This document shows positions 1 through 64,000 of a stretch of DNA of 64,000 bases, one piece after another. The stretch is from the NCBI GenBank assembly GCA_003388505.1, contig QQVO01000021.1, forward strand, positions 78,416 to 142,415, written 5' to 3'. Within the stretch, counting starts at the first letter, position 1. The number at the start of each line of letters is the position of its first letter. Position numbers and translations under genes: made by a program. Origin of the DNA: Planctomycetota bacterium. GTDB taxonomy: Bacteria > Planctomycetota > Planctomycetia > Planctomycetales > Planctomycetaceae. Under the pieces are notes generated by a model. The model did no database searches. It saw nothing but the letters and a program-made list of their open reading frames with translations, and was not told the DNA's origin.

Positions 1-1995
1 TTCCGGCTGTCGCTCCGCGGATTTGATCCGCCACTCGACGTCCTCACCCTCCGCACCGAATTTCAGGGGCGTCGCACGAACATCGTCAATCCGGATGAGA
101 GCCTGTTGCTCAAGAAGCCGCTGATGGAAGTGGCACACGGCGGCGGACGCCGACTCTACAAGGGCGACCCGGCCCATGTGGCGCTGCGGACGTGGATTGC
201 CGAAGGAATGCGGCTGGATCCCGAAGACGAGCCCACACTCGATCGGATCGAAGTCTTCCCGAAAAAGCGGGTCTTCCACCAGACCGGCGACCGGCAGCAG
301 GTCATCGTGAACGGTTATTTCAGCGACGGCAGCGTCCGCGATTTGACGCGCCTCACCGTCTTCAGTTCATCTTCCGAGTCGGTGGCAGCCGTCGGCAAGG
401 GCGGCCTGGTAGAAAAAGAAGGCCGCGGCGAGACGGCGATTCTCTGCCGGTTCCTCGACAAGATGGACACGAGCTACATCACGTTCCTTGAAGAGGTCGA
501 AGGCTTCGCCTGGAACGACCCGCCGGAATACAACTTCGTCGACGAGCGCATCAACGAGAAACTGCTCCAATTGCAAATTCCCCCCTCGGAACTCTGCAGC
601 GACGACGAATTCCTCCGCCGCGCCTATCTCGACGCGACCGGCCGTTTGCCGACGATCGAGGAGACCGAGGCGTTTCTCGCCGATGTCGGCGCTGACAAGC
701 GTTCCCGACTGATCGACGCGCTGTTGGAGACGCCGGACCATGCTGCATTCTGGGCTCTCAAATGGGCCGACGTGCTCCGGGTCAACAGCGGTAAACTGAA
801 TGCGACCGGCGTCGCGAAGTTCAACCGTTGGATCTACAACGGCGTGCTCAATGACCAGCCGATGGACGAGTTCGCCCGCGAACTTCTGACGGCGACCGGC
901 AGCGTCTACGAGCACCCCGCCGCCAACTACTGGCGCGCCAGCCGCGATCCTACTGACGCCACCGAGACGACCGCCCAGTTGTTCCTGGGCATCCGCATTC
1001 AGTGCGCCAAGTGTCACAACCACCCCTTCGAACGCTGGTCGCAGGACAATTACTATGGAATCGCGGCGGCCTTTGCGCGGGTCGGTCGCAAGAACGGCCC
1101 GACGCCGAATGACGAAGTCATCTTCATGCAGGACAGCGGCGACGTCACCCAGCCGCGGACCGGCCAGACGATGAAAGTCCACCTGTTGCTCGAAGGCGAT
1201 GTCGACGTGCCGGCCGACCAGGATCGACGGAAGGTGTTCGCCGAGTGGCTGACCACTCCCGACAACCCGTTCTTCGCCCGGGCGACTGTCAACCGCATCT
1301 GGGGACATGTGATGGGACGGGGCATTGTCGACCCCGTGGACGACTTCCGCGACTCGAACCCTCCCTCCAACGCAGCGCTGCTGGATGAACTCTCCACAAA
1401 GTTCGTGGAGAACGACTTCAGCCGCAAATGGGTGATTCGCACGATCATGAACAGCGCAACGTATCAGCGCAGTTCGCGAACCAACGAATTGAACAAGGAC
1501 GATGAGATCTACTTCTCGCACGCCTCGACCCGGATGCTGACGGCCGAGCAGTTGCTCGATGCGATTTGCGCCGTCACGGACGTCGCTGAAACGTTTCCGG
1601 GCGTCCCGCCGGGCACCCCTGCGACGCAGCTTCCCGAACCGCCGAAGGACCACTACTTCCTCAAGATTTTCGGTCAGCCGCAACGGGAAATGGCGTGCGA
1701 ATGCGAGCGGTCGAATGAATCAAACCTCTCGCAGGCGCTACAGATGATCAACGGGCCGACAGTCCACAACAAGCTGCGGGACGACAACGGCCGCATCAAC
1801 CAGATGATCGCTGCCGGAGCGTCCGACGAAGAGATCATCACGGACCTGTACCTTTCAGCCGTCAGCCGTCCGCCGACGACGGAAGAACTGCAGGCTTCCA
1901 AAAACCACATCGCCGCTTGCGAAAACCGGCGCTTCGGCCTGGAGGACGTCGGTTGGGCGGTCCTCAACTCCAAAGAGTTCCTGTTCCAGCACTAG
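1..1995 (+). CDS. DUF1549/DUF1553 planctomycete cytochrome-like surface protein, 3' part (5' end outside window)
   Basis: The frame is open from the first base, so the start lies upstream. The visible 664 codons run through the end of a PSD1-type segment (ESLLLKKPLMEVAHGGG), a BIG2-like segment near bases 240-420, a DUF1549 domain (LCSDDEFLRRAYLDATGRLP), the family's CAKCHNHPFERW motif near base 1003, and a C-terminal DUF1553 domain ending NSKEFLFQH. In planctomycetes such proteins are exported and usually paired with DUF1501 genes; the biochemical role is unknown. The CxxCH looks like a c-type heme motif, but heme binding is inference. Oddly, the TAG stop shares its last two bases with the start of dispersed repeat A. 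A strong terminator follows. Family assignment is secure. Confidence 0.93.
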   Translation, partial: FRLSLRGFDPPLDVLTLRTEFQGRRTNIVNPDESLLLKKPLMEVAHGGGRRLYKGDPAHVALRTWIAEGMRLDPEDEPTLDRIEVFPKKRVFHQTGDRQQVIVNGYFSDGSVRDLTRLTVFSSSSESVAAVGKGGLVEKEGRGETAILCRFLDKMDTSYITFLEEVEGFAWNDPPEYNFVDERINEKLLQLQIPPSELCSDDEFLRRAYLDATGRLPTIEETEAFLADVGADKRSRLIDALLETPDHAAFWALKWADVLRVNSGKLNATGVAKFNRWIYNGVLNDQPMDEFARELLTATGSVYEHPAANYWRASRDPTDATETTAQLFLGIRIQCAKCHNHPFERWSQDNYYGIAAAFARVGRKNGPTPNDEVIFMQDSGDVTQPRTGQTMKVHLLLEGDVDVPADQDRRKVFAEWLTTPDNPFFARATVNRIWGHVMGRGIVDPVDDFRDSNPPSNAALLDELSTKFVENDFSRKWVIRTIMNSATYQRSSRTNELNKDDEIYFSHASTRMLTAEQLLDAICAVTDVAETFPGVPPGTPATQLPEPPKDHYFLKIFGQPQREMACECERSNESNLSQALQMINGPTVHNKLRDDNGRINQMIAAGASDEEIITDLYLSAVSRPPTTEELQASKNHIAACENRRFGLEDVGWAVLNSKEFLFQH

Positions 1996-2095
1996 AGCAA
2001 ATTGCTCTACCGTGTGTCCGCGTCGAGCGGTTTTCGGACTGTTCAGCCGGAGATTCCGCGAGACAGATCGCCAACACTGTTTCGCAAAGCGCTAT
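1994..2095 (+). repeat. Dispersed repeat A, copy 1 (102 bp, MITE-like)
   Basis: Begins AGAGCAAATTGC and ends TTCGCAAAGCGCTAT. The ends form an imperfect inverted repeat (AGAGC..TTGC against GC..TTTGC) and a TA flanks the left end. It shares nearly all positions with the copies at 31471, 35385 and 57366. It overlaps the stop codon of the upstream DUF1553 gene. Confidence 0.85.
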
Positions 2096-2115
2096 AATCA
2101 TCGTGCCTGAGAAAT

Positions 2116-2154
2116 ACGGCGCGGTCTCCTCCACAGGGGCCGCGCCGTTTTTTT
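2116..2154 (+). terminator. Rho-independent terminator after the DUF1553 gene
   Basis: A perfect nine-pair stem, ACGGCGCGG with CCGCGCCGT, closes a 15-nt loop and is followed by seven T residues. It lies downstream of repeat A and faces the convergent FG-GAP gene, so it separates the two transcription units. Confidence 0.9.
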
Positions 2155-2284
2155 GTCGAACGCGTTCGTTTCGTCGCATCCGCAAGTCGGTCGTCGTGAT
2201 TCGTGCCCGAGGCGATCATGAGCATCGCGCGAGCGGCAGCACACGGCCCGCCAGCGCCCCGCTGTCCTGCCCGATCCAGACGAC

Positions 2285-4030
2285 TCACTCCGGCGAACCT
2301 GTCCCTTGACGCAGGAATCGAAGCGCGCCGGTCGGCACGTCCTTCCACACTTCGACGCCGCCCACCGGCCAATAGACTCGAAGTTCGTCGATCGAACGAG
2401 CTGGTCCGACCGCAAGCTGAATTCGCGGGTCATGACTGGCCTGGAAACTCTCCCCGGCTGGAACATGCGCCGCGTGGATTTCTCCGTCGACAACGGCGTC
2501 CACACGAACTGACAACGCCCTGCGGGAGGAATGCGTCCCGATCAACTGCACCATCGCGACCTCCCCCGCCCGATCACTCTCATTCCTGAGCAGCGCGGGA
2601 GGAGCGAGGAGATGGCTGACCACCAGGTCCGGATCAAAATCGTTGTCGATGTCGCCGTAGGCGGCCGCCCGTCCCAGCCAGGACGCGCGAAAGTAGTCTC
2701 CCGCGGAGTCAGAGACGTCGACAAACCGGCGGCCTTCGACGTTCTCGAGCAAACTGGGACGCATGCGGTAGGTTCCGCCCGACTCAGTGGCGTCCCAGAG
2801 GTGGCCGTTGGCGAAGTACAGATCGGGCCACAGATCCGCATTGAGGTCCCGCGCCACGATTCCGAAGTTGAGCATTTCCCGCGATGAGGCGTCGACTCCA
2901 AGTTCCGCGTTCGCCGCCAGAAACCCGTGCGGACCGATGTTTTCGAAGACATCGACGACCTCCTGGGCGAAGTTCGTGACGAACAGATCAGGGCGACCGT
3001 CGCGATTGTAATCACTGACCGATACTCCCATGCTGCTTCCGAGTTTCCCGTCTTCACTTGTTGCGCAGCCGTGGAGGACTCCAACCTCACGAAATTGCAA
3101 CTCACCTTCGTTCTGAAACAGGAAATTGCGCGTCGTGTCATTCGCAACGAAGATGTCCGGTCGAAAGTCACCGTTGAGGTCGGCAATGGCCAATGCCAGA
3201 CCCTTTCCCTCCGGAGCGAGCGCAATGCCTGCCTCCGTACCCAATTCGACAAAACGTCCGTCGCCCGAATTCCGATAAAGCAGGTCGGGGAGCCCGTCGT
3301 GCCGCATCGGACTCGGAATCCTGTCGCCGGTGACGTCCTCGGGTTGCCAGTTTACATAGTTCACAACGAACAGTTCGGGATGTCCATCCGCATCAAGGTC
3401 GGCAAACGCGGCGCTGGTCGCCCATCCGGTGCTTTCCACGCCCGCCTCACCGGTCACATTCGTAAATGTCCCGTCACCGTTGTTGCGCCACAACGCGTTC
3501 GCTCCGTATGCGGCAACGTACAGATCGCAGAATCCATCGTTGTCATAGTCGCCGGCGGCGCAGCCCTGGCCGAATCCAATGAATCGCAGACGCGCCTCGC
3601 CCGTTGAATCGTTGAACCGCCAGAAGGCTGACTGTCGATAAAGGCGACTTCGAGCGCTGGCGTCGGCGGGCGCGGCAAAACTCGATCCATTAACCAGGAA
3701 CACATCGAGAGAACCGTCGCCATCGGCGTCGAACAGGGCGACGCCCCCCCCGTTCTGCTCCGTCATGAAGTTCCGGTCGCTGGGCGCGCCGTAGTAACGG
3801 AAATTGATTCCCGAAATCTCAGGCGACACTTGCGCGAACCGAATTTCGGACGTCTCGGTGGAAACCTCGTTTTCCCGGGCGGCGGGCTCCACTGGCCTCG
3901 ATGCAGGACGGGTACCGGGTGCATCGTCACTGCGACGCGAGAGCAAGAGGAACGCGATGGCCAGGACCATACCGCATCCGCCGATCGCCGCTCCGAAATA
4001 TACAAAGCTCCTGCGGCCGGTCTGCTTCAT
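2285..4030 (-). CDS. CRTAC-type FG-GAP/VCBS repeat protein with C-terminal ASPIC/UnbV domain
   Basis: 581 residues. An N-terminal membrane segment (about residues 10-30, VYFGAAIGGCGMVLAIAFLL) anchors or exports the protein. Calcium-binding type FG-GAP/VCBS blades follow, with repeated D-x-D-x-D-G loops (DADGDGSLDVF, DYDNDGFCDLY, DLNGDFRPDIF, DYNRDGRPDLF). The C-terminal ASPIC/UnbV region ends in DELRVYWPVGG. The family is predicted to form an extracytoplasmic beta-propeller; its ligand is unknown. It starts 15 bases after the stop of the TPR gene at 4046-5296, so the two form an operon. It is a close paralogue of the protein at 6717-8537, sharing the FMTEQNGGGVAL block. Family assignment is secure; function is not. 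Confidence 0.92.
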   Translation of the reverse strand: MKQTGRRSFVYFGAAIGGCGMVLAIAFLLLSRRSDDAPGTRPASRPVEPAARENEVSTETSEIRFAQVSPEISGINFRYYGAPSDRNFMTEQNGGGVALFDADGDGSLDVFLVNGSSFAAPADASARSRLYRQSAFWRFNDSTGEARLRFIGFGQGCAAGDYDNDGFCDLYVAAYGANALWRNNGDGTFTNVTGEAGVESTGWATSAAFADLDADGHPELFVVNYVNWQPEDVTGDRIPSPMRHDGLPDLLYRNSGDGRFVELGTEAGIALAPEGKGLALAIADLNGDFRPDIFVANDTTRNFLFQNEGELQFREVGVLHGCATSEDGKLGSSMGVSVSDYNRDGRPDLFVTNFAQEVVDVFENIGPHGFLAANAELGVDASSREMLNFGIVARDLNADLWPDLYFANGHLWDATESGGTYRMRPSLLENVEGRRFVDVSDSAGDYFRASWLGRAAAYGDIDNDFDPDLVVSHLLAPPALLRNESDRAGEVAMVQLIGTHSSRRALSVRVDAVVDGEIHAAHVPAGESFQASHDPRIQLAVGPARSIDELRVYWPVGGVEVWKDVPTGALRFLRQGTGSPE

Positions 4031-4045
4031 CGCATACTACTCGGG

Positions 4046-5296
4046 CTATGTGTTCGGCCCAACCGCCGGTTGGTCGGAAACAGCCTCCGCCATCCAACGC
4101 CATGCGCCCGCCGTCATCGACCTGCCCAGCGCGTCGTAAAGCTCGGCCATGCGCCGGCACTCTGCCGGCGTCGGCCTTGGCATCGTGAGGTTGCGTTGTA
4201 GATCCCACAGATCCAGTTCGGCTCGGGCAAGTTCGTGAGACCGTGCAAAGGCGCGCTGGGCTTCGGGAATCCGTTCCAGACGCAGCAGCAACCGGGCCCG
4301 CCGAGACAAGTAGCTCGTTTCCGCCGGGCGAATCGAGAGCGCGCGGTCGATGAACCCCAGCGACTGTTCATAGTCGCCGGCGATTTCACGAATCCGGCAG
4401 CGGATCTCCCAATACCGATCGTCTTCCTCCAGTTGTGCGGCCATGGTCGGATGAAGCCGCGAACCCGACGTTTCGTCGTCGAACAGAACCTCACTGGCCG
4501 ACGGAATATCCATCTGATCGACGAAAAAACGGGACACGACGATTCGCACATAAGGAACTTCGCGGTGCTCATCGGCTGCTTCACGGAATAACTGCTCCGC
4601 AGTCCTTACCTGCCCGGCGCTTCCGTAACATTGGGCGAGCGCCAGGCGGACCGTCGGCTGATCGGGATCACGCTGCAGAGCCTCTTGCAGCACGGGAAGG
4701 CATTGAGCCGCCGGAGGGGGCTCCACTTCGGCCACCGCCAGATCCCGCAGGATTTCCAACGTCTTCTCAAATGCGTCGCTCCCAGCACGCGTTTGGAACG
4801 GCTGTGCAAGCTCCAGCGCCTCTTCCAGAACGGCCACCGCCTCGCGACGGCGCAACGTGGCGAGCAGCAAACCGCTCCATTGACGCCGTGCGACCCAGGA
4901 ATGCGGATACTTCAGCAGATGACTCTTCAGAACCGCCTCAGCCCGCTGCAGTTGGTGATCCTTCAGCAGCGCCGCTGCGAGGTTGATCTGCGCGTCTTGA
5001 TGCGCCGGTGAGTCGGCGGCAACCTGCGAAAGGGAACTAATTGCGGCCGGCCAGTCACCCTCCTGGGCATAGGACAGGCCTTCAAGGTGGAGCGCCTCCG
5101 GATGGTCCGGCTCCCACCAGAGCAGACGCTCCAGCGCGGCCCGCGCTTGGGCCGGTTCCCTCTGTTGGAGGGAACGGGCCGCCAGTGCCAGCCGTTCTTC
5201 GTTCCCGCTGCGGAGGTAGGCGGCGCCGGCGATGCAGCCGATGCATGCGATCGGCACGGCCAGAGTCACGAGCTTTACAAATCGACGATTACGCAT
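4046..5296 (-). CDS. Membrane-anchored tetratricopeptide repeat protein
   Basis: 416 residues. The N-terminal hydrophobic segment LVTLAVPIACIGCIAGAAYL (residues 9-28) looks like an uncleaved anchor. Degenerate TPR units follow (for example ARAALERLLWWEPDHPEAL and AISSLSQVAADSP), indicating a helical solenoid for protein-protein contacts. It lies just upstream of the FG-GAP/ASPIC gene in the same direction (15-bp gap), and the divergent unit at 5492-8537 repeats the same pairing. TPR-plus-ASPIC pairs are common in planctomycetes and suggest a two-component surface complex; that is inference. A 195-bp divergent spacer separates it from its paralogue. Confidence 0.88.
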   Translation of the reverse strand: MRNRRFVKLVTLAVPIACIGCIAGAAYLRSGNEERLALAARSLQQREPAQARAALERLLWWEPDHPEALHLEGLSYAQEGDWPAAISSLSQVAADSPAHQDAQINLAAALLKDHQLQRAEAVLKSHLLKYPHSWVARRQWSGLLLATLRRREAVAVLEEALELAQPFQTRAGSDAFEKTLEILRDLAVAEVEPPPAAQCLPVLQEALQRDPDQPTVRLALAQCYGSAGQVRTAEQLFREAADEHREVPYVRIVVSRFFVDQMDIPSASEVLFDDETSGSRLHPTMAAQLEEDDRYWEIRCRIREIAGDYEQSLGFIDRALSIRPAETSYLSRRARLLLRLERIPEAQRAFARSHELARAELDLWDLQRNLTMPRPTPAECRRMAELYDALGRSMTAGAWRWMAEAVSDQPAVGPNT

Positions 5297-5491
5297 ACGG
5301 TGACTACGGCAGAACGCTCAACTCGAATCGACGGCATGGAGAAGTGCTGGACGCCAGTCGGTCGGTGCTCAGAAGACGTCCCGCATCGAGTATGGTCCGG
5401 AGAGCAACAAAACAGACACAACGCCGCCGATTTCACCTTTTGCTATCATGGTGAATGGGACAGAACAAGTCGAGCGATCATTGGATGCAAC

Positions 5492-6688
5492 GTGAAGGGC
5501 GCCCGCCGCGGAATCCGAGTCAGTCTCATCGTGCTTGTGCTCGCCGGAGCGGGCTACGGCTCCCTTCACTGGTACATTCGCAGATCAGCGGAAGAGACGC
5601 TCGCGGCGGCAGAGGCGCATCTGCGGCGGAGAGAGAACGCTGAAGCGCGCGAAGAGCTTCAATGGCTGCTCTGGTCCGATCCCACACATCACCGCGCATT
5701 GCTTATCAGAGGCGTCAGCCTGAACGCCGACCGGCGTTTCCCGGAGGCGATTCGAACCCTCGCACAGATTCCCGAGAACTCGGAGAGTAGCGAGGCCGCC
5801 GGAATCGCCCTCGCGTCCTCTCTCATTCTTGACGGGCAGTTTGAGCGAGCGGAAGACGTTTTGCGGAACCACGTCGAACGTTTTCCTCAATCGCTCAACA
5901 CCGGCAGGCGACTCGCAAAGCTATACCTCATACAGCTTGACCCGCGGAAAGGCGCCGCCGTGTTGCTTGAGCACTGGAAACGCAACCGCGACGAATTGTC
6001 GATACTGCCTGACTTGCTGGATATCGAAGCGCGGTCGATTACACCGCAGGAACACGTTGAACGGCTGGAGGCGGCTGACCGCAGCCATCCGCAGCAGTCG
6101 TCTGTCGTGCTTGCGTTGGCTCGCGCGTATCATCAGATGGGAATGCCGGATCGCGCCAAAGAACGATTTGATTCGGCAATTCGATTGAGTCCCGACGATC
6201 TCCCGACGAAGATTGCCGCAACGGAATTCCTGCTCGACGTGGGAGACCTTGAGTCCGCCCAGAGTCTGCTGCCGACCGACATTGACGAACAGATCCATGA
6301 CAGTCTTTATGCCGACAGATACTGGTACGTCGTTGCGCGGATCGCCGAGAGCCGCGGGCAGATCGCCGATGCGCTCAATTCCCTGGAGAAGGCGATTGCG
6401 TTGCGTCCTGATAATGAGTCTTATTTGCTCATGCAGGCGTCGCTCCTCAGGCGATTGGGCCGCCGGGAGGAATCGAAGCGGGCTGCAGAAGTCGCGGCGG
6501 AACTCGCGGCGACGCGGGCGCGCCTCTTCGTTCTGGCAAACGAAATCAATCGGGAGTCCCCAAGATCCGAGCATTGCTCCGAGATTGCAACACTGATGGA
6601 ACGTCTCGGACACTCCGAACAGGCGGCTGATTGGCGACGGGTCGGCGAGGCCATCAGTGCGGCGTCACGACAACACGTATTCCCTTGA
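5492..6688 (+). CDS. Membrane-anchored tetratricopeptide repeat protein (paralogue of the 4046-5296 gene)
   Basis: About 398 residues from a GTG at 5492. That start is chosen because the following sequence (VKGARRGIRVSLIVLVLAG) aligns with the amino end of the divergent paralogue; an in-frame ATG near 5336 would add unrelated residues overlapping the divergent promoter region. It has an N-terminal membrane helix, then TPR-like repeats (AREELQWLLWSDPTHHRALL, ALNSLEKAIALRPDNESYLL). The closest relative in the window is the 4046-5296 product: EARKALEWLLW-type repeats occupy the same place. It is followed 28 bp later by its FG-GAP/ASPIC partner. A role as scaffold or partner of that protein is inference. 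Confidence 0.82.
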   Translation: MKGARRGIRVSLIVLVLAGAGYGSLHWYIRRSAEETLAAAEAHLRRRENAEAREELQWLLWSDPTHHRALLIRGVSLNADRRFPEAIRTLAQIPENSESSEAAGIALASSLILDGQFERAEDVLRNHVERFPQSLNTGRRLAKLYLIQLDPRKGAAVLLEHWKRNRDELSILPDLLDIEARSITPQEHVERLEAADRSHPQQSSVVLALARAYHQMGMPDRAKERFDSAIRLSPDDLPTKIAATEFLLDVGDLESAQSLLPTDIDEQIHDSLYADRYWYVVARIAESRGQIADALNSLEKAIALRPDNESYLLMQASLLRRLGRREESKRAAEVAAELAATRARLFVLANEINRESPRSEHCSEIATLMERLGHSEQAADWRRVGEAISAASRQHVFP

Positions 6689-6716
6689 CGCCTCGATCTT
6701 CCCCCTTGAATTGGCG

Positions 6717-8537
6717 ATGACCGGACACTTCCATTTCTGCAACCGCAGCCTGCTCTTGCTCCTTCTCATCACCGTTGCGTTCGGCGCGTTTCCGTCGTGC
6801 AGGAGCCGATCAGATCAACCGGATACTCCGTCCGCTGCGGAAACACATGGAAACGAGCCGGCGACAAACAACGAGCGCTCAGACCCGGCTTCTGATGCGC
6901 CCCCCTCTCCCTTCCGATTCGAATTGATGACTGCCGAAGCCGGTGTCGATTTCGTCTATTACGGCGCGCCGACGGACCGGGCGTTCATGACCGAACAGAA
7001 CGGCGGAGGCGTCGCCTTGGCCGATTTCAACAACGACGGCCGGCTCGACGTCTTCTTCGTCAATGGGTCTGACTTCAGACTACCGGGCCGGGGACTGGAG
7101 CAATCGAATCAACTCTATCTGGCGCAGGGTGCATTCCGTTACAAGAATGCGACGCGGGCAGCGGGACTTGTGGCCCACGGGTTCGGCATGGGGTGCACGA
7201 CCGACGACTACGACAATGATGGATTCAGCGACCTGTTCGTCGCAGCATACGGACAACTCCGGTTGTGGCGCAATAACGGCGACGGAACCTTCTCCGAAGT
7301 CACCCAGGAGGCGGGATTCGATTCCAAACTCTGGGGGACCAGCACCGCATTCGCCGACCTCGACGGCGACGGACTCTCCGATCTCTATGTCGTCAACTAC
7401 GTCGACTGGTCGCCCGAGGAGCCCCCCTGTCACCGGCCGGGGCATCCCGAGATGCTCACCGTCTGTTCCCCCATGAACCGGTCCGGACAGCGCGATGCGC
7501 TGTACCGGAACACCGGCGACGGGAGGTTTGTTGAAATCGGCGCCGAGGCCGGCATGGCAGACGCGGCAAACGCCAAAGGACTCGCGTTGTCGATTTCCGA
7601 CTTCGATCAAGACGGGCGTCTCGACGTTTACGTCGCCAATGACCAGACGCCCAACGATCTGTACCGAAACGTGGGACAGATGGAATTTGAAGAGATCGCC
7701 GTCGTTCAGGGAGTCGCGATCAGCAGCGACGGCGTTCCCGGCGCGAGCATGGGGGTCGCCCTCGCGGATTACGACGGCAACGGGCAGTTGGACATGTGCA
7801 TAACGAACTTCCGGAATCAGGTGAACGATCTCTTCGCGAACTACGGCGAAGCAGGCTTCGTCGCCGTCAACGCGCAGATGGGAATCGATCTCGTTTCGCG
7901 GCCGATGTTGTCGTTCGGAATCGTGGCTGCCGACTTCGATCTCGACACCTGGCCCGACTTATTCGTCGCGAACGGTCACATCTGGGATCTGACGTCGTTC
8001 GGCCCCGGCTACGAATTCGAGATGCACCCGCAGTTGCTGTGGAACCGGCGTGGGGAGAGGTTCACCGACGTGAGCGCGGATTGCGGCGGCTACTTCAAAC
8101 AGCGTTGGCTCGGCCGGTCCGCCGCAGTGGGCGATCTTGACAATGACGGAGACGATGATCTGGTCGTCACACATCTCGCCGCCCCGCCGGCGTTGTTGCG
8201 AAATGACTCAAAGCGCTCGAACGAGAGCGTCAGAATCCAACTGGTCGGCACGGAAGCCTCCCGGCAGTCCCGGGGAGCGCGGATTGAGATCGTCACCGAG
8301 AAGTCCCGGCACGTTACCCAAGTCCCCGCCGGCGGCAGTTTCCAGGCCAGCCACGATCCGCGCGTGATCGTCGCGGTTCCGTCGTTGGCCGCGATCCGAC
8401 AGATCAAAGTCTGGTGGCCTGGCGGGGAGATCGAGACCTGGCTCGAGACGCGCGCCGACCGCTCGGGCGATCTGCGACTGATCCAGGGAACTGGAACGCT
8501 TAGCGAGCAATCGAATGAACGCTCCCCCAGTCGCTGA
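6717..8537 (+). CDS. CRTAC-type FG-GAP/VCBS repeat protein with C-terminal ASPIC/UnbV domain (paralogue of 2285-4030)
   Basis: 606 residues from the ATG at 6717, chosen because it directly precedes a signal peptide (SLLLLLLITVAFGAF, then a possible lipid-modified Cys in FPSC). An ATG 20 codons upstream would overlap the preceding gene. The mature part repeats D-x-D-x-D-G blades (DFNNDGRLDVFF, DYDNDGFSDLF, DLDGDGLSDLY, DFDQDGRLDVY) and ends in an ASPIC/UnbV domain (IRQIKVWWPGGEIETW). It shares the YYGAPTDRAFMTEQNGGG block with the product of 2285-4030 almost letter for letter. It is probably an extracytoplasmic propeller co-expressed with the TPR protein upstream. Confidence 0.9.
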   Translation: MTGHFHFCNRSLLLLLLITVAFGAFPSCRSRSDQPDTPSAAETHGNEPATNNERSDPASDAPPSPFRFELMTAEAGVDFVYYGAPTDRAFMTEQNGGGVALADFNNDGRLDVFFVNGSDFRLPGRGLEQSNQLYLAQGAFRYKNATRAAGLVAHGFGMGCTTDDYDNDGFSDLFVAAYGQLRLWRNNGDGTFSEVTQEAGFDSKLWGTSTAFADLDGDGLSDLYVVNYVDWSPEEPPCHRPGHPEMLTVCSPMNRSGQRDALYRNTGDGRFVEIGAEAGMADAANAKGLALSISDFDQDGRLDVYVANDQTPNDLYRNVGQMEFEEIAVVQGVAISSDGVPGASMGVALADYDGNGQLDMCITNFRNQVNDLFANYGEAGFVAVNAQMGIDLVSRPMLSFGIVAADFDLDTWPDLFVANGHIWDLTSFGPGYEFEMHPQLLWNRRGERFTDVSADCGGYFKQRWLGRSAAVGDLDNDGDDDLVVTHLAAPPALLRNDSKRSNESVRIQLVGTEASRQSRGARIEIVTEKSRHVTQVPAGGSFQASHDPRVIVAVPSLAAIRQIKVWWPGGEIETWLETRADRSGDLRLIQGTGTLSEQSNERSPSR

Positions 8538-8568
8538 CCGCTTCTACGCGCACCGGGAAACCCGTTCG

Positions 8569-8778
8569 CTATTGCGGAGGTTGTCCATCGGCGGCCGGTG
8601 GCTCGGGGCCTGCCTTTGGATCATTGGCTGGCAGGGCTTCCTCATGGGCGGGATGTGATTCAGCCTCTTCCGGTGGGACATCCGCTCCACCGCCGCCATT
8701 GCAGCCGTGGAGGACCATCAGCCCAGCGGCTGCGGTCATTGAAAATCCGATCCGTCTGACAACCTGCCAACGCCACAT
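8569..8778 (-). CDS. Small predicted lipoprotein
   Basis: 69 residues from the ATG at 8778, which has an excellent ribosome binding site (AAGGAGCG, eight bases upstream). A longer in-frame start exists but has no such site. The sequence is a basic amino end, a hydrophobic stretch (FSMTAAAGLMVLHGC) ending in a lipobox-like LHGC, then a Gly/Pro/Glu-rich tail. Such tiny Pro-rich lipoproteins are frequent beside DUF1559 genes in planctomycetes, and one (8976-10052) lies just upstream in the same direction, though a terminator separates them. Function unknown. Confidence 0.72.
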   Translation of the reverse strand: MWRWQVVRRIGFSMTAAAGLMVLHGCNGGGGADVPPEEAESHPAHEEALPANDPKAGPEPPAADGQPPQ

Positions 8779-8908
8779 CTGAACGCTCCTTGTGAGTATA
8801 GTCTGGGCGTCCGGCAATCGCAGCACTCCAAATCGCGATGAATACTTCCGGTCCATCGCATCTGCGCACCCGATTGAGACGCCGTATTGGAAAGACTCAA
8901 GGTACATA

Positions 8909-8947
8909 GACAAAACGCGCCGGCGTCTGCGCGAGACGCCAGCGCGC
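8909..8947 (-). terminator. Rho-independent terminator of the DUF1559 gene
   Basis: Stem GGCGTCT/AGACGCC around a GCGCG loop, extended after one C-A mismatch by five further pairs (CGCGC/GCGCG). On the minus strand it is followed by TTTTGTCTAT. It lies 29 bp past the stop of the DUF1559 gene and well placed to end its transcript. Confidence 0.85.
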
Positions 8948-8975
8948 CAATTTCGATAGCCAACGACAGCGACGA

Positions 8976-10052
8976 TTAGAACTCGCCAACCTGCTGGCCG
9001 TCCTGGATGTAATGCAGCTTCGCGTAAATGAGGTGCTCGATGTTTTCGCTCAGGAAATGGACCGAACCATCTGCGAGAACGAAGTGCGCGCCCCCCTCAT
9101 GTGCACTGGAGGCCGCTCCCCCGTGATGCGACTGATAAGTCGAGTACTTCCCGTTGATGTGGTAATACTGGTTGTTGGCGTCAGCCGTGGTGGAACCGGG
9201 GTGCACCATAATGGAGGAAGCATGGTGCCTGTAGGCGGCCCAGCTTCCCTTGAAGTAGGTAAACCAGATCCCCGGTCTGTAGACGTAGCCGACATCCTGC
9301 CGCACTTCACCGAACAAAAGGGTGTTGCTTGTGCCGTCCGAAATCTCGCGGATTCTCGCCGCCCCGCTGTGACCGAAAGCGCCCCACGGGCTGACGATGG
9401 TGCCGTCATACAGCGTTCGGAAGGGGTAGGCGTATACCCGCTTGTAGTAGCCGTAGTCAGCATTCGTCGAATAGCCAAGGCTTCCGATGGTCGGATAGTA
9501 GTTGCAGGGCCCGACGTCTCCGCCGAACGAATAGTGATTTGTGTCGGCGTAGTCTGGCACTGGCACCGGACCGGTGGGATCGGAGGGACAGAGAAAAGAT
9601 GAAATGATCGTCTCGCGTGCGGGAATGGTATTGACGTTCGGCCAGCCGCAGGCCACGCCGGCGTGGGCGTACAACCCCCCCTGACCCATATTCCCCATTG
9701 CGCACGAGAGATTGAACTGGTTGTAGAGCGCTGTCTGGTCCATGAACGGAAGCAGGAAGGTCTGGCAAACGATGTTCTGTGCCGGCCAATCCGGTGCCCC
9801 GTTCGCCGCTCCGTTGTATGTCACGAAGGACGTGCTGCCGGCTGCGATGTCTCCCGGCGGAAAAATGCCGTGGGTGTCGTGATAATTGTGCAGGGCGACA
9901 CCGATCTGCTTCAGATTGTTCTTGCACTGTGTCCGCCGCGCGGCCTCCCGCGCCTGCTGCACAGCCGGCAGCAGCAATGCAATCAGAATCGCAATAATCG
10001 CGATCACGACAAGAAGTTCAATCAGTGTAAAACCTCTGCGACGACGGGACAT
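8976..10052 (-). CDS. DUF1559 / H-X9-DG pseudopilin-like protein
   Basis: 358 residues. The type IV pilin-like amino end is [18 protein letters not shown]: a short basic leader, the G-F prepilin peptidase site with Glu at +5, then a long hydrophobic helix continuing into [20 protein letters not shown]. The globular DUF1559 region follows, and the carboxyl end holds the signature [16 protein letters not shown] (H-x9-DG family). Planctomycetes have dozens of these; they are thought to be secreted pseudopilins or surface fibres of unknown role. A strong Shine-Dalgarno (GAGGAGGAGG) precedes the ATG and a terminator follows, so this is a monocistronic unit. Confidence 0.95.
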
Positions 10053-10418
10053 GACTGCCTCCTCCTCAAGAACAGATTGAAATGAGATGCTCCCGGAACG
10101 GGCTCTGCCGGTGTACGATTACACGCTGACACGGTGCAGTCTGACAATGTCAAGGGGGATTTTCAATCAGAATTCAAAAAAAAAAGAGATTTCGCCGTCT
10201 GTCAGGGGCGTTCCACCGGGCGTCGCTCGCGCGAACCATGCGCCCTGCTTCACCGCCGTGGACCGGCGGCGGGGACGGCGATCCTCCAAGGGGATGTTTC
10301 CCGCGTCAATTTTCGTTACAAGGGAGGGCGCTGAACATGCTGAGCGCACGGCTCGAATCGATTCAACACCTTCAGCTTCACCACTTCACTGACGCCCGAG
10401 TCCACAAACGACATCGAT
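10053..10418. other. 366-bp divergent intergenic region (DUF1559 gene / glgC)
   Basis: No gene is supported here. It contains a run of ten A residues at 10176-10185 and the palindrome TGACA-A-TGTCA at 10142-10152. Read on the minus strand the palindrome includes a perfect TTGACA, possibly the -35 box of the DUF1559 promoter; no well-spaced -10 box is evident. Open frames here have no recognisable homology. Confidence 0.4.
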
Positions 10419-11717
10419 ATGCCTGTTGACCCCCGCGACGTGCTCTGTCTCATCCTTGGCGGCGGAAAAGGGACCCGGTTGCGGCCCTTGACCGAACATC
10501 GCTCCAAACCGGCCGTCCCCCTCGCCGGAAAATACCGCCTGATCGACATTCCGATCTCAAACTGCCTCAACAGCGGCATCCGGCGCATGTACCTGCTGAC
10601 GCAGTTCAACTCCGTCAGCCTGCACCGGCACATCCGCCAGACGTACCGATTCGATCCGTTCGCCGGGGGGTTCGTCGAAATCCTCGCCGCGCAGCAGACC
10701 AACGAAGGCGAACTCTGGTACGAGGGCACCGCCGACGCGGTCCGCAAGAACCTCCGGTACGTCCAGCAGGCCGACGCAAAGTACGTGCTGATCCTCTCCG
10801 GGGACCAGTTGTATCGCATGGACTTCCGGGACATGCTGCGGACGCACGTTGAGTCGGGCGCCCCGGCGACGATCGCCGCGCTGCCGGTCGACCGGGAAAA
10901 AGCCTCAGCCTTCGGCATCATGCGGATCGACGGGGAGGGGTGCGTCGAGGGCTTTGTCGAGAAACCGCAGACCGATGAAGAACTCGAGGTCGTGCGGACC
11001 GACCCCGATTGGATTGCTTCACACGGAATCGACCCGCAGGGACGGGAGTGCCTGGCCAGTATGGGCATCTATCTGTTCGATCGTCACACACTCGTCGACC
11101 TGCTGGAGAAGACGGAGTACGAGGACTTCGGCCGGGAGGTGTTTCCGGCGGCGCTCCGCGAGCAGTGGGTGAAGGTTCACCTGTTCGACGGGTACTGGGA
11201 GGACATCGGGACGATTCGCGCGTTCTACGAATCGAATCTGCTGCTGGCGGAAAGCGATCCTCAATTCACGCTGGTGCATCCGGACGGCCCGATCTACACG
11301 CGGCCCCGCTTTCTGCCCCCCACGCGGATCGACGGGGCGACGATCATCGGGAGCCTCGTGGCGGACGGCTGCCGGATCGAACAGGGGACGGTGATCGACC
11401 AGAGCCTGGTCGGACTGCGGTGCGTGATCGCCACCGACGTCACGATCCGCAAGTCGGTGCTGATGGGCGCGGACTTCATGCCGTCCGATCCGGCGGCGCC
11501 GTCGACGGACGACGGAAATCCGCCGCTGGGCATCGGCGACCGCACGGTGATCGAAGGGGCGATCGTCGACAAGAACTGCCGCATCGGCAAGGACGTGACG
11601 ATCCGGGCGACCGGCGACTCCTCCCTGCCTGACTGCGAGCGCGGTCCCGTCATCGTCAGGGACGGCGTCATCGTTGTGCCGCGGGGCGCGATTGTCCCGG
11701 ACGGCTGGACGTTCTGA
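10419..11717 (+). CDS. glgC: Glucose-1-phosphate adenylyltransferase (ADP-glucose pyrophosphorylase)
   Basis: 432 residues, normal for the family. It makes ADP-glucose from glucose-1-phosphate and ATP in the cytosol, the committed step of classical glycogen synthesis. The amino end carries the nucleotidyltransferase signature LILGGGKGTRLRPLTEHRSK, then AVPLAGKYRLIDIPISNCLN and GTADAVRKN; the carboxyl third is a left-handed beta-helix (IDGATIIGSLVADGCRIEQG). No glgA accompanies it. The other glucan genes are 24 kb away on the other strand and belong to the GlgE route, for which ADP-glucose can feed maltose-1-phosphate synthesis in some bacteria. Assignment is secure; the role of its product here is inference. 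Confidence 0.97.
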   Translation: MPVDPRDVLCLILGGGKGTRLRPLTEHRSKPAVPLAGKYRLIDIPISNCLNSGIRRMYLLTQFNSVSLHRHIRQTYRFDPFAGGFVEILAAQQTNEGELWYEGTADAVRKNLRYVQQADAKYVLILSGDQLYRMDFRDMLRTHVESGAPATIAALPVDREKASAFGIMRIDGEGCVEGFVEKPQTDEELEVVRTDPDWIASHGIDPQGRECLASMGIYLFDRHTLVDLLEKTEYEDFGREVFPAALREQWVKVHLFDGYWEDIGTIRAFYESNLLLAESDPQFTLVHPDGPIYTRPRFLPPTRIDGATIIGSLVADGCRIEQGTVIDQSLVGLRCVIATDVTIRKSVLMGADFMPSDPAAPSTDDGNPPLGIGDRTVIEGAIVDKNCRIGKDVTIRATGDSSLPDCERGPVIVRDGVIVVPRGAIVPDGWTF

Positions 11718-11913
11718 TTTCCGGAACCATCTCTCGCGACCCGCTCTCTGACTCCCGAGCAGTCAATTCACCTCTTGTACCCGTGATGCCCCCGATCCAT
11801 AATTGACCTGTGGGCTGCCGGTCAGCGGGGAGCGTTCGCCGGAATCAAACGGTTCTCATGTTGACGGAACTGCAACGGTTGTTGAACGTGAAGAGCGGCG
11901 GGGGTTGTTTCGA

Positions 11914-13542
11914 ATGATGCGTACACTTCCCAAGCGGCGAATCGCGGCCCTGCTTGCCGTGTTCGCATGCGTCTGGTCCCTGGCGCCGGACGGCGCCGGA
12001 GGCGCTCCGCGGTCGCGGAGGAAACCGGGCAAGTCACAGGCCGTCAAGAACCTGCCGGAGCTGAAGACGCCGGAGGACAAGATCCGGTTTCTGGAAATGA
12101 TCCGGAACACGTTTCCGGCGATTCGCAGCGGAACGCCGAACCTCTCGTCAATCACGCTGGATGAGATTCTCGACCGCTACGTGACCGATGAAACCTCAAC
12201 GCCGCTGGCCGAGGTCGTGGACGATGAGACGTTTCTCCGCCGCGTGTCGCTCGATCTGGCAGGTCAGATTCCGACCCCCGGCGGAATCCGGCGTTTCGTC
12301 AGCAGCACGGACAAGCGAAAACGGTCCCTGGTGATCGACGAGTTGCTGGAGACCGACCAGTTCGCCCGCAAGCAGGCGCGCTACTGGCGCTCGGTTGTCT
12401 TTCACGACTCCGGCGCCAATCGCAACATGGTGAACCCCCAGGCTTTCGAGGACTGGCTGTTTGAGGAGTTCAAGGCGGGCACGGGTTGGGATCGCATTGT
12501 CGGGGAAATGGTCTCCGCGACTCCCCGGCGCCAGAAGGACGTTAAAGCCCAGGACAACGGCTGGCAGCAGGACTACGGGCCGAACAACTTCGTGCTGGCC
12601 TGCGAGAACAAGCCGGAGGTGATGGCGGCGCAGACCGCTCGGTTGTTCATGGGGATTTCCATCGGCTGCGCGGAGTGCCACGACCATCCGTTCGACGACT
12701 GGCAGCGGGAGCAGTTCCACGAACTCGCCGCCTTCTTTGCGCCGGGCAAGTACTTCATGAGCGATCAGTACGACCCGTCGCAGCGGACGGAGATGGAAGC
12801 CAGATTCCTGCTCGGGGAAGAACCTCCGCTGGGGTTGAAGCCGGACCAGCGCCGCGTCGCCGGCGCCGCCTATCTCATCTACAACCCGGACAACCACTGG
12901 TTCGCTCGCGCATTCGTCAACCGGGTCTGGAGCGAACTGCTCGGCGACGGGTTCTATGCGGTTGACAGCCTCGGTCCCGACAAGGAGGTCGTGCATCAAC
13001 TGGTGATTAACCGCATTGCCGCCTCGTTTCGTTACAGCGAGTTCGACGTCAAGTGGCTGTTTCGGCTGATCTGCAACTCCCAGGCGTACCAGCGCGAGAT
13101 CCGCACCATCGAGGACGAGGCGGACCTGTTCACCGCCGTTCGGCCTTCGCGGCTGCGTTCCTGGGAGGTGGCCGATTGCCTCGAAATCGTGATCGGCAAG
13201 CACGAAGGTCTGCGGAATGCCGTCACCACCGCGTTCGAGCAGAATCCCTCCATCCCCCAGCAGGATCTGGAAGGATCGCTGCAACAAGCCCTGTTGCTGA
13301 TGAACAACACCGTGCTCCAGCAGCGGATCGCAGACAGTCCTCTGAAGAAAGAACTTCTGGAACTGGATGACGATCAGGAAGTCATCCGCCATGCCTTTCT
13401 GGGCGTCCTCGCCCGGACGCCGACGACGGACGAAACGGCGCGGTATGTCAGCTACTTCAAGCAGATCCCGGACCGGCGGGAGGCTGTTGAGGATCTGATC
13501 TGGGTGCTGATCAACTCGGCGGAGTTCACCACCAAACGTTAG
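11914..13542 (+). CDS. DUF1549/DUF1553 domain protein
   Basis: About 542 residues from the ATG pair at 11914/11917, which starts a signal peptide (RRIAALLAVFACVWSLAP); an ATG-equivalent at 11803 is less likely. DUF1549 occupies roughly residues 75-280 (DDETFLRRVSLDLAGQIP and CAECHDHPFDDWQREQF, the CxxCH motif). DUF1553 covers the rest (NHWFARAFVNRVWSELLGDG). Unlike the gene at the window start it lacks BIG2 and PSD1 parts, so it is the short form. It is followed 65 bp later by a DUF1501 gene, the usual partner. It is probably an exported component of a two-protein surface system. Confidence 0.93.
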   Translation: MMRTLPKRRIAALLAVFACVWSLAPDGAGGAPRSRRKPGKSQAVKNLPELKTPEDKIRFLEMIRNTFPAIRSGTPNLSSITLDEILDRYVTDETSTPLAEVVDDETFLRRVSLDLAGQIPTPGGIRRFVSSTDKRKRSLVIDELLETDQFARKQARYWRSVVFHDSGANRNMVNPQAFEDWLFEEFKAGTGWDRIVGEMVSATPRRQKDVKAQDNGWQQDYGPNNFVLACENKPEVMAAQTARLFMGISIGCAECHDHPFDDWQREQFHELAAFFAPGKYFMSDQYDPSQRTEMEARFLLGEEPPLGLKPDQRRVAGAAYLIYNPDNHWFARAFVNRVWSELLGDGFYAVDSLGPDKEVVHQLVINRIAASFRYSEFDVKWLFRLICNSQAYQREIRTIEDEADLFTAVRPSRLRSWEVADCLEIVIGKHEGLRNAVTTAFEQNPSIPQQDLEGSLQQALLLMNNTVLQQRIADSPLKKELLELDDDQEVIRHAFLGVLARTPTTDETARYVSYFKQIPDRREAVEDLIWVLINSAEFTTKR

Positions 13543-13607
13543 CGACGCGTCATCATCGTCCGCTCGAGAAATTCCCAAGGGGACCGCTTTCAGGCGCAAG
13601 AACCTGC

Positions 13608-14912
13608 ATGAATTGTCCGATGCCCAACAACAACCTGCTGAACGTGTGTCTCAACCGGGACGGACAAGTCTCTCGTCGCCGGCTGCTGCAAGTCGCCGGG
13701 GGCGGCTTCGCCGGACTTGGCGGGCTCCCTTTCCTGCAGAGACTCGGACTCGCCGCCGATGAGGCCAGGCGGAACGGTCGCGCGTGCATCGTCGTGTTCC
13801 TCAACGGGGCGCCGAGCCAGTTCGAGACCTGGAACCCGAAGCCCGGAACCGAAAACGGCGGCCCCACGCAGGTGATTGACACCGCAATTCCCGGCGTCCC
13901 GTTCGCGGAGTACTGGCCCAAACTGGCCGCGATGATGAACGACGTCTCCGTGATTCGCACGATGGCCGGAAAAGAAGCGGCCCACGATCGGGGGACGTAT
14001 CACTTGTTGACCGGCCGGCGTCTCGGCGGCGCTTCGAGGTTTCCCCACTTCGGTTCGGTGGTCTCTCACGAATTGGGCGACCCGGACGCCGAGATTCCGA
14101 ACTTCATCAGCATCGGCGACACTCTGAACGCAGGCTTTCTGGGCGTCAGGTTCTCTCCGTTTGTCGTGCCCCGTGCCGGGGAGTTGCCGGCCAATGTCGA
14201 GGCGACGGTCGCGGAAACTCGCGTCGACCGCAGGCTCTCCCTGCTCGCGGATCAGGACGCCGACTTCCAGACCGCCGGCGCCGAACGGATCGCAGCCGAA
14301 CATCAGGAACTGTACCGCAAAGCCGCGCGGTTGATGACGTCCGAGCATCTGAAGGCCTTCACCGTGGAGGGGGAGTCCGATGCCGTCAAGTCGCAATACG
14401 GCAGGCATGAGTTCGGCCAGGGATGCCTGATCGCACGGCGGCTGGTTGAGTCCGGCGTGCCGTTCGTCCAGGTGCGGCGCAGCGGCTGGGACATGCACGC
14501 CAACTTGTGGCAGAACATCCCCCGCGCGGCCGGAGAGGTCGACGAAGGCGTTTCGGCGCTCCTCACCGACCTCAAACAGCGCGGAATGCTCGAAAAAACG
14601 CTTGTCGTCGTGCTCGGGGAATTCGGCCGAACCCCCAAGATCAACCAGAGCACGCCGAACGTCGGCCGAGACCACTTCGCCAGAAACTTCAATCTGCTGA
14701 TGGCCGGCGGGGGAATCAAAGGCGGCGTCTGTGTGGGGACCACCAGCAGCGACGGCATGGAAATCGACGACCGGCCGGTGGAAGTGGACGACTTCTTCCA
14801 CACGATGTGCCGCTGCATGGGCATCGACGCGGACAAGGAACTGATCACTCCCGAGGGCCGGCCCCTGCGGATCGTTGATGCCGGTGCTCCGGTTGAAGAA
14901 TTGCTGTCCTGA
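13608..14912 (+). CDS. DUF1501 protein, Tat-exported
   Basis: 434 residues, partner of the preceding DUF1549/1553 gene. The amino end contains a twin-arginine signal (SRRRLLQVAGGGFAGLGG), so export in folded form is expected. The body is DUF1501, an alkaline-phosphatase-like/sulfatase-like fold (ACIVVFLNGAPSQFETWNPK, VVVLGEFGRTPKINQ, GRDHF). The conserved GEFGRTP and GRDH motifs are intact. Substrate is unknown. A second ATG four codons in (MPNNNLL) is an equally possible start. Confidence 0.93.
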   Translation: MNCPMPNNNLLNVCLNRDGQVSRRRLLQVAGGGFAGLGGLPFLQRLGLAADEARRNGRACIVVFLNGAPSQFETWNPKPGTENGGPTQVIDTAIPGVPFAEYWPKLAAMMNDVSVIRTMAGKEAAHDRGTYHLLTGRRLGGASRFPHFGSVVSHELGDPDAEIPNFISIGDTLNAGFLGVRFSPFVVPRAGELPANVEATVAETRVDRRLSLLADQDADFQTAGAERIAAEHQELYRKAARLMTSEHLKAFTVEGESDAVKSQYGRHEFGQGCLIARRLVESGVPFVQVRRSGWDMHANLWQNIPRAAGEVDEGVSALLTDLKQRGMLEKTLVVVLGEFGRTPKINQSTPNVGRDHFARNFNLLMAGGGIKGGVCVGTTSSDGMEIDDRPVEVDDFFHTMCRCMGIDADKELITPEGRPLRIVDAGAPVEELLS

Positions 14913-15029
14913 AACCGATTCGTGGGGCCGGAACGTCTCACCAGCTCTTTTTTGCGTTTGTGCTGTTCGTTGCGTAAGATGTGTTGAACGTCGAGTTCAC
15001 CGCATTTCGTGAAGCAGGGAGCGGCCTTT

Positions 15030-18000
15030 ATGAGCCAGGCCACGTTACCGCCTGCGATCGACCGCGATTCCGAGAGTGAAGCGCGGCAACGGCATTGGGT
15101 GACCAGTCCGCTCTTCGGTCTGCTGCAGTCGACCAACCGCGTCAAGACGTTCCTGGAGACGACGTCCTCTGGCTTTCGCGGAGTGGCTGCGCTCCTGCTG
15201 CTGGCAGTGATCGCCGTCTTCACCGACGCCGCCCTCGCTCTTTCTCCCGCCGGGCGGATTATCGTCGATGTGATCCTGATCGGCAGCCTCTGCGCGGCCT
15301 TGGCGATTTCCATCGCCCACATTTTCCGCAACCGGTTCAATCCACAACAAACGGCGCGCGTCCTCGAAGAGCGGATGAACGTGACGAACAGCCTGTTCGT
15401 CAACGGCGTCGACTTCGCCTCTGCCCCCGGTCGGAACGACAGCCCGCAGTTGCGCGAGCGGACCGTTCGCATGGCCGACGAGCGCGCCGCCAGCATTTCC
15501 TCGCTCGACGTGTTCCCCTTCACGCCGCTCTACAAAGCGATCGGAGTGGCGGGGTTGGCCACGGTCGCGGTGCTGTCGACCTATTTCATGGCACCGCGCG
15601 TCTACGGCATGGTCGTTCCCAGGTTGCTCGACCCGACCGGCGATCATCCCCCGTTTACGCTGGTCGAGTTCAATGTCGAGATCACGCCCGATCCGATCTA
15701 TCACGGCCGGCCTGCCGCCATTACGGCCACGCTCGACGGACCGGAGCGCATCGAACAGGCGGCGGTGGTCTTCCTCGGCGAAGGGGAAGACGAACGCGTG
15801 CCGATGTATCCGGGCGAGGAGCGGCAGTTCGTCTTGCAGATCGAGCAGGCCGCGCAATCCCGGCAGTTCTATATCGACACGCCGCGCGGCCGCAGCCAGA
15901 CGATGACTCTGAAAGTCCTGGAGATCCCGTTCATCGAAGAGGTGCGAGTCGCCTACGAATATCCCGCCTACACCGGTTGGTCCGGTCAGCAGCACCGGCT
16001 CGACGGCCGCGGGCTCCGCGCGCTGGAAGGGACGAAGATCACCGTCGCGGCAACGTCCAACATCCCGCTGCAGGGCGGGCAGTTGATTCTCGAAGCGACC
16101 GGAGAAGATGCCACGTCCCAGGCCACCGTCGCATTGACGCCGCACCCGGCCGAACCCAACACCGTCAGCGGCACGTTTCCGATCGAGTTCAGCGGGCGGT
16201 TTGAACTCTCGATCGTTTCCCACAAGAGCGTCCCCAGCCTGGAAGCGGTCGACGGCCCGTTGACGGTTGTCCCCGACCGCAATCCCGACGTCGTCATTGT
16301 TTCGCCGGGACCGTACGTGGTGGCGGTCGAAAACTGGCAGGTGCCCGTGACGATCGAAGCAGTCGACGATGTCGGGATTTCGCGGATGCGGCTCTTCCGC
16401 AGTGTGAATGGCTGGGGACCGAACGACGTAGACGTCGATTTCGTCCAGCCGCAGCCCAACACCGCTCGCGCGCAAACGGAGTTCGACTTGCCCGCGCTCG
16501 GCGCGGGGGCCGGCGACCTGATCACGTACTACGTTTCCGCCTACGACAATCACCCGAGCGGCCGGCAGTTCGAAGACAGCGAGACCCACACAATTCAGGT
16601 CATTTCCGAAGAGGAATACCGGCAGTACGCCCGGCAGCAGTACCAGATGGAGGAGATGATCGCCGAGTTCGAAGCGATCCGCGAACAATTGGACGAACTG
16701 CAGCAGCAGCGCGAGGAGCTTCTGGATGAACTGGAAGAGTTGCGAAAGGAGATGGAGGCGTCCCCTGAACCGACGGAAGAAATGCTGCAGAAGATGGAGC
16801 AACTGGAAGAGCAGTTGCAGCAGTTCTCGGAAAACGCGGAGACGCTCGCCAAGCGCCTGGACGAACGCGCCGAACAGTTGGAACTCTACGAAGTTGAGGA
16901 GCCGTACCTGGAACTGCTCCGCAAGCTGAGCGACCAGTTGCAGCAGCAATCGGAATCGGCGTCGAACGTCGGTGAGTCGATGCAGCAGATGCGGGAGCAA
17001 CCGCTGGAAACGCTCCGCAAGGAGGAATTCCTCGATGCCGAACAGCAGTTCCGGGAGGAGAACGAGCCTTTCAGCGAACAGTCGCAGGAAACGCTCGACT
17101 CGGCCGCCCAGGACATGGAGCTGTATCAGATGGCCGATTCGCTGCTCTCGGCGGCGGACCGGATGCGGTCGATCATCTCGCGGCAGCGCGAACTGGCCGA
17201 TCGCTTCGGAGAGATCGGCGACACCGAATCGTTGACTCCCGATCAACAGGACCGCGCCGACAGGTTGGCCAAGGAACAGGAACTACTCGAGCAGGATCTG
17301 CAGCAGACAATGCAGCAAATGCGGGAAGCGGCCGAAGCGGCGCAGGAGCGGCTGCCCGAGATGTCTCAGAGTGCCCTGGAACTGTGCGACAAGCTCGGCT
17401 CGATGGGCGTTGCAGAAGACCAGCAGACGGCGGCCAGCGAAGCCCGCGCCGGCTCGGGGCGACCGGCGCATGAAGCAGCCGAGTCGGCGGCACAGAAGCT
17501 GGAGTCGTTGCAGGGCGAGTGCTCCAACTGTCAGGGCGCAGCGGAAGGGATGTGTGACAAGCTCGACGGTCCACTCTCACTCTCGCAGCAGCGCCTCGAG
17601 CAATGCCTCAATCAACTCGCCCAGGGGCGCGGCATCCCCGGGCTGGGCAACAAACCGGGCAGTGGCCAGGGACAACAACCGGGGCAAAGCGGCATGGGAG
17701 GCATGAACGGACAGAATGGACAGCCCGGCAGCGGGCAGGGACAGATGCCCATGTGGCGGCCCGGCCAATCGTTCCCCGGCTCGCAAGCGGCGATTACGGT
17801 CCTCGGCCCGCACACGATGACCGAGCAGATGCGCGAGTCCCCCTCCGGCCGCCTCGGCGGCGATGACCGCGGCCGGTGGATTCCGTTCGGCACGGACGAA
17901 GCCCCGTTCGGAGCGGAATCCCTGAATCCGGAAACACGCGACTCAACGCATTCGTCGGCAGGGCAGTTGAGAGGTGTGCCGGTTCCTTATCGGGACGCGG

Positions 18001-18038
18001 CCGAAGCGTATTTCAAACGTCTGGCCGAGGAACGATAG
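15030..18038 (+). CDS. Large membrane protein with Gln/Glu-rich coiled coil (DUF4175-like)
   Basis: 1002 residues from the ATG at 15030, preceded by AGGGAG; a GTG at 15009 is the alternative. Membrane helices lie near residues 51-70, 78-99 and 168-188. A long extracytoplasmic beta-rich part follows (about 200-520, EYPAYTGWSGQQHRLDGRG). A strongly charged, glutamine-rich coiled coil covers roughly 525-840 (QQQREELLDELEELRKEM), then Cys-containing and Gly/Gln-rich low-complexity segments (GQGQQPGQSGMGGMNGQNG). The architecture matches planctomycete DUF4175-like proteins, which sit beside DUF4159 genes as here. Function unknown. A weak promoter (TTGCGT, 17 bp, TAAGAT) may lie near 14950-14985. 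Confidence 0.75.
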   Translation: MSQATLPPAIDRDSESEARQRHWVTSPLFGLLQSTNRVKTFLETTSSGFRGVAALLLLAVIAVFTDAALALSPAGRIIVDVILIGSLCAALAISIAHIFRNRFNPQQTARVLEERMNVTNSLFVNGVDFASAPGRNDSPQLRERTVRMADERAASISSLDVFPFTPLYKAIGVAGLATVAVLSTYFMAPRVYGMVVPRLLDPTGDHPPFTLVEFNVEITPDPIYHGRPAAITATLDGPERIEQAAVVFLGEGEDERVPMYPGEERQFVLQIEQAAQSRQFYIDTPRGRSQTMTLKVLEIPFIEEVRVAYEYPAYTGWSGQQHRLDGRGLRALEGTKITVAATSNIPLQGGQLILEATGEDATSQATVALTPHPAEPNTVSGTFPIEFSGRFELSIVSHKSVPSLEAVDGPLTVVPDRNPDVVIVSPGPYVVAVENWQVPVTIEAVDDVGISRMRLFRSVNGWGPNDVDVDFVQPQPNTARAQTEFDLPALGAGAGDLITYYVSAYDNHPSGRQFEDSETHTIQVISEEEYRQYARQQYQMEEMIAEFEAIREQLDELQQQREELLDELEELRKEMEASPEPTEEMLQKMEQLEEQLQQFSENAETLAKRLDERAEQLELYEVEEPYLELLRKLSDQLQQQSESASNVGESMQQMREQPLETLRKEEFLDAEQQFREENEPFSEQSQETLDSAAQDMELYQMADSLLSAADRMRSIISRQRELADRFGEIGDTESLTPDQQDRADRLAKEQELLEQDLQQTMQQMREAAEAAQERLPEMSQSALELCDKLGSMGVAEDQQTAASEARAGSGRPAHEAAESAAQKLESLQGECSNCQGAAEGMCDKLDGPLSLSQQRLEQCLNQLAQGRGIPGLGNKPGSGQGQQPGQSGMGGMNGQNGQPGSGQGQMPMWRPGQSFPGSQAAITVLGPHTMTEQMRESPSGRLGGDDRGRWIPFGTDEAPFGAESLNPETRDSTHSSAGQLRGVPVPYRDAAEAYFKRLAEER

Positions 18039-18119
18039 TGACCGCTGGCCGGTTTCGCAGTGAGCAACAGTCGCCGGCATGATATGATCCCCAGACGGAA
18101 CGCCGTTCAGGAGACCGAC

Positions 18120-18878
18120 ATGAATAGATCGATCCGAAACGCTGTTGCCACGCCGCTGATCCTCGGCGCGATGTCGATGGCGGTGCTGGCCTGGTCGCCC
18201 GTTCCCGCGCAATCGATCGTCGATTCGATCTTTGACGACCTGGTCGAACAGGAAGCAGAGGAAGCAGCGCCCGCCGAGCCGGCCGTGATTCAGCCGGGAA
18301 TCGTGAATTGCGCAACGTTGACTTATGGCAACGGAAAATCGTCCCGCTGCTTCAGCGAGGAGTTCCTTTCGCAGATCAGCCGGGACAGCCATATCATCGC
18401 AAATCCAAGGCTCGTTCCCGCCAATCTCGAATCCTCGGAACTGTTTCAGTTCCCCTTCGCCGTCATGACGGGTGAAGGAAACTTCAGTTTGACCGAACAG
18501 CAGCGCGTCAACATGCGGCATTACCTCGAAGGGGGCGGCTTTATCATTGCCTCGGCCGGATGCAGCAGCGACACCTGGCAGCAGGGCTTTCGCAGCGAGA
18601 TCGCCAAGGTCTTCCCCGAGATCGGTCTCACACGGATCGATCCTTCGCACCCGGTGTTTCACACCGTTTACGAAATCAAGGCCCTGCAGCGCAAAGGTCG
18701 CGGCACCGCCCATCTGGAGGGCCTGGAGATCGACGGCAAGATCGTGCTGATCTTTTCGCCCGACGGCCTGAACGACACCGCCATGGCGGGCGGCAATTGC
18801 TGCTGCTGCGGCGGCGACGAAATCCGCAACGCGCGGCAGATGAACGTCAACCTCCTCGCCTACACGCTGACCCACTGA
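18120..18878 (+). CDS. DUF4159 domain protein, secreted
   Basis: 252 residues from the ATG at 18120, which has CAGGAG nine bases upstream; an upstream in-frame ATG lacks such a site. The signal peptide is TPLILGAMSMAVLAW.. cut near PAQS. The DUF4159 core includes LFQFPFAVMTGEGNFSL, MRHYLEGGGFIIASAGCSS and VFHTVYEI, with a ThuA/GATase-like fold suspected for the family. An unusual NCCCCGG cysteine cluster near residue 229 could bind a metal (inference). It follows the DUF4175-like gene by 81 bp and is probably co-transcribed. Confidence 0.83.
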   Translation: MNRSIRNAVATPLILGAMSMAVLAWSPVPAQSIVDSIFDDLVEQEAEEAAPAEPAVIQPGIVNCATLTYGNGKSSRCFSEEFLSQISRDSHIIANPRLVPANLESSELFQFPFAVMTGEGNFSLTEQQRVNMRHYLEGGGFIIASAGCSSDTWQQGFRSEIAKVFPEIGLTRIDPSHPVFHTVYEIKALQRKGRGTAHLEGLEIDGKIVLIFSPDGLNDTAMAGGNCCCCGGDEIRNARQMNVNLLAYTLTH

Positions 18879-18942
18879 TCGACGACAAATTCTCACCCAC
18901 TTGGAGCCGGACTCACTGAGCCTGGTAGCCGCCCACCTGTAG

Positions 18943-18961
18943 CCGGGCTCACTGAGCCCGG
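18943..18961 (+). repeat. GC hairpin within a 2-unit short tandem repeat
   Basis: CCGGGCTC-ACT-GAGCCCGG, eight perfect pairs. It is the better-preserved second half of a roughly 33-bp duplicated stretch (18901-18963, TGTAGCCGGGCTCACTGAG against TTGGAGCCGGACTCACTGAG). Lacking a T run, it is more likely a dispersed planctomycete hairpin motif than a terminator. Confidence 0.55.
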
Positions 18962-18972
18962 AACCCTCTCGT

Positions 18973-19764
18973 ATGACGCTTCTCAAACTCACACAGACCG
19001 GCCTGCTCCCCGCCCTGATCCTTTGCATCACACCCCGTCTCGCGTCCGCCGTCGACTTCCATCCCACGATCGACGCGGCGCGGGCCGACGAGGCGGCGCA
19101 GACCGAAGAGGCGAAGAAACCGGCCGTCGTCACCTTCACCGGCGAATGGTGCGCCTGGTGCCGCAAGATGGATGTCGACACGTTTCAGAGTGAAGCGGTC
19201 GCGGCGCTCGCCGGCCGGTTCCTCTGGGTGAAGATCGACGTCGACCAGCAGGAAGAACTCGCGGCGCAGTTTCACGTCCGCGGGTTGCCCAACACGTTCG
19301 TGCTCAATGAAGAGGATCGCATCATCGCGACGCGCCCCGGCTACATGCCGGCCGACGTCTTTGTCGAATTTCTCCGGGATGCGCTCGAGAATCCGCAACC
19401 GGTGGAAGACGTTCTGGGCGACCTGCTCGAGGCCCTCGCATCCGGTCCGACGCCGGACGACACGGCCGCTGCGATTGCGGCACTGACGGAATACGTCGCG
19501 CGTGCCCGGCGCGCCGATCGCAGCGAAGCCCTGGCCGCGCTCGAAGCAGCCGGCGAGCCTGTCTGGTCGCTGCTGGCCATGCAGCTTTCCGACGAACGAT
19601 TGGCCGTCCGAGCGGCGGCCGGCGGAGTGCTCTCCCACGTCACACGCGCGGAGATCGCGTTCGATCCCTTCAGTCCGCCCGACGAACGAGCCGAACAGAT
19701 CGCCGCCTGGCAGGCGTGGATTGAAACGGAAACAGCCGAAGTTGATTCGAAGGAAGAAGAATAG
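18973..19764 (+). CDS. Thioredoxin-fold periplasmic protein
   Basis: 263 residues. A signal peptide (LLPALILCITPRLASA, residues 10-26) directs export. The thioredoxin fold spans about 30-145 with the redox motif C60-A-W-C63 (EWCAWCRKMD), the partner strand LWVKIDVDQ and the cis-proline loop RGLPNTFV. It resembles DUF255/thioredoxin_7-like thiol-disulfide proteins that reduce or form disulfides outside the cytosol. Residues 150-263 form an Ala-rich helical tail, possibly HEAT-like, of unknown role. It may be co-transcribed with the DUF1501 gene 57 bp downstream. Confidence 0.87.
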   Translation: MTLLKLTQTGLLPALILCITPRLASAVDFHPTIDAARADEAAQTEEAKKPAVVTFTGEWCAWCRKMDVDTFQSEAVAALAGRFLWVKIDVDQQEELAAQFHVRGLPNTFVLNEEDRIIATRPGYMPADVFVEFLRDALENPQPVEDVLGDLLEALASGPTPDDTAAAIAALTEYVARARRADRSEALAALEAAGEPVWSLLAMQLSDERLAVRAAAGGVLSHVTRAEIAFDPFSPPDERAEQIAAWQAWIETETAEVDSKEEE

Positions 19765-19821
19765 TCCCCGGAGCGCACGCCGTGGGCGTGCGAAATCGTT
19801 TGACAAGCAGGATCCCGCCCG

Positions 19822-21279
19822 ATGAACACATCGCCGTGGAACCATCCCTCACTTTCCCGTCGCACCGCCGTGCAGGCCGGCGCCGTCGGTCTGCTCGGCC
19901 TGGGGATGAACCACCTCAAGCCGCTCAAAGCGGCCGGCCCGTCCGCGCAACCCGCGACCGCGCGATCCTGCATCTACATTTTCCTCTCCGGCGGCCTCGC
20001 CCAACAGGACAGTTTCGACCTCAAGCCGCTCGCTCCCGACGCCGTCCGGGGTGAATTCAGCCCGATCGCCACCGCCACGCCGGGAATCGAAATCTGTGAG
20101 CATTTGCCGATGCTCGCACAACGCAGCCGGCACTGGGCGCTGCTCCGTTCGCTCACGCATCCCACCAACGGTCACACTCTCGGCCATTACTTCATGCTGA
20201 CCGGCCGGTCGGTCGCCTCGCCCGGATTCCGGGGAGACCGCAAGCCCCGCTCTTCGGACTGGCCCTCAATCGCGTCAATCGTCGGCGACGCCGTCCCGCC
20301 CCGCAACAACAATCTTCCCCCGTCCGTGATGCTGCCGGAGAAACTCGTGCACTGGTCGGGCGGCACGATCCCCGGCGCGTACGGCGGCCAGATGGGCAGC
20401 CGCCGCGACCCGTTTCTCATCCAGGCCACTCAGTACGGCGATCCGTTCTGGCGGGGCGCGTACCCCGAGTACGCCTTCTACCAGTTGCCCCGGAAAGATC
20501 CGACGTCCGGCGAGCCGCACGTTTTTCAGGCGCCGAGCCTCAATCTCCCCGCCGACCTCACGCGCGGCAGGTTCGACGAGCGGCTCTCGCTGCTCGAAAC
20601 GATCGATCTCCAGCGCAGCGAACTCGATCGCTCCGCCCAAGCGGTCCGCTACGACGAGCACCGCGAGTCGGCCATTTCGTTGCTCGCCAGCCGCGAGGTC
20701 CGCAGCGCGCTCGACGTCACCAGTGCGGACGAACAGACTCAGATCCGCTACGGCAAGAACAGCTTCGGCTGGTCGCTGTTGATGGCCTACCGCCTCGTTG
20801 AAGCGGGCGTGAACATGGTCCAGGTCAACCTCGGCAACAATGAGGGCTGGGATACGCACGGCGACGCCTTCTGGCGGCTCCGCGACAAACTCTTCCCCCC
20901 CACCGACCGGGCGCTCTCCGCACTGCTGGACGATCTGAGCGAAACCGGACTGCTCGACAGCACGCTGATCGTGATGGCGGGCGAATTCGGCCGGACGCCG
21001 AAAATCTCGCACCTGGCGGAACACTACGACGCGCCCGGCCGAGACCACTGGGGCGCAGTGCAAACCGTCTTCTTCGCGGGAGGCGGCGTGCAGGGCGGCA
21101 ATGTGATCGGTTCCAGCGACGAGATCGCCGCCTATCCGGCAGAGAATCCCCAGAAGCCGGAGAACATGGCCGCCTCAATCTATTCGGCCCTCGGCATCCC
21201 CCCCACCGCCGCGTGGCACGACGATCTGAACCGCCCGCACCACATCTACCACGGCGAACCAATCCCCGGTCTGATGTAG
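19822..21279 (+). CDS. DUF1501 protein (second copy)
   Basis: 485 residues with an amino-terminal export signal (SRRTAVQAGAVGLLGLGMNH, twin-arginine). DUF1501 motifs are CIYIFLSGGLAQQDSFDLKP, GHYFMLTGR, VMAGEFGRTPKIS and GRDHWGAVQTVFFAGGGVQG. It belongs to the subtype with DSFD(L/M)KP, like the gene at 23818-25239, rather than the FETWNPKPG subtype at 13608. No DUF1549/1553 partner lies beside it. Catalytic activity is unproven for the family. Confidence 0.93.
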   Translation: MNTSPWNHPSLSRRTAVQAGAVGLLGLGMNHLKPLKAAGPSAQPATARSCIYIFLSGGLAQQDSFDLKPLAPDAVRGEFSPIATATPGIEICEHLPMLAQRSRHWALLRSLTHPTNGHTLGHYFMLTGRSVASPGFRGDRKPRSSDWPSIASIVGDAVPPRNNNLPPSVMLPEKLVHWSGGTIPGAYGGQMGSRRDPFLIQATQYGDPFWRGAYPEYAFYQLPRKDPTSGEPHVFQAPSLNLPADLTRGRFDERLSLLETIDLQRSELDRSAQAVRYDEHRESAISLLASREVRSALDVTSADEQTQIRYGKNSFGWSLLMAYRLVEAGVNMVQVNLGNNEGWDTHGDAFWRLRDKLFPPTDRALSALLDDLSETGLLDSTLIVMAGEFGRTPKISHLAEHYDAPGRDHWGAVQTVFFAGGGVQGGNVIGSSDEIAAYPAENPQKPENMAASIYSALGIPPTAAWHDDLNRPHHIYHGEPIPGLM

Positions 21280-21344
21280 TTGTTGACCTTGCGACCAGGT
21301 CCGCTCGCAGTTTCCCGCTTGCGGTTTCGCACGTTGCAACTGGG

Positions 21345-22310
21345 CTATGGCCTATCGTCGCGCGGAATCGCCTCCTGCTGCTTAAGTCGCCGCGCCGCCC
21401 CGTCCCGGATCTGGCGCGTGATATCGAGCCCCACGCGCTCACTCCACGCCGCCTGCAGCCGCGCGACAACCGGTCCCGGCTTTCCGTCGCCGATGTCCGA
21501 TCCGTTGATCCGTGTGACCGGCATCACACAGACCGGCGTGGTCGCCAGAAACGCCTCGTCCGCGTTCATCACGTTGTAGACCTGGAAATCCCGTTCCACG
21601 AACGGGATGCCCAGATCGGCCGCCAGTTCGCTCACTGTCTGCTTGCTCACGCCGGGCAGCGTATTCCGCGTTGTCGGCGAAACGATCGCTCCCTGCTCGA
21701 CGATGAGGAAATTCGCCCCTCCCGTCTCCGTCACGTTCCCTTCCAGATCGAGCAGCAGCGCGGCAGCGTCCGGGTCGACCGCATGCGCCTCCTGATCGGC
21801 AAGATAATAATGCATCCGGCTGCGGTACTTGATCTTCGGGTCATAGCATTGCGGCGGCACGTGCCGGATCGAGGGTGTCACCACGTGCACGCCGTGTTCC
21901 ATCTTCTTTGCCCATAACTCCCACGGCATGGGAAACGTGTGCGCGCAAAAGGTCGGCCTCGTCGACGCGCCCCCACCGGCTGATCCGGCATAGGTCGGGT
22001 ACTCCCCCGGCGTGGCGAAGAAAATCAGGCCCAGTTCGTCTTCCTGCTCCAGCAGACCCGCGTTGTGGGCGACCAGCTCATTGGAGAGATCGATCAACCC
22101 GGTCTGATCGAGGCCGATGTCGATCCGCACATACTTCAGCGAGCGGAAAAACCGGCTGACGTGATCTTCGAGGCGGAACAGTTTCTGATGAAACGTCCGC
22201 GTCATGTCGGTCACCGTCGCGCCGAGCACGATCCCGGCGTCGTAGATCGCCAGATGTGCCTGTGAGGCGGGCACCATGCGTCCGCCAAGGTAGACGTTCG
22301 GTTCAGTCAT
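21345..22310 (-). CDS. PLP-dependent aminotransferase class IV (BCAT/DAAT-like)
   Basis: 321 residues from the ATG at 22310 (nine further codons are possible upstream). Fold type IV PLP enzyme. The catalytic lysine is in PKIKYRSRMHYYLADQEA and the class IV signature in VTETGGANFLIVEQGAIVSP. The amino end YLGGRMVPASQAHLAIYDAG is typical of branched-chain aminotransferases and 4-amino-4-deoxychorismate lyases. Likely transamination of branched-chain or D-amino acids; substrate cannot be decided from sequence. It stands alone in the minus direction, convergent with the DUF1501 gene. Confidence 0.88.
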   Translation of the reverse strand: MTEPNVYLGGRMVPASQAHLAIYDAGIVLGATVTDMTRTFHQKLFRLEDHVSRFFRSLKYVRIDIGLDQTGLIDLSNELVAHNAGLLEQEDELGLIFFATPGEYPTYAGSAGGGASTRPTFCAHTFPMPWELWAKKMEHGVHVVTPSIRHVPPQCYDPKIKYRSRMHYYLADQEAHAVDPDAAALLLDLEGNVTETGGANFLIVEQGAIVSPTTRNTLPGVSKQTVSELAADLGIPFVERDFQVYNVMNADEAFLATTPVCVMPVTRINGSDIGDGKPGPVVARLQAAWSERVGLDITRQIRDGAARRLKQQEAIPRDDRP

Positions 22311-22366
22311 GTGTTGGCTCGCCGATGTACGCAGCAATTCGGCCGCAAAGTATTTCTCGAAACCTT

Positions 22367-22390
22367 GTGCCCAAACTTCCGTTTGGGCAC
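22367..22390 (+). repeat. Perfect 10-bp inverted repeat with TTCC loop
   Basis: GTGCCCAAAC-TTCC-GTTTGGGCAC. It is followed at 22416-22437 by a second AAAC/GTTCGGGAACGAG-like segment, suggesting a decayed two-hairpin dispersed element. Confidence 0.7.
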
Positions 22391-22491
22391 ACCCACTTCA
22401 ACGCACGGCGAGTCCCCAAACAAGAGTTCGGGAACGAGCAAGCAGTTCGTAGAACAGGCTTCCAAGGCTGCCAGTGACACATAACTCGGCT

Positions 22492-22750
22492 GGGGCCCGG
22501 CCCCGAGAAACCGGGCCCAAGAGATTCTCGAATAGGACACAGATTTTCACGGATTTGGCGGATCAGCACGGATTTGGGGGGGTATTCCAACAAAGGCGGC
22601 AACGCCGAGACCGCATCGGTCAGGCGCGCATGGCGTCGATACGCAAGAAAACAATCAGCGAAAATCGGTCCAATCCGTGGTCATCCGCGTTCCATTCGAA
22701 TCTCTCTGAGATTCACTCAATCGAGGATGGAGAGAGGTGTGTAAACGACA
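22492..22750 (+). repeat. Dispersed repeat C, copy 1 (259 bp)
   Basis: It opens with a terminator-like stem (GGGCCCGG/CCGGGCCC around CCCCGAGAAA). It continues through GATTTGGCGGATCAGCACGG and CGAGACCGCATCGGTC, and closes with AGAGGTGTGTAAACGACA. The copy at 55091-55349 has the same length and order with scattered substitutions. The two halves contain ATCCGTG/CACGGAT-type inverted segments, so the transcript could fold into a long hairpin. Confidence 0.85.
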
Positions 22751-22831
22751 GGCTGCCGAGGCCGTGGTTCTGGACAGTTCTGCCGGCGATACCCCCGCCG
22801 GGCATTTCGCGACTGTCAATCCGCATCGGAA

Positions 22832-23602
22832 TCACGTCGTTGCCAGTCCCATCTCCTGGTGCTGTTGTCGCAAGCCATCCATGTAACGCGCATACGCTTC
22901 CTCGTCCCGCCGCACGCTCTCGCCGCGAAAGACCATGGCAAACGAGCGGCGGGACCGGTCGGCAGTGCGATTCGGATCGGCGCGGTGGATCATGTTTCCG
23001 TGATGGACGGCGACGTCGCCCGGTTCCAGACAGATCGGCACTTCCCGGGCTTCGTCATCGGGACCGTAATCGAGGATCCCCTGCGAGAATCCTAGCACGG
23101 CGGACCGCCCGTGAGGCCGGACCCCTTCCAGGTGGGAACCGCGCACGTATCGCAGGCAGCCGTTCTCTTCGTCCACCCGGTCGAGCGCCATCCACATTGT
23201 CAGCACATGCGGCGGCTCCAGGCAGAAATAGTAATTGTCCTGATGCGGCGGCGTCGGGCTGTCGGTTCCGGCCGGCTTGTTGAACCACTCCGGAGTTTCA
23301 GACGAAGACGGCTCCCCGTTGAGCGCCTCGGCCACGGCATTCCAGATCGGATGCTTCACGTACTCGCGAAAGTACGCGTCGCCCCCCATGTGCTGCATCT
23401 GCTTGAGCGTCTCCGGGCGGGCCTTGTCGACGAAGAAGGCGTCACTGTCGGGCAGCGTCGGCACGATCTCGGCAATATACCGATCGAGATTCGACCGCAG
23501 TTCTTCGAACTGCTCCGGCGGAAGCAGACCACGCACGATGGCGAATCCGTCGCGGTCGTAATCGGCCTTGAGATGCGAGAAGTCTGAAGCAGATACGCTC
23601 AT
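22832..23602 (-). CDS. Phytanoyl-CoA dioxygenase (PhyH) family Fe(II)/2-oxoglutarate oxygenase
   Basis: 256 residues, usual for the family. It starts FSHLKADYDRDGFAIVRGLL, characteristic of PhyH. The iron-binding facial triad is visible: H-x-D in PPHQDNYYFC and the distal His in VHHGNMIHRADPN. The 2-oxoglutarate-contacting Arg is likely in RRSFAMVFRG. The predicted reaction is hydroxylation of a small organic substrate with 2-oxoglutarate and O2. The substrate is unknown and neighbours give no clue. Repeat A copy 2 lies directly upstream. Confidence 0.9.
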   Translation of the reverse strand: MSVSASDFSHLKADYDRDGFAIVRGLLPPEQFEELRSNLDRYIAEIVPTLPDSDAFFVDKARPETLKQMQHMGGDAYFREYVKHPIWNAVAEALNGEPSSSETPEWFNKPAGTDSPTPPHQDNYYFCLEPPHVLTMWMALDRVDEENGCLRYVRGSHLEGVRPHGRSAVLGFSQGILDYGPDDEAREVPICLEPGDVAVHHGNMIHRADPNRTADRSRRSFAMVFRGESVRRDEEAYARYMDGLRQQHQEMGLATT

Positions 23603-23621
23603 CCGTCGTCTCCAGCGATTA

Positions 23622-23720
23622 TGGCGCTTTGCAGATCAGTGTTGGCGGTCTGTCCCGCGGATTCTCGTCCTCGACAGTCGAAACACCGCTCGACGCGGAC
23701 AAATGGTAGCAACTTGCTCT
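23622..23720 (-). repeat. Dispersed repeat A, copy 2 (minus orientation)
   Basis: Read on the minus strand it begins AGAGCAAGTTGCTACCA, continues TTTGTCCGCGTCGAGCGGTG and ends CTGCAAAGCGCCA. It is 99 bp long and more diverged than copies 1, 3, 4 and 6. It sits between the DUF1501 stop and the PhyH start. Confidence 0.8.
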
Positions 23721-23817
23721 GGTGCGAGTGCAGCGTCGAGCAGCCAGCGAAAAACCGACAGCCCTATGGTAGCAACCAAAGCGGTGGAATGCTCGGCGCG
23801 AAATCGGTCGAGACCCG

Positions 23818-25239
23818 TCAGAACAACTGATGAATCGGCTCCGCCCTTCGCATTTCGTACGGCCGGCCGTCCACGTCCGACCAGGACTGATGCTCCGGAA
23901 TGCCGAGGGCGTCATACATCGTCGCAGCCAGGTTCTCGACCGTGAGCGGATCTTCGACCGCATACGCGCCGATTCCGTCCGAAGCGCCAATCACGTTTCC
24001 CCCGCGCACGCCCCCGCCCGCAAAGAGCGACGTCATCACCGGTCCCCAGTGGTCACGGCCGGCGTCCTTGTTGATCCGCGGCGTCCGGCCGAATTCCCCC
24101 GTCACGAGGACGAGCGTTTCCTTCAGCCGTCCGGACGCGTTCAGGTCGTCCAGCAAAGCCGAGAGCGACTGATCGAGGTAGGGCAGCAGGTTCCGCTTCA
24201 GGTTGACGAAGTTTCTGCGGTGGGTGTCCCACGATGAGTTTTTGCCCAGATTCACCTGCACGAAACGCACGCCCGCCTCGAGCAACCGCTGTCCCATCAA
24301 CAGCGAGAGACCGAACTTGTTCCGGCCGTACCGATCGACCGTCTCTGCATCGGCGTTCTCAACATCGAATGCGCGCCTCACCTTCGGATCGGCCAGCACC
24401 GAAATCGCCTGTTCACGGTACGCGTCGACCTCTCTCAGATTGGCAACCTGCCTCACGCCCCGCTGTTGCAGCTCGATCTCACCCAGAAGATCGATGCGGC
24501 GGCCGAGTCGATGCGGTCCCCCTTCCGGGAGCGTCAGCATCGGAGTCGAAAAAACCGTCGGCGATCCATGCTCAAAATGGTCCTCGTCGAAGCGGAAGCA
24601 ATGCGGGCACGCCCCGTTCCCAAGCGCGCACTTCGCCGCGATGTCGACATGCCACGCCTCCCACTTCTTTCCCAGACGGCCGGCGTACTGACCGGGGCGG
24701 AACCGCGCCGCTTCGTTGACACTCGGCTGGGGAAGCACAACCGCCGGCGGCAGACTCGGATTTCCCCGGCCGTGCAGGGCGTAGGTGACCTGCGAGGGGA
24801 TCGAAGGCCACTCGTTGGGACTCGGCGCACTGCCCGTGGTGAACCCCGGCGGCAAATCGAGCCGGCCGGTGAGCAACATGTGACAGGCCACCTCGTGCGC
24901 GTTGCTGTTGCTCGCGACCGACCGCACCAGCGCGTAATCGTTTGTCCGCTGGGCCAGCAACGGGAGATGTTCGCAGATCGACGTTCCGGCCGTCGCGGTC
25001 AGGATCGGATGGAATTCCCCGCGCACGTCTGCCGGCGCGTCCGGCTTCATGTCAAAACTGTCGTGCTGCGAGATCCCCCCGGTCAGGAAGACGAACAACA
25101 CAGACTTCGCGTTTCCCGCAGCAGGATTCGCGCGCCCCTGGTCGATCAGCGACGAGCCCAGCAACCCGGCCGATCCGGCTTTGAGGACGGTCCGACGTGA
25201 AGTCCAACCCCCGTTGCTCCGCGCTGCGGCGTGCCCCAT
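23818..25239 (-). CDS. DUF1501 protein (third copy)
   Basis: 473 residues with an amino-terminal twin-arginine-like signal (TSRRTVLKAGSAGLLGSS). DUF1501 motifs: VFLTGGISQHDSFDMKPDAP, CHMLLTGR, LVTGEFGRTPRI and GRDHWGPVMTSLFAGGGVRG. An insertion with ACPHCFRF near residue 215 carries a Cys pair. It is closest to the 19822-21279 product in subtype. It is divergent from the ceramidase-like gene at 25445 across a 205-bp spacer. It is exported, of unknown activity. Confidence 0.93.
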   Translation of the reverse strand: MGHAAARSNGGWTSRRTVLKAGSAGLLGSSLIDQGRANPAAGNAKSVLFVFLTGGISQHDSFDMKPDAPADVRGEFHPILTATAGTSICEHLPLLAQRTNDYALVRSVASNSNAHEVACHMLLTGRLDLPPGFTTGSAPSPNEWPSIPSQVTYALHGRGNPSLPPAVVLPQPSVNEAARFRPGQYAGRLGKKWEAWHVDIAAKCALGNGACPHCFRFDEDHFEHGSPTVFSTPMLTLPEGGPHRLGRRIDLLGEIELQQRGVRQVANLREVDAYREQAISVLADPKVRRAFDVENADAETVDRYGRNKFGLSLLMGQRLLEAGVRFVQVNLGKNSSWDTHRRNFVNLKRNLLPYLDQSLSALLDDLNASGRLKETLVLVTGEFGRTPRINKDAGRDHWGPVMTSLFAGGGVRGGNVIGASDGIGAYAVEDPLTVENLAATMYDALGIPEHQSWSDVDGRPYEMRRAEPIHQLF

Positions 25240-25444
25240 TCCGCTGCCTCCGTTGGTGTCCGGTCGAGCGTCAGTGGTAGTATTCTGTCTTCTCGATCAG
25301 GTTGCGCCAATGTCGGATCAAAGGCGATTGATATGTTCCCTGCCAGGGGGCGGCCTGCGTGGAACTTTCCGCCGTGTCGCGTAAATTGAATGCGACTCCA
25401 TCGAATCACCCGCTCTCCCGCCGGATCTAATTGAACTCGAGCCG

Positions 25445-26857
25445 ATGCATTCTCGACGTCTGTTGCCTGTCTGGCTCCCCGGAACCGCTGTGCTCGTCGC
25501 GTTCATCGCTGCGATGCTCGTCTCCCGCGCTGCAGTCGCTGCGGAGCCGGCCGAACTCCGCCTGGCGACTTTCTCAGTCGACGTGTCCCCGCCGCTCCAC
25601 GAGCGCGTCTGTGTCGGTTTCATCGACGAATTCACAGAGATCGCAGACCCCTTGCTGGCGAAGGGGATCGTATTCGCCCATTCGGGCGAGACATACGTCA
25701 TCTGCGCCATTGATTATTGCGGGCTCTGCAACGACTCGTACGACATGTTCCGCGAAGAGATCGCATCAGCCGCGGGAACAGCTACGTCCCACGTCGCCGT
25801 GCAGTCGCTGCATCAGCACACCGCCCCGGTCTTCGACGTCAACACCGACCGCATGCTCTACGCCGACGAACCTGAGCAGTTGCAATCCGGCATCAAGGCC
25901 GCCGAACACGCTGCCGACGATGTTGCGCATGCCGCCAAAGAAGCGCTCTCCCGTCTGCAGGTCGTCACGCATCTCAGCACCGGGAAAGCAAAGGTGGACC
26001 GCGTCGCCTCCAACCGCCGCGTCCCCCAACCCGACGGCAGCCTGCTCGTTCGCTCCAGCGCCGCCGGCGGTGATCCGATCCTGCGCAACGCCCCCGAAGG
26101 GCTGATCGACCCCTGGCTGCGGACGGTCACCTTCTACCAGAACGAGCGGCCGCTCGTCCGACTGCACTACTATGCAACCCATCCGCAGACCCGCAGCGGC
26201 CCGGTCGTCACCAGCGACGTCCCCGGCATCACCCGCGAACAGTTGGAAACCGAGGAGAACGTGCCGCAGGTCTACTTCACCGGCTGCGGCGGCAACATCG
26301 CCATGGGCAAGTACAACGACGGCTCCGAAGAGGCCCAGGCCGCCCTGACAAAGCGGATGCTCACCGGACTCAGAGCCGCCGTCGCGGACTGCGACGCCAA
26401 CCAGCGCCAACCGGTCAGTTCCTTCACATGGCGCGCAGTCGCTGTGGAACTCCCGCTCCGGAGAGACGCGGCATTCACACTGCAGGCGGCCCGCAAGATC
26501 GCGGAGGACGAGAGAGTCGGTTTCTCCGAGCGGCTCCGAAAGGCGATGCTTGTCGCCTGGATCGAACGCGTGCAGGCCGGCCGGCCGATTGAGTTCACCG
26601 CCTGGTCAGTGGGCGACGTCGACGTGGTCCATCTGCCGGGTGAACCGTTTGTGCAGTTCCAACTCGCAGCCCAGGCGGCCCGGCCCGATCGCTTCGTCTG
26701 CGTCGCCGGCTATGGAGACTGCGCCCCGTGGTACATCGGCGAGGACCGCATCTACACCGACAACGGCGGCTACGAACAATCCTGGTCCTTCGTCGGACCC
26801 TGCGAAGAAATCATGCACAGCACGCTCGAGGGCCTGCTCAGCGAGTCAGACCACTGA
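25445..26857 (+). CDS. Neutral/alkaline non-lysosomal ceramidase-like secreted protein
   Basis: 470 residues with an amino-terminal signal (LVAFIAAMLVSRAAVAAEP). The body resembles the ceramidase N-terminal domain (ATFSVDVSPPL, then a SLHQHTAP zinc-ligand-like His pair and YYATHPQTRSG), as found in many planctomycete proteins of this annotation. True ceramidases are about 650 residues and carry a second domain that is missing here, so ceramide hydrolysis is doubtful; an amide hydrolase with another substrate is possible. GCGGNIAMGKYNDG is well conserved in the group. The PQQ-propeller gene follows after 145 bp. Confidence 0.8.
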   Translation: MHSRRLLPVWLPGTAVLVAFIAAMLVSRAAVAAEPAELRLATFSVDVSPPLHERVCVGFIDEFTEIADPLLAKGIVFAHSGETYVICAIDYCGLCNDSYDMFREEIASAAGTATSHVAVQSLHQHTAPVFDVNTDRMLYADEPEQLQSGIKAAEHAADDVAHAAKEALSRLQVVTHLSTGKAKVDRVASNRRVPQPDGSLLVRSSAAGGDPILRNAPEGLIDPWLRTVTFYQNERPLVRLHYYATHPQTRSGPVVTSDVPGITREQLETEENVPQVYFTGCGGNIAMGKYNDGSEEAQAALTKRMLTGLRAAVADCDANQRQPVSSFTWRAVAVELPLRRDAAFTLQAARKIAEDERVGFSERLRKAMLVAWIERVQAGRPIEFTAWSVGDVDVVHLPGEPFVQFQLAAQAARPDRFVCVAGYGDCAPWYIGEDRIYTDNGGYEQSWSFVGPCEEIMHSTLEGLLSESDH

Positions 26858-27002
26858 CAGCGGGTTCCGCAGCGCCCTTCCGGCTTGCGGTCACACCCGG
26901 CGGGCATCGGCGATCTCGCCGCAGGCAGAACGCTTCACATTCGATCATGCTACAATTGTCGACCGGAATAAGGAATTGAGAACAAACCGGGAGCCCTTGG
27001 AC

Positions 27003-30000
27003 GTGCCACACGCTCAAATCTCTTCTGCCGTCGTCCTGCTCATGCTGTGCTGCTGCGGGCAGGCGTCGGCCGGTGACTGGCCGACCTGGCGATATGACGC
27101 CGGTCGCCGCGCGGCCTCGCCTGCGCAGCTTCCGCAGGAACTCCATCTGCATTGGGTGCGGCAATTGCCGGCGACGCGGCCTGCGTGGCCTGCATCTCAG
27201 TTCAAGCTGCAGTTCGACGCCGGCTACGAGCCCGTCGCCGCGGAAGACTCGCTGTTTGTCGGGTCCACGGTCAACGACTCGGTCACCGCCTACAACACGC
27301 GGTCCGGAGAGGAGAAGTGGCGGTTCTACACCGACGGACCGGTGCGGTTTGCGCCGACGTATTGGGAGGGTCGAGTCTACGCAGTGAGCGATGACGGGCG
27401 GCTGTATTGCCTGGACGCGAAGACCGGCGAACTGGTGTGGCATGTTCTCGGCGGGGCGAGCCGGCGCACGATCATCGGAAACGGGAGACTCATTTCGGCG
27501 CTCCCCGCCCGCGGGGGCGTCGTCGTCGACGACGGCGTCGCCTACTTCGCGGCGGGCATCTGGCCCTCGATGGGGATCTTCGTCAACGCGATCAACGCCG
27601 AAACCGGCGAGGCCTTGTGGGTCAACAGTGAGACCAGCGGAATGTTCGTCACACACCCGCACGGGGCCGACGCCTTCGGTGCCATCTCCCCTCAGGGGCA
27701 TCTGGCGCTGACCGATGAAGCGGTGATCGTTCCCGGCGGACGCACTCTGCCGGCGGTGTTCGATCGCGAAACCGGCGAATTGCAGCACTTTGACTTCGGC
27801 GGTAAAGGGAGCGGGGGACACCAGGTCATGGCGGCTGGAGAGTTGTTGTTCTGTGGCAACGAGGCGCTCCGCCCCCACAACGGCGCCGTGGTTGCGCAGT
27901 TTCCCGCGCTCGTCAGCGGCGAATTCGGGACGATCGGCGACTCGGCAGCGCAGGAGATCGTTCTCACCACGCCCACAGGACGCATCGAGGACGTCACCAC
28001 GATCGACCGCCGCGGGAGAGAGCAGACCCGCCCTGTCTTCACTCCGGACCGACAACAACGCGTTCGTCTTTCCGAGCCGGGCCGCATCCACATTCAGGTC
28101 GGTCGACATCTACTGGCGAGCGGCGATCAGAAGGTCGCCGCGTACGATCTCGAACAGAGCGGCCGCACGGAAGAACTAGCTCCGGTCTGGTCGGCGGACG
28201 TCGACGGAAACGTGTGGACAATGATTTTCTCCGACGACCGTCTATTCGTCGTGACCACCGATGCCCGTATCCTTTGCTTCGGCTCCGCCCGTGTGCCGAC
28301 GTCCTACTTTGACTTCGACCAGCAACCCGCCGCCGCTCCTGCCAAGGACGCCCACGATGCGCGAATGGACGACCTGCTGGCGCTCGCAGACGCCGGGGCC
28401 GGCTTCGCCGTCGTGCTGGGACTGGACGATCCCGGAATCGTTCACGCTCTGCTGCGACGGTCTGATTTCGATGTGATTGCCGTGGATGACGACCCGGAAC
28501 TGATTGACCGGTTGCGGCAGTCGCTCGACGAACAGGGCATGTACGGCGTCCGGGCGGCGGCCCATCGCGGTGACCCGCTCCGCTTCGAATTCCCGCCGTA
28601 TCTGGCCGGTCTGATCGTGTCCGATGAGAAACGCGACTTTCTGGCACAAGAAGACTTGCTCCGGATCTTCGAGACTCTGCGGCCGTACGGCGGCACGGCC
28701 GTGCTGAACACGACGCCCGAACTGCACGGGCAACTGGTGGAATACGTTTCCAACGCGGACTTCGAGAGCGCCGAGATCTCCCGGTCCGGTGCGTGGACGG
28801 TCATCCGGCGCGTCGGGCCGCTGCCGGGCGCCGGTGTCTGGACGCACCAGTACGGCGACGCATCGCAGAGCGGAGTCTCGCGGGATCGGCTTGTCAAAGC
28901 GCCGTTTGGAGTCCTCTGGTTCGGCGGCCCGTCCAACGACCGCGTCCTCCCTCGTCACGGTCACGGTCCTGCGCCGCAGGTCGCCGGCGGTCGTCTCTAT
29001 ATCGAGGGGCCCGACATGCTCCGCTGTGTCGACGTTTATACAGGTCGCGTCTGGTGGGAACGCGAATTCCCGGGACTTGGCGCATACTACGACAACACCG
29101 CCCACCATCCCGGCGCCGGCGAGATTGGCAGCAACTACGTCTCGCTCGCGGACGCCGTTTATCTCGTTTACGGCCAGAAACTGCTGGCGCTCGATGCGGC
29201 AACCGGCGAGACGACGCGGTCGTTCCGGCTGGACAAGTCCGACGCGCCGCACTGGGGCTTCATCGCAGTCGATGGCGACACCCTGATCGCCACGGCATCG
29301 CCCGTCGTCGTCGAAGGCATGGATGAGAACGCCGGCCGGACCGAGCGACCGGTCATTCCGGACGGCTCGCAAGCGCTCATCGAGCCGCACGCCGAGTGGG
29401 CCTATCTCGCCGGAGGCGACCCCTCGCAGGACTGGACCGACACCGACTTTGATGCAAGCGACTGGAAGCACGGACCGGCCGGTTTCGGCTACGGTGACGA
29501 CGACGACCGGACCGTACTGCGCGGCATGCAGGGGAAATACACGCGGGTCTACATCCGTCGCGAATTCGACGGCGAGCAGGCGGCCGGTGCGAAGTCGATG
29601 CAGCTCATGATCAATTATGACGACGCCTTCGTCGCCTACCTCAACGGAACCGAAGTCGTCCGTAAGAACGTGTCGCGCCGTTCGGGAGCCGAGGCCGAAG
29701 GAGTCGAATCACATGAGGCCAAGGGCTACGAGACGTTCGCCGTCAGCGATTTTCAGGAACTGCTGAAACCGGGCCGCAACGTCTTCTCTCTGGAGGGTCA
29801 CAACGTCGGCGCCGGCAGCAGCGACTTTACGCTCGATCCCTATCTCGTGATCTCCTCCGAATCGACCGACGACACATCACGTCCTGCGGCCGTCGCCGAC
29901 ACGCTCCTCCAGTCGCGCTATGCTTCCTCCAGCCGGATGATCGCGGCCTTTGACCGGCACACCGGCGAACTGCTGTGGACTCGCGAGGCCGAATACACGT

Positions 30001-31217
30001 TCCGGCACAACGGCATCTGCCTCGGGGCGGGCAAGGTGTTCTGCATTGACGGAGTGAGCCCGGCCCAGCTCTCATTGCTGCGCCGCCGGGGAGTCACCGC
30101 CGACGCCCGCCCCACCCTGTCGGCCGTCGACGTTCGGACGGGCGAAGACGTCTGGTCGACCGACGAAGATGTGTTCGGCACGTTTCTGAACTACTCCGCC
30201 CCACATGACGTCCTGCTGCAGGCGGGCAGCGCCTACCGCGACCGCGCTGAGGACGAAGTCGACACCGGCATGGTCGCCTACCGCGGCGCCGACGGCGCGC
30301 CGATCTGGAAGAAACTCAACCTGAAATACGGCGGACCGTGTCTGCTCTGGAAGGATCGCATCATCACCAATGGGGCCGGGGGGTTCAGCCTCAATCTGCT
30401 GACCGGCGAACCGGACGGATGGGAATACGTCCGCATGTACGGCTGCAATACGGCGATCGGCAGCGAACACCTGCTTACGTTCCGCTCGGGGGCAGCCGGT
30501 TTCTGCGACCTCGCGGCCGACAGCGGGACCGGCAACCTCAGCGGCTTCCGCTCGTCCTGCACCAGCAACCTGATCGTGGCCGACGGAGTCCTCAACGCCC
30601 CCGACTACACGCGCACCTGCACCTGCGCCTATCAATTGCAGACTTCGCTGGCCTTGATTCACATGCCGCAGGCCGAATACTGGACGTTCAACCGGCCCGA
30701 CGCGCTCCCGCGGCCGATCGAGTCGCTGGCAGTCAACCTGGGGGCGCCGGGCGACCGCCGTGACGAAGACGATCTGCTCTGGTTGGAGTACCCGGTTGTC
30801 GGCGGCCCTTCTCCCCGACTGACCGTCGAGACCGATCCCCCCCAGCCGGAATGGTTCCGGCACCACGCTTCTCGCGTTCGGGAGGGTGATCTGCGATGGG
30901 TGGCCGCCTCCGGAGCTTCGAACCTGACCGGTTTGACGCTCAAGCTCGGAAAGGACCGTGCACCGCGCGCCTATCGGGTCACACTCGTGTTTCTCGAGCC
31001 GGAGCAGGTCGGGCCGGGTGAACGTATCTTCTCGGTCATTGTGGAGGACACCGAAGCGTTCACCGATCTCGACGTCGCTGCGGAGGCCGGCGCGCCGCTG
31101 CACCCGATCGTCAAGCGGTTCGACGTGGAGGGCGTGCAAGACGAACTACGGATCCGGCTCGTCCCGTCCTCATCCCGTCCTCCCGTACTCTGCGGGGTCA
31201 GCCTCACGCCGATGTAG
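27003..31217 (+). CDS. PQQ-propeller mosaic protein with embedded methyltransferase-like, jelly-roll and malectin-like modules
   Basis: About 1404 residues from a GTG at 27003, with GGGAG nine bases upstream and a signal peptide immediately after (SAVVLLMLCCCGQASAGDWP). Visible order: PQQ/BamB-like beta-propeller blades (GDWPTWRYDAGRRAASPAQL, LYCLDAKTGELVW) to about residue 445; a Rossmann methyltransferase-like insert about 455-600 (AVVLGLDDPGIVHALLRR, VIAVDDDPELIDRLRQSLDE); more propeller; a galactose-binding jelly-roll about 780-955 (DWTDTDFDASDWKHGPAGFG, NYDDAFVAYLNGTEV); propeller again; a malectin-like end about 1305-1404. It is probably secreted; an active secreted methyltransferase is unlikely, so the Rossmann part may be structural. 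Confidence 0.85.
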   Translation: MPHAQISSAVVLLMLCCCGQASAGDWPTWRYDAGRRAASPAQLPQELHLHWVRQLPATRPAWPASQFKLQFDAGYEPVAAEDSLFVGSTVNDSVTAYNTRSGEEKWRFYTDGPVRFAPTYWEGRVYAVSDDGRLYCLDAKTGELVWHVLGGASRRTIIGNGRLISALPARGGVVVDDGVAYFAAGIWPSMGIFVNAINAETGEALWVNSETSGMFVTHPHGADAFGAISPQGHLALTDEAVIVPGGRTLPAVFDRETGELQHFDFGGKGSGGHQVMAAGELLFCGNEALRPHNGAVVAQFPALVSGEFGTIGDSAAQEIVLTTPTGRIEDVTTIDRRGREQTRPVFTPDRQQRVRLSEPGRIHIQVGRHLLASGDQKVAAYDLEQSGRTEELAPVWSADVDGNVWTMIFSDDRLFVVTTDARILCFGSARVPTSYFDFDQQPAAAPAKDAHDARMDDLLALADAGAGFAVVLGLDDPGIVHALLRRSDFDVIAVDDDPELIDRLRQSLDEQGMYGVRAAAHRGDPLRFEFPPYLAGLIVSDEKRDFLAQEDLLRIFETLRPYGGTAVLNTTPELHGQLVEYVSNADFESAEISRSGAWTVIRRVGPLPGAGVWTHQYGDASQSGVSRDRLVKAPFGVLWFGGPSNDRVLPRHGHGPAPQVAGGRLYIEGPDMLRCVDVYTGRVWWEREFPGLGAYYDNTAHHPGAGEIGSNYVSLADAVYLVYGQKLLALDAATGETTRSFRLDKSDAPHWGFIAVDGDTLIATASPVVVEGMDENAGRTERPVIPDGSQALIEPHAEWAYLAGGDPSQDWTDTDFDASDWKHGPAGFGYGDDDDRTVLRGMQGKYTRVYIRREFDGEQAAGAKSMQLMINYDDAFVAYLNGTEVVRKNVSRRSGAEAEGVESHEAKGYETFAVSDFQELLKPGRNVFSLEGHNVGAGSSDFTLDPYLVISSESTDDTSRPAAVADTLLQSRYASSSRMIAAFDRHTGELLWTREAEYTFRHNGICLGAGKVFCIDGVSPAQLSLLRRRGVTADARPTLSAVDVRTGEDVWSTDEDVFGTFLNYSAPHDVLLQAGSAYRDRAEDEVDTGMVAYRGADGAPIWKKLNLKYGGPCLLWKDRIITNGAGGFSLNLLTGEPDGWEYVRMYGCNTAIGSEHLLTFRSGAAGFCDLAADSGTGNLSGFRSSCTSNLIVADGVLNAPDYTRTCTCAYQLQTSLALIHMPQAEYWTFNRPDALPRPIESLAVNLGAPGDRRDEDDLLWLEYPVVGGPSPRLTVETDPPQPEWFRHHASRVREGDLRWVAASGASNLTGLTLKLGKDRAPRAYRVTLVFLEPEQVGPGERIFSVIVEDTEAFTDLDVAAEAGAPLHPIVKRFDVEGVQDELRIRLVPSSSRPPVLCGVSLTPM

Positions 31218-31260
31218 TGCCCCGTCAGGGCTTTGTTTCGGGGTTGGCCGGACCGCAATT

Positions 31261-31302
31261 CCGCACGAAACCGTGCGGCCTTCGTGGTTCCGTGAGAACC
31301 AC
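31261..31302 (+). terminator. Two tandem hairpins after the PQQ-propeller gene
   Basis: Two perfect seven-pair stems, the first closing AAAC and the second CGTGA, separated by five bases and 43 bp past the stop. There is no T run, so termination is only possible, perhaps Rho-assisted. Confidence 0.4.
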
Positions 31303-31470
31303 TCAACCCCGGGAAACTGAATTGACGAACCGCTCAGTAAAATCGGGCGGTGGTGCGCTGCGTGAGTGATTGGAACGTTCTGGTGCGGGAGGAGGGGCAC
31401 GCGAAGGCGCGAAGACGCAAAGAGTGGTTGTGATGACGAAGGTGGTTGTTTGGGGTTTGAGCGGATCGCT

Positions 31471-31572
31471 AGAGCAAATTGCTCTACCATGTGTCCGCGT
31501 AGAGCGGTCTTTTGACTATCGAACCCGAGATTCCGCGAGACAGATCGCCAACACTGATTCGCAAGGCGCTCT
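31471..31572 (+). repeat. Dispersed repeat A, copy 3 (102 bp)
   Basis: Begins AGAGCAAATTGCTCTACCA and ends CGCAAGGCGCTCTA. This copy shows the element edges best: GAGC..GCTC termini, each flanked by TA, as expected of a TA-targeting (IS630/Tc1-type) miniature element. Confidence 0.85.
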
Positions 31573-32001
31573 AAAGGGTTGTGTGCGTTGTTTTCCGGGA
31601 GATTCGGGCAAGTCTTTAACTCTTTAGAAAAACGCGCGACAAGCCACGGGAGGGTCGGGTGTTCGGGATTCGGTGAGTTTGTGCGAGGGGTGTGGGCAGG
31701 ATGGGCGGGTTGCAGTGGGTGACGCTCATGGTCTTCGGCCGATGCGGGGTGGTGAGTCAGGCGTGCAATGGCTTCGCTCAGTGGATCATGCGGCGGTGCG
31801 CTCGGTGGTTGATAGGGATGATCGGGTGCGTGGGTGGGGGCACGCGAAGGCGCAAAGAGGGGTTGGTGTCGCTGGCGGGGTGATTTCGTCGGAGTGACAG
31901 GGGTAGGGGAGGTACTGGCGAGACGCCCGTGGCACGCGGCGCTGAATCGAATGGACCGCGGATTCGGCAGATCTTCACGGGTGAGGATTGGATGGGTCAG
32001 G

Positions 32002-33261
32002 TCAGGAGGGGCCGCCGGCACTGAGGTCGGGCTGTACGGTGAAACGCATTCCGGCGCGCGCCTCCAGACGGGGTACGAGTGTCATGCCGAAACAGGAGGC
32101 GGGCGTCCAGAAGCCACCGGCAACGGACACCTGATCGGCATCCTGTGCCAAACAGACGGCACATTCTGCCAGCATTCCGGCTGTGGTTCCGTATCCCGGG
32201 TCAGACTCGCCGGAGACGAATGCCGACCAATGACCGGGCGCGTCGGGATCTGTCTTGCCTACCAACTGGATCCTGAAAAACCCGTTTTCACGCTGGGCGG
32301 CCGAGGGTCCCTGGCCGGGACTTGGGAGCACCCATTTTCGCAGTATCGCGCGCGTCGGCCGGGCTGTTGCCGCTGCCAGAAACAGCTTCAATCCCGTTGA
32401 GAGGCTTTTTGCGGACGCCCATCCGATCGGGCCGCCCTGCTTCAACACGGCCTCGTCGTAGCGAAAGTCGCGTCCATAGGGGTAGTTCAGCAGCGCATTC
32501 GTGCGTCGGACAACACGCGTGTTGATCGGCGCCATCACGAAGGGCGCGGTCCAGGCGTGAAGATCGTGGTCCCAGCGAACAGCCGGGCAATCGGGTCCGT
32601 CGGGGCCTTCCCGCATCCCGGCGGGATTCAAGGCATAGGGATCCTCCACGATTCGGCGGACTCGCGGATCGCGTCGACACTCATCAAGGACGTGCAGCAG
32701 ACTGGCCACTGTCCCGCCGCTGAATGCGCCGCGCATTTCCCGGACTCGCAGTTGCACATGTCGACACACGGCGTCGTGCTCAGCCTGAACATACTGCTGC
32801 AGGAAGAAACAGCCGAGATCCGACGGAATGGAATCGAAGCCACAACAATGCACGATTCGTGCGCCCGATTGACGCGCTGCGGCCTCGTGACGATCGATCA
32901 TCTCGCGCATCCATTGGACCTCGCCGCTGATGTCGCAATAGTGCGTTCCGTGCTCGACGCAGGCGGCCACCAGTTCCGAGCCGTGCCTTGCGTAGGGACC
33001 AACCGTCGAGCAAACGACAGACGTGCGACGGACGATCTCGTCGAGACTCGCCCGATCGTGGCTATCGCCGATCACGAAGGGTATTCGTCCCGAGGGCGCA
33101 TCGAGTTCTTCGGACAGGCGCTCCACTTTCGCCTGGTTGCGGCCGCCGACAGCCCAGCGCAGTGGACGATTGTCGCCGTAGTATTTCGCCAGGTGCTCGG
33201 CCACCAGCCGGCCGGTGAATCCTGTGGCGCCCCAGACGAGGACTTCAAATTCCCGCTGCAT
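32002..33261 (-). CDS. Saccharopine dehydrogenase-like / trans-acting enoyl reductase family oxidoreductase
   Basis: 419 residues. The amino end is an NAD(P)-binding Rossmann fold with V-W-G-A-T-G-F-T-G and GGRNQAKVERL. Then STVGPYARHGSELVAACVEH and HYCDISGEVQWM follow, typical of the saccharopine dehydrogenase-like family that includes mycobacterial trans-acting enoyl reductases and eukaryotic SCCPDH. GFDSIPSDLGCFFL is a further family landmark. It is likely a reductase acting on a lipid or polyketide-type substrate; true saccharopine dehydrogenase activity is unlikely without lysine genes nearby. It stands alone on the minus strand. Confidence 0.88.
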   Translation of the reverse strand: MQREFEVLVWGATGFTGRLVAEHLAKYYGDNRPLRWAVGGRNQAKVERLSEELDAPSGRIPFVIGDSHDRASLDEIVRRTSVVCSTVGPYARHGSELVAACVEHGTHYCDISGEVQWMREMIDRHEAAARQSGARIVHCCGFDSIPSDLGCFFLQQYVQAEHDAVCRHVQLRVREMRGAFSGGTVASLLHVLDECRRDPRVRRIVEDPYALNPAGMREGPDGPDCPAVRWDHDLHAWTAPFVMAPINTRVVRRTNALLNYPYGRDFRYDEAVLKQGGPIGWASAKSLSTGLKLFLAAATARPTRAILRKWVLPSPGQGPSAAQRENGFFRIQLVGKTDPDAPGHWSAFVSGESDPGYGTTAGMLAECAVCLAQDADQVSVAGGFWTPASCFGMTLVPRLEARAGMRFTVQPDLSAGGPS

Positions 33262-33368
33262 ATCGAAGGTGGGTCTGTGACGAGGACGGGGCGATGTCTG
33301 CGGATACGCCCAACGATGATATCAACTGCGGTGACTTCGAGGCGCGCCGATGGAGGCGGCCGCCGGGC

Positions 33369-35372
33369 TTACCACCAGAGGTGGCGGAGAAGGAATTCGT
33401 AGACGTCGCCGAAGAGGGCGTAGGCGAGGCTGCAGCGGCCGCAGTCGATCTTGGCGGTGACTTCCGAACCGATGCGGCGCTGCGGCAGGTCGTCCGGGTC
33501 GATGCGGGCGAACGCTTCGACAATCATGGCGCCTGCGTCTGATTCGTCCGATCGGGAGGCGACTTCCGTGAGTGTGGCATTGCAGGTGCGATCGACTGCG
33601 GTGGCCGGGACGTAGCGGACCGGCAGCGTTCCGGTGTCCGATTCGGCCAGTTGGCTGAGGACGTGGCCCATGCGGTATTCGGGGATTTCCAGTTCGATCT
33701 GCCAGGGACCGGTTTCGTCCATCACTTCGAGCAGCATATCTCCCCGGCGGACCGGACGAAGTTCCAGATCGCGGCGAAGTTGGAACGTTGCGACGACGCC
33801 CTCCAGCGGCGAGCGGATCGTCAGCGCATTCATCCGTTCTTCGAGAACCTGAAGGCGTTCCTTAGCCCCTTGCAATCGCACTTGGGTCTGGACCAGCTCT
33901 CCTTCCAGTCTCAGTTCCTCGTCGCGGTCTCCGCGGCCGGCTGCCTGAGCGGCCTGAACGCGGAGCGAGTCGCGGCGACGCCTCAGTTCGCTCACTTCTC
34001 CTTGGAGCGCGACGCGTTCGCTTTTCAGGTCGTCGCTTTCCAGACGAAGCAACGGCTCTCCCGCGGCCACGCGCTGTCCGCTTTCGACGTAGATCTCCTC
34101 GACGTCGCCGTCCCAGGGGGCGAAGACTTCGTGCCGCACGACCGGCAGGGCGATTCCGTCCGCTTCGACGCGGTATTCCCAGGGAACGAGCCAGAGCGCG
34201 AATGCTGCTGCGGCCAACAGCAACAGGGCGGCGGCCGCCATCGCGAGTCGCCGTCCGCGAAGCCACTCGCCGGCGCGGCCGATGGTTCTCCACACCGGCA
34301 ACAGGAATACCTGCTCGTGCTGCTGCGCGTTGGAGAGTGCGGCGGCGGTATGCTCGGCGACGAAATCGACGGTCTGCGGCTGACGAGTGTTCTGCGCCGA
34401 GCCGGTCGTCTGTTCGATGATCAGACAGCCGATGACCGGCGGGGGCGAAGACGGGCGGGGCGTTGTTTCGGATTGATCGACCGGAACCACCGGCGGCGAG
34501 CGCCGCAGCGGAATGAGTTGCACGCTTCGCGAACGCGACTCGGCCAGGAACGCCGCCAAGGCCTCTTCCAGTTGCGGGGGCCAGTTTTCGGTGCTGCCCT
34601 GATAGCTCAACGGTGATCCGCTCTGCATCACCCGGTCGGCCAGGCGGGTCATGGCGCGAATCAGATTGGCGCGGGCTTCGAGCTGATCCTGCCCGCTGAT
34701 CGCGGCGATGCGGGTTCGCGCTCCCCGGCGGAGCGCAAGACTCAGGCGATCGCAGCCGAGCAGCAACCGGCCGTCGTTGACCGCCGTGCCGGCGACCTCG
34801 GTCACGCTGAGCGACTGGTGGAGCGAGAGAGTGAACCGGTCTCGCCGGCTTCGGGTTGCGGTCTCTTCGGCAGCCCATCTTGAAGACGCCGGCTGCCAGA
34901 GGCCGCGGGCCAGCAGGCCGCAAAGGTTCTCGACGGCCTGCAGCAACGCTCTGCGGTCGGCAGGGGAGAGGCTCGCATCCGCGAACAGTTCCAATGCGCC
35001 GCGGGGCGTTGGTCCGTGCAGAATCGGCGCGGCGGCGACGATGCAGTCCGACCCGGTCGGCGAGGCGTCGCCTGTGACGTCAACGCACATCGCCTGACCC
35101 TGCCTGACGACCGACGTGAGCCGCGCCCGATGCGCGGGCCCTGCGTACATTTCGTTGCTCCAGGCGTCATGGTCTGCGACCTGTTGACAGAGCGTTCCCA
35201 GCCGGCCTTGAGCATCCAGCTGCCAGACGATTGCCGCAGCGAGCGCCGGATCGGACACAAGTCGGTCCAGCAGCGGTGCACAGCGGGCGGCGGGAGAAAC
35301 ATCGGAGGCGGCGACCGACTGTTCATCGCCCAGCAGCTCGTTAACCAATATGGAGAGCCGCGAATCGAACAT
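33369..35372 (-). CDS. HlyD-family adaptor with large cytosolic GAF-like N-terminal region
   Basis: 667 residues from the ATG at 35372, chosen because a longer frame runs through repeat A copy 4. Residues 1-370 look like a GAF-type sensor region (LAAAIVWQLDAQGRLGTLCQ, AAPILHGPTPRGALELFADA). One membrane helix lies near 375-395 (AAAALLLLAAAAFALWLV). Then comes a HlyD/biotinyl-lipoyl half motif (VFAPWDGDVEEIYVESGQRV), a coiled coil with ELRRRRDSLRVQAAQA, and the second half (NALTIRSPLEGVVATFQL). It is a periplasmic adaptor for a transporter or secretion system that is not visible here. Joining a sensor-like domain to an adaptor is the unusual point. Confidence 0.82.
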   Translation of the reverse strand: MFDSRLSILVNELLGDEQSVAASDVSPAARCAPLLDRLVSDPALAAAIVWQLDAQGRLGTLCQQVADHDAWSNEMYAGPAHRARLTSVVRQGQAMCVDVTGDASPTGSDCIVAAAPILHGPTPRGALELFADASLSPADRRALLQAVENLCGLLARGLWQPASSRWAAEETATRSRRDRFTLSLHQSLSVTEVAGTAVNDGRLLLGCDRLSLALRRGARTRIAAISGQDQLEARANLIRAMTRLADRVMQSGSPLSYQGSTENWPPQLEEALAAFLAESRSRSVQLIPLRRSPPVVPVDQSETTPRPSSPPPVIGCLIIEQTTGSAQNTRQPQTVDFVAEHTAAALSNAQQHEQVFLLPVWRTIGRAGEWLRGRRLAMAAAALLLLAAAAFALWLVPWEYRVEADGIALPVVRHEVFAPWDGDVEEIYVESGQRVAAGEPLLRLESDDLKSERVALQGEVSELRRRRDSLRVQAAQAAGRGDRDEELRLEGELVQTQVRLQGAKERLQVLEERMNALTIRSPLEGVVATFQLRRDLELRPVRRGDMLLEVMDETGPWQIELEIPEYRMGHVLSQLAESDTGTLPVRYVPATAVDRTCNATLTEVASRSDESDAGAMIVEAFARIDPDDLPQRRIGSEVTAKIDCGRCSLAYALFGDVYEFLLRHLWW

Positions 35373-35384
35373 CAGGAGTCTCTT

Positions 35385-35486
35385 AGAGCAAATTGCTCTA
35401 CCGTGTGTCCGCGTCGAACGGTTTTCGGACTGTTCAGCCGGAGATTCCGCGAGACAGATCGCCAACACTGTTTGGCAAAGCGCTAT
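35385..35486 (+). repeat. Dispersed repeat A, copy 4 (102 bp)
   Basis: Nearly identical to copy 1 over its full length, ending TTTGGCAAAGCGCTAT. It fills most of the space between the end of the glgX-treY gene and the start of the HlyD gene, so it may affect the glucan operon transcript's 3' end. Confidence 0.85.
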
Positions 35487-35510
35487 AACGACCCGTTCGA
35501 CCTGTCTGGT

Positions 35511-38500
35511 TCACGCCTCACTGATCAGGAGCGAGACCGGGAACGACCGAAGGACGTCCGCGACTCGGAGACTGCCATCCACCGACGGCTCGATCGACTC
35601 GTGCGTCACGGCACACCGCAGGCTCTTGCTGGTGAGGAACTCGGGCAGATAGACGCGAGTGTCGGACCATGCCGCCTCGCCGATCGGCGCGGCGGATGAG
35701 TCTTCGACGAGTTCGACAGTCAAGCGCGGCGCGACGACGATTGCCTCGTGTGGCTCGGCCGACCTGCCGGACGACGCTCCGCGAGCCGCTTCGGACAATC
35801 GCGCAAAGGCGATGAGGTGACCGCTTGCAGGACCGGCGGTCGCGAGCGGGATGTATTCGCCCGACCCGAACAATTGCGGATGCTGCCGGCGTGCGGTCAA
35901 CAGGCTCTGAATCACGTGCAACTTGATGCGGCCGTCCTCCGGCGATCCGACAAGGCTGTGGAGATACTCGCGCCGTGCCTCCGGAGATCCTTCGACGGCG
36001 AGAATGGCCTCATCGAGCAGTTGCCGACGTGCTTGATAGTCGACGGGGCGTCGGTTGTCGGGGTCGACGAGGGCGAAGTTCCAGAGTTCATCACCCTGGT
36101 AGAGGTCGGGCGTGCCGGGTGAGGTGAACTGGATCATCGTCCGCGAGAGGCTGTTCCAGAATCCCGGCCGCGCGATGCGGGCCACCAGACTCTGCACGTC
36201 TGAGAGAAACGGCGCGCCGCCGGCGTCGTCGCAGGACAGCAAGCCGCGGATGAATGCGAGCAGGGCCTCTTCATACTGCTGATTGTTGTCCGTCCAGGAG
36301 GTATGCGTTTTCGCTTCCCGGACCGCCTTGATCATGTAGTGTTCGATTCGCTCGCGGAGTTTCTGCAGGCGCTCCGTGGAGGGCAGGGCGTCCGAGTCGT
36401 GAGGTCCCGGTGCGGGCCAGAGCCCGACGACTGTCTGGTAGAAGAGGTATTCCGCGGCCGGATCGGGCACGCGTTTGCCGCTGATCCGCGACCGGTGATC
36501 TTCGTTGAGCCGTCCCCAGCGGCGAACGAGACCGGTCCAGAGTTTCGGCACTTCGGAGAGCACGTCGATTCTGGCCCGCACGTCGGCCGTGCGCTTGGTG
36601 TCGTGCGTGGTGACGCAAAGCATTGTCTGGGGAGAGTCCGATGCACGGACTTCATTGGCGCGGTGGAGTCCTGCGACGGCGTCCTCCGGGAGGTGCGGTT
36701 CGCCCCCCACCTCGTTGAGCGAAACGAGCGGTACGTAGGCATAGAGGGCGGTGTCTTCGATTCCCTTGGCCGCGGCGGGCCCCGTCAATTGCTGGAAGCG
36801 CTGGATGAAGTTGACTCGCTCGGTGCGTTGCTGGTCGGTCAACGACTCGTTCTCCAACAGCAGGACCTCTCCGAGGAAGTCGACCGCTTCGGGTTCGGCG
36901 CGACCCTGTTCGCGAGCCTGCTGGAGTGCGAACTGGAGGCGTCGGCGGTCGTCGGCGTCGATCACGCCGCGGCGGCTGTCCAGGTAAGTCCGGTAGACCG
37001 GCAACGCGGTGATGACTTCCACCACGGCTTCCGCGAAATCGCTCTTGGTCGGCATCAGATTGACGACGTTCCCCGGCATGTTTTCATCGCGGCGCGTGAT
37101 CGCGGCGGTGGACGCCCAACCCTCTCCCTCCCGCGATTCGCCTGACTGGTATCGCAATGAGTTCTCTGCGAGACCGACCAGGCTGTCTGCGAGCCGATCG
37201 ACGTGCGGCGACAGATCGACGCTCAGCACACGGCGTTTTCCGGACGCCGCCACGTTTTCAAAACGCACCGGCCTTCGAAGGAGGCGGCGATAGCTTTGCT
37301 CGATCTCCGCGAACCCTTCGGGTGAGACGTAGATCGCTTCGACCTGGTTGAGAAACTCGTATCCCGATGTGCCGGTCACGGGCCAGCGGGCGGGCAATTC
37401 TTCATCAGGGGCCAGAATCTTCTCGACAAAGACCGGCACCGGCTGATGCACCTGTTCGCCGGGGGGCAGTTCCGCGGCCAGGTGCTCCAGGTACCCCAGC
37501 GGATCGCGCAGTCCGTCGATGTGATCAATCCGCAACCCGTCGATCAAGCCATCACGCACCCACCGGAGGACGGTGGAATGAGTTTCTTCAAAGACGTGCG
37601 GGTCTTCCTGCCGGATCGAGACCAATTCGTTGATGTCGAAGAATCGTCGATAGTTGATCGCGCGGGCGGCATCCCGCCAATGCACCAGGCGGTAGGGCTG
37701 ATTGTCAAGCAGCCGGGCGAGGCGGCGACGACCGTCGGAGTCCTGCCCGAACCGTTGCACTGTTTCGGCGACCCAGGCTTCGAGCCGGGGGGACTGAACC
37801 ACGAGTTGTGCGAATTCGGCCAGCAGTTGCTCCGTCTCCTCCCGATCGATATCGAAGCGGCGCCGCAGGCGGGCGGCGATTCTGGGGAGCTTTTTCAGAC
37901 GATTCAGAATCTCGAAGATTTTCTCCAGCCCGGCGTGCCCGTCCCGCGTGAGTTCCTCAAGCTCGGCTTCCGCAAAACCGCAGATGGTCGGCACGGTGGA
38001 CGGGTCAACCGGCAGCATGTGTTCAAAGTATTTCACGAGGAACCGGCCGTCCGACCAGACGAGCTGGATTTGATCTTTCGCAAGGATCCGTGCCCGCGGT
38101 TCACCGAGGATCGGCAACAGGACGCGGCCCCACATGTTCGGGTCGGGCATCCGCCAGTCGATGTCGAACCAGCCGGCGAACGGCGAGCTGTGTCCGTAGG
38201 TCAGCACGTCGCGCCAGTAGGGATTCTCCAGGCTGGCGGCCATGTGGTTGGGAACGATGTCCAGGACGATCCCCATGCCGAACTGCCGCAGGTCGGTCGA
38301 GAGGTTGATGAGGTCGGTCTCGTCGCCGAGATTGGGATTGATCGTTTTCGGATCGACGACGTCGTAGCCGTGCGTGCTGGCCTGACGCGCGCGGAGGATG
38401 GGCGATGCATACAGGTGCGTGATTCCCAGACGGCTGAAGTAGGTGACCTGCGCGCGGGCGTCCTCCAGACGAAAATCGCGATTGAGCTGCACGCGGTAGG

Positions 38501-40781
38501 TGGCCAGCGGCTTCACGTCGACCGGCATGGGGGCGGCCTGTTCGGTCTGCTCCTCGATTCCCATGCGAAAGACAGCCATCGAGCAGGGGCGCAGTTCGTA
38601 AACCGATTCCTGGGTGAATTCGTCCTGGTGGGATTCGGCGTCGAACGTGTCGAACAGCCGCTGCCAGGGGAGAAACTCTTCTTCGATGTCGGGCAGCGTG
38701 AATGGGATGGTCAGGTCGTGGTCGGCGTTGAAGAGGATGAGAATCGAGTCGCCGCTGATTTCCTCGCCGTCTTCGTCCATGTCGATGCTGTCGCCGAAGA
38801 GGACGACGCCGAAGCAGCGGACGTGGGGTGTGTTCCACTGCTCGTCGGTCATTTCCGTGCCGTCGGGATTCACCCAGGCGATGTCGGGAGCTTCGGAGCC
38901 GCCGATCGGGCGGTCGGAGAAGAACTTGCGGCGGTGGAAGACCGGCTGCTCGTGAAATATCTCAATGACCTTGCGGACAAAGTCGGTGAGTTGGCGGTTC
39001 CGCAGCGCGCGGCCGTTGGCCCAGTTCAGCCAGGTGATTTCGTTGTCCTGGCAATACGCATTGTTGTTGCCGTTCTGGGTATGCCCCATCTCGTCGCCGG
39101 CCAGCAGCATCGGCACGCCCTGCGAGAGGATGAGCGTGGCGAGCATGGAACGCTTTTTCCGATCGCGGAGAGCCAAGATGTCTTCGTCGTCCGTCGGTCC
39201 TTCGACGCCGCAGTTCCAACTGATGTTATGGTCCGCGCCGTCGCGATTCTGCTCGCCGTTCGCTTCGTTGTGTTTTTCGTTGTATGAAACCAGATCTTCG
39301 AGAGTGAAGCCGTCGTGACAGGTGATAAAGTTGATGCTGGCCTTCGGCAGGCGGCTGCTCCATCGGTACAGGTCGCTGCTGCCGCAGAACCTCGTGGCGA
39401 ACTCGGAGACGACTCCGCCGTCTCCCTTCCAGAACGACCGTACGCAGTCGCGGTATTTTCCGTTCCACTCGGACCACTGGACGGGGAAGTTGCCGACCAT
39501 GTATCCGCCTTCGCCCAGATCCCACGGTTCGGCGATCAGTTTGACCTGCGAAATGATCGGATCCTGCTGGATGATGTCGAAGAACGCGCCGAGTTTGTCG
39601 ACGGCGTGCAGTTCCCGCGCCAGCGCACTGGCCAGGTCGAAGCGGAACCCGTCGACGTGCATCTCGGTAATCCAGTACCTCAGGCTGTCCATGATCAACT
39701 GCAGCACGCGGGGGTTCATGACGTTGAGGGTGTTTCCGCACCCGGTGTAGTCCATGTAGTAGCGCGGATCCTGGTCGAGCGCGCGATAGTAGGCCGCGTT
39801 GTCGATGCCGCGCAGTGAAAGCGTCGGCCCCATGTGATTGCCTTCGGCCGTGTGGTTGTAAACCACGTCGAGGATGACCTCGATGCCCGCGCTATGCAGG
39901 TTGCGGACCATCGTTTTGAATTCGGGCACCGCGTCGAGCGGGTGGCTTTCGGAGGCGTAACAGATTTCGGGAGCGAAGAAGCTGAGCGTGTTGTAGCCCC
40001 AGTAGTTGTCGAGCCCCCGTTCGACGAGATGGCGGTCCTGCAGAAAATGATGCACGGGCAGGAGTTCGACGGCGGTGACGCCGAGCCGCTTCAGGTAGGC
40101 GATTGCAGGTTCGGACGCGAGACCGGCGTAGGTGCCGCGAAGTTCCTCCGGGATCGCCGAGTTCAGCTTGGTGAAGCCGCGCACGTGCATTTCATAGATG
40201 ACGGTCTTGTGCATCGGGGCCTTGGGCGGACTGTCATCGCCCCAGTCGAACGAGGGATCGATGACGGCGGCCAGAGGGGCGTACGGAGCGCTGTCGCGTT
40301 CGTCGAAGGACAGGTCCTGTTGTTCGGAGCCGATGGTGTAACCGAAGAGCGAGTCGTCCCAGTTCGTCTTCCGGCCCACCAGCTTGGCGTAAGGGTCCAG
40401 CAGGAGTTTGTTCGGGTTGAAACGATGTCCCTGTTCCGGTTTGTGGGGACCATGGACGCGGTATCCGTAGAGTTGTCCGGGCGCGACGCCCGGTAGAAAC
40501 ACGTGCCAGACCATGTCGGTCTGTTCGGGCATCGGGATCCGTTCCGATTCCCGAGTCGCATCGGGCGAATCAAACAGGCAGAGTTCGACCCCGGTGGCGT
40601 TCTCCGCGTAGAGGGCAAAGTTGACCCCGCGGCCGTTCCAGGCGGCGCCGAGGGGGTACGGTTTGCCGGGACAGACTCGCCGCTGGCTGAGCGGGACTCC
40701 CATCTTCTGCTCTTGGGAGCGCACTCCGCGCACACGTTTACCGAGGCCGATGACCGGCTTACTCTCGAGTGTATCAGTCAC
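35511..40781 (-). CDS. glgX-treY: Fused glycogen debranching enzyme (GlgX) - malto-oligosyltrehalose synthase (TreY)
   Basis: One uninterrupted 1756-residue frame. Residues 30-740 are a complete GlgX/isoamylase-type GH13: CBM48-like start ([20 protein letters not shown]), nucleophile D382 in DGFRFDLA, acid E418 in IAEPWD and D490 in [10 protein letters not shown]. Residues 758-1756 are TreY (GH13_26): [23 protein letters not shown] near 841, nucleophile D1086 in [11 protein letters not shown]1120 in VFVEKIL and the TTHDTKRT motif. GlgX cuts alpha-1,6 branches; TreY turns the reducing-end linkage into alpha,alpha-1,1, giving the TreZ substrate. All catalytic residues are present, so both halves should work. 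It is the last gene of the minus-strand glucan cluster, 48 bp after treZ. Confidence 0.95.
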
Positions 40782-40829
40782 AAGTTTCTCCGAAGTCGCG
40801 GGCCCGCGCTCGGCGTTCGCAAACGCCTG

Positions 40830-42677
40830 TTACCTGTTATACGTGGTGACGGAGTCGGGCGGGAGCGACAGCGTCGCTGTTCCAGACGACTCGATTTGAT
40901 CCGGCAGCGAACTCCCCGGACCGTTCCAACGCGCGTCTGCTGAATCGAGCGCCTTGTTCCACGCCCCTTCCGGCAGATTGATGGCGACCTCCGCCGTTTC
41001 CGATCCGAAGTGGAACAGTGTGAGAACTTCGCGTCGCGCCGACCAGCGTCTCACGGCCATCGCGCGATGAGGTTTCAATTCGCTGACTTCCATCCGGGCG
41101 CGATCGGGAAACGCCAGCGCGGGCTCCGCCTTGCGCAGTTTGATAAGCTCTTGGTAGTACTCAAACAAGACGCGGTGGCGGCCTCCGTTCTTGAGGGCGT
41201 GGTCCAGCTTGCACCGCTGGAACGTGGCTTCATCCTGCGGGTCGGGCGGCTCCTGCTGCCACTCGAAACGGGCGAACTCTTCCTTGCGGCCGCGCCGGAC
41301 CGCTTCGACCAGGTCCGGGTCGGTGTGGCTGATGAAGAACTGGAAGGGGGCCGATTCGGCATACTCCTCGCCCATGAAGAGCATCGGCTGGCAGGGGGAG
41401 AGGATCACCAGCGCCGCCGCCAGCTTGAGTTTCTCGAAGGAGGCCAGCTCAGTGAGCCGTTCTCCCATGAGCCGATTGCCGACCTGATCGTGATTCTGCG
41501 AACAGACGACGAGTTTGATCGGGTCGACGTGCCGGGCTGAGTTGCCGTGCCGCCGACCCCGGTACCGGGAGTAACCGCCGTCCTGGACGAATCCGTCTCG
41601 GTATGCTTTGCAAATGTCGTCGAAACCGGTGTAGTCGGCGTAATAGCCTGATTGCTCGTCGGTCAACTCGGTGCGGATGGCGTGATGCAAGTCGTCACAC
41701 CACTGGCCGTCGATGCCGCAGCCGCCCGTTTCCTTCGGCATGATCAATCGCGAGTCGGCGAGGCTGCTTTCGGCGATTGTGTAAACCCTCCGATTGAGAC
41801 GTTCGCCCTCCAGCCGCACCGCGTCGGCCAGCTCCTGGAGAAACGGACGCGCCGTGAAGTCGAAGATCGCGTGCACGGCGTCCAGCCGCAAGGCGTCGAT
41901 GTGAAACTCGTCGATCCAGTACAGTGCGTTTTCGATGAAGAATCGTCGCACCTCATCGCTGTCGCGATCGTCGAAATTGATGGCGCGGCCCCAGGGCGTG
42001 TGATGCCGATCGGTAAAATAGTGACCGAACTCAGCCAGGTAGTTGCCTTCCGGACCGATGTGGTTGTAGACGACGTCCATGATGACAGCCAGGCCCCGGG
42101 AATGGGCGGCGTCGACCAGCCGCTTCAATCCGTCCGGTCCGCCGTATGTATTCTGAACCGCGAACGGATGCACCCCGTCGTAGCCCCAGTTTCGCCCGCC
42201 GGGAAACTGTGCGCAAGGCATCAGTTCGATCGCAGTGACGCCCAGGTCGTGCAACTCGTCGAGATGCGGGATCACCGCCTCGAAGGTGCCTTCCGCAGAG
42301 AAGGTGCCGACGTGCATTTCGTAGGTGATGAACTGGTGCAGCGGGATTCCCCGCCAGTCCCCGTCGGTCCAGTTGAAATTGGACGTGACGGCCGCCGATG
42401 CCTGGTGAACGCCGTCGGGCTGGAGGCGCGAGGCCGGGTCGGGGCGGTCGCGGTCGCCGTCGATGCGATAGAAGTACCGCGCACCGGGCGCCAGCTCGTC
42501 GACGGTCAGTTCGTAGTAGCCGCGTCCGCAGGGCTGCATCGGCAACAATCGTTCTTGCGGCTCGAGCAGTTTCAGTTCGAGTTTCTCGGCGTTCGGCGCC
42601 CAGACCAGAAATCGGCATCGGCCGTCTTCCTGGAACTGCGCGCCGAGGGTCGGCGGATAGGTGGGATGCTCCGGCAT
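40830..42677 (-). CDS. treZ: Malto-oligosyltrehalose trehalohydrolase
   Basis: 615 residues from the ATG at 42677, which has AGGAAGAG five bases upstream. A GTG at 42749 overlapping the glgB stop (GTGA) is an alternative start adding 24 residues. GH13_10: CBM48-like start (GRCRFLVWAPNAEKLELKLL), YEMHVGTFSAEGTF, DVVYNH, nucleophile D266 in DALRLDAVHA, acid E303 in IAESSLAD and CSQNHDQVGNR near the carboxyl end. It hydrolyses the alpha-1,4 bond next to the trehalose unit made by TreY, releasing trehalose in the cytosol. It sits between glgB and the glgX-treY fusion, whose product supplies its substrate. Confidence 0.96.
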   Translation of the reverse strand: MPEHPTYPPTLGAQFQEDGRCRFLVWAPNAEKLELKLLEPQERLLPMQPCGRGYYELTVDELAPGARYFYRIDGDRDRPDPASRLQPDGVHQASAAVTSNFNWTDGDWRGIPLHQFITYEMHVGTFSAEGTFEAVIPHLDELHDLGVTAIELMPCAQFPGGRNWGYDGVHPFAVQNTYGGPDGLKRLVDAAHSRGLAVIMDVVYNHIGPEGNYLAEFGHYFTDRHHTPWGRAINFDDRDSDEVRRFFIENALYWIDEFHIDALRLDAVHAIFDFTARPFLQELADAVRLEGERLNRRVYTIAESSLADSRLIMPKETGGCGIDGQWCDDLHHAIRTELTDEQSGYYADYTGFDDICKAYRDGFVQDGGYSRYRGRRHGNSARHVDPIKLVVCSQNHDQVGNRLMGERLTELASFEKLKLAAALVILSPCQPMLFMGEEYAESAPFQFFISHTDPDLVEAVRRGRKEEFARFEWQQEPPDPQDEATFQRCKLDHALKNGGRHRVLFEYYQELIKLRKAEPALAFPDRARMEVSELKPHRAMAVRRWSARREVLTLFHFGSETAEVAINLPEGAWNKALDSADARWNGPGSSLPDQIESSGTATLSLPPDSVTTYNR

Positions 42678-42745
42678 GGTCTCTTCCTGCGCCAGCGGGG
42701 GTGTCTGAACGAATCGTCCGGCGATGTGAGCGCGATGTGCAGCCG

Positions 42746-44713
42746 TCACTCACCGGCCTTCGGCTGCGCCGCGTCCGATTTCAAGAAGACCGCTCCCAAC
42801 GGCGGGAGCGTCAGATTGAGCGAACAGGGGCGGCCGTGGTAGCCGATCGGACTGGCTTCGACGCCGCCCAGATTCCCTTGGCCGCTCCCTCCGTGTTCGA
42901 CGGCGTCGCTGTTGAGGATTTCCCGCCAGTATCCGCCGCGCGGGACGCCGATGCGATAATTGGGCCGGGGGACGGGAGTGAAGTTGCAGACCACGGCGAT
43001 CAGATCGTCGCTGGTCTTCGCCTTCCGCAGAAAGCTCACCACGCTTTCCTCGGAGTCGTTGGCGTCGATCCACTCGAAGCCGGCGGGGTCGCAGTCCCAT
43101 TCGTGCAGAGCTTTCTCTCCGGAGTAGAAGCGATTCAGCGTGGAGAGCCAGCGCTGCACGGCCGAATGGGGCAATTGCTTTGCGAGGTCCCACTGCAGGC
43201 TGCCGTCGTGCTGCCATTCGCCCGGTTGGCCGAACTCGCCCCCCATGAACAGCAGCTTCTTTCCGGGCATCCCGTACATGTAGCCGTACAGCAGGCGGAG
43301 GTTGGCGAACTTCTGCCAATCGTCCCCGGGCATCTTGCCCAGTAACGAGCCTTTGCCGTGAACGACCTCGTCGTGCGAGAGCGGCAACGTAAAATTCTCG
43401 TTGAACGCGTAGATCATCCGGAATGACAAGCGATCGTGGTGGAACTTGCGATGGATCGGTTCGTGCGACATGTAGCGGAGCGTGTCGTGCATCCACCCCA
43501 TGTCCCACTTCAGGCCGAACCCCAGTCCGCCGACGTATGTCGGCCGGGAGACCATCGGCCAAGCGGTCGATTCTTCGGCGATCGTCTGGACGTCCGGGCG
43601 CCGCTGGTAGATGGTCGTGTTGAATGTTCGCAGAAAGTCGATCGCCTCCAGGTTCTCCCGTCCGCCGTACTTGTTGGGAATCCACTCGCCTTCTTTCCGC
43701 GAATAATCGAGGTACAGCATCGACGCGACGGCGTCCACGCGGAGGCCGTCGATGTGGTACTCGTCGAGCCAGAACAGGGCATTGCTGAGCAGGAAGCTGC
43801 GGACTTCATTTCGGCCGTAGTTGAAGATGTAGCTGTTCCAGTCGGGGTGGAATCCCTGCCGGGGGTCGGCGTGCTCGAACAGGTGCGTGCCGTCGAAATA
43901 CGCCAGTCCGTGTTCGTCGCTGGGGAAGTGAGACGGAACCCAGTCGAGTATGACGCCGATGCCGTGTTGGTGCAGGTAATCGACGAGGTACTTGAAGTCC
44001 TGCGGCGTGCCGTACCGGCTGGTGGGCGCGAAGTAGCCGGTCGTCTGGTAGCCCCAGGAGCCGAAGAAGGGGTGCTCCATGACCGGCAGGAACTCGACAT
44101 GGGTGAAGCCGCACTGCTGGACGTGCTCGGCGAGTTGAGGGGCCAGTTCGCGATAGCTGAGGGAGCGGTTGCCGTCCTCGGCGACGCGCCGCCAGGCGCC
44201 GAGGTGCACTTCATAGATGGACAGGGGGGCATCGAGCCTGTTCCGCGACGCGCGTGCGGACATCCATTCCTCGTCGCTCCACCCGTAGTCCAGATCCCAG
44301 ACGATCGAGGCGGTCTTGGGGGCGACTTCGTGGAACACGCCGAACGGGTCGGCCTTGTCCACCTCGTACCCGCTGTCGCGGGCGACAATGTGATACTTGT
44401 AGAGGGTTCCCTGCCCGACACCCGGAATAAACCCCTCCCAGATTCCGGATGATCCGCGCGGGCGGAGAGCGTGGCTGCGTTGATTCCAGCCGTTGAACTC
44501 TCCGCTGATCGCCACCGAGCGGGCGTTCGGCGCCCAGACGGCAAAGCAGGCGCCTTCCGCGCCGTCCGCTGCAGCGCAGAGGTGGGCGCCCAGCTTCGTC
44601 TGCAAGTCGAAGTGCGTGCCCTCGTTGAAGAGATGGACGTCGTCGTCGGTGATCAGGCTGACGTCGTGGCGAACGTCGGGCCGCCGGATGTCTGTTGTGG
44701 TGTTCGTCGGCAT
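42746..44713 (-). CDS. glgB: 1,4-alpha-glucan branching enzyme
   Basis: 655 residues, slightly short for the family. It carries one CBM48 ([20 protein letters not shown]) and the GH13_9 barrel, lacking the extra N1 domain seen in E. coli GlgB. Motifs: [20 protein letters not shown], nucleophile D327 in [19 protein letters not shown], acid E380 in TIAEEST and [13 protein letters not shown]. It transfers alpha-1,4 segments to form alpha-1,6 branches on the glucan made by GlgE. It lies between treS-mak (85 bp) and treZ in one minus-strand run. Confidence 0.97.
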
Positions 44714-44798
44714 CGGGATGATCCTCTCCGGTTGCAGTCGAATGTCGTCGTGAGTGTCCGGGGCGCGGGTTGAGTCGTCCCCCGCACTGAGTGCGCAG

Positions 44799-48284
<3,486 letters not shown>

Positions 48285-48399
48285 GGGCACGATTCGCAAT
48301 TCCTGGAAACGTTTCCCGGCTTCGGGGACGCAGGCGAAACCCGCCCGGCCCGTCGAAAGCCGACTGTCGGTGCGGCGAACGCCGCCGCTCACCTGAAAA

Positions 48400-50490
48400 T
48401 CAAAGGTAGTACTCGAACTCCCGCTCCGTTCGCACGCGACGGCGAACCTGGAAAATGTGGGCCGGTATGACACCCGGATCCAGTTCGACGTAGTTCCGTG
48501 GTCCATGCCACAGGTAGCGGGAGTCGCTCAGCAGGTCATGAACCTGGTAGGGATGCGTGGCGTCGAGGGCGAACTCTTCCATCGGCAGCGTGACCCAACC
48601 GGCCTGCCTGTGATGCGGATCGAGGTTGACGACGACGAGCAGAATCTCGGAGTTGTCGCCCGACGATCTGGTGTACGCGAGAAGCTGGTCGTTCTCCGTC
48701 TCGTGAAACTGAAGTTCGCACGGCGTCTGCAGAACGGTGTACCCGCGGCGAAGCCGGTTCACGCGGGCGATCAGACCCTGCAGGCTGTCCGCGCGATCCA
48801 GTTCGTGATGGTGGACCTGATATTTTTCCGAGTGCAGGTACTCTTCGCTGCCCGGCTCGCGCGGTTCGCTCCAGCAGTGCTCGAACGGAGGGCCGTAGAT
48901 TCCGTAATTCGTACTGAGTGTGGCGGCAAGAATCAGCCGCAACTGAAACGCCGACCGTCCTCCGACCTGCAGATACTCAGTGAGAATATCCGGCGTATTC
49001 GGCCAGAAGTTCGGCCGAAAGTATTCGCGGAGGTTCGTCGTGTTCAGTTCGGTGACGTATTCGGTCAACTCATGTTTCGTGTTCCGCCACGAGAAGTACG
49101 TGTAAGACTGCGTAAAGCCGAGAGCGGCCAGCCGCGCCATGATCTTCGGCCGCGTGAACGCCTCCGCGAGAAACAGGACGTCCGGATGCTCGCGCTTGAT
49201 TTCGTTAAGGCACCATTCCCAGAAGGTGAACGGCTTGGTGTGCGGATTGTCGACGCGGAAGATCTTGACGCCCTGTTCGATCCAGTAGTCGAAGACGCTC
49301 TTCAGTTCCCGCCACAGCGCCGGCCAGTCGTTGCACTCAAAATCGAACGGATAGATGTCCTGGTACTTTTTGGGGGGATTTTCGGCGTATTGAATGGTTC
49401 CGTCGGGACGCTGCCGGAACCAATCGGGATGCTCCCGCACATAGGGATGGTCGGGCGAACACTGAAAGGCGACGTCCATCGCGATTTCGATGCCGAGTTC
49501 ATCCGCGGCGGCGACCAACTCGCGAAAATCGTCGAGCGTGCCCAGTTCGGGATGGACCGCCTTGTGGCCGCCCTCGGCGCTGCCGATGCCCCACGGGCTG
49601 CCGACGTCGTCCGGTTCTGCCTGGGTCGCGTTGTTCTTGCCTTTCCGGAACCTGGAGCCGATCGGATGAATGGGCGGCAGATACAACACGTCGAAGCCCA
49701 TTTCGGCGACGTAGGGCAATCGCGATGTCACATCCTTCAGGGTGCCGTGCCGTCCCGGTTCGTCTGCGGCTGATCGCGGAAACATTTCGTACCAGGCGCT
49801 GAACCGCGCGCGCTCCCGATCCACAGTGACCGCCAGCGTACGGCCGTAGCTCGTCGCAAGACTGCGGTCTGGATAACGCTGCATGAGTTCCGGCAATTCC
49901 GGGTCTTCGCAGATCCGGTCGAGGTGGCGGACCGCGTCGTCGCTGCGCAACCTGCGCGACCAGAGCTGCAACGCGGAACGATCGGTCTCGTCCGCGCGAT
50001 CCAGCGCCTCGTCGACGAGTTCGGCGCCGGTCAGCAGGTCGACCTGTTCGACCTGCCGGGCGGCGGCCCGTTTTTGAAAATCCCGATGCCACGTCAGAAA
50101 GCGGTCGACCCAGGCGAGGACGGTGTATTGGTAGACGCCCTCGTGTCCGACGGCGAACGGCGCGCGCCAGCGGTCGTTGACCAGGGGCTGCATTTCGACT
50201 TCCCGCCAGGCCGATTCCTCATCCGAGCGATAGCAGAGCCGGACAGAAAGTGCATCGTGCCCGTCGCAGAAGACGTCGGCTTCAACCGTGACTGTCTCCC
50301 CCACAACGCGTTTGATCGCGAAGCGGCCCCCCTCCACGTTCGGGCGGACGTCTTCAATCACAACCCGTTTCCGTCCCCAATCGCCCGCGAGAGCCGGCGC
50401 TTCGGAGGCGGTCTCGCTCGGCAGCGGTTCCCGCGCGCTGTGATCGTCATCGGTCCGTATGGTTGTTGCAGTCTGCGGGGTGGTGCTCAT
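48400..50490 (-). CDS. glgE: Alpha-1,4-glucan:maltose-1-phosphate maltosyltransferase
   Basis: 696 residues from the ATG at 50490; a longer frame upstream has no homology. The DUF3416/N domain (RKRVVIEDVRPNVEGGRFAI) is followed by the GH13_3 barrel. Motifs: WYEMFPRS, YLPPIHPIG, AFQCSPDHPYV, nucleophile D414 in FRVDNPHTKP, acid E443 in LFLAEAFTRPK and FRPNFWPNTPDIL. It extends alpha-1,4-glucan by maltosyl units from maltose-1-phosphate. The spacing to treS-mak (115 bp) and to the upstream MarR gene (129 bp) suggests one transcription unit with possible internal starts. Confidence 0.97.
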   Translation of the reverse strand: MSTTPQTATTIRTDDDHSAREPLPSETASEAPALAGDWGRKRVVIEDVRPNVEGGRFAIKRVVGETVTVEADVFCDGHDALSVRLCYRSDEESAWREVEMQPLVNDRWRAPFAVGHEGVYQYTVLAWVDRFLTWHRDFQKRAAARQVEQVDLLTGAELVDEALDRADETDRSALQLWSRRLRSDDAVRHLDRICEDPELPELMQRYPDRSLATSYGRTLAVTVDRERARFSAWYEMFPRSAADEPGRHGTLKDVTSRLPYVAEMGFDVLYLPPIHPIGSRFRKGKNNATQAEPDDVGSPWGIGSAEGGHKAVHPELGTLDDFRELVAAADELGIEIAMDVAFQCSPDHPYVREHPDWFRQRPDGTIQYAENPPKKYQDIYPFDFECNDWPALWRELKSVFDYWIEQGVKIFRVDNPHTKPFTFWEWCLNEIKREHPDVLFLAEAFTRPKIMARLAALGFTQSYTYFSWRNTKHELTEYVTELNTTNLREYFRPNFWPNTPDILTEYLQVGGRSAFQLRLILAATLSTNYGIYGPPFEHCWSEPREPGSEEYLHSEKYQVHHHELDRADSLQGLIARVNRLRRGYTVLQTPCELQFHETENDQLLAYTRSSGDNSEILLVVVNLDPHHRQAGWVTLPMEEFALDATHPYQVHDLLSDSRYLWHGPRNYVELDPGVIPAHIFQVRRRVRTEREFEYYL

Positions 50491-50619
50491 CGGAGATTGA
50501 CTCGCTGCCCTGGTTCCGTGTGTCAAAACCCAGCGTGGCTGGTTTGCCACAACCAAACAGAGTGGAATGACGTTCGTACAACATGCGCGCAAGTTGCGCT
50601 CATGCTCACACGAAAGACT

Positions 50620-51078
50620 CTAATCGCCGTTTCCGCCGCTGCCGTTGCCCTGTTCGGCCTCCATCATGGAGACGAGTCGGTTCAGGGACGTCAGCATCTG
50701 CTTCTGTTGTCTTTCCGGTAAATCGGCCAGTTGCCGGCAGACTCCCTCATCGAGGAGGTAGGGGTTTCGCGACAAGAGCCTCCGCCCTTCGTCCGTGAGC
50801 GCGACGAGCACCTTGCGGCGATCGTCTTCCTCACGAATTCGCTTGACCAGGCCGTTCCGCTCGAGCCGATCGACGATCCCCGTGACCGTCGGCGCCCCAA
50901 CATACATTTCAGCCGCCAGGCGGCCTACCGGGCATTTCTTGAGGCGCTCCAGTTCCCGAAGCGCCGCCAGTTGCGGCCAGGTCAGTTCGTACTCGCGGGA
51001 CAGGGATCGCGAATACAGGTCAATCGACCGCACAATTCGCCGCAGCGAATCGACGATCTCGTGTTCGATCTGTGTCAT
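50620..51078 (-). CDS. MarR-family transcriptional regulator
   Basis: 152 residues from the ATG at 51078, which has GGAGAG eight bases upstream. Winged helix: YELTWPQLAALRELERLKKC, recognition-helix region YVGAPTVTGIVDRLERNGLV and wing RIREEDDRRKVLVALTDEGR, a near-canonical MarR DNA-binding core with DxRxxx wing. The tail is Gly/Asn-rich (EQGNGSGGNGD). It leads the minus-strand series continuing into glgE, so it probably controls itself and perhaps the glucan genes. The promoter just upstream contains a palindrome overlapping the -10 box (autoregulation, inference). Effector unknown. Confidence 0.92.
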   Translation of the reverse strand: MTQIEHEIVDSLRRIVRSIDLYSRSLSREYELTWPQLAALRELERLKKCPVGRLAAEMYVGAPTVTGIVDRLERNGLVKRIREEDDRRKVLVALTDEGRRLLSRNPYLLDEGVCRQLADLPERQQKQMLTSLNRLVSMMEAEQGNGSGGNGD

Positions 51079-51127
51079 ACAGCTCTCCGGCCCGCCTCGC
51101 AGCCGCGCCGCGCAGATATTTCGCAAC

Positions 51128-51157
51128 TCAAAATATTTGAAATGCAAACTTTGTCAA
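51128..51157 (-). promoter_or_regulatory. Predicted promoter and MarR-type operator
   Basis: On the minus strand there is TTGACA (51157-51152), a 16-bp spacer and TATTTT (51135-51130). The palindrome TCAAA-ATA-TTTGA (51128-51140) covers the -10 box. A second AT palindrome segment, AAATATTCGAAA, lies just upstream (51162-51173). The region is far more AT-rich than its surroundings and ends about 50 bp before the MarR ATG. Confidence 0.65.
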
Positions 51158-51230
51158 TAAGAAATATTCGAAAAGAAAAGAGTTGCGGGGCGGCCGGACG
51201 GCAGATTTTGAGCCAAAGGGCCTCAGCGGC

Positions 51231-52031
51231 TTACGTGAACGCCAGTTCCGCAGTCACCGGGTAGTGATCCGACGGGTAGCGGCCGTCGAATTCTCTGCGG
51301 TCGATGGCGGCCGCCTGCGTGATGAAGTGCGGCGAGTGCAGAATCCAGTCGATTCGCGACCCCTTCCGCTCTCCCCGAAAGTCGTGTCGCGTCAATTCCT
51401 CGCCATTATGTTCGGGATGCGCCGCTCGATAAGAGTCGACCAGCGTGGAGCCCGGATGTTCTCCGTTCAGAAGAATTCGGTACACCGGTTCCGCCTCGGT
51501 GGCATTGAAGTCGCCGGCCACGATCACCGGATCGTGCAAAGCTGCTGCTGTAATCCGCTCTCGCAGCAGCCGGGCGCTTTCGAGCCTGGCTCGCTCACTG
51601 CGGTTGTCAAAGTGCGTGTTGAAGAACAGGATCTCCCGCGCGGGGGATTCTTGCAGCCGCAACCGGCAAACTGTGACCATCCTCGTCTGCGATGCGTCCC
51701 AGGAAATGCTGCCGGGAACTTCGGGTGTCTCGCTCAGCCAGAAGTGTTCGCGCTCGCACAGCTCGAATCGATTGCGGCGAAAAAACACGGCCGTCGCTTC
51801 GCCCCGCCGTCGGCCGTCCTCCCGGCCGACCGCTTCGACGGCATAGTCGGGGAGTTGTTCGCGGAGGTCGTCCACCTGCTCGGCCAGCGCCTCCTGAGTC
51901 GCCAGCAGGTCGGGCCCGTATTCCCGGATCGTTTGAATCGCAATTTGACGCCTCTGCGACCAACTGTTCTCCCCGTCGTCGGCTGTCCCGTAACGCAGGT
52001 TGAAGCTCATGATCCGCAGAACATCTGACAC
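51231..52031 (-). CDS. Endonuclease/exonuclease/phosphatase family protein
   Basis: 266 residues from a GTG at 52031 preceded by GGGGGGA; the next possible start is the Met before SFNLRYG. Motifs of the EEP (DNase I-like) superfamily are in order: IMSFNLRYG, GPDLLATQEAL (metal-binding Glu), FFNTHFDN, VIVAGDFNATEAEPVY, RIDWILHSPHF and the terminal SDHYPVTAEL. No signal peptide is evident. It may act as phosphodiesterase or nuclease; substrate is not determinable. It follows nhaA by 28 bp and is probably co-transcribed. Confidence 0.9.
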   Translation of the reverse strand: MSDVLRIMSFNLRYGTADDGENSWSQRRQIAIQTIREYGPDLLATQEALAEQVDDLREQLPDYAVEAVGREDGRRRGEATAVFFRRNRFELCEREHFWLSETPEVPGSISWDASQTRMVTVCRLRLQESPAREILFFNTHFDNRSERARLESARLLRERITAAALHDPVIVAGDFNATEAEPVYRILLNGEHPGSTLVDSYRAAHPEHNGEELTRHDFRGERKGSRIDWILHSPHFITQAAAIDRREFDGRYPSDHYPVTAELAFT

Positions 52032-52059
52032 AGAATCCCCCCCGGCTGAAATCCCGACC

Positions 52060-53391
52060 CTATTCGCTGGCCGGCCGGCCGGCGCTGGCGAGAATCGCCA
52101 TTCCCAGAACCGCACTGATCAGGGAGCCCGTCAGGACGCCGACTTTGGCGGAGCGCAGCAGATCGGCGTCGGTGAATGCCAATCCGGTGATGAACAGCGC
52201 CATCGTGAAGCCGATGCCGGCCAGGAATCCGCCCCCTGCCACGTGTCGCCAGCCGACTCCACCGGGAAGTTGCGCCAGCCCGAGTTTCGCCGAAAGCCAG
52301 CTCAGCAGCAGAATGCCCAGCGGCTTGCCGACCGCCAGTCCGAGAATGACCGCCACAGCGACGGGGGAGACGACATCCGCCGGTTCGAACGGAACGCCTG
52401 CGTTGGCCAATGCAAACACCGGCATAATCACGAAGGCGACCCACGGGTGCAGCGTGTAGATCAGGTATTCGAGCGGCGAAATCGTCTCGCGCGTGATGCG
52501 GCGGTAGGCCCGGACTTTCTCGGGACCGTGTCCCTTCCCCTCCCAGTCGCCCCCGTGAATCATGTCGCTGGCTTGCCGGAACAATTCGCCTCCCACGCCG
52601 CTTTCGAGATACGGCCGGGCGGGCGTCAACATTCCGAGCGCCACTCCGGCGATCGTGGCATGGATGCCCGATTCATGAAAGCCGAGCCAGATTGCAGCTC
52701 CAATGATCGTATACATGCCCATGCTGCGCACGCCCAACCGCTGCATCAGCATCACGACACCGATCCCGGCCAGGCCCATGAAGAGCCATCCCCAGTGGAG
52801 CGCTTCGGTGTAACCGAAGGCGATCACGAGGATGGCGCCGATGTCGTCCACAATGGCCAGCGACAGCAAGACGACGCGCAAGGCCGGCGGAACGCGTCGA
52901 CCGAGGACCGCCATGCAGCCCACGACGAACGCGATGTCGGTCGCCATGGGAATGCCCCAGCCGTGCGCGCCGGCTTCACCGAATTGCATCGTCAGATACA
53001 TGGCCGCCGGAATGACCATCCCGCCCAGAGCTGCTGCGAGCGGCAGCGCCGCGCGGCGAAAGTCCTGCAGTTCACCGAGTGCGATCTCCCGTTTCACTTC
53101 CAGGCCGATGACGAAAAAGAAAATCGCCATCAGCCCGTCGTTGATCCAGTGCTTGAGCGAATGTTCAAAGTGAAAGTCGCCCGCCGCAAAACCGACCGGG
53201 GTCTTCCAGAACGCAAGAAACTGTTCGGAAAACCCGGAGTTCGCCGCAGCAAGCGCCGCCACTGCGCACAGCAGCAAGACGACTCCACTCGCGGCTTCCA
53301 CGTGGAGAAAGCTGTTCAGCGGCTGGATGAAGCGGTGGATCGGCTCGCGAGGGAGCAGGACGGGTTCCTGGTGGGGTTGCTCTTGGGGCAT
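52060..53391 (-). CDS. nhaA: Na+/H+ antiporter NhaA
   Basis: 443 residues, slightly longer than E. coli NhaA. Many membrane helices; landmark motifs are INDGLMAIFFFVIGLEVKRE, IPMATDIAFVVG and LSLAIVDDIGAILVIAF, the last containing the adjacent Asp pair that binds Na+ and protons. Other signatures are VSPVAVAVILGLAVGKPLGI and the final GFTMALFITGLAF. It exchanges internal Na+ for external H+ for pH and salt homeostasis. Possible operon with the EEP-family gene downstream. Confidence 0.96.
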   Translation of the reverse strand: MPQEQPHQEPVLLPREPIHRFIQPLNSFLHVEAASGVVLLLCAVAALAAANSGFSEQFLAFWKTPVGFAAGDFHFEHSLKHWINDGLMAIFFFVIGLEVKREIALGELQDFRRAALPLAAALGGMVIPAAMYLTMQFGEAGAHGWGIPMATDIAFVVGCMAVLGRRVPPALRVVLLSLAIVDDIGAILVIAFGYTEALHWGWLFMGLAGIGVVMLMQRLGVRSMGMYTIIGAAIWLGFHESGIHATIAGVALGMLTPARPYLESGVGGELFRQASDMIHGGDWEGKGHGPEKVRAYRRITRETISPLEYLIYTLHPWVAFVIMPVFALANAGVPFEPADVVSPVAVAVILGLAVGKPLGILLLSWLSAKLGLAQLPGGVGWRHVAGGGFLAGIGFTMALFITGLAFTDADLLRSAKVGVLTGSLISAVLGMAILASAGRPASE

Positions 53392-53700
53392 CGAGACTTG
53401 TTCACCCGGTTTCTCTGGGGGGAGGGAGCGTGCGGAGGATTCGAACGCCGGACGCCGCCTGCCGGCAGAATCGCAGCCAAAGGCGGAATGAGCGGCAGGC
53501 GGGCCGACTGACGTATCGAGGGAAGATCATATCGGAGTTGAATTCCCGGCCGCTACCGCTGCGGTCGGAGTGCGTCCGGCGGATTCGAGGGCTCCATCGT
53601 GTGAGTGCGTGGCCGGTGACGGGGTTGCGGACTTAGACTGGCCCGGATGAGGTTGTGCCGGTTGATGCAGCGAGTGAACATAACGGCGGACTGACGGGAA
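53392..53700. other. 309-bp divergent intergenic region (nhaA / fwdB copy 1)
   Basis: No gene is supported. It contains a tRNA-like 3' fragment on the minus strand near 53430-53455 (TTCGAAT loop with CCTCC) that has no matching T-stem or acceptor partner, so it is not a tRNA. No convincing promoter pair was found. Confidence 0.5.
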
Positions 53701-54993
53701 ATGAGCGACTCGCTGCGAACGATCACCGACGTTGCCTGCACGGTTTGTGGATGCGTGTGCGACGATCTGGAGTTCGACGTCTCCGGTGAGCGGATCACGC
53801 AAGTCCGCCGCGCCTGCGAACTGGCCGAGCCGTGGCTGCTGAGCATCAACGGCAGTCATCCTCCCCCGGCAGGCATTGGAGGAGAAGAGGCCTCGTTCGA
53901 GGAGGCGGTGGATCGTGCATCGACGCTGCTGCGCGGCAGCGACAATCCGCTGATTTTCGGCCTTTCCCGGAGCAGCACCCAGGGACAGCGGGCGGCTGTT
54001 CATCTTGCCGAACGGATGGGAGCGAACATCGACACGACGGCGTCGGTCTGTCACGGTCCGTCGATCATGGCGATCCAGCAGGTGGGAGAGTCGACCTGTT
54101 CGCTGGGAGAAGTCCGCCAGCGGGCGGACCTGGTTCTGTTCTGGGGCGCCAATCCGGTGGTGAGCCATCCCCGGCACTTCGAGCGGTATTCCGTGGAACC
54201 GGCCGGCGAGTTTGTGCCGCGCGGCCGCGCGGACCGGACGGTCGTCGTGATCGATCGGAAGCCGACCGCCACCAGCGAACACGCCGATCTGTTCCTGCAG
54301 GTTCACCCGGAAAGAGACTTCGAGGTGATCTGGACGCTTCGCCAACTCATTCGGGGCGATGAAGTGCCGTCACCGGCCGACACCGGTGTTTCGCTGGAAT
54401 CGATGCGGGATCTGGCGGCCCGCATGACCGGCTGCCGGTACGGTGTGGTGTTTTTCGGCCTGGGGCTGGCCCAGAGAGGACACGGGCACATTACCGTGGA
54501 AGCATTGCTGCGGCTGGTGGCGGAACTCAACAGGCACACGCGTTTCTCGGCGCGACGGCTGCGTCTCCCGGGTGATGTCACGGGAGCAGACAGCGTGCTG
54601 TGCTGGCAGACCGGGTTTCCCTTCGCGGTGAATCTGGCTCGCGATTTCCCCCGCTACAATCCGGGGGAGTACAGCGCGAACGAGTTGCTGATCCGGGGCG
54701 AAACGGACTGCTGCCTCGTGGTCGGGAGTGAGAGCACGGAGTTGCTCTCGCCCGAGGCGCGGGCCAGGCTGCACGAGATCCCGACGATTGTACTCGACTA
54801 CCCACACATCACAGCCTGCTGGCAGCCGACGGTACGTTTCACAACGGCAGTTTACGGAGTCCATCAACCTGGAACGGCCTATCGCATGGACGAAATCCCG
54901 ATCCCGCTGCGGCGCGTCGTCGACTCCCCGTACCCGACCGATGAGGACATATTGAACGCCCTGCTGGCGCGAGTCGGGCAGGTGCACGAATAG
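53701..54993 (+). CDS. fwdB: Formylmethanofuran dehydrogenase subunit B homologue, cysteine form
   Basis: 430 residues. It resembles the molybdopterin-guanine-dinucleotide subunit FwdB/FmdB, which interconverts CO2 or formate with the methanofuran system. The amino end has an iron-sulfur-type Cys group (CTVCGCVCDD, residues 13-22). The metal-ligand Cys is C117 in TASVCHGPS, then LGEVRQRADLVLFWGANPV, HPRHFERYS and WQTGFPFAVNLARDFPRYNP. Methylotroph FhcB proteins have lost catalytic parts, whereas this one keeps both Cys motifs and could be redox-active. A paralogue with UGA at the equivalent codon lies at 62452. Upstream is nhaA (divergent); downstream are repeats and an aldehyde dehydrogenase. 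Confidence 0.88.
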   Translation: MSDSLRTITDVACTVCGCVCDDLEFDVSGERITQVRRACELAEPWLLSINGSHPPPAGIGGEEASFEEAVDRASTLLRGSDNPLIFGLSRSSTQGQRAAVHLAERMGANIDTTASVCHGPSIMAIQQVGESTCSLGEVRQRADLVLFWGANPVVSHPRHFERYSVEPAGEFVPRGRADRTVVVIDRKPTATSEHADLFLQVHPERDFEVIWTLRQLIRGDEVPSPADTGVSLESMRDLAARMTGCRYGVVFFGLGLAQRGHGHITVEALLRLVAELNRHTRFSARRLRLPGDVTGADSVLCWQTGFPFAVNLARDFPRYNPGEYSANELLIRGETDCCLVVGSESTELLSPEARARLHEIPTIVLDYPHITACWQPTVRFTTAVYGVHQPGTAYRMDEIPIPLRRVVDSPYPTDEDILNALLARVGQVHE

Positions 54994-55090
54994 TCCGCTG
55001 GTGCATGTGCGTCTACCGCGCGATTGGGAATGATGAGACGTGCGTTGAGGGCTATCTGTTCCACACGACTCGGCTTGAACCTACCTGATC

Positions 55091-55349
55091 GGGGTCCGGC
55101 CCCGAGAAACCGGGCCCAGGGGATTCTCGAACAGGACACGGATTCACGCGGATTTGGCCGATCAGCACGGATTCTGCGGGAATTCATTACAAAGGCGGCC
55201 GCACCGAGACCGCATCGGTCCAGGCGTGAATACTCTGCACTCCACAGAAAGCGATCGGCGTGTATCCGTCCCATCCGTGCTCATCCGCGTTCTATTCGAA
55301 TCTCTCGGAGAGCAACTCACTCAGGGATCGAGAGGGGTGTGTAAACGAC
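55091..55349 (+). repeat. Dispersed repeat C, copy 2 (259 bp)
   Basis: Same length and order as 22492-22750: stem GGGTCCGG/CCGGGCCC around CCCCGAGAAA, then GATCAGCACGGATT, CGAGACCGCATCGGTC, CTCATCCGCGTTCTATTCG and the end GTGTGTAAACGACA. The middle is more diverged than the ends. Confidence 0.85.
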
Positions 55350-55541
55350 ACGATTCGATCCTGCCGTTCCACACAAGTCGTTCCGAAACCCTCCTGCGGC
55401 GGGAATGGGGCACGCCCACCGGGGACGACGCTGAAGGTGTCGCACAGCAAAGCCGGGGGTCGCGACGTCAGGAGCGCACCCCCGGTATGCTTCCGTATCC
55501 GGCTTCGCTTGCGAAGTCGCTGGGCAGTTTGAAGAATGACG

Positions 55542-55642
55542 AGAGCAAGTTACTTGACCGACTGTCCGCGTCGGACGGTTTTCGGACTGTTGAGGCCGGA
55601 ATTGCGCGAGACAGATCATCAACTCTGCTGCGCGAATCGCTC
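55542..55642 (+). repeat. Dispersed repeat A, copy 5 (diverged)
   Basis: Begins AGAGCAAGTTACTTGACC, keeps TGTCCGCGTCGGACGGTTTT and GCGCGAGACAGATCATCAAC, and ends CGCGAATCGCTCC. It is 101 bp. More substitutions than copies 1, 3, 4 and 6 suggest an older insertion. Confidence 0.8.
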
Positions 55643-55699
55643 CAGAGTTGAACAGGCGCCTCTCCCCATCCAATCGATAAATACAAGGGACGAACCGAA

Positions 55700-57256
55700 A
55701 TGGCTACCGCGACCGCCGACATCCGGGCCTTCACCGCCGCCGCATTTACGACTCCGGAGAAGTTCACGGATTTCTGTCACAACGACGGCGCCCCGCTGGG
55801 AGGAGTGATCGGCGGCCGCCGGGTGCCGGGTTCGATGAATGCGACGTTCCAGACGGTCGATCCCGGATCGCAGGAGGTGCTCGCTACGGTCAGCGAAATG
55901 GGAGATGCGGAGGTTGCTCTCGCCGTGGATGAGGCGAGCCGCGCGTTCTATGGCGACGGCATCAACGGCTGGCGGGACGCCGACGTCGAAGAGCGGATCG
56001 AACTGGTCAACCGGCTCGTTGACTTGTGCGACCGCGACCGGGACGTGCTGCTGGCGTGCGAGATCCGGGACGGAGGGAAGGTGTCTGAACTGGCCGAGGG
56101 AGACTTCGCCCAGATTCGCGCCTGTGCCGAGTACTTCTGCGACGTGGCCCGCCGGATTCCGCTGGGGGACGGGCCGGCTCAGGACGTGGCCGACGGGGTG
56201 CGGGGCTTCACTTATCGCGAGCCGTGGGGCGTGGTGGCGGGCATTATTCCGTGGAACTATCCGATCGTGCTGACGTCGTGGTTCATGTTCCCGGCTCTGC
56301 TCGCCGGGAATACGGTCCTGATCAAACCGGCCGAAGATACTCCGCTGTCGGCCCTGTACATCGCGAAGCTGGCGGAAGAGGCCGGCTTCCCACCGGGCGT
56401 CATCAACGTCCTTCCCGGGCGCGGCGAGATCACCGGTCAAGCCATCGCCGAACATCCCGGCGTGCGGTACATCTCCTTCACCGGGTCGCCCAGTGTCGGC
56501 CAGTCGATCCTGCGGACCTGCGACCGGCATGGTACGCGGATGAAACGCGAAATGGGGGGCAACGGTTCGGCCATCGTGCTGGACGACGCCGATCCGGAGG
56601 TGGTCGCCCGCATGATCGGCAAGCACGCCAACCAGCACTACGGGCAGACCTGCTGTACGATTCACCGGGTTTTCGTCGACAGCAAGATCGCCGACGATTT
56701 CATCGACGCGCAACGGGACTTCTTTGCGAACCTGAAGATCGGTTACCAGGCGGATGAAGGAACCCAGCTTGGCGCGGTCATCAATCCGACGCAGCAACGC
56801 CGCATTCTGCAGGCCGAGCAGGAAACGGTCGCCCGCGGCGGCCAGCCGGTCCTGCCGGGAGGCGTCGCCGAAGTGAGCGGCAAGAACGGCTACTATCTGA
56901 AGCCGTCGATTTATCGCACGGTGCCGGGCGTCGACGTCAATCCGATGGAGGTGTTTCACACGTTCACCACGGTTTGTCCGGTGAACTCGGCCGAGGACGC
57001 GTTGCGACTGGCGAACAGTTCTCCCTATGGACTCGGGGCGAGCGTGTGGACCAGAGACGTGGAGCGGGGCGTCGCCCTCGCGAAGCAGTTCCGCGACGGC
57101 ACCTGCCAGGTGAACTGTCACAACTCGATCGCCTACGGACTGCCGTACAGCGGGCAGGGCATCTCCGGCGGCCCCGGCGGGGGCGTGAACTGCGAAGACA
57201 CGTTCCGCGATTACACGCAGGTGAAGGCCGTCTACGTGGCGGACTATCCCGGTTAG
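55700..57256 (+). CDS. NAD(P)-dependent aldehyde dehydrogenase
   Basis: 518 residues. ALDH superfamily: PWGVVAGIIPWNYPIVLTSW, the cofactor-binding FTGSPSVGQSIL, general-base Glu in KREMGGNGSAIVLDDAD and the nucleophilic Cys in HYGQTCCTIHRVF. The EMGGNGS form differs from the usual ELGGK(S/N), where the lysine is replaced. It oxidises an aldehyde to the acid; substrate unknown. An amino-terminal extension (residues 1-30) precedes the fold. It lies between the Cys-form fwdB and a second aldehyde dehydrogenase on the same strand, which points to aldehyde or C1 oxidation (inference). Confidence 0.9.
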   Translation: MATATADIRAFTAAAFTTPEKFTDFCHNDGAPLGGVIGGRRVPGSMNATFQTVDPGSQEVLATVSEMGDAEVALAVDEASRAFYGDGINGWRDADVEERIELVNRLVDLCDRDRDVLLACEIRDGGKVSELAEGDFAQIRACAEYFCDVARRIPLGDGPAQDVADGVRGFTYREPWGVVAGIIPWNYPIVLTSWFMFPALLAGNTVLIKPAEDTPLSALYIAKLAEEAGFPPGVINVLPGRGEITGQAIAEHPGVRYISFTGSPSVGQSILRTCDRHGTRMKREMGGNGSAIVLDDADPEVVARMIGKHANQHYGQTCCTIHRVFVDSKIADDFIDAQRDFFANLKIGYQADEGTQLGAVINPTQQRRILQAEQETVARGGQPVLPGGVAEVSGKNGYYLKPSIYRTVPGVDVNPMEVFHTFTTVCPVNSAEDALRLANSSPYGLGASVWTRDVERGVALAKQFRDGTCQVNCHNSIAYGLPYSGQGISGGPGGGVNCEDTFRDYTQVKAVYVADYPG

Positions 57257-57268
57257 GTTACTTCCTTC

Positions 57269-57370
57269 CTGGAAGTTATTGCACTTGAGTCAAGTTTCAG
57301 CGACCAACGGGAGCGGGTTCCCAATTTCGAGCGGTAGCTCGCATGGTCCGAGGCCGTGCCTCGTTAGAGC
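57269..57370 (+). repeat. Repeat B, copy 1 (about 102 bp)
   Basis: Starts CTGGAAGTTATTGCACTTGA, contains CAAGTTTCAGCGACCAACGG and CGCATGGTCCGAGGCC, and ends GCCTCGTTAGAGC. It matches the reverse complement of 61509-61610. Its last bases TTAGAGC coincide with the first bases of repeat A copy 6, so the two elements abut. Confidence 0.8.
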
Positions 57371-57467
57371 AGATTGCTCTACCGTGTGTCCGCGTCGAAC
57401 GATTTTCAGCCTGTCGAGGCGGCAATTCCGCGAGACAGAACGCCAACACTCATTTGCAAAGCGCTCT
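57366..57467 (+). repeat. Dispersed repeat A, copy 6 (102 bp)
   Basis: Begins AGAGCAGATTGCTCTACC and ends CATTTGCAAAGCGCTCT; the ends pair as AGAGC..TTGC with AGAGCGCTTTGC. It lies 57 bp before the ATG of the second aldehyde dehydrogenase, within its probable leader or promoter. Confidence 0.85.
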
Positions 57468-57523
57468 GGTTCATCAATTCACACGGACAAGGCGAACCCG
57501 CTCTGCCCACCAGGAGTCTTCCG

Positions 57524-59032
57524 ATGCTGCTCACGACCGAAGCGCCCGCGGCCGACAGTGATACGCTCGCTTTCATCGACCGGGAACACAAGCTGCTCAT
57601 CGACGGCGATTGGGTTCCGGCCGAGTCGGGCGAGACGATCGACGTCAAGAACCCCGCCGACGGCGAGACGATCGCGACGGTCGCCGCGGGAGACAAGGCG
57701 GACATCGACAAGGCGGTTGCCGCCGCCCGGCGGGCTTTCGAGGGGGGCGAATGGCCGGCGCTGACGGCTTCAGAACGCGGCCGGATGCTGTGGAAACTGG
57801 CCGATCTGATCGAGGAACACCTCGAGGAGTTCGCCGAGATCGAGTCGCTCGACAACGGCAAGCCGCGGGCGGTTGCCGCCGCCGCCGACGTTCCGCTCGC
57901 GATCGATCTGTTCCGCTACATGGCCGGCTGGGCAACGAAAATCGAAGGGACGACCATCCCGATTTCCGTGCCCTACATGCCGGGCGCGGAGTTCCATTCG
58001 TACACGCTGCGCGAGCCGGTGGGGGTGGTGGGCCAGATCATCCCCTGGAATTTCCCGCTGCTGATGGCGGCCTGGAAGCTCGGCCCGGCGCTGGCGACAG
58101 GCTGCACCGTCGTCCTCAAGATTGCGGAAGAAACGCCGCTGAGCGGGTTGCGGCTGGGACATCTGATTCAGGACGCCGGCTTCCCCGACGGCGTGGTGAA
58201 CATCGTGACGGGTTACGGAGAAACGGCCGGCGCCGCGCTGGCCGCGCATCCGGACGTCGATAAAGTCGCTTTCACCGGGTCGACCGAAGTCGGCAAACTG
58301 ATCGTCAAGGCGGCCGGCGAGACCAACCTGAAGAAGGTTTCACTCGAACTGGGCGGGAAGAGTCCGAACGTGATCCTCCCCGACGCCGACCTTTCCACTG
58401 CGATCGGCGGGGCGGCGAACGCAATTTTCTTCAACCACGGCCAGTGCTGTTGTGCGGGATCGCGGTTGTTCGTGCACAAGAGCCAGTTCGACCAGGTCGT
58501 GGAGGGAGTCGCCGAGCAGGCGAAACAGATCAAACTCGGCCCCGGCATGCATCCTGAGACCGGCATGGGGCCGATGGTTTCGCAAATTCAGCAGGACCGC
58601 GTCTGCGGCTATCTGGAATCGGGTTTCGCGGCCGGCGCTCAGGCCGTCATCGGCGGCAAGCGGGCGGGAGGCGAAGGCTACTTCGTTGAACCGACGATCC
58701 TCGTCGACACCAAACCGGACATGGACGTGATCCAGGAAGAGATCTTCGGTCCGGTGGTCGCCGCAGTGCCGTTTGAAGACCCGGACGAACTGATCGCCGC
58801 CGCCAACGACAGCATCTACGGACTCGCGGCGGCCGTCTGGACGCGCGACATCAGCAAGGGGCACCGCATCGCCAAACAGTTGCGCGCGGGAACGGTGTGG
58901 ATCAACTGTTACAACATCTTCGACGCGGCCCTGCCGTTCGGCGGCTACAAGCAATCGGGCTGGGGCCGCGAGATGGGGCACGAAGCGATCGATCTCTACA
59001 CGCAGACGAAAGCCGTGACGCTTCAGTTCTGA
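57524..59032 (+). CDS. NAD(P)-dependent aldehyde dehydrogenase (second gene)
   Basis: 502 residues from the ATG at 57524, which has CAGGAG nine bases upstream; a longer frame would cross repeat A. It is a canonical ALDH: REPVGVVGQIIPWNFPLLMA, FTGSTEVGKLIVKAAG, general-base Glu in VSLELGGKSPNVILPDAD and nucleophilic Cys in NHGQCCCAGSRLFV, ending GGYKQSGWGREMG. It is closest in pattern to ALDH1/betaine-aldehyde-type enzymes. Substrate unknown. The location beside formylmethanofuran dehydrogenase genes suggests detoxification or oxidation of aldehydes feeding C1 metabolism (inference). It is convergent with the YdeP-type gene, 33 bp between stops. Confidence 0.93.
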   Translation: MLLTTEAPAADSDTLAFIDREHKLLIDGDWVPAESGETIDVKNPADGETIATVAAGDKADIDKAVAAARRAFEGGEWPALTASERGRMLWKLADLIEEHLEEFAEIESLDNGKPRAVAAAADVPLAIDLFRYMAGWATKIEGTTIPISVPYMPGAEFHSYTLREPVGVVGQIIPWNFPLLMAAWKLGPALATGCTVVLKIAEETPLSGLRLGHLIQDAGFPDGVVNIVTGYGETAGAALAAHPDVDKVAFTGSTEVGKLIVKAAGETNLKKVSLELGGKSPNVILPDADLSTAIGGAANAIFFNHGQCCCAGSRLFVHKSQFDQVVEGVAEQAKQIKLGPGMHPETGMGPMVSQIQQDRVCGYLESGFAAGAQAVIGGKRAGGEGYFVEPTILVDTKPDMDVIQEEIFGPVVAAVPFEDPDELIAAANDSIYGLAAAVWTRDISKGHRIAKQLRAGTVWINCYNIFDAALPFGGYKQSGWGREMGHEAIDLYTQTKAVTLQF

Positions 59033-59065
59033 GTGGAGCGGAGAAAACCCGAGCAACGCTGTCGC

Positions 59066-61246
59066 TCAGTTTTCCGGATCGATGGAAACGAGCGCGTGCT
59101 TGAACGCCGGGGTTTTGGACTCGGGGTCGACATCCCGGGGAAGAAGCGCGTTGGCTTCCGGGCAATACATCATGGCGTTTCCCGGGCGGATGTCGAACGG
59201 GCGAACCCGCTGCCATCGCATCTCCCCCGTCGAATTGTGGACGCGCACCGTTTGATCCGGTTGCAGGCCGAGTCGCTGCAGGTCGTCCGGGTGCAACAGG
59301 ACGACGTCGCGCCGGTCCTGCCCTCGGTACAAGTCGTGATCTTCGTAGACGACGGTATTGAATTGCCCCTCGGAGCGGATGGTCATCAGCCGAAACTGGT
59401 TCTCCGCAGTTCCGTTCGATGGCGGCAATTTGACCGCATGAAACCGCGCCTTGCCGTCGGGTGTGGAAAACTCCGGCTGGGCGACGTGCCGACCCGGGAT
59501 GTGGAATTCCTTTCCCGATCGGCCGAGTTCGGCGATCGGTTCGTATCCGGGAATCAGATCGGCGATCAATTGCCGAATCGCATCGTGGCTTTCCAGTTCG
59601 TTCCAGTCGACCGGTCCGTTCTCACCGAACAATCTTCGTCCGAGCGCGGTGAGGACTGAAACTTCGCTGCGCGGCCCTGCGTGTCGCGGCGCTCCGCCGT
59701 CGCTGAGCCGCACGAAACTGAACATCGACTCCTGCGTTGTGGACTGCGGTTCTTCGTCGCGGGGCAACACCGGCAGGATCAAGGTCTCGCGGCCTCGACC
59801 CCAGGCGTGTCCGGTGTTGAGGGTCGTGGCGAGGTAGGCCACACAGCCGATCTGCGAAAGTGCCCGCTCTGCAAAGGGGGCCTCCGGATTGCTCCCGTAC
59901 AGGTTGCCTCCCAGGCAGACGGCCGTGTCCATTTCATTCTTGCCGGCGGCCTCCATGCAGGCCATTGTGTCCAGGCCGGGCGAGGCGGGAGCAGCGATTC
60001 CCAACTTCTGTTCGTAGCGCTCCAGGATTGCCTTCTTGAGCGTCGGCGTCACGCCGATGGAGCCCATCCCCTGGACGTTGCTGTGACCCCGAATGGGCAT
60101 CAGCCCGGCGTGCGGCCGTCCGACCATGCCGCGAAGCAGAGCAAGGTTCGCGATCATTCTGACGTTGTCGCAACCGTGCCGATGGTGGGTGATGCCCATC
60201 GCCCAGCCGATGACGACGTTGTTCGCGTCGATATATTGGTCCGCGATACGCAGTATCACGTCGCGTGCGACACCGGAACCCTGCTCGATGTCATCCCACG
60301 CTGTTTCCTCAACCTGGCGTGCGAATTCCTCGAATCCGTTCGTCGATTCGCGGATGAATGCATCATCCTGCGCGCCGCGCGAGAGCACTTCCTTGGCCAC
60401 ACCGGTCAGCAACGCGATGTCGCCGCCGATGTGCGGTTGCACATACAGGCTGGCGATCTCACTGCCGAAGAGCAGGCTGCGAACGTCGCTGGGGACGCGA
60501 AAGTTGACCAACCCCAACTCTTTCGCCGGATTGACGACGACCACGCGCCCGCCGCGACGCCGCAACTGCATCAGGCTTCGCATCAGCCGGGGATGGTTCG
60601 ACGCCGGATTTGCGCCGATCAGGATGTACAGGTCGGCATGGTCCAGATCGTCGAGTTGAATCGTGCCGGTTCCGGTGCCGATGCTCGAACCCAGCCCGAC
60701 GCCGCTCGCCTGGTGGCAGTAGTAGGAACAGTTATTGACGTAGTTCGTTCCGAACAGCCTCGCCAGCAGTTGCAGCAGAAACCCCGCCTCGTTGGACGAT
60801 CGGCCGCTGGCGTAGAAAAAACTCCGCGTGGGACCGGCCGCCTTCAAGCGGTCGGCCAGAAGGTTGAGCGCCTCCTCCCATTCGATCGGGCGATAGTGTG
60901 AGTCATCGGGACCTGCAAACAGCGGCGCGACCAGTCTGCCGCTGGCTTCCAATTGCCTGGGGGAAAGCGCACGCAGTTCATTGAACCCGTGACGCGCAAA
61001 GAACTCCGGAGGGATCGCGGGCTGCATGTCGGAGGCCATCGCCTGAAACGACTTCTTGCAGACCTCGGGAAAGTGCCCGCCTTCGTTGACCATTCCACCA
61101 AGCTGGCCGCCCATGCCCAGCGCGCACGTCTTGCAGGTGTTGCGGCTGCGCATCGCTTTCCACAACTTCGTCCATCCGACGCGGTTCGCGACGCTCAGCG
61201 TATAGGCGACGGCCTTCCAACCTCCTCCGCTCGTCGGTTGCTTCAT
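59066..61246 (-). CDS. FdhF/YdeP-family molybdopterin oxidoreductase
   Basis: 726 residues from the ATG at 61246 (GAGG nine bases upstream). Molybdopterin oxidoreductase superfamily, YdeP branch: amino-terminal Cys pair NTCKTCALGMGG, SFFYASGRSSNEAGFLLQLL, active-site region NNCSYYCHQASGVGLGSSIG with Cys (not Sec) as probable Mo ligand, YILIGANPASNHPRLMRSLM and HHRHGCDNVRMIANLALLRG. The carboxyl MGD-binding domain is near LHPDDLQRLGLQPDQTVRVH. The reaction is unproven for the family; formate or acid-stress roles have been proposed for E. coli YdeP. It is divergent from the FwdD-like gene across a 388-bp spacer, so both may share regulation. Confidence 0.92.
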   Translation of the reverse strand: MKQPTSGGGWKAVAYTLSVANRVGWTKLWKAMRSRNTCKTCALGMGGQLGGMVNEGGHFPEVCKKSFQAMASDMQPAIPPEFFARHGFNELRALSPRQLEASGRLVAPLFAGPDDSHYRPIEWEEALNLLADRLKAAGPTRSFFYASGRSSNEAGFLLQLLARLFGTNYVNNCSYYCHQASGVGLGSSIGTGTGTIQLDDLDHADLYILIGANPASNHPRLMRSLMQLRRRGGRVVVVNPAKELGLVNFRVPSDVRSLLFGSEIASLYVQPHIGGDIALLTGVAKEVLSRGAQDDAFIRESTNGFEEFARQVEETAWDDIEQGSGVARDVILRIADQYIDANNVVIGWAMGITHHRHGCDNVRMIANLALLRGMVGRPHAGLMPIRGHSNVQGMGSIGVTPTLKKAILERYEQKLGIAAPASPGLDTMACMEAAGKNEMDTAVCLGGNLYGSNPEAPFAERALSQIGCVAYLATTLNTGHAWGRGRETLILPVLPRDEEPQSTTQESMFSFVRLSDGGAPRHAGPRSEVSVLTALGRRLFGENGPVDWNELESHDAIRQLIADLIPGYEPIAELGRSGKEFHIPGRHVAQPEFSTPDGKARFHAVKLPPSNGTAENQFRLMTIRSEGQFNTVVYEDHDLYRGQDRRDVVLLHPDDLQRLGLQPDQTVRVHNSTGEMRWQRVRPFDIRPGNAMMYCPEANALLPRDVDPESKTPAFKHALVSIDPEN

Positions 61247-61634
61247 CCGGAACCTCGTTGAGCCGCCCCCTCGAAGAATCGCCGGCCTTGCCGGAATCGG
61301 GGTTGGCCTGGTGTATCGTGCGATGTTTCTGTCTGAAAGCGACGATTGTAGGCCGATTCGGCGACGGGGAACAGAACGGCGACCGGGCCGAATCACCGCG
61401 GGCTGTTGACGATCAACGGCTCGCGGAGTTTGCTTCCGGAGTTCTCACATTCGTTCCGCACTGCTACACTGAATACTTCGACCGGTGTCTCATCCCGACA
61501 GTAAACTGGCTCTAACGAGGCAGGGCCTCGGACCATGCGAGTTGCCGTTCGAAATTGAAAACCCGCTCCCGCTGGTCGCTGAAACTTGGCTCAACTGCAA
61601 CGACCTCCGGAAACAAAGCAACCTGACGGCGCAA
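61247..61634. other. 388-bp divergent region between the YdeP-type gene and fwdD
   Basis: Contains repeat B copy 2 (61509-61610) just upstream of fwdD. No convincing promoter pair was identified and no open frame with homology is present, apart from an upstream extension of the fwdD frame through the repeat. Confidence 0.55.
61509..61610 (-). repeat. Repeat B, copy 2 (minus orientation)
   Basis: Reverse complement of 57269-57370 with about a dozen differences: GCTCTAACGAGGCAGGGCC at the left, GCTGGTCGCTGAAACTTGG in the middle. It ends 24 bp before the fwdD ATG and probably forms part of that gene's leader. Here no repeat A follows the AGAGC edge. Confidence 0.8.
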
Positions 61635-61970
61635 ATGGCCGATAAGCGTTTCATCCTCAATGCCTCTCGTTCGTCAAAACAGGGGACATTGATTAACGTC
61701 GGGAAGGACTCGGAAGAGTACCAGGCGTTGACCAACACCATGACGATGGCCGCCCCAGACATGGAGGCGATCGGATTGGTGGAAGGTCAGGACGCCCTCG
61801 TTCGCACGGAATTCGGCGAAGCAACGTTTCGGTGCGAAGCCGGCAAGGTGCCGGAGGGGATGATCTTCATTCCCTACGGGCCGCCGACATGCCTGCTCAT
61901 GGGGGGCGACACCGACGGCACCGGGATGCCGACCTCCAAGGGTTGGGAGGTGGACGTGATTCCGCAATGA
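61635..61970 (+). CDS. fwdD: Formylmethanofuran dehydrogenase subunit D-like molybdopterin-dinucleotide-binding protein
   Basis: 111 residues from the ATG at 61635; the open frame continues upstream only through repeat B, so a longer start is unlikely. The fold is the small molybdopterin-dinucleotide-binding beta-barrel seen as the last domain of formate dehydrogenases and as the separate subunit FwdD: FILNASRSSKQGTLINVGKD, TMAAPDMEAIGLVEGQDALV and FIPYGPPTCLLMGGDTDGTG. In methanogens FwdD closes over the cofactor of FwdB. It sits 481 bp before the UGA-containing fwdB on the same strand, the arrangement expected of a catalytic pair. No good Shine-Dalgarno is visible. Confidence 0.85.
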   Translation: MADKRFILNASRSSKQGTLINVGKDSEEYQALTNTMTMAAPDMEAIGLVEGQDALVRTEFGEATFRCEAGKVPEGMIFIPYGPPTCLLMGGDTDGTGMPTSKGWEVDVIPQ

Positions 61971-62141
61971 GGCCGTTTCCGGCGGTTCGATTTCCACAAG
62001 AGCTTACAACAATTTTACCAGAAAAATGCGGGAAAAAGACCTGAGTAGCCCTGAGAGTCCGCACTTCTCGACCGAGGGCGACGCCGCCGACGCGGCCGCG
62101 TGGACTGAAGTTGACGCCGGACGATACATGCCCCGTCGCGT

Positions 62142-62159
62142 CCGCGGCAGTTGCCGCGG
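62142..62159 (+). repeat. GC-rich palindrome between fwdD and fwdB
   Basis: CCGCGGC-AGTT-GCCGCGG, seven perfect pairs (eight if the loop is opened to two bases). No T run follows, so a simple intrinsic terminator is not indicated; a regulatory hairpin or dispersed motif is possible. Confidence 0.55.
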
Positions 62160-62245
62160 CCGCGCTCTCGGCTGAACATTCACGGTCCCGTCATCCGGTT
62201 CGGGTGACGCCGAATGTGAAGATCAACCGCTGAAGGACGGCTGAA

Positions 62246-62346
62246 CGAGCAAAATGCTCGACGGTGTGTCCGCGTCGGGCGGTTTTCAGACTGTCGAGCG
62301 TGGGCTTCCGCGCGACAGATCGTCAACTCGGATTCCGGGTCGCACT
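62246..62346 (+). repeat. Dispersed repeat A, copy 7 (diverged)
   Basis: Begins CGAGCAAAATGCTCGACGG, keeps TGTGTCCGCGTCGGGCGGTT and CCGCGCGACAGATCGTCAAC, and ends near GGGTCGCAC. It is the most diverged copy. It lies about 100 bp upstream of the UGA-containing fwdB. Confidence 0.75.
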
Positions 62347-62451
62347 TTCCGGCGGCTTGGAATTCCTGGCGGAAGTCGTCAGACTGACGGCGGATTCAAG
62401 CTGTGTTTGTCTGAATTCCGTCGAAGTCCGCCCCGAAAAACAGGAACGCTG

Positions 62452-63792
62452 ATGTCTCTGCAGGTGATTGACAACGCGACATGCACCTTCTGCGGTTGCG
62501 TATGCGACGACATTCAGTTGCATCACGACGAGTTCAAGATTCACAAGGCCAAGAAGGCCTGCGTCCTGGGGACGGCCTGGTTTCTCAATCACACGGCCGA
62601 ACGCAAGTATCCCGATGCTCTCATTGACGGGAAAGAAGCCACTCTCGACGAAGCGATCGAAGCGGCCGCCGAATTCCTGCACGAGGCCGACATGCCGCTC
62701 GTCTACGGCATGAGCAACACGACCTGCGAAGCGCAGCGGGAATGCGCGGCTTTGGCCGACCAACTGGGAGGGCTGCTGGACAGTCACACCTCGTTGTGAC
62801 ACGGCCCCACTGAAATTGCCGCCCAGTTGGGTGGTAAGGTCTCTTGTACGCTCGGCGAAGTGAAGCAGCGAGCGGATTTCATCGTGTACTGGGGTGGAAA
62901 TCCGGCCGAATGCCATCCCCGGCACTTCACCAAGTACACCATCATGCAGAAGAGCAAGTTCCTGCCGCGCGGGCGGAAGGACCGCACGATGGTTCTGGTT
63001 GACATCCGCGAAACCAAGAGCGTGAAGGCTTCCGACATTTTCCTCCAGGTGCGACCGGGGAAAGACTTTGAACTCATCACAATTCTGCGGGCTCTGATCA
63101 AGGATCAACCGGTCGGCGATGATCAAATCGCCGAGACGGGCCTCACCCGCGAGGTGCTCGAGGATCTGGTCAAGCGGATGAAGGCCGCGAAGTTCGGTTG
63201 CATGTTTTTCGGCATGGGTCTGTCAATGACCCGCGGCAAACATATGAACAGTGCTGCGCTGCTTACGCTCGCCGCCGAAATGAACGCGTACACGAAGTTC
63301 GTGGCCATGCCGATGCGGGGCCACGGCAACGTGACGGGGGCCGACGTGATGATGCGCTGGCAGACGGGGTACCCCTTCGGGATCACGTTCAATCGCGGAT
63401 ACCCCCGATACAATCCCGGAGAGTTTTCAACGGTCGACGTGCTGGTGCGGGGCGACTGCGACGCAGCGTTCATCATCGGCGCCGATCCGGGCGGCACGAT
63501 GCCGCAACCGGCGATCGACCACCTGAAAAGAATTCCCACGATCGTGCTCGACCCCCACGTGACGCACACGAGCAAGCTGGCTCGCGTTCACATCACGACG
63601 GCCTCGCAGGGAATCGCTGCGCCGGGGACGGCCTACCGCATGGACGAAATTCCCATGCCCCTGAAGCCGGCGCTCAAATCCCCCTATCCCACCGACGAAG
63701 ACGTGGTGCGAAGAATCAACGCGGCCATCTCCCGGAAGCCGTTCTGGCTGCCGGAGGGAAGCCAACCTCAGATGCTGACCGCCCAGGTGTAG
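62452..63792 (+). CDS. fwdB: Formylmethanofuran dehydrogenase subunit B, predicted selenoprotein (UGA-encoded Sec116)
   Basis: 446 residues if the TGA at 62797-62799 is read as selenocysteine. The ATG at 62452 has AGGAA nine bases upstream. The frame is intact on both sides of the TGA: an iron-sulfur-type CTFCGCVCDD (residues 11-20) before it, and HGPTEIAAQLGGKVSCTLGE after it. The TGA falls exactly on the metal-ligand position, C117 of the paralogue at 53701 (SVCHGP against SL-U-HGP). Later family blocks match: RADFIVYWGGNPAECHPRHF, WQTGYPFGITFNRGYPRYNP and YRMDEIPMPL. Archaeal FwdB/FmdB exists in Cys and Sec forms. A SECIS-like hairpin follows. A sequencing error or Cys-to-stop mutation is the alternative, made less likely by the hairpin. 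It was otherwise visible only as two abutting partial frames. Confidence 0.85.
62797..62799 (+). other. In-frame TGA, predicted selenocysteine codon
   Basis: Codon 116 of the fwdB frame, followed by C. It replaces the TGT of the Cys-form paralogue (54054 region, GTCTGTCACGG). It is the only stop inside a frame of 447 codons whose translation matches the paralogue on both sides. Confidence 0.85.
62816..62837 (+). promoter_or_regulatory. Predicted bacterial SECIS element
   Basis: Arms TTGCCGCCC and GGGTGGTAA form nine continuous pairs (seven Watson-Crick, two G-U) closing the tetraloop AGTT. There are 25 bases between the TGA and the loop, and the loop's second base is G. Both fit the published bacterial SECIS pattern (an apical-loop G in the first two positions, about 16-37 nt from UGA). 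The same segment of the Cys-form gene cannot form such a stem. Confidence 0.8.
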
Positions 63793-63885
63793 GGCTCTGC
63801 CAGGCCGTCAGGCCTCTGTGGGGAGTTGGCTGGACTGCGGATTCGCACGACCCGACCGCCCTGCCGCAGATCGCAGGGCAACCGT

Positions 63886-64000
63886 TTAGTTCGGGTAGCC
63901 GAGTTTGGATAAGAGGCGAAAGGAATTCCGCGCGAAGCTGCGTAAGCTGGCGGTGATGTTGTCGGTTTTCTGCGTGCGGAGCCAATTGAGTCCGGCGTTG
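63886..64000 (-). CDS. C-terminal fragment of a probable transposase (cut by window edge)
   Basis: Thirty-seven codons before a TAA at 63886-63888, running off the right edge. The visible end has ALNWLR-like and TQKTDNITASLRSFARN segments, reminiscent of the tail of ISAs1/IS4-type transposases (AL.LLR..KT..). The match is short, so the identification is tentative; it could be another DDE transposase or an unrelated protein. Confidence 0.4.
   Translation of the reverse strand, partial: NAGLNWLRTQKTDNITASLRSFARNSFRLLSKLGYPN

Follow-up and report, generated by a model that had tools for sequence, protein, structure and literature searches.

Close to the end of the window (the whole stretch of 64,000 nucleotides that was analysed), a gene for subunit B of formylmethanofuran dehydrogenase, fwdB, carries a UGA codon in frame. 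This locus raises the questions of whether that UGA is read as selenocysteine (Sec), and of what occupies the gap between fwdB and the fwdD-like gene upstream of it, where a small gene (working name fwdU) with a UGA of its own was found. The reading preferred here, at a probability of roughly 0.8, is that both UGA-containing genes are translated with Sec, that Sec116 of FwdB would be a ligand of the molybdenum or tungsten (Mo/W) centre and that the small protein would be an accessory of the enzyme. We infer the insertion of Sec, the ligation of the metal, the catalytic direction and, most tentatively, what the small protein does.

The in-frame UGA of fwdB and its hairpin

The features of the two fwdB genes in the window are:

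62452..63792, + strand: fwdB, formylmethanofuran dehydrogenase subunit B (TIGR03129), 446 residues with predicted Sec116
62797..62799, + strand: in-frame UGA of fwdB, codon 116, Mo/W ligand site (Cys118 in 5t5i chain B)
62816..62837, + strand: predicted SECIS hairpin of fwdB, core 62818-62824 / 62829-62835, loop AGTT
53701..54993, + strand: second fwdB, with Cys (TGT) at the equivalent codon, 438 bits to TIGR03129

With C substituted for U, the product of the first gene scored 492.3 bits against TIGR03129 (cut-off 327.8). According to the sequence-only reading, fwdB is interrupted once, by a TGA where the metal ligand is encoded, and the open reading frame 62452-63792 bears this out; it holds a single TGA, in the context SL-U-HGP, and the rest of the frame is intact. 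In the alignment with chain B of 5t5i, a tungsten enzyme whose Cys118 we take to be the tungsten ligand, residues C11, C14, C18 and C37 of the query correspond to Cys9, 12, 16 and 35 and are conserved in 64/64 Sec rows, as likewise are U116, H117, G118, P119 and R289 (Arg288 in 5t5i_B). The four cysteines presumably form an iron-sulfur site, and C/U-H-G-P is taken to be the ligand motif. The B-subunit cysteine has been described as giving one sulfur ligand and as replaceable by selenocysteine (PMC11656701).

The fwdB codon is covered by 107 homologue rows, 86 of which are at least 70% identical to the query and 21 at most 58%. The close relatives are uniform, with TGA in 86/86 rows; the more distant bacterial homologues mostly have Cys (18 TGC/TGT, with two Thr codons, ACT and ACC, and one Gly codon, GGG). 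The 86 rows count the same genomes twice, since they comprise 30 genome-search rows and 56 of 59 contig loci (the other three fall short of the codon and were left out), and they collapse to 60 distinct downstream (hairpin) sequences. TGA in fwdB is also found in six genomes belonging to other families of the phylum, which added five sequences, for a total of 65. In two genomes, G042 and G152, the TGA proved to lie elsewhere than at the fwdB Sec codon, which is TGT in both. Among the matches listed, where short fragments may be missed, Sec-type FwdB was found in 30 of the 170 genomes of the order; an even draw of the phylum gave 9 of 392.

Bacterial SECIS elements are hairpins lying directly 3' of the UGA with a G early in the loop, and the fwdB hairpin has this form. 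As claimed beforehand, a nine-pair hairpin is present 16 bases past the TGA, with 62816-62824 paired to 62829-62837 around an AGTT loop (62825-62828), but conservation is limited to the inner seven pairs; the pair just outside this core is C.A in 50 of the 65 distinct sequences. The hairpin does form on folding, although its energy is unremarkable (z -1.5; 18 of 200 shuffles were as good). The AGTT loop is present in 65/65 distinct sequences, and 450 of 455 stem cells are paired, whereas sliding one arm by one to three bases leaves 131-257 paired. The stem is therefore conserved, but covariation amounts to one two-sided change among the 65 sequences, in L118, which costs a Gly to Ser change in the protein. 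Since the protein is highly conserved at the hairpin, synonymous diversity is better evidence than pairing; across 60 distinct genes, none of the 414 windows of 12 codons is lower in normalised synonymous diversity than the one that opens with the UGA, and Leu126 is written TTG in all 60, where TTG makes up 450 of 2,167 Leu codons overall. Judged from the sequences, this conservation excludes a chance origin of the predicted element. A search of Rfam over 61900-64000 gave no gathering-level match, and nothing convincing at low thresholds for either this hairpin or that of the small gene described below.

The novelty that had been implied for a planctomycete Sec-FwdB did not stand. The form is not new in this group, having been known since Kim et al. 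2016, who published it beside the Cys form in planctomycete P2 (Rhodopirellula sp.), with Sec-FmdB encoded in an operon fmdD-fmdB-fmdA-fmdC (PMC4807772). The present locus resembles that of P2 in the gene itself, in having Sec at the same kind of site and in sharing its genome with a Cys form, here 43% identical to the Sec form. Unlike what is found here, the main text of that paper names no gene between fmdD and fmdB, and no SECIS or codon analysis was found in the consulted portions of it (PMC4807772).

A small gene with a second UGA between fwdD and fwdB

Upstream of fwdB the following features were assigned:

61635..61970, + strand: fwdD-like gene, 111 residues from ATG 61635 (ORF-tool start: GTG 61485)
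62026..62244, + strand: candidate small selenoprotein gene (fwdU), 72 residues, predicted Sec at residue 50
62173..62175, + strand: predicted Sec codon of fwdU, an in-frame UGA; TGA in all copies found
62189..62209, + strand: predicted SECIS hairpin of fwdU, 62189-62197 paired with 62201-62209, loop GTT

The small gene, which is unannotated, runs from ATG 62026 to a TGA stop at 62242-62244, and its product would be MREKDLSSPESPHFSTEGDAADAAAWTEVDAGRYMPRRVRGSCRGRALG-U-TFTVPSSGSGDAECEDQPLKDG. Its UGA (62173) and hairpin lie 624 bases upstream of the fwdB UGA and had been missed in the sequence-only reading. An alignment of 12 fwdD-fwdB gaps revealed codon-like conservation. Copies were then collected in three ways: a motif search gave 115 loci with 65 distinct sequences, all TGA; a profile search with any codon allowed gave 86 loci, with TGA in each family match listed; and a protein search that demanded no TGA found the gene in 32 of the 170 genomes of the order, each time with TGA. 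The motif itself requires TGA, whereas the profile and protein searches do not. The 32 genomes include 30/30 of those with a listed Sec-FwdB, and the two others, G012 and G018, have only 376 and 441 bases of contig left past the UGA. The gene is absent from the five Cys-fwdB loci examined with long flanks (L147, L148, L152, L153 and L154). Wherever a piece of DNA holds both genes, the small gene is upstream of fwdB on the same strand (110/110), with 395-1,862 nt (median 464) from UGA to UGA.

The small protein has no match in Pfam, NCBIfam (E up to 10) or PHROGs, and comparison with the PDB gave nothing significant (best profile match E 1.7). Table 1 of a 2026 review, covering 119 selenoprotein families, contains no such domain or motif (PMC13188914), and a search of the open-access PMC literature found no description of the gene, which is apparently undescribed so far. 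A single Sec is a feature it would share with the families of that review, many of which are small and uncharacterised (PMC13188914).

Database relatives of the small protein number 3,100 clusters at E up to 0.1 in a profile search, of which 120 were shown. When 20 stored proteins were examined, 16 ended just before the UGA, three had Trp at the site (P0147, P0205 and P0240) and one, P0125, had Cys there and read on, which may be a U stored as C. The three Trp copies are probably gene calls made with a code in which TGA is Trp. In automatic annotation each of the two genes is broken off at its UGA, which leaves a selenium-dependent one-carbon enzyme split in two and its small neighbour either overlooked or listed as a hypothetical fragment; the mis-annotation of fwdB had been forecast, and most of the 120 listed database relatives of FwdB are indeed C-terminal pieces of about 319 residues. 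A 54-residue piece of the small protein, P0250, carries the database name Fuerstiella marisgermanici and comes from an 8.92 Mb contig; this organism is an isolate, and thus at least one carrier of the small gene is an isolate. A contig labelled Acidobacteria (L122, QHWF01000065.1) has both UGA genes, through either transfer or misbinning.

Several observations concern translation through the UGA. First, the codon that encodes Phe two positions past the UGA, which is itself preceded by a Gly-Leu-Gly context, specifies Phe in 65/65 distinct copies, as TTC in 35 and TTT in 30; the invariance of this residue despite variation of its codon indicates translation past the UGA. The pN/pS ratio is 0.24 in the 19 codons before the UGA, 0.42 in the four after it and 0.72 in the next six, which overlap the hairpin. 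Second, a hairpin begins about 11-16 nt past the UGA. In 64 distinct unselected copies the best stem has a mean of 7.47 pairs, compared with 4.88 (highest 5.34) in 200 synonymous recodings, the best hairpin lying elsewhere in three of the 64. Two-sided changes were counted in 36 rows preselected for the inner five pairs of the stem; they occur in four of eight pairs and in 19 cells (3.3 in shuffles), and nine of the 19 cells belong to the outer three, unselected pairs. Since 49 of 500 shuffles also reached four two-sided pairs, weight is placed on the cell count and on the slid controls, in which 19-49% of cells are paired as against 97.6% in the true register. Two spacer lengths occur (registers 22 and 25), and the stem is kept in both. 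From these patterns it is likely that the small gene encodes a second selenocysteine protein, and we read it as a putative new family of small selenoproteins tied to the selenium-type formylmethanofuran dehydrogenase.

The main rival to this reading is that the small gene is a regulatory leader, at whose UGA the ribosome pauses or terminates when Sec-tRNA is scarce. Its position shortly before fwdB and its SECIS-like hairpin would suit such a role, as would the fact that conservation is strongest in the 19 codons directly before the UGA; further, a structure model of the small protein by itself is poor (mean pLDDT 61.6, pTM 0.31) and largely disordered, with a beta-hairpin at residues 26-36 as its only element. 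The conserved basic, arginine-rich stretch just before the UGA would act in the exit tunnel, so that fwdB, fwdA and fwdC are expressed only with selenium. However, residues as far back as Trp26 are conserved, as is in part an N-terminal SPHF stretch, and amino acids are also conserved past the UGA, where the invariant Phe is encoded by two codons. The distance to fwdB, moreover, is as variable as stated above, and two loci (L116 and L117) have another fwdB in between. A leader of this kind is judged unlikely.

A good deal less probable again is that the small gene simply stops at the UGA, giving a 49-residue protein without Sec, and that the conservation downstream belongs to some other element. 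Most stored versions (16/20) do end there, and TGA also serves as the final stop of the gene in 28 of the 65 distinct copies. Against this, the invariant Phe has TTC and TTT in near equal numbers and pN/pS is low in the four codons after the UGA; the hairpin has the spacing of a bacterial SECIS, neither TAA nor TAG occurs at the site in any copy, and the gene is found only where a Sec-FwdB or a contig end follows. The stored protein P0125, in which the frame reads on through a Cys, may be a further point against termination.

The selenocysteine machinery and the remaining alternatives

The source genome (6.78 Mb, 78 contigs, 98.8% complete) encodes the machinery that a Sec reading demands, a point on which the sequence-only reading had called for a check. 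A tRNA-Sec with anticodon TCA (66.5 bits), selB (340 bits with its neighbours), selA (528 bits) and selD (285 bits) are all present; of 14 control genomes, only 5, 2, 1 and 2 lay above the respective cut-offs. The genes selB, selA and selD stand in a row on contig C33, where SelD is fused behind a pyridine nucleotide-disulphide oxidoreductase domain (L151:5340-7850). Across the order, selA is above the cut-off in 29 of the 30 genomes with a listed Sec-FwdB match, the 30th (G063) having a partial match of 173 bits, compared with 41 of the 140 others (Fisher p 2e-12, with kinship uncorrected). The 41 genomes that have selA and no Sec-FwdB imply that many Sec-users of the order are explained by other selenoproteins.

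The presence of the machinery, TGA in 86/86 rows, the conserved seven-pair hairpin and the distribution of selA support, on computational grounds, the claim that the gene makes a Sec enzyme; none of the outcomes named as speaking against it, such as a genome without the machinery or close relatives with Cys and no hairpin, was encountered. A Sec-type FwdB is therefore very likely to be real.

It is highly improbable that UGA is read here as Trp or another amino acid, through a changed genetic code or leaky suppression. The W at the site of the small protein in P0147, P0205 and P0240 would be in its favour. However, the stop codon of fwdD and that of one aldehyde dehydrogenase in the window are TGA, which means that TGA still serves as a stop here, and a change of code was rejected. 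Further, the UGA of fwdB occupies the Mo/W ligand site, at which homologues encode Cys, and tRNA-Sec and selABD are present. A sequencing error or the mark of a pseudogene in fwdB, for which the splitting of the gene by gene callers and the relatives P0003, P0004 and P0005, without the residue or with Arg, might be cited, has a negligible chance and is ruled out in practice by the TGA that 86/86 rows, drawn from many assemblies and intact in frame on either side, share at this codon.

Operon, proposed chemistry and history of the site

The operon in which Sec translation of both genes is proposed is incomplete in this assembly. The fwdD-like product scored 67 bits against NF042908 (FwdD), below the cut-off of 175, with about 110 residues aligning in relatives, and fwdD lies 208-495 nt before fwdB in 51 of the 56 relative loci with enough upstream DNA. 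In relatives fwdA follows fwdB in 49/55 loci and fwdC in 43/49; here the contig ends 208 bases past fwdB (63793-64000), and fwdA and fwdC of the Sec operon are missing from the assembly. The copies found elsewhere in the genome, fwdA on C2 and fwdC on C31, are 49% and 43% identical to the Sec-operon copies of L106. A single fwdA and fwdC common to both FwdBs was considered and set aside, given identities of only this order; these copies are probably part of the other complex, and those of the Sec operon would lie past the contig end, if they have not been lost.

Two known systems bear on what the complex may do. Like the archaeal selenium-dependent FwdB of Methanopyrus kandleri, the planctomycete protein belongs to TIGR03129 and would have a Sec ligand before HGP (PMC13188914, PMC11656701). 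All aligned cluster and active-site residues are common to the archaeal and planctomycete Sec proteins; unlike in the archaeal case, the predicted SECIS of the planctomycete gene is inside it. With bacterial Fhc (Methylorubrum extorquens), whose product is formate, the system shares homologues of FwdA, FwdB, FwdC and Ftr (PMC8141765, PMC11656701). However, the alignment of the solved B chain of Fhc (6s6y_B, 361 aa) starts no earlier than query residue 236, and the metal ligand and cluster cysteines, whose loss from FhcB marks Fhc as a hydrolase, are retained in the planctomycete FwdB. Full or partial H4MPT pathways have been reported in Planctomycetota (PMC9874027), and the presence of Ftr in the source genome (453 bits) makes an H4MPT-type route plausible.

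On this basis the protein would ligate a Mo/W bis-pterin centre through the selenol of Sec116, and FwdABCD, as predicted from the gene order of relatives, would interconvert formyl-methanofuran (or methylofuran) and CO2. FwdA would split the formyl-carrier to formate and FwdB would oxidise the formate, or the reverse, the two together forming a two-chamber enzyme as in archaea, by homology. The small protein may be a small subunit or a maturation factor, its single Sec acting near the metal site. Since the gene is present in every genome with a listed Sec-FwdB and absent from the five Cys-fwdB loci, the protein is most likely an accessory part of the selenium-type enzyme, whether as subunit, maturation factor or sensor. 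The Cys seven positions before its UGA is found in 29 of 61 copies; it is hence not conserved, and no redox pair is evident. The poor structure model offers no fold in support of any role; with little predicted order and a conserved basic stretch, the protein is read here as one that may fold against a partner, of which FwdB or FwdD would be the simplest.

A stronger proposal, towards which the balance tips only a little, is that the selenium-type dehydrogenase is a two-selenoprotein system with the small protein as an obligate partner, and that loss of selenium may give a hydrolase-like complex. As such a partner, the small protein could deliver a sulfido or selenido ligand to the Mo/W centre or carry its electrons. 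The reason why FwdB uses Sec is called unknown in reviews (PMC13188914). If the proposal is true, the constant association of a small selenoprotein with a single metalloenzyme would offer a way into this use of Sec, and also into the oxidation of formyl units in planctomycetes.

The history of the site was examined in a quick tree (66 rows) and a careful tree (42 rows) of FwdB, which included three archaeal chains, one with X at the site. In both trees the Sec rows form one clade together with the Ser, Thr, Arg and gap rows and one Cys row (P0006), whose Cys may be ancestral or a reversal, with support of 100, and this clade adjoins the bacterial Cys FwdBs, apart from the archaeal chains. The trees lead us to infer that Sec replaced Cys once in this lineage and that several losses, mostly not to Cys, followed. 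Relatives of Sec-FwdB that have lost Sec mostly have Ser, Thr, Arg or a gap at the site, not Cys. Full-length relatives inside the clade with the residue missing or replaced by Arg are P0003, P0004 and P0005, and the gap in P0005 may be an annotation artefact. Long branches lead to P0003, P0004 and the Thr paralogues of L116 and L117, which are without TTG at the loop, and these branches would fit a loss of the original activity. Serine is able to ligate molybdenum in other enzymes, and so loss of activity does not follow from loss of Sec. The Thr paralogues (L116:6571- and L117:6619-, from Gemmataceae MAGs; codons ACC/ACT) lie between the small gene and the Sec fwdB, with fwdA upstream.

Beside the operon, 59066-61396 (- strand) encodes a molybdopterin oxidoreductase of the FdhF/YdeP family without Sec (681 bits to TIGR01701), and two aldehyde dehydrogenases lie nearby (55700-57256 and 57374-59032). 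A dispersed repeat of about 88 nt occurs in intergenic gaps at 62247-62334, 57367-57454 and 55543-55630. It had been considered as the cause of the fwdD-fwdB gap and was rejected, since the gap contains the small gene and the repeat follows that gene. At least 40 copies are present in the genome, at 79-100% identity (40 of 181 candidates were scored).
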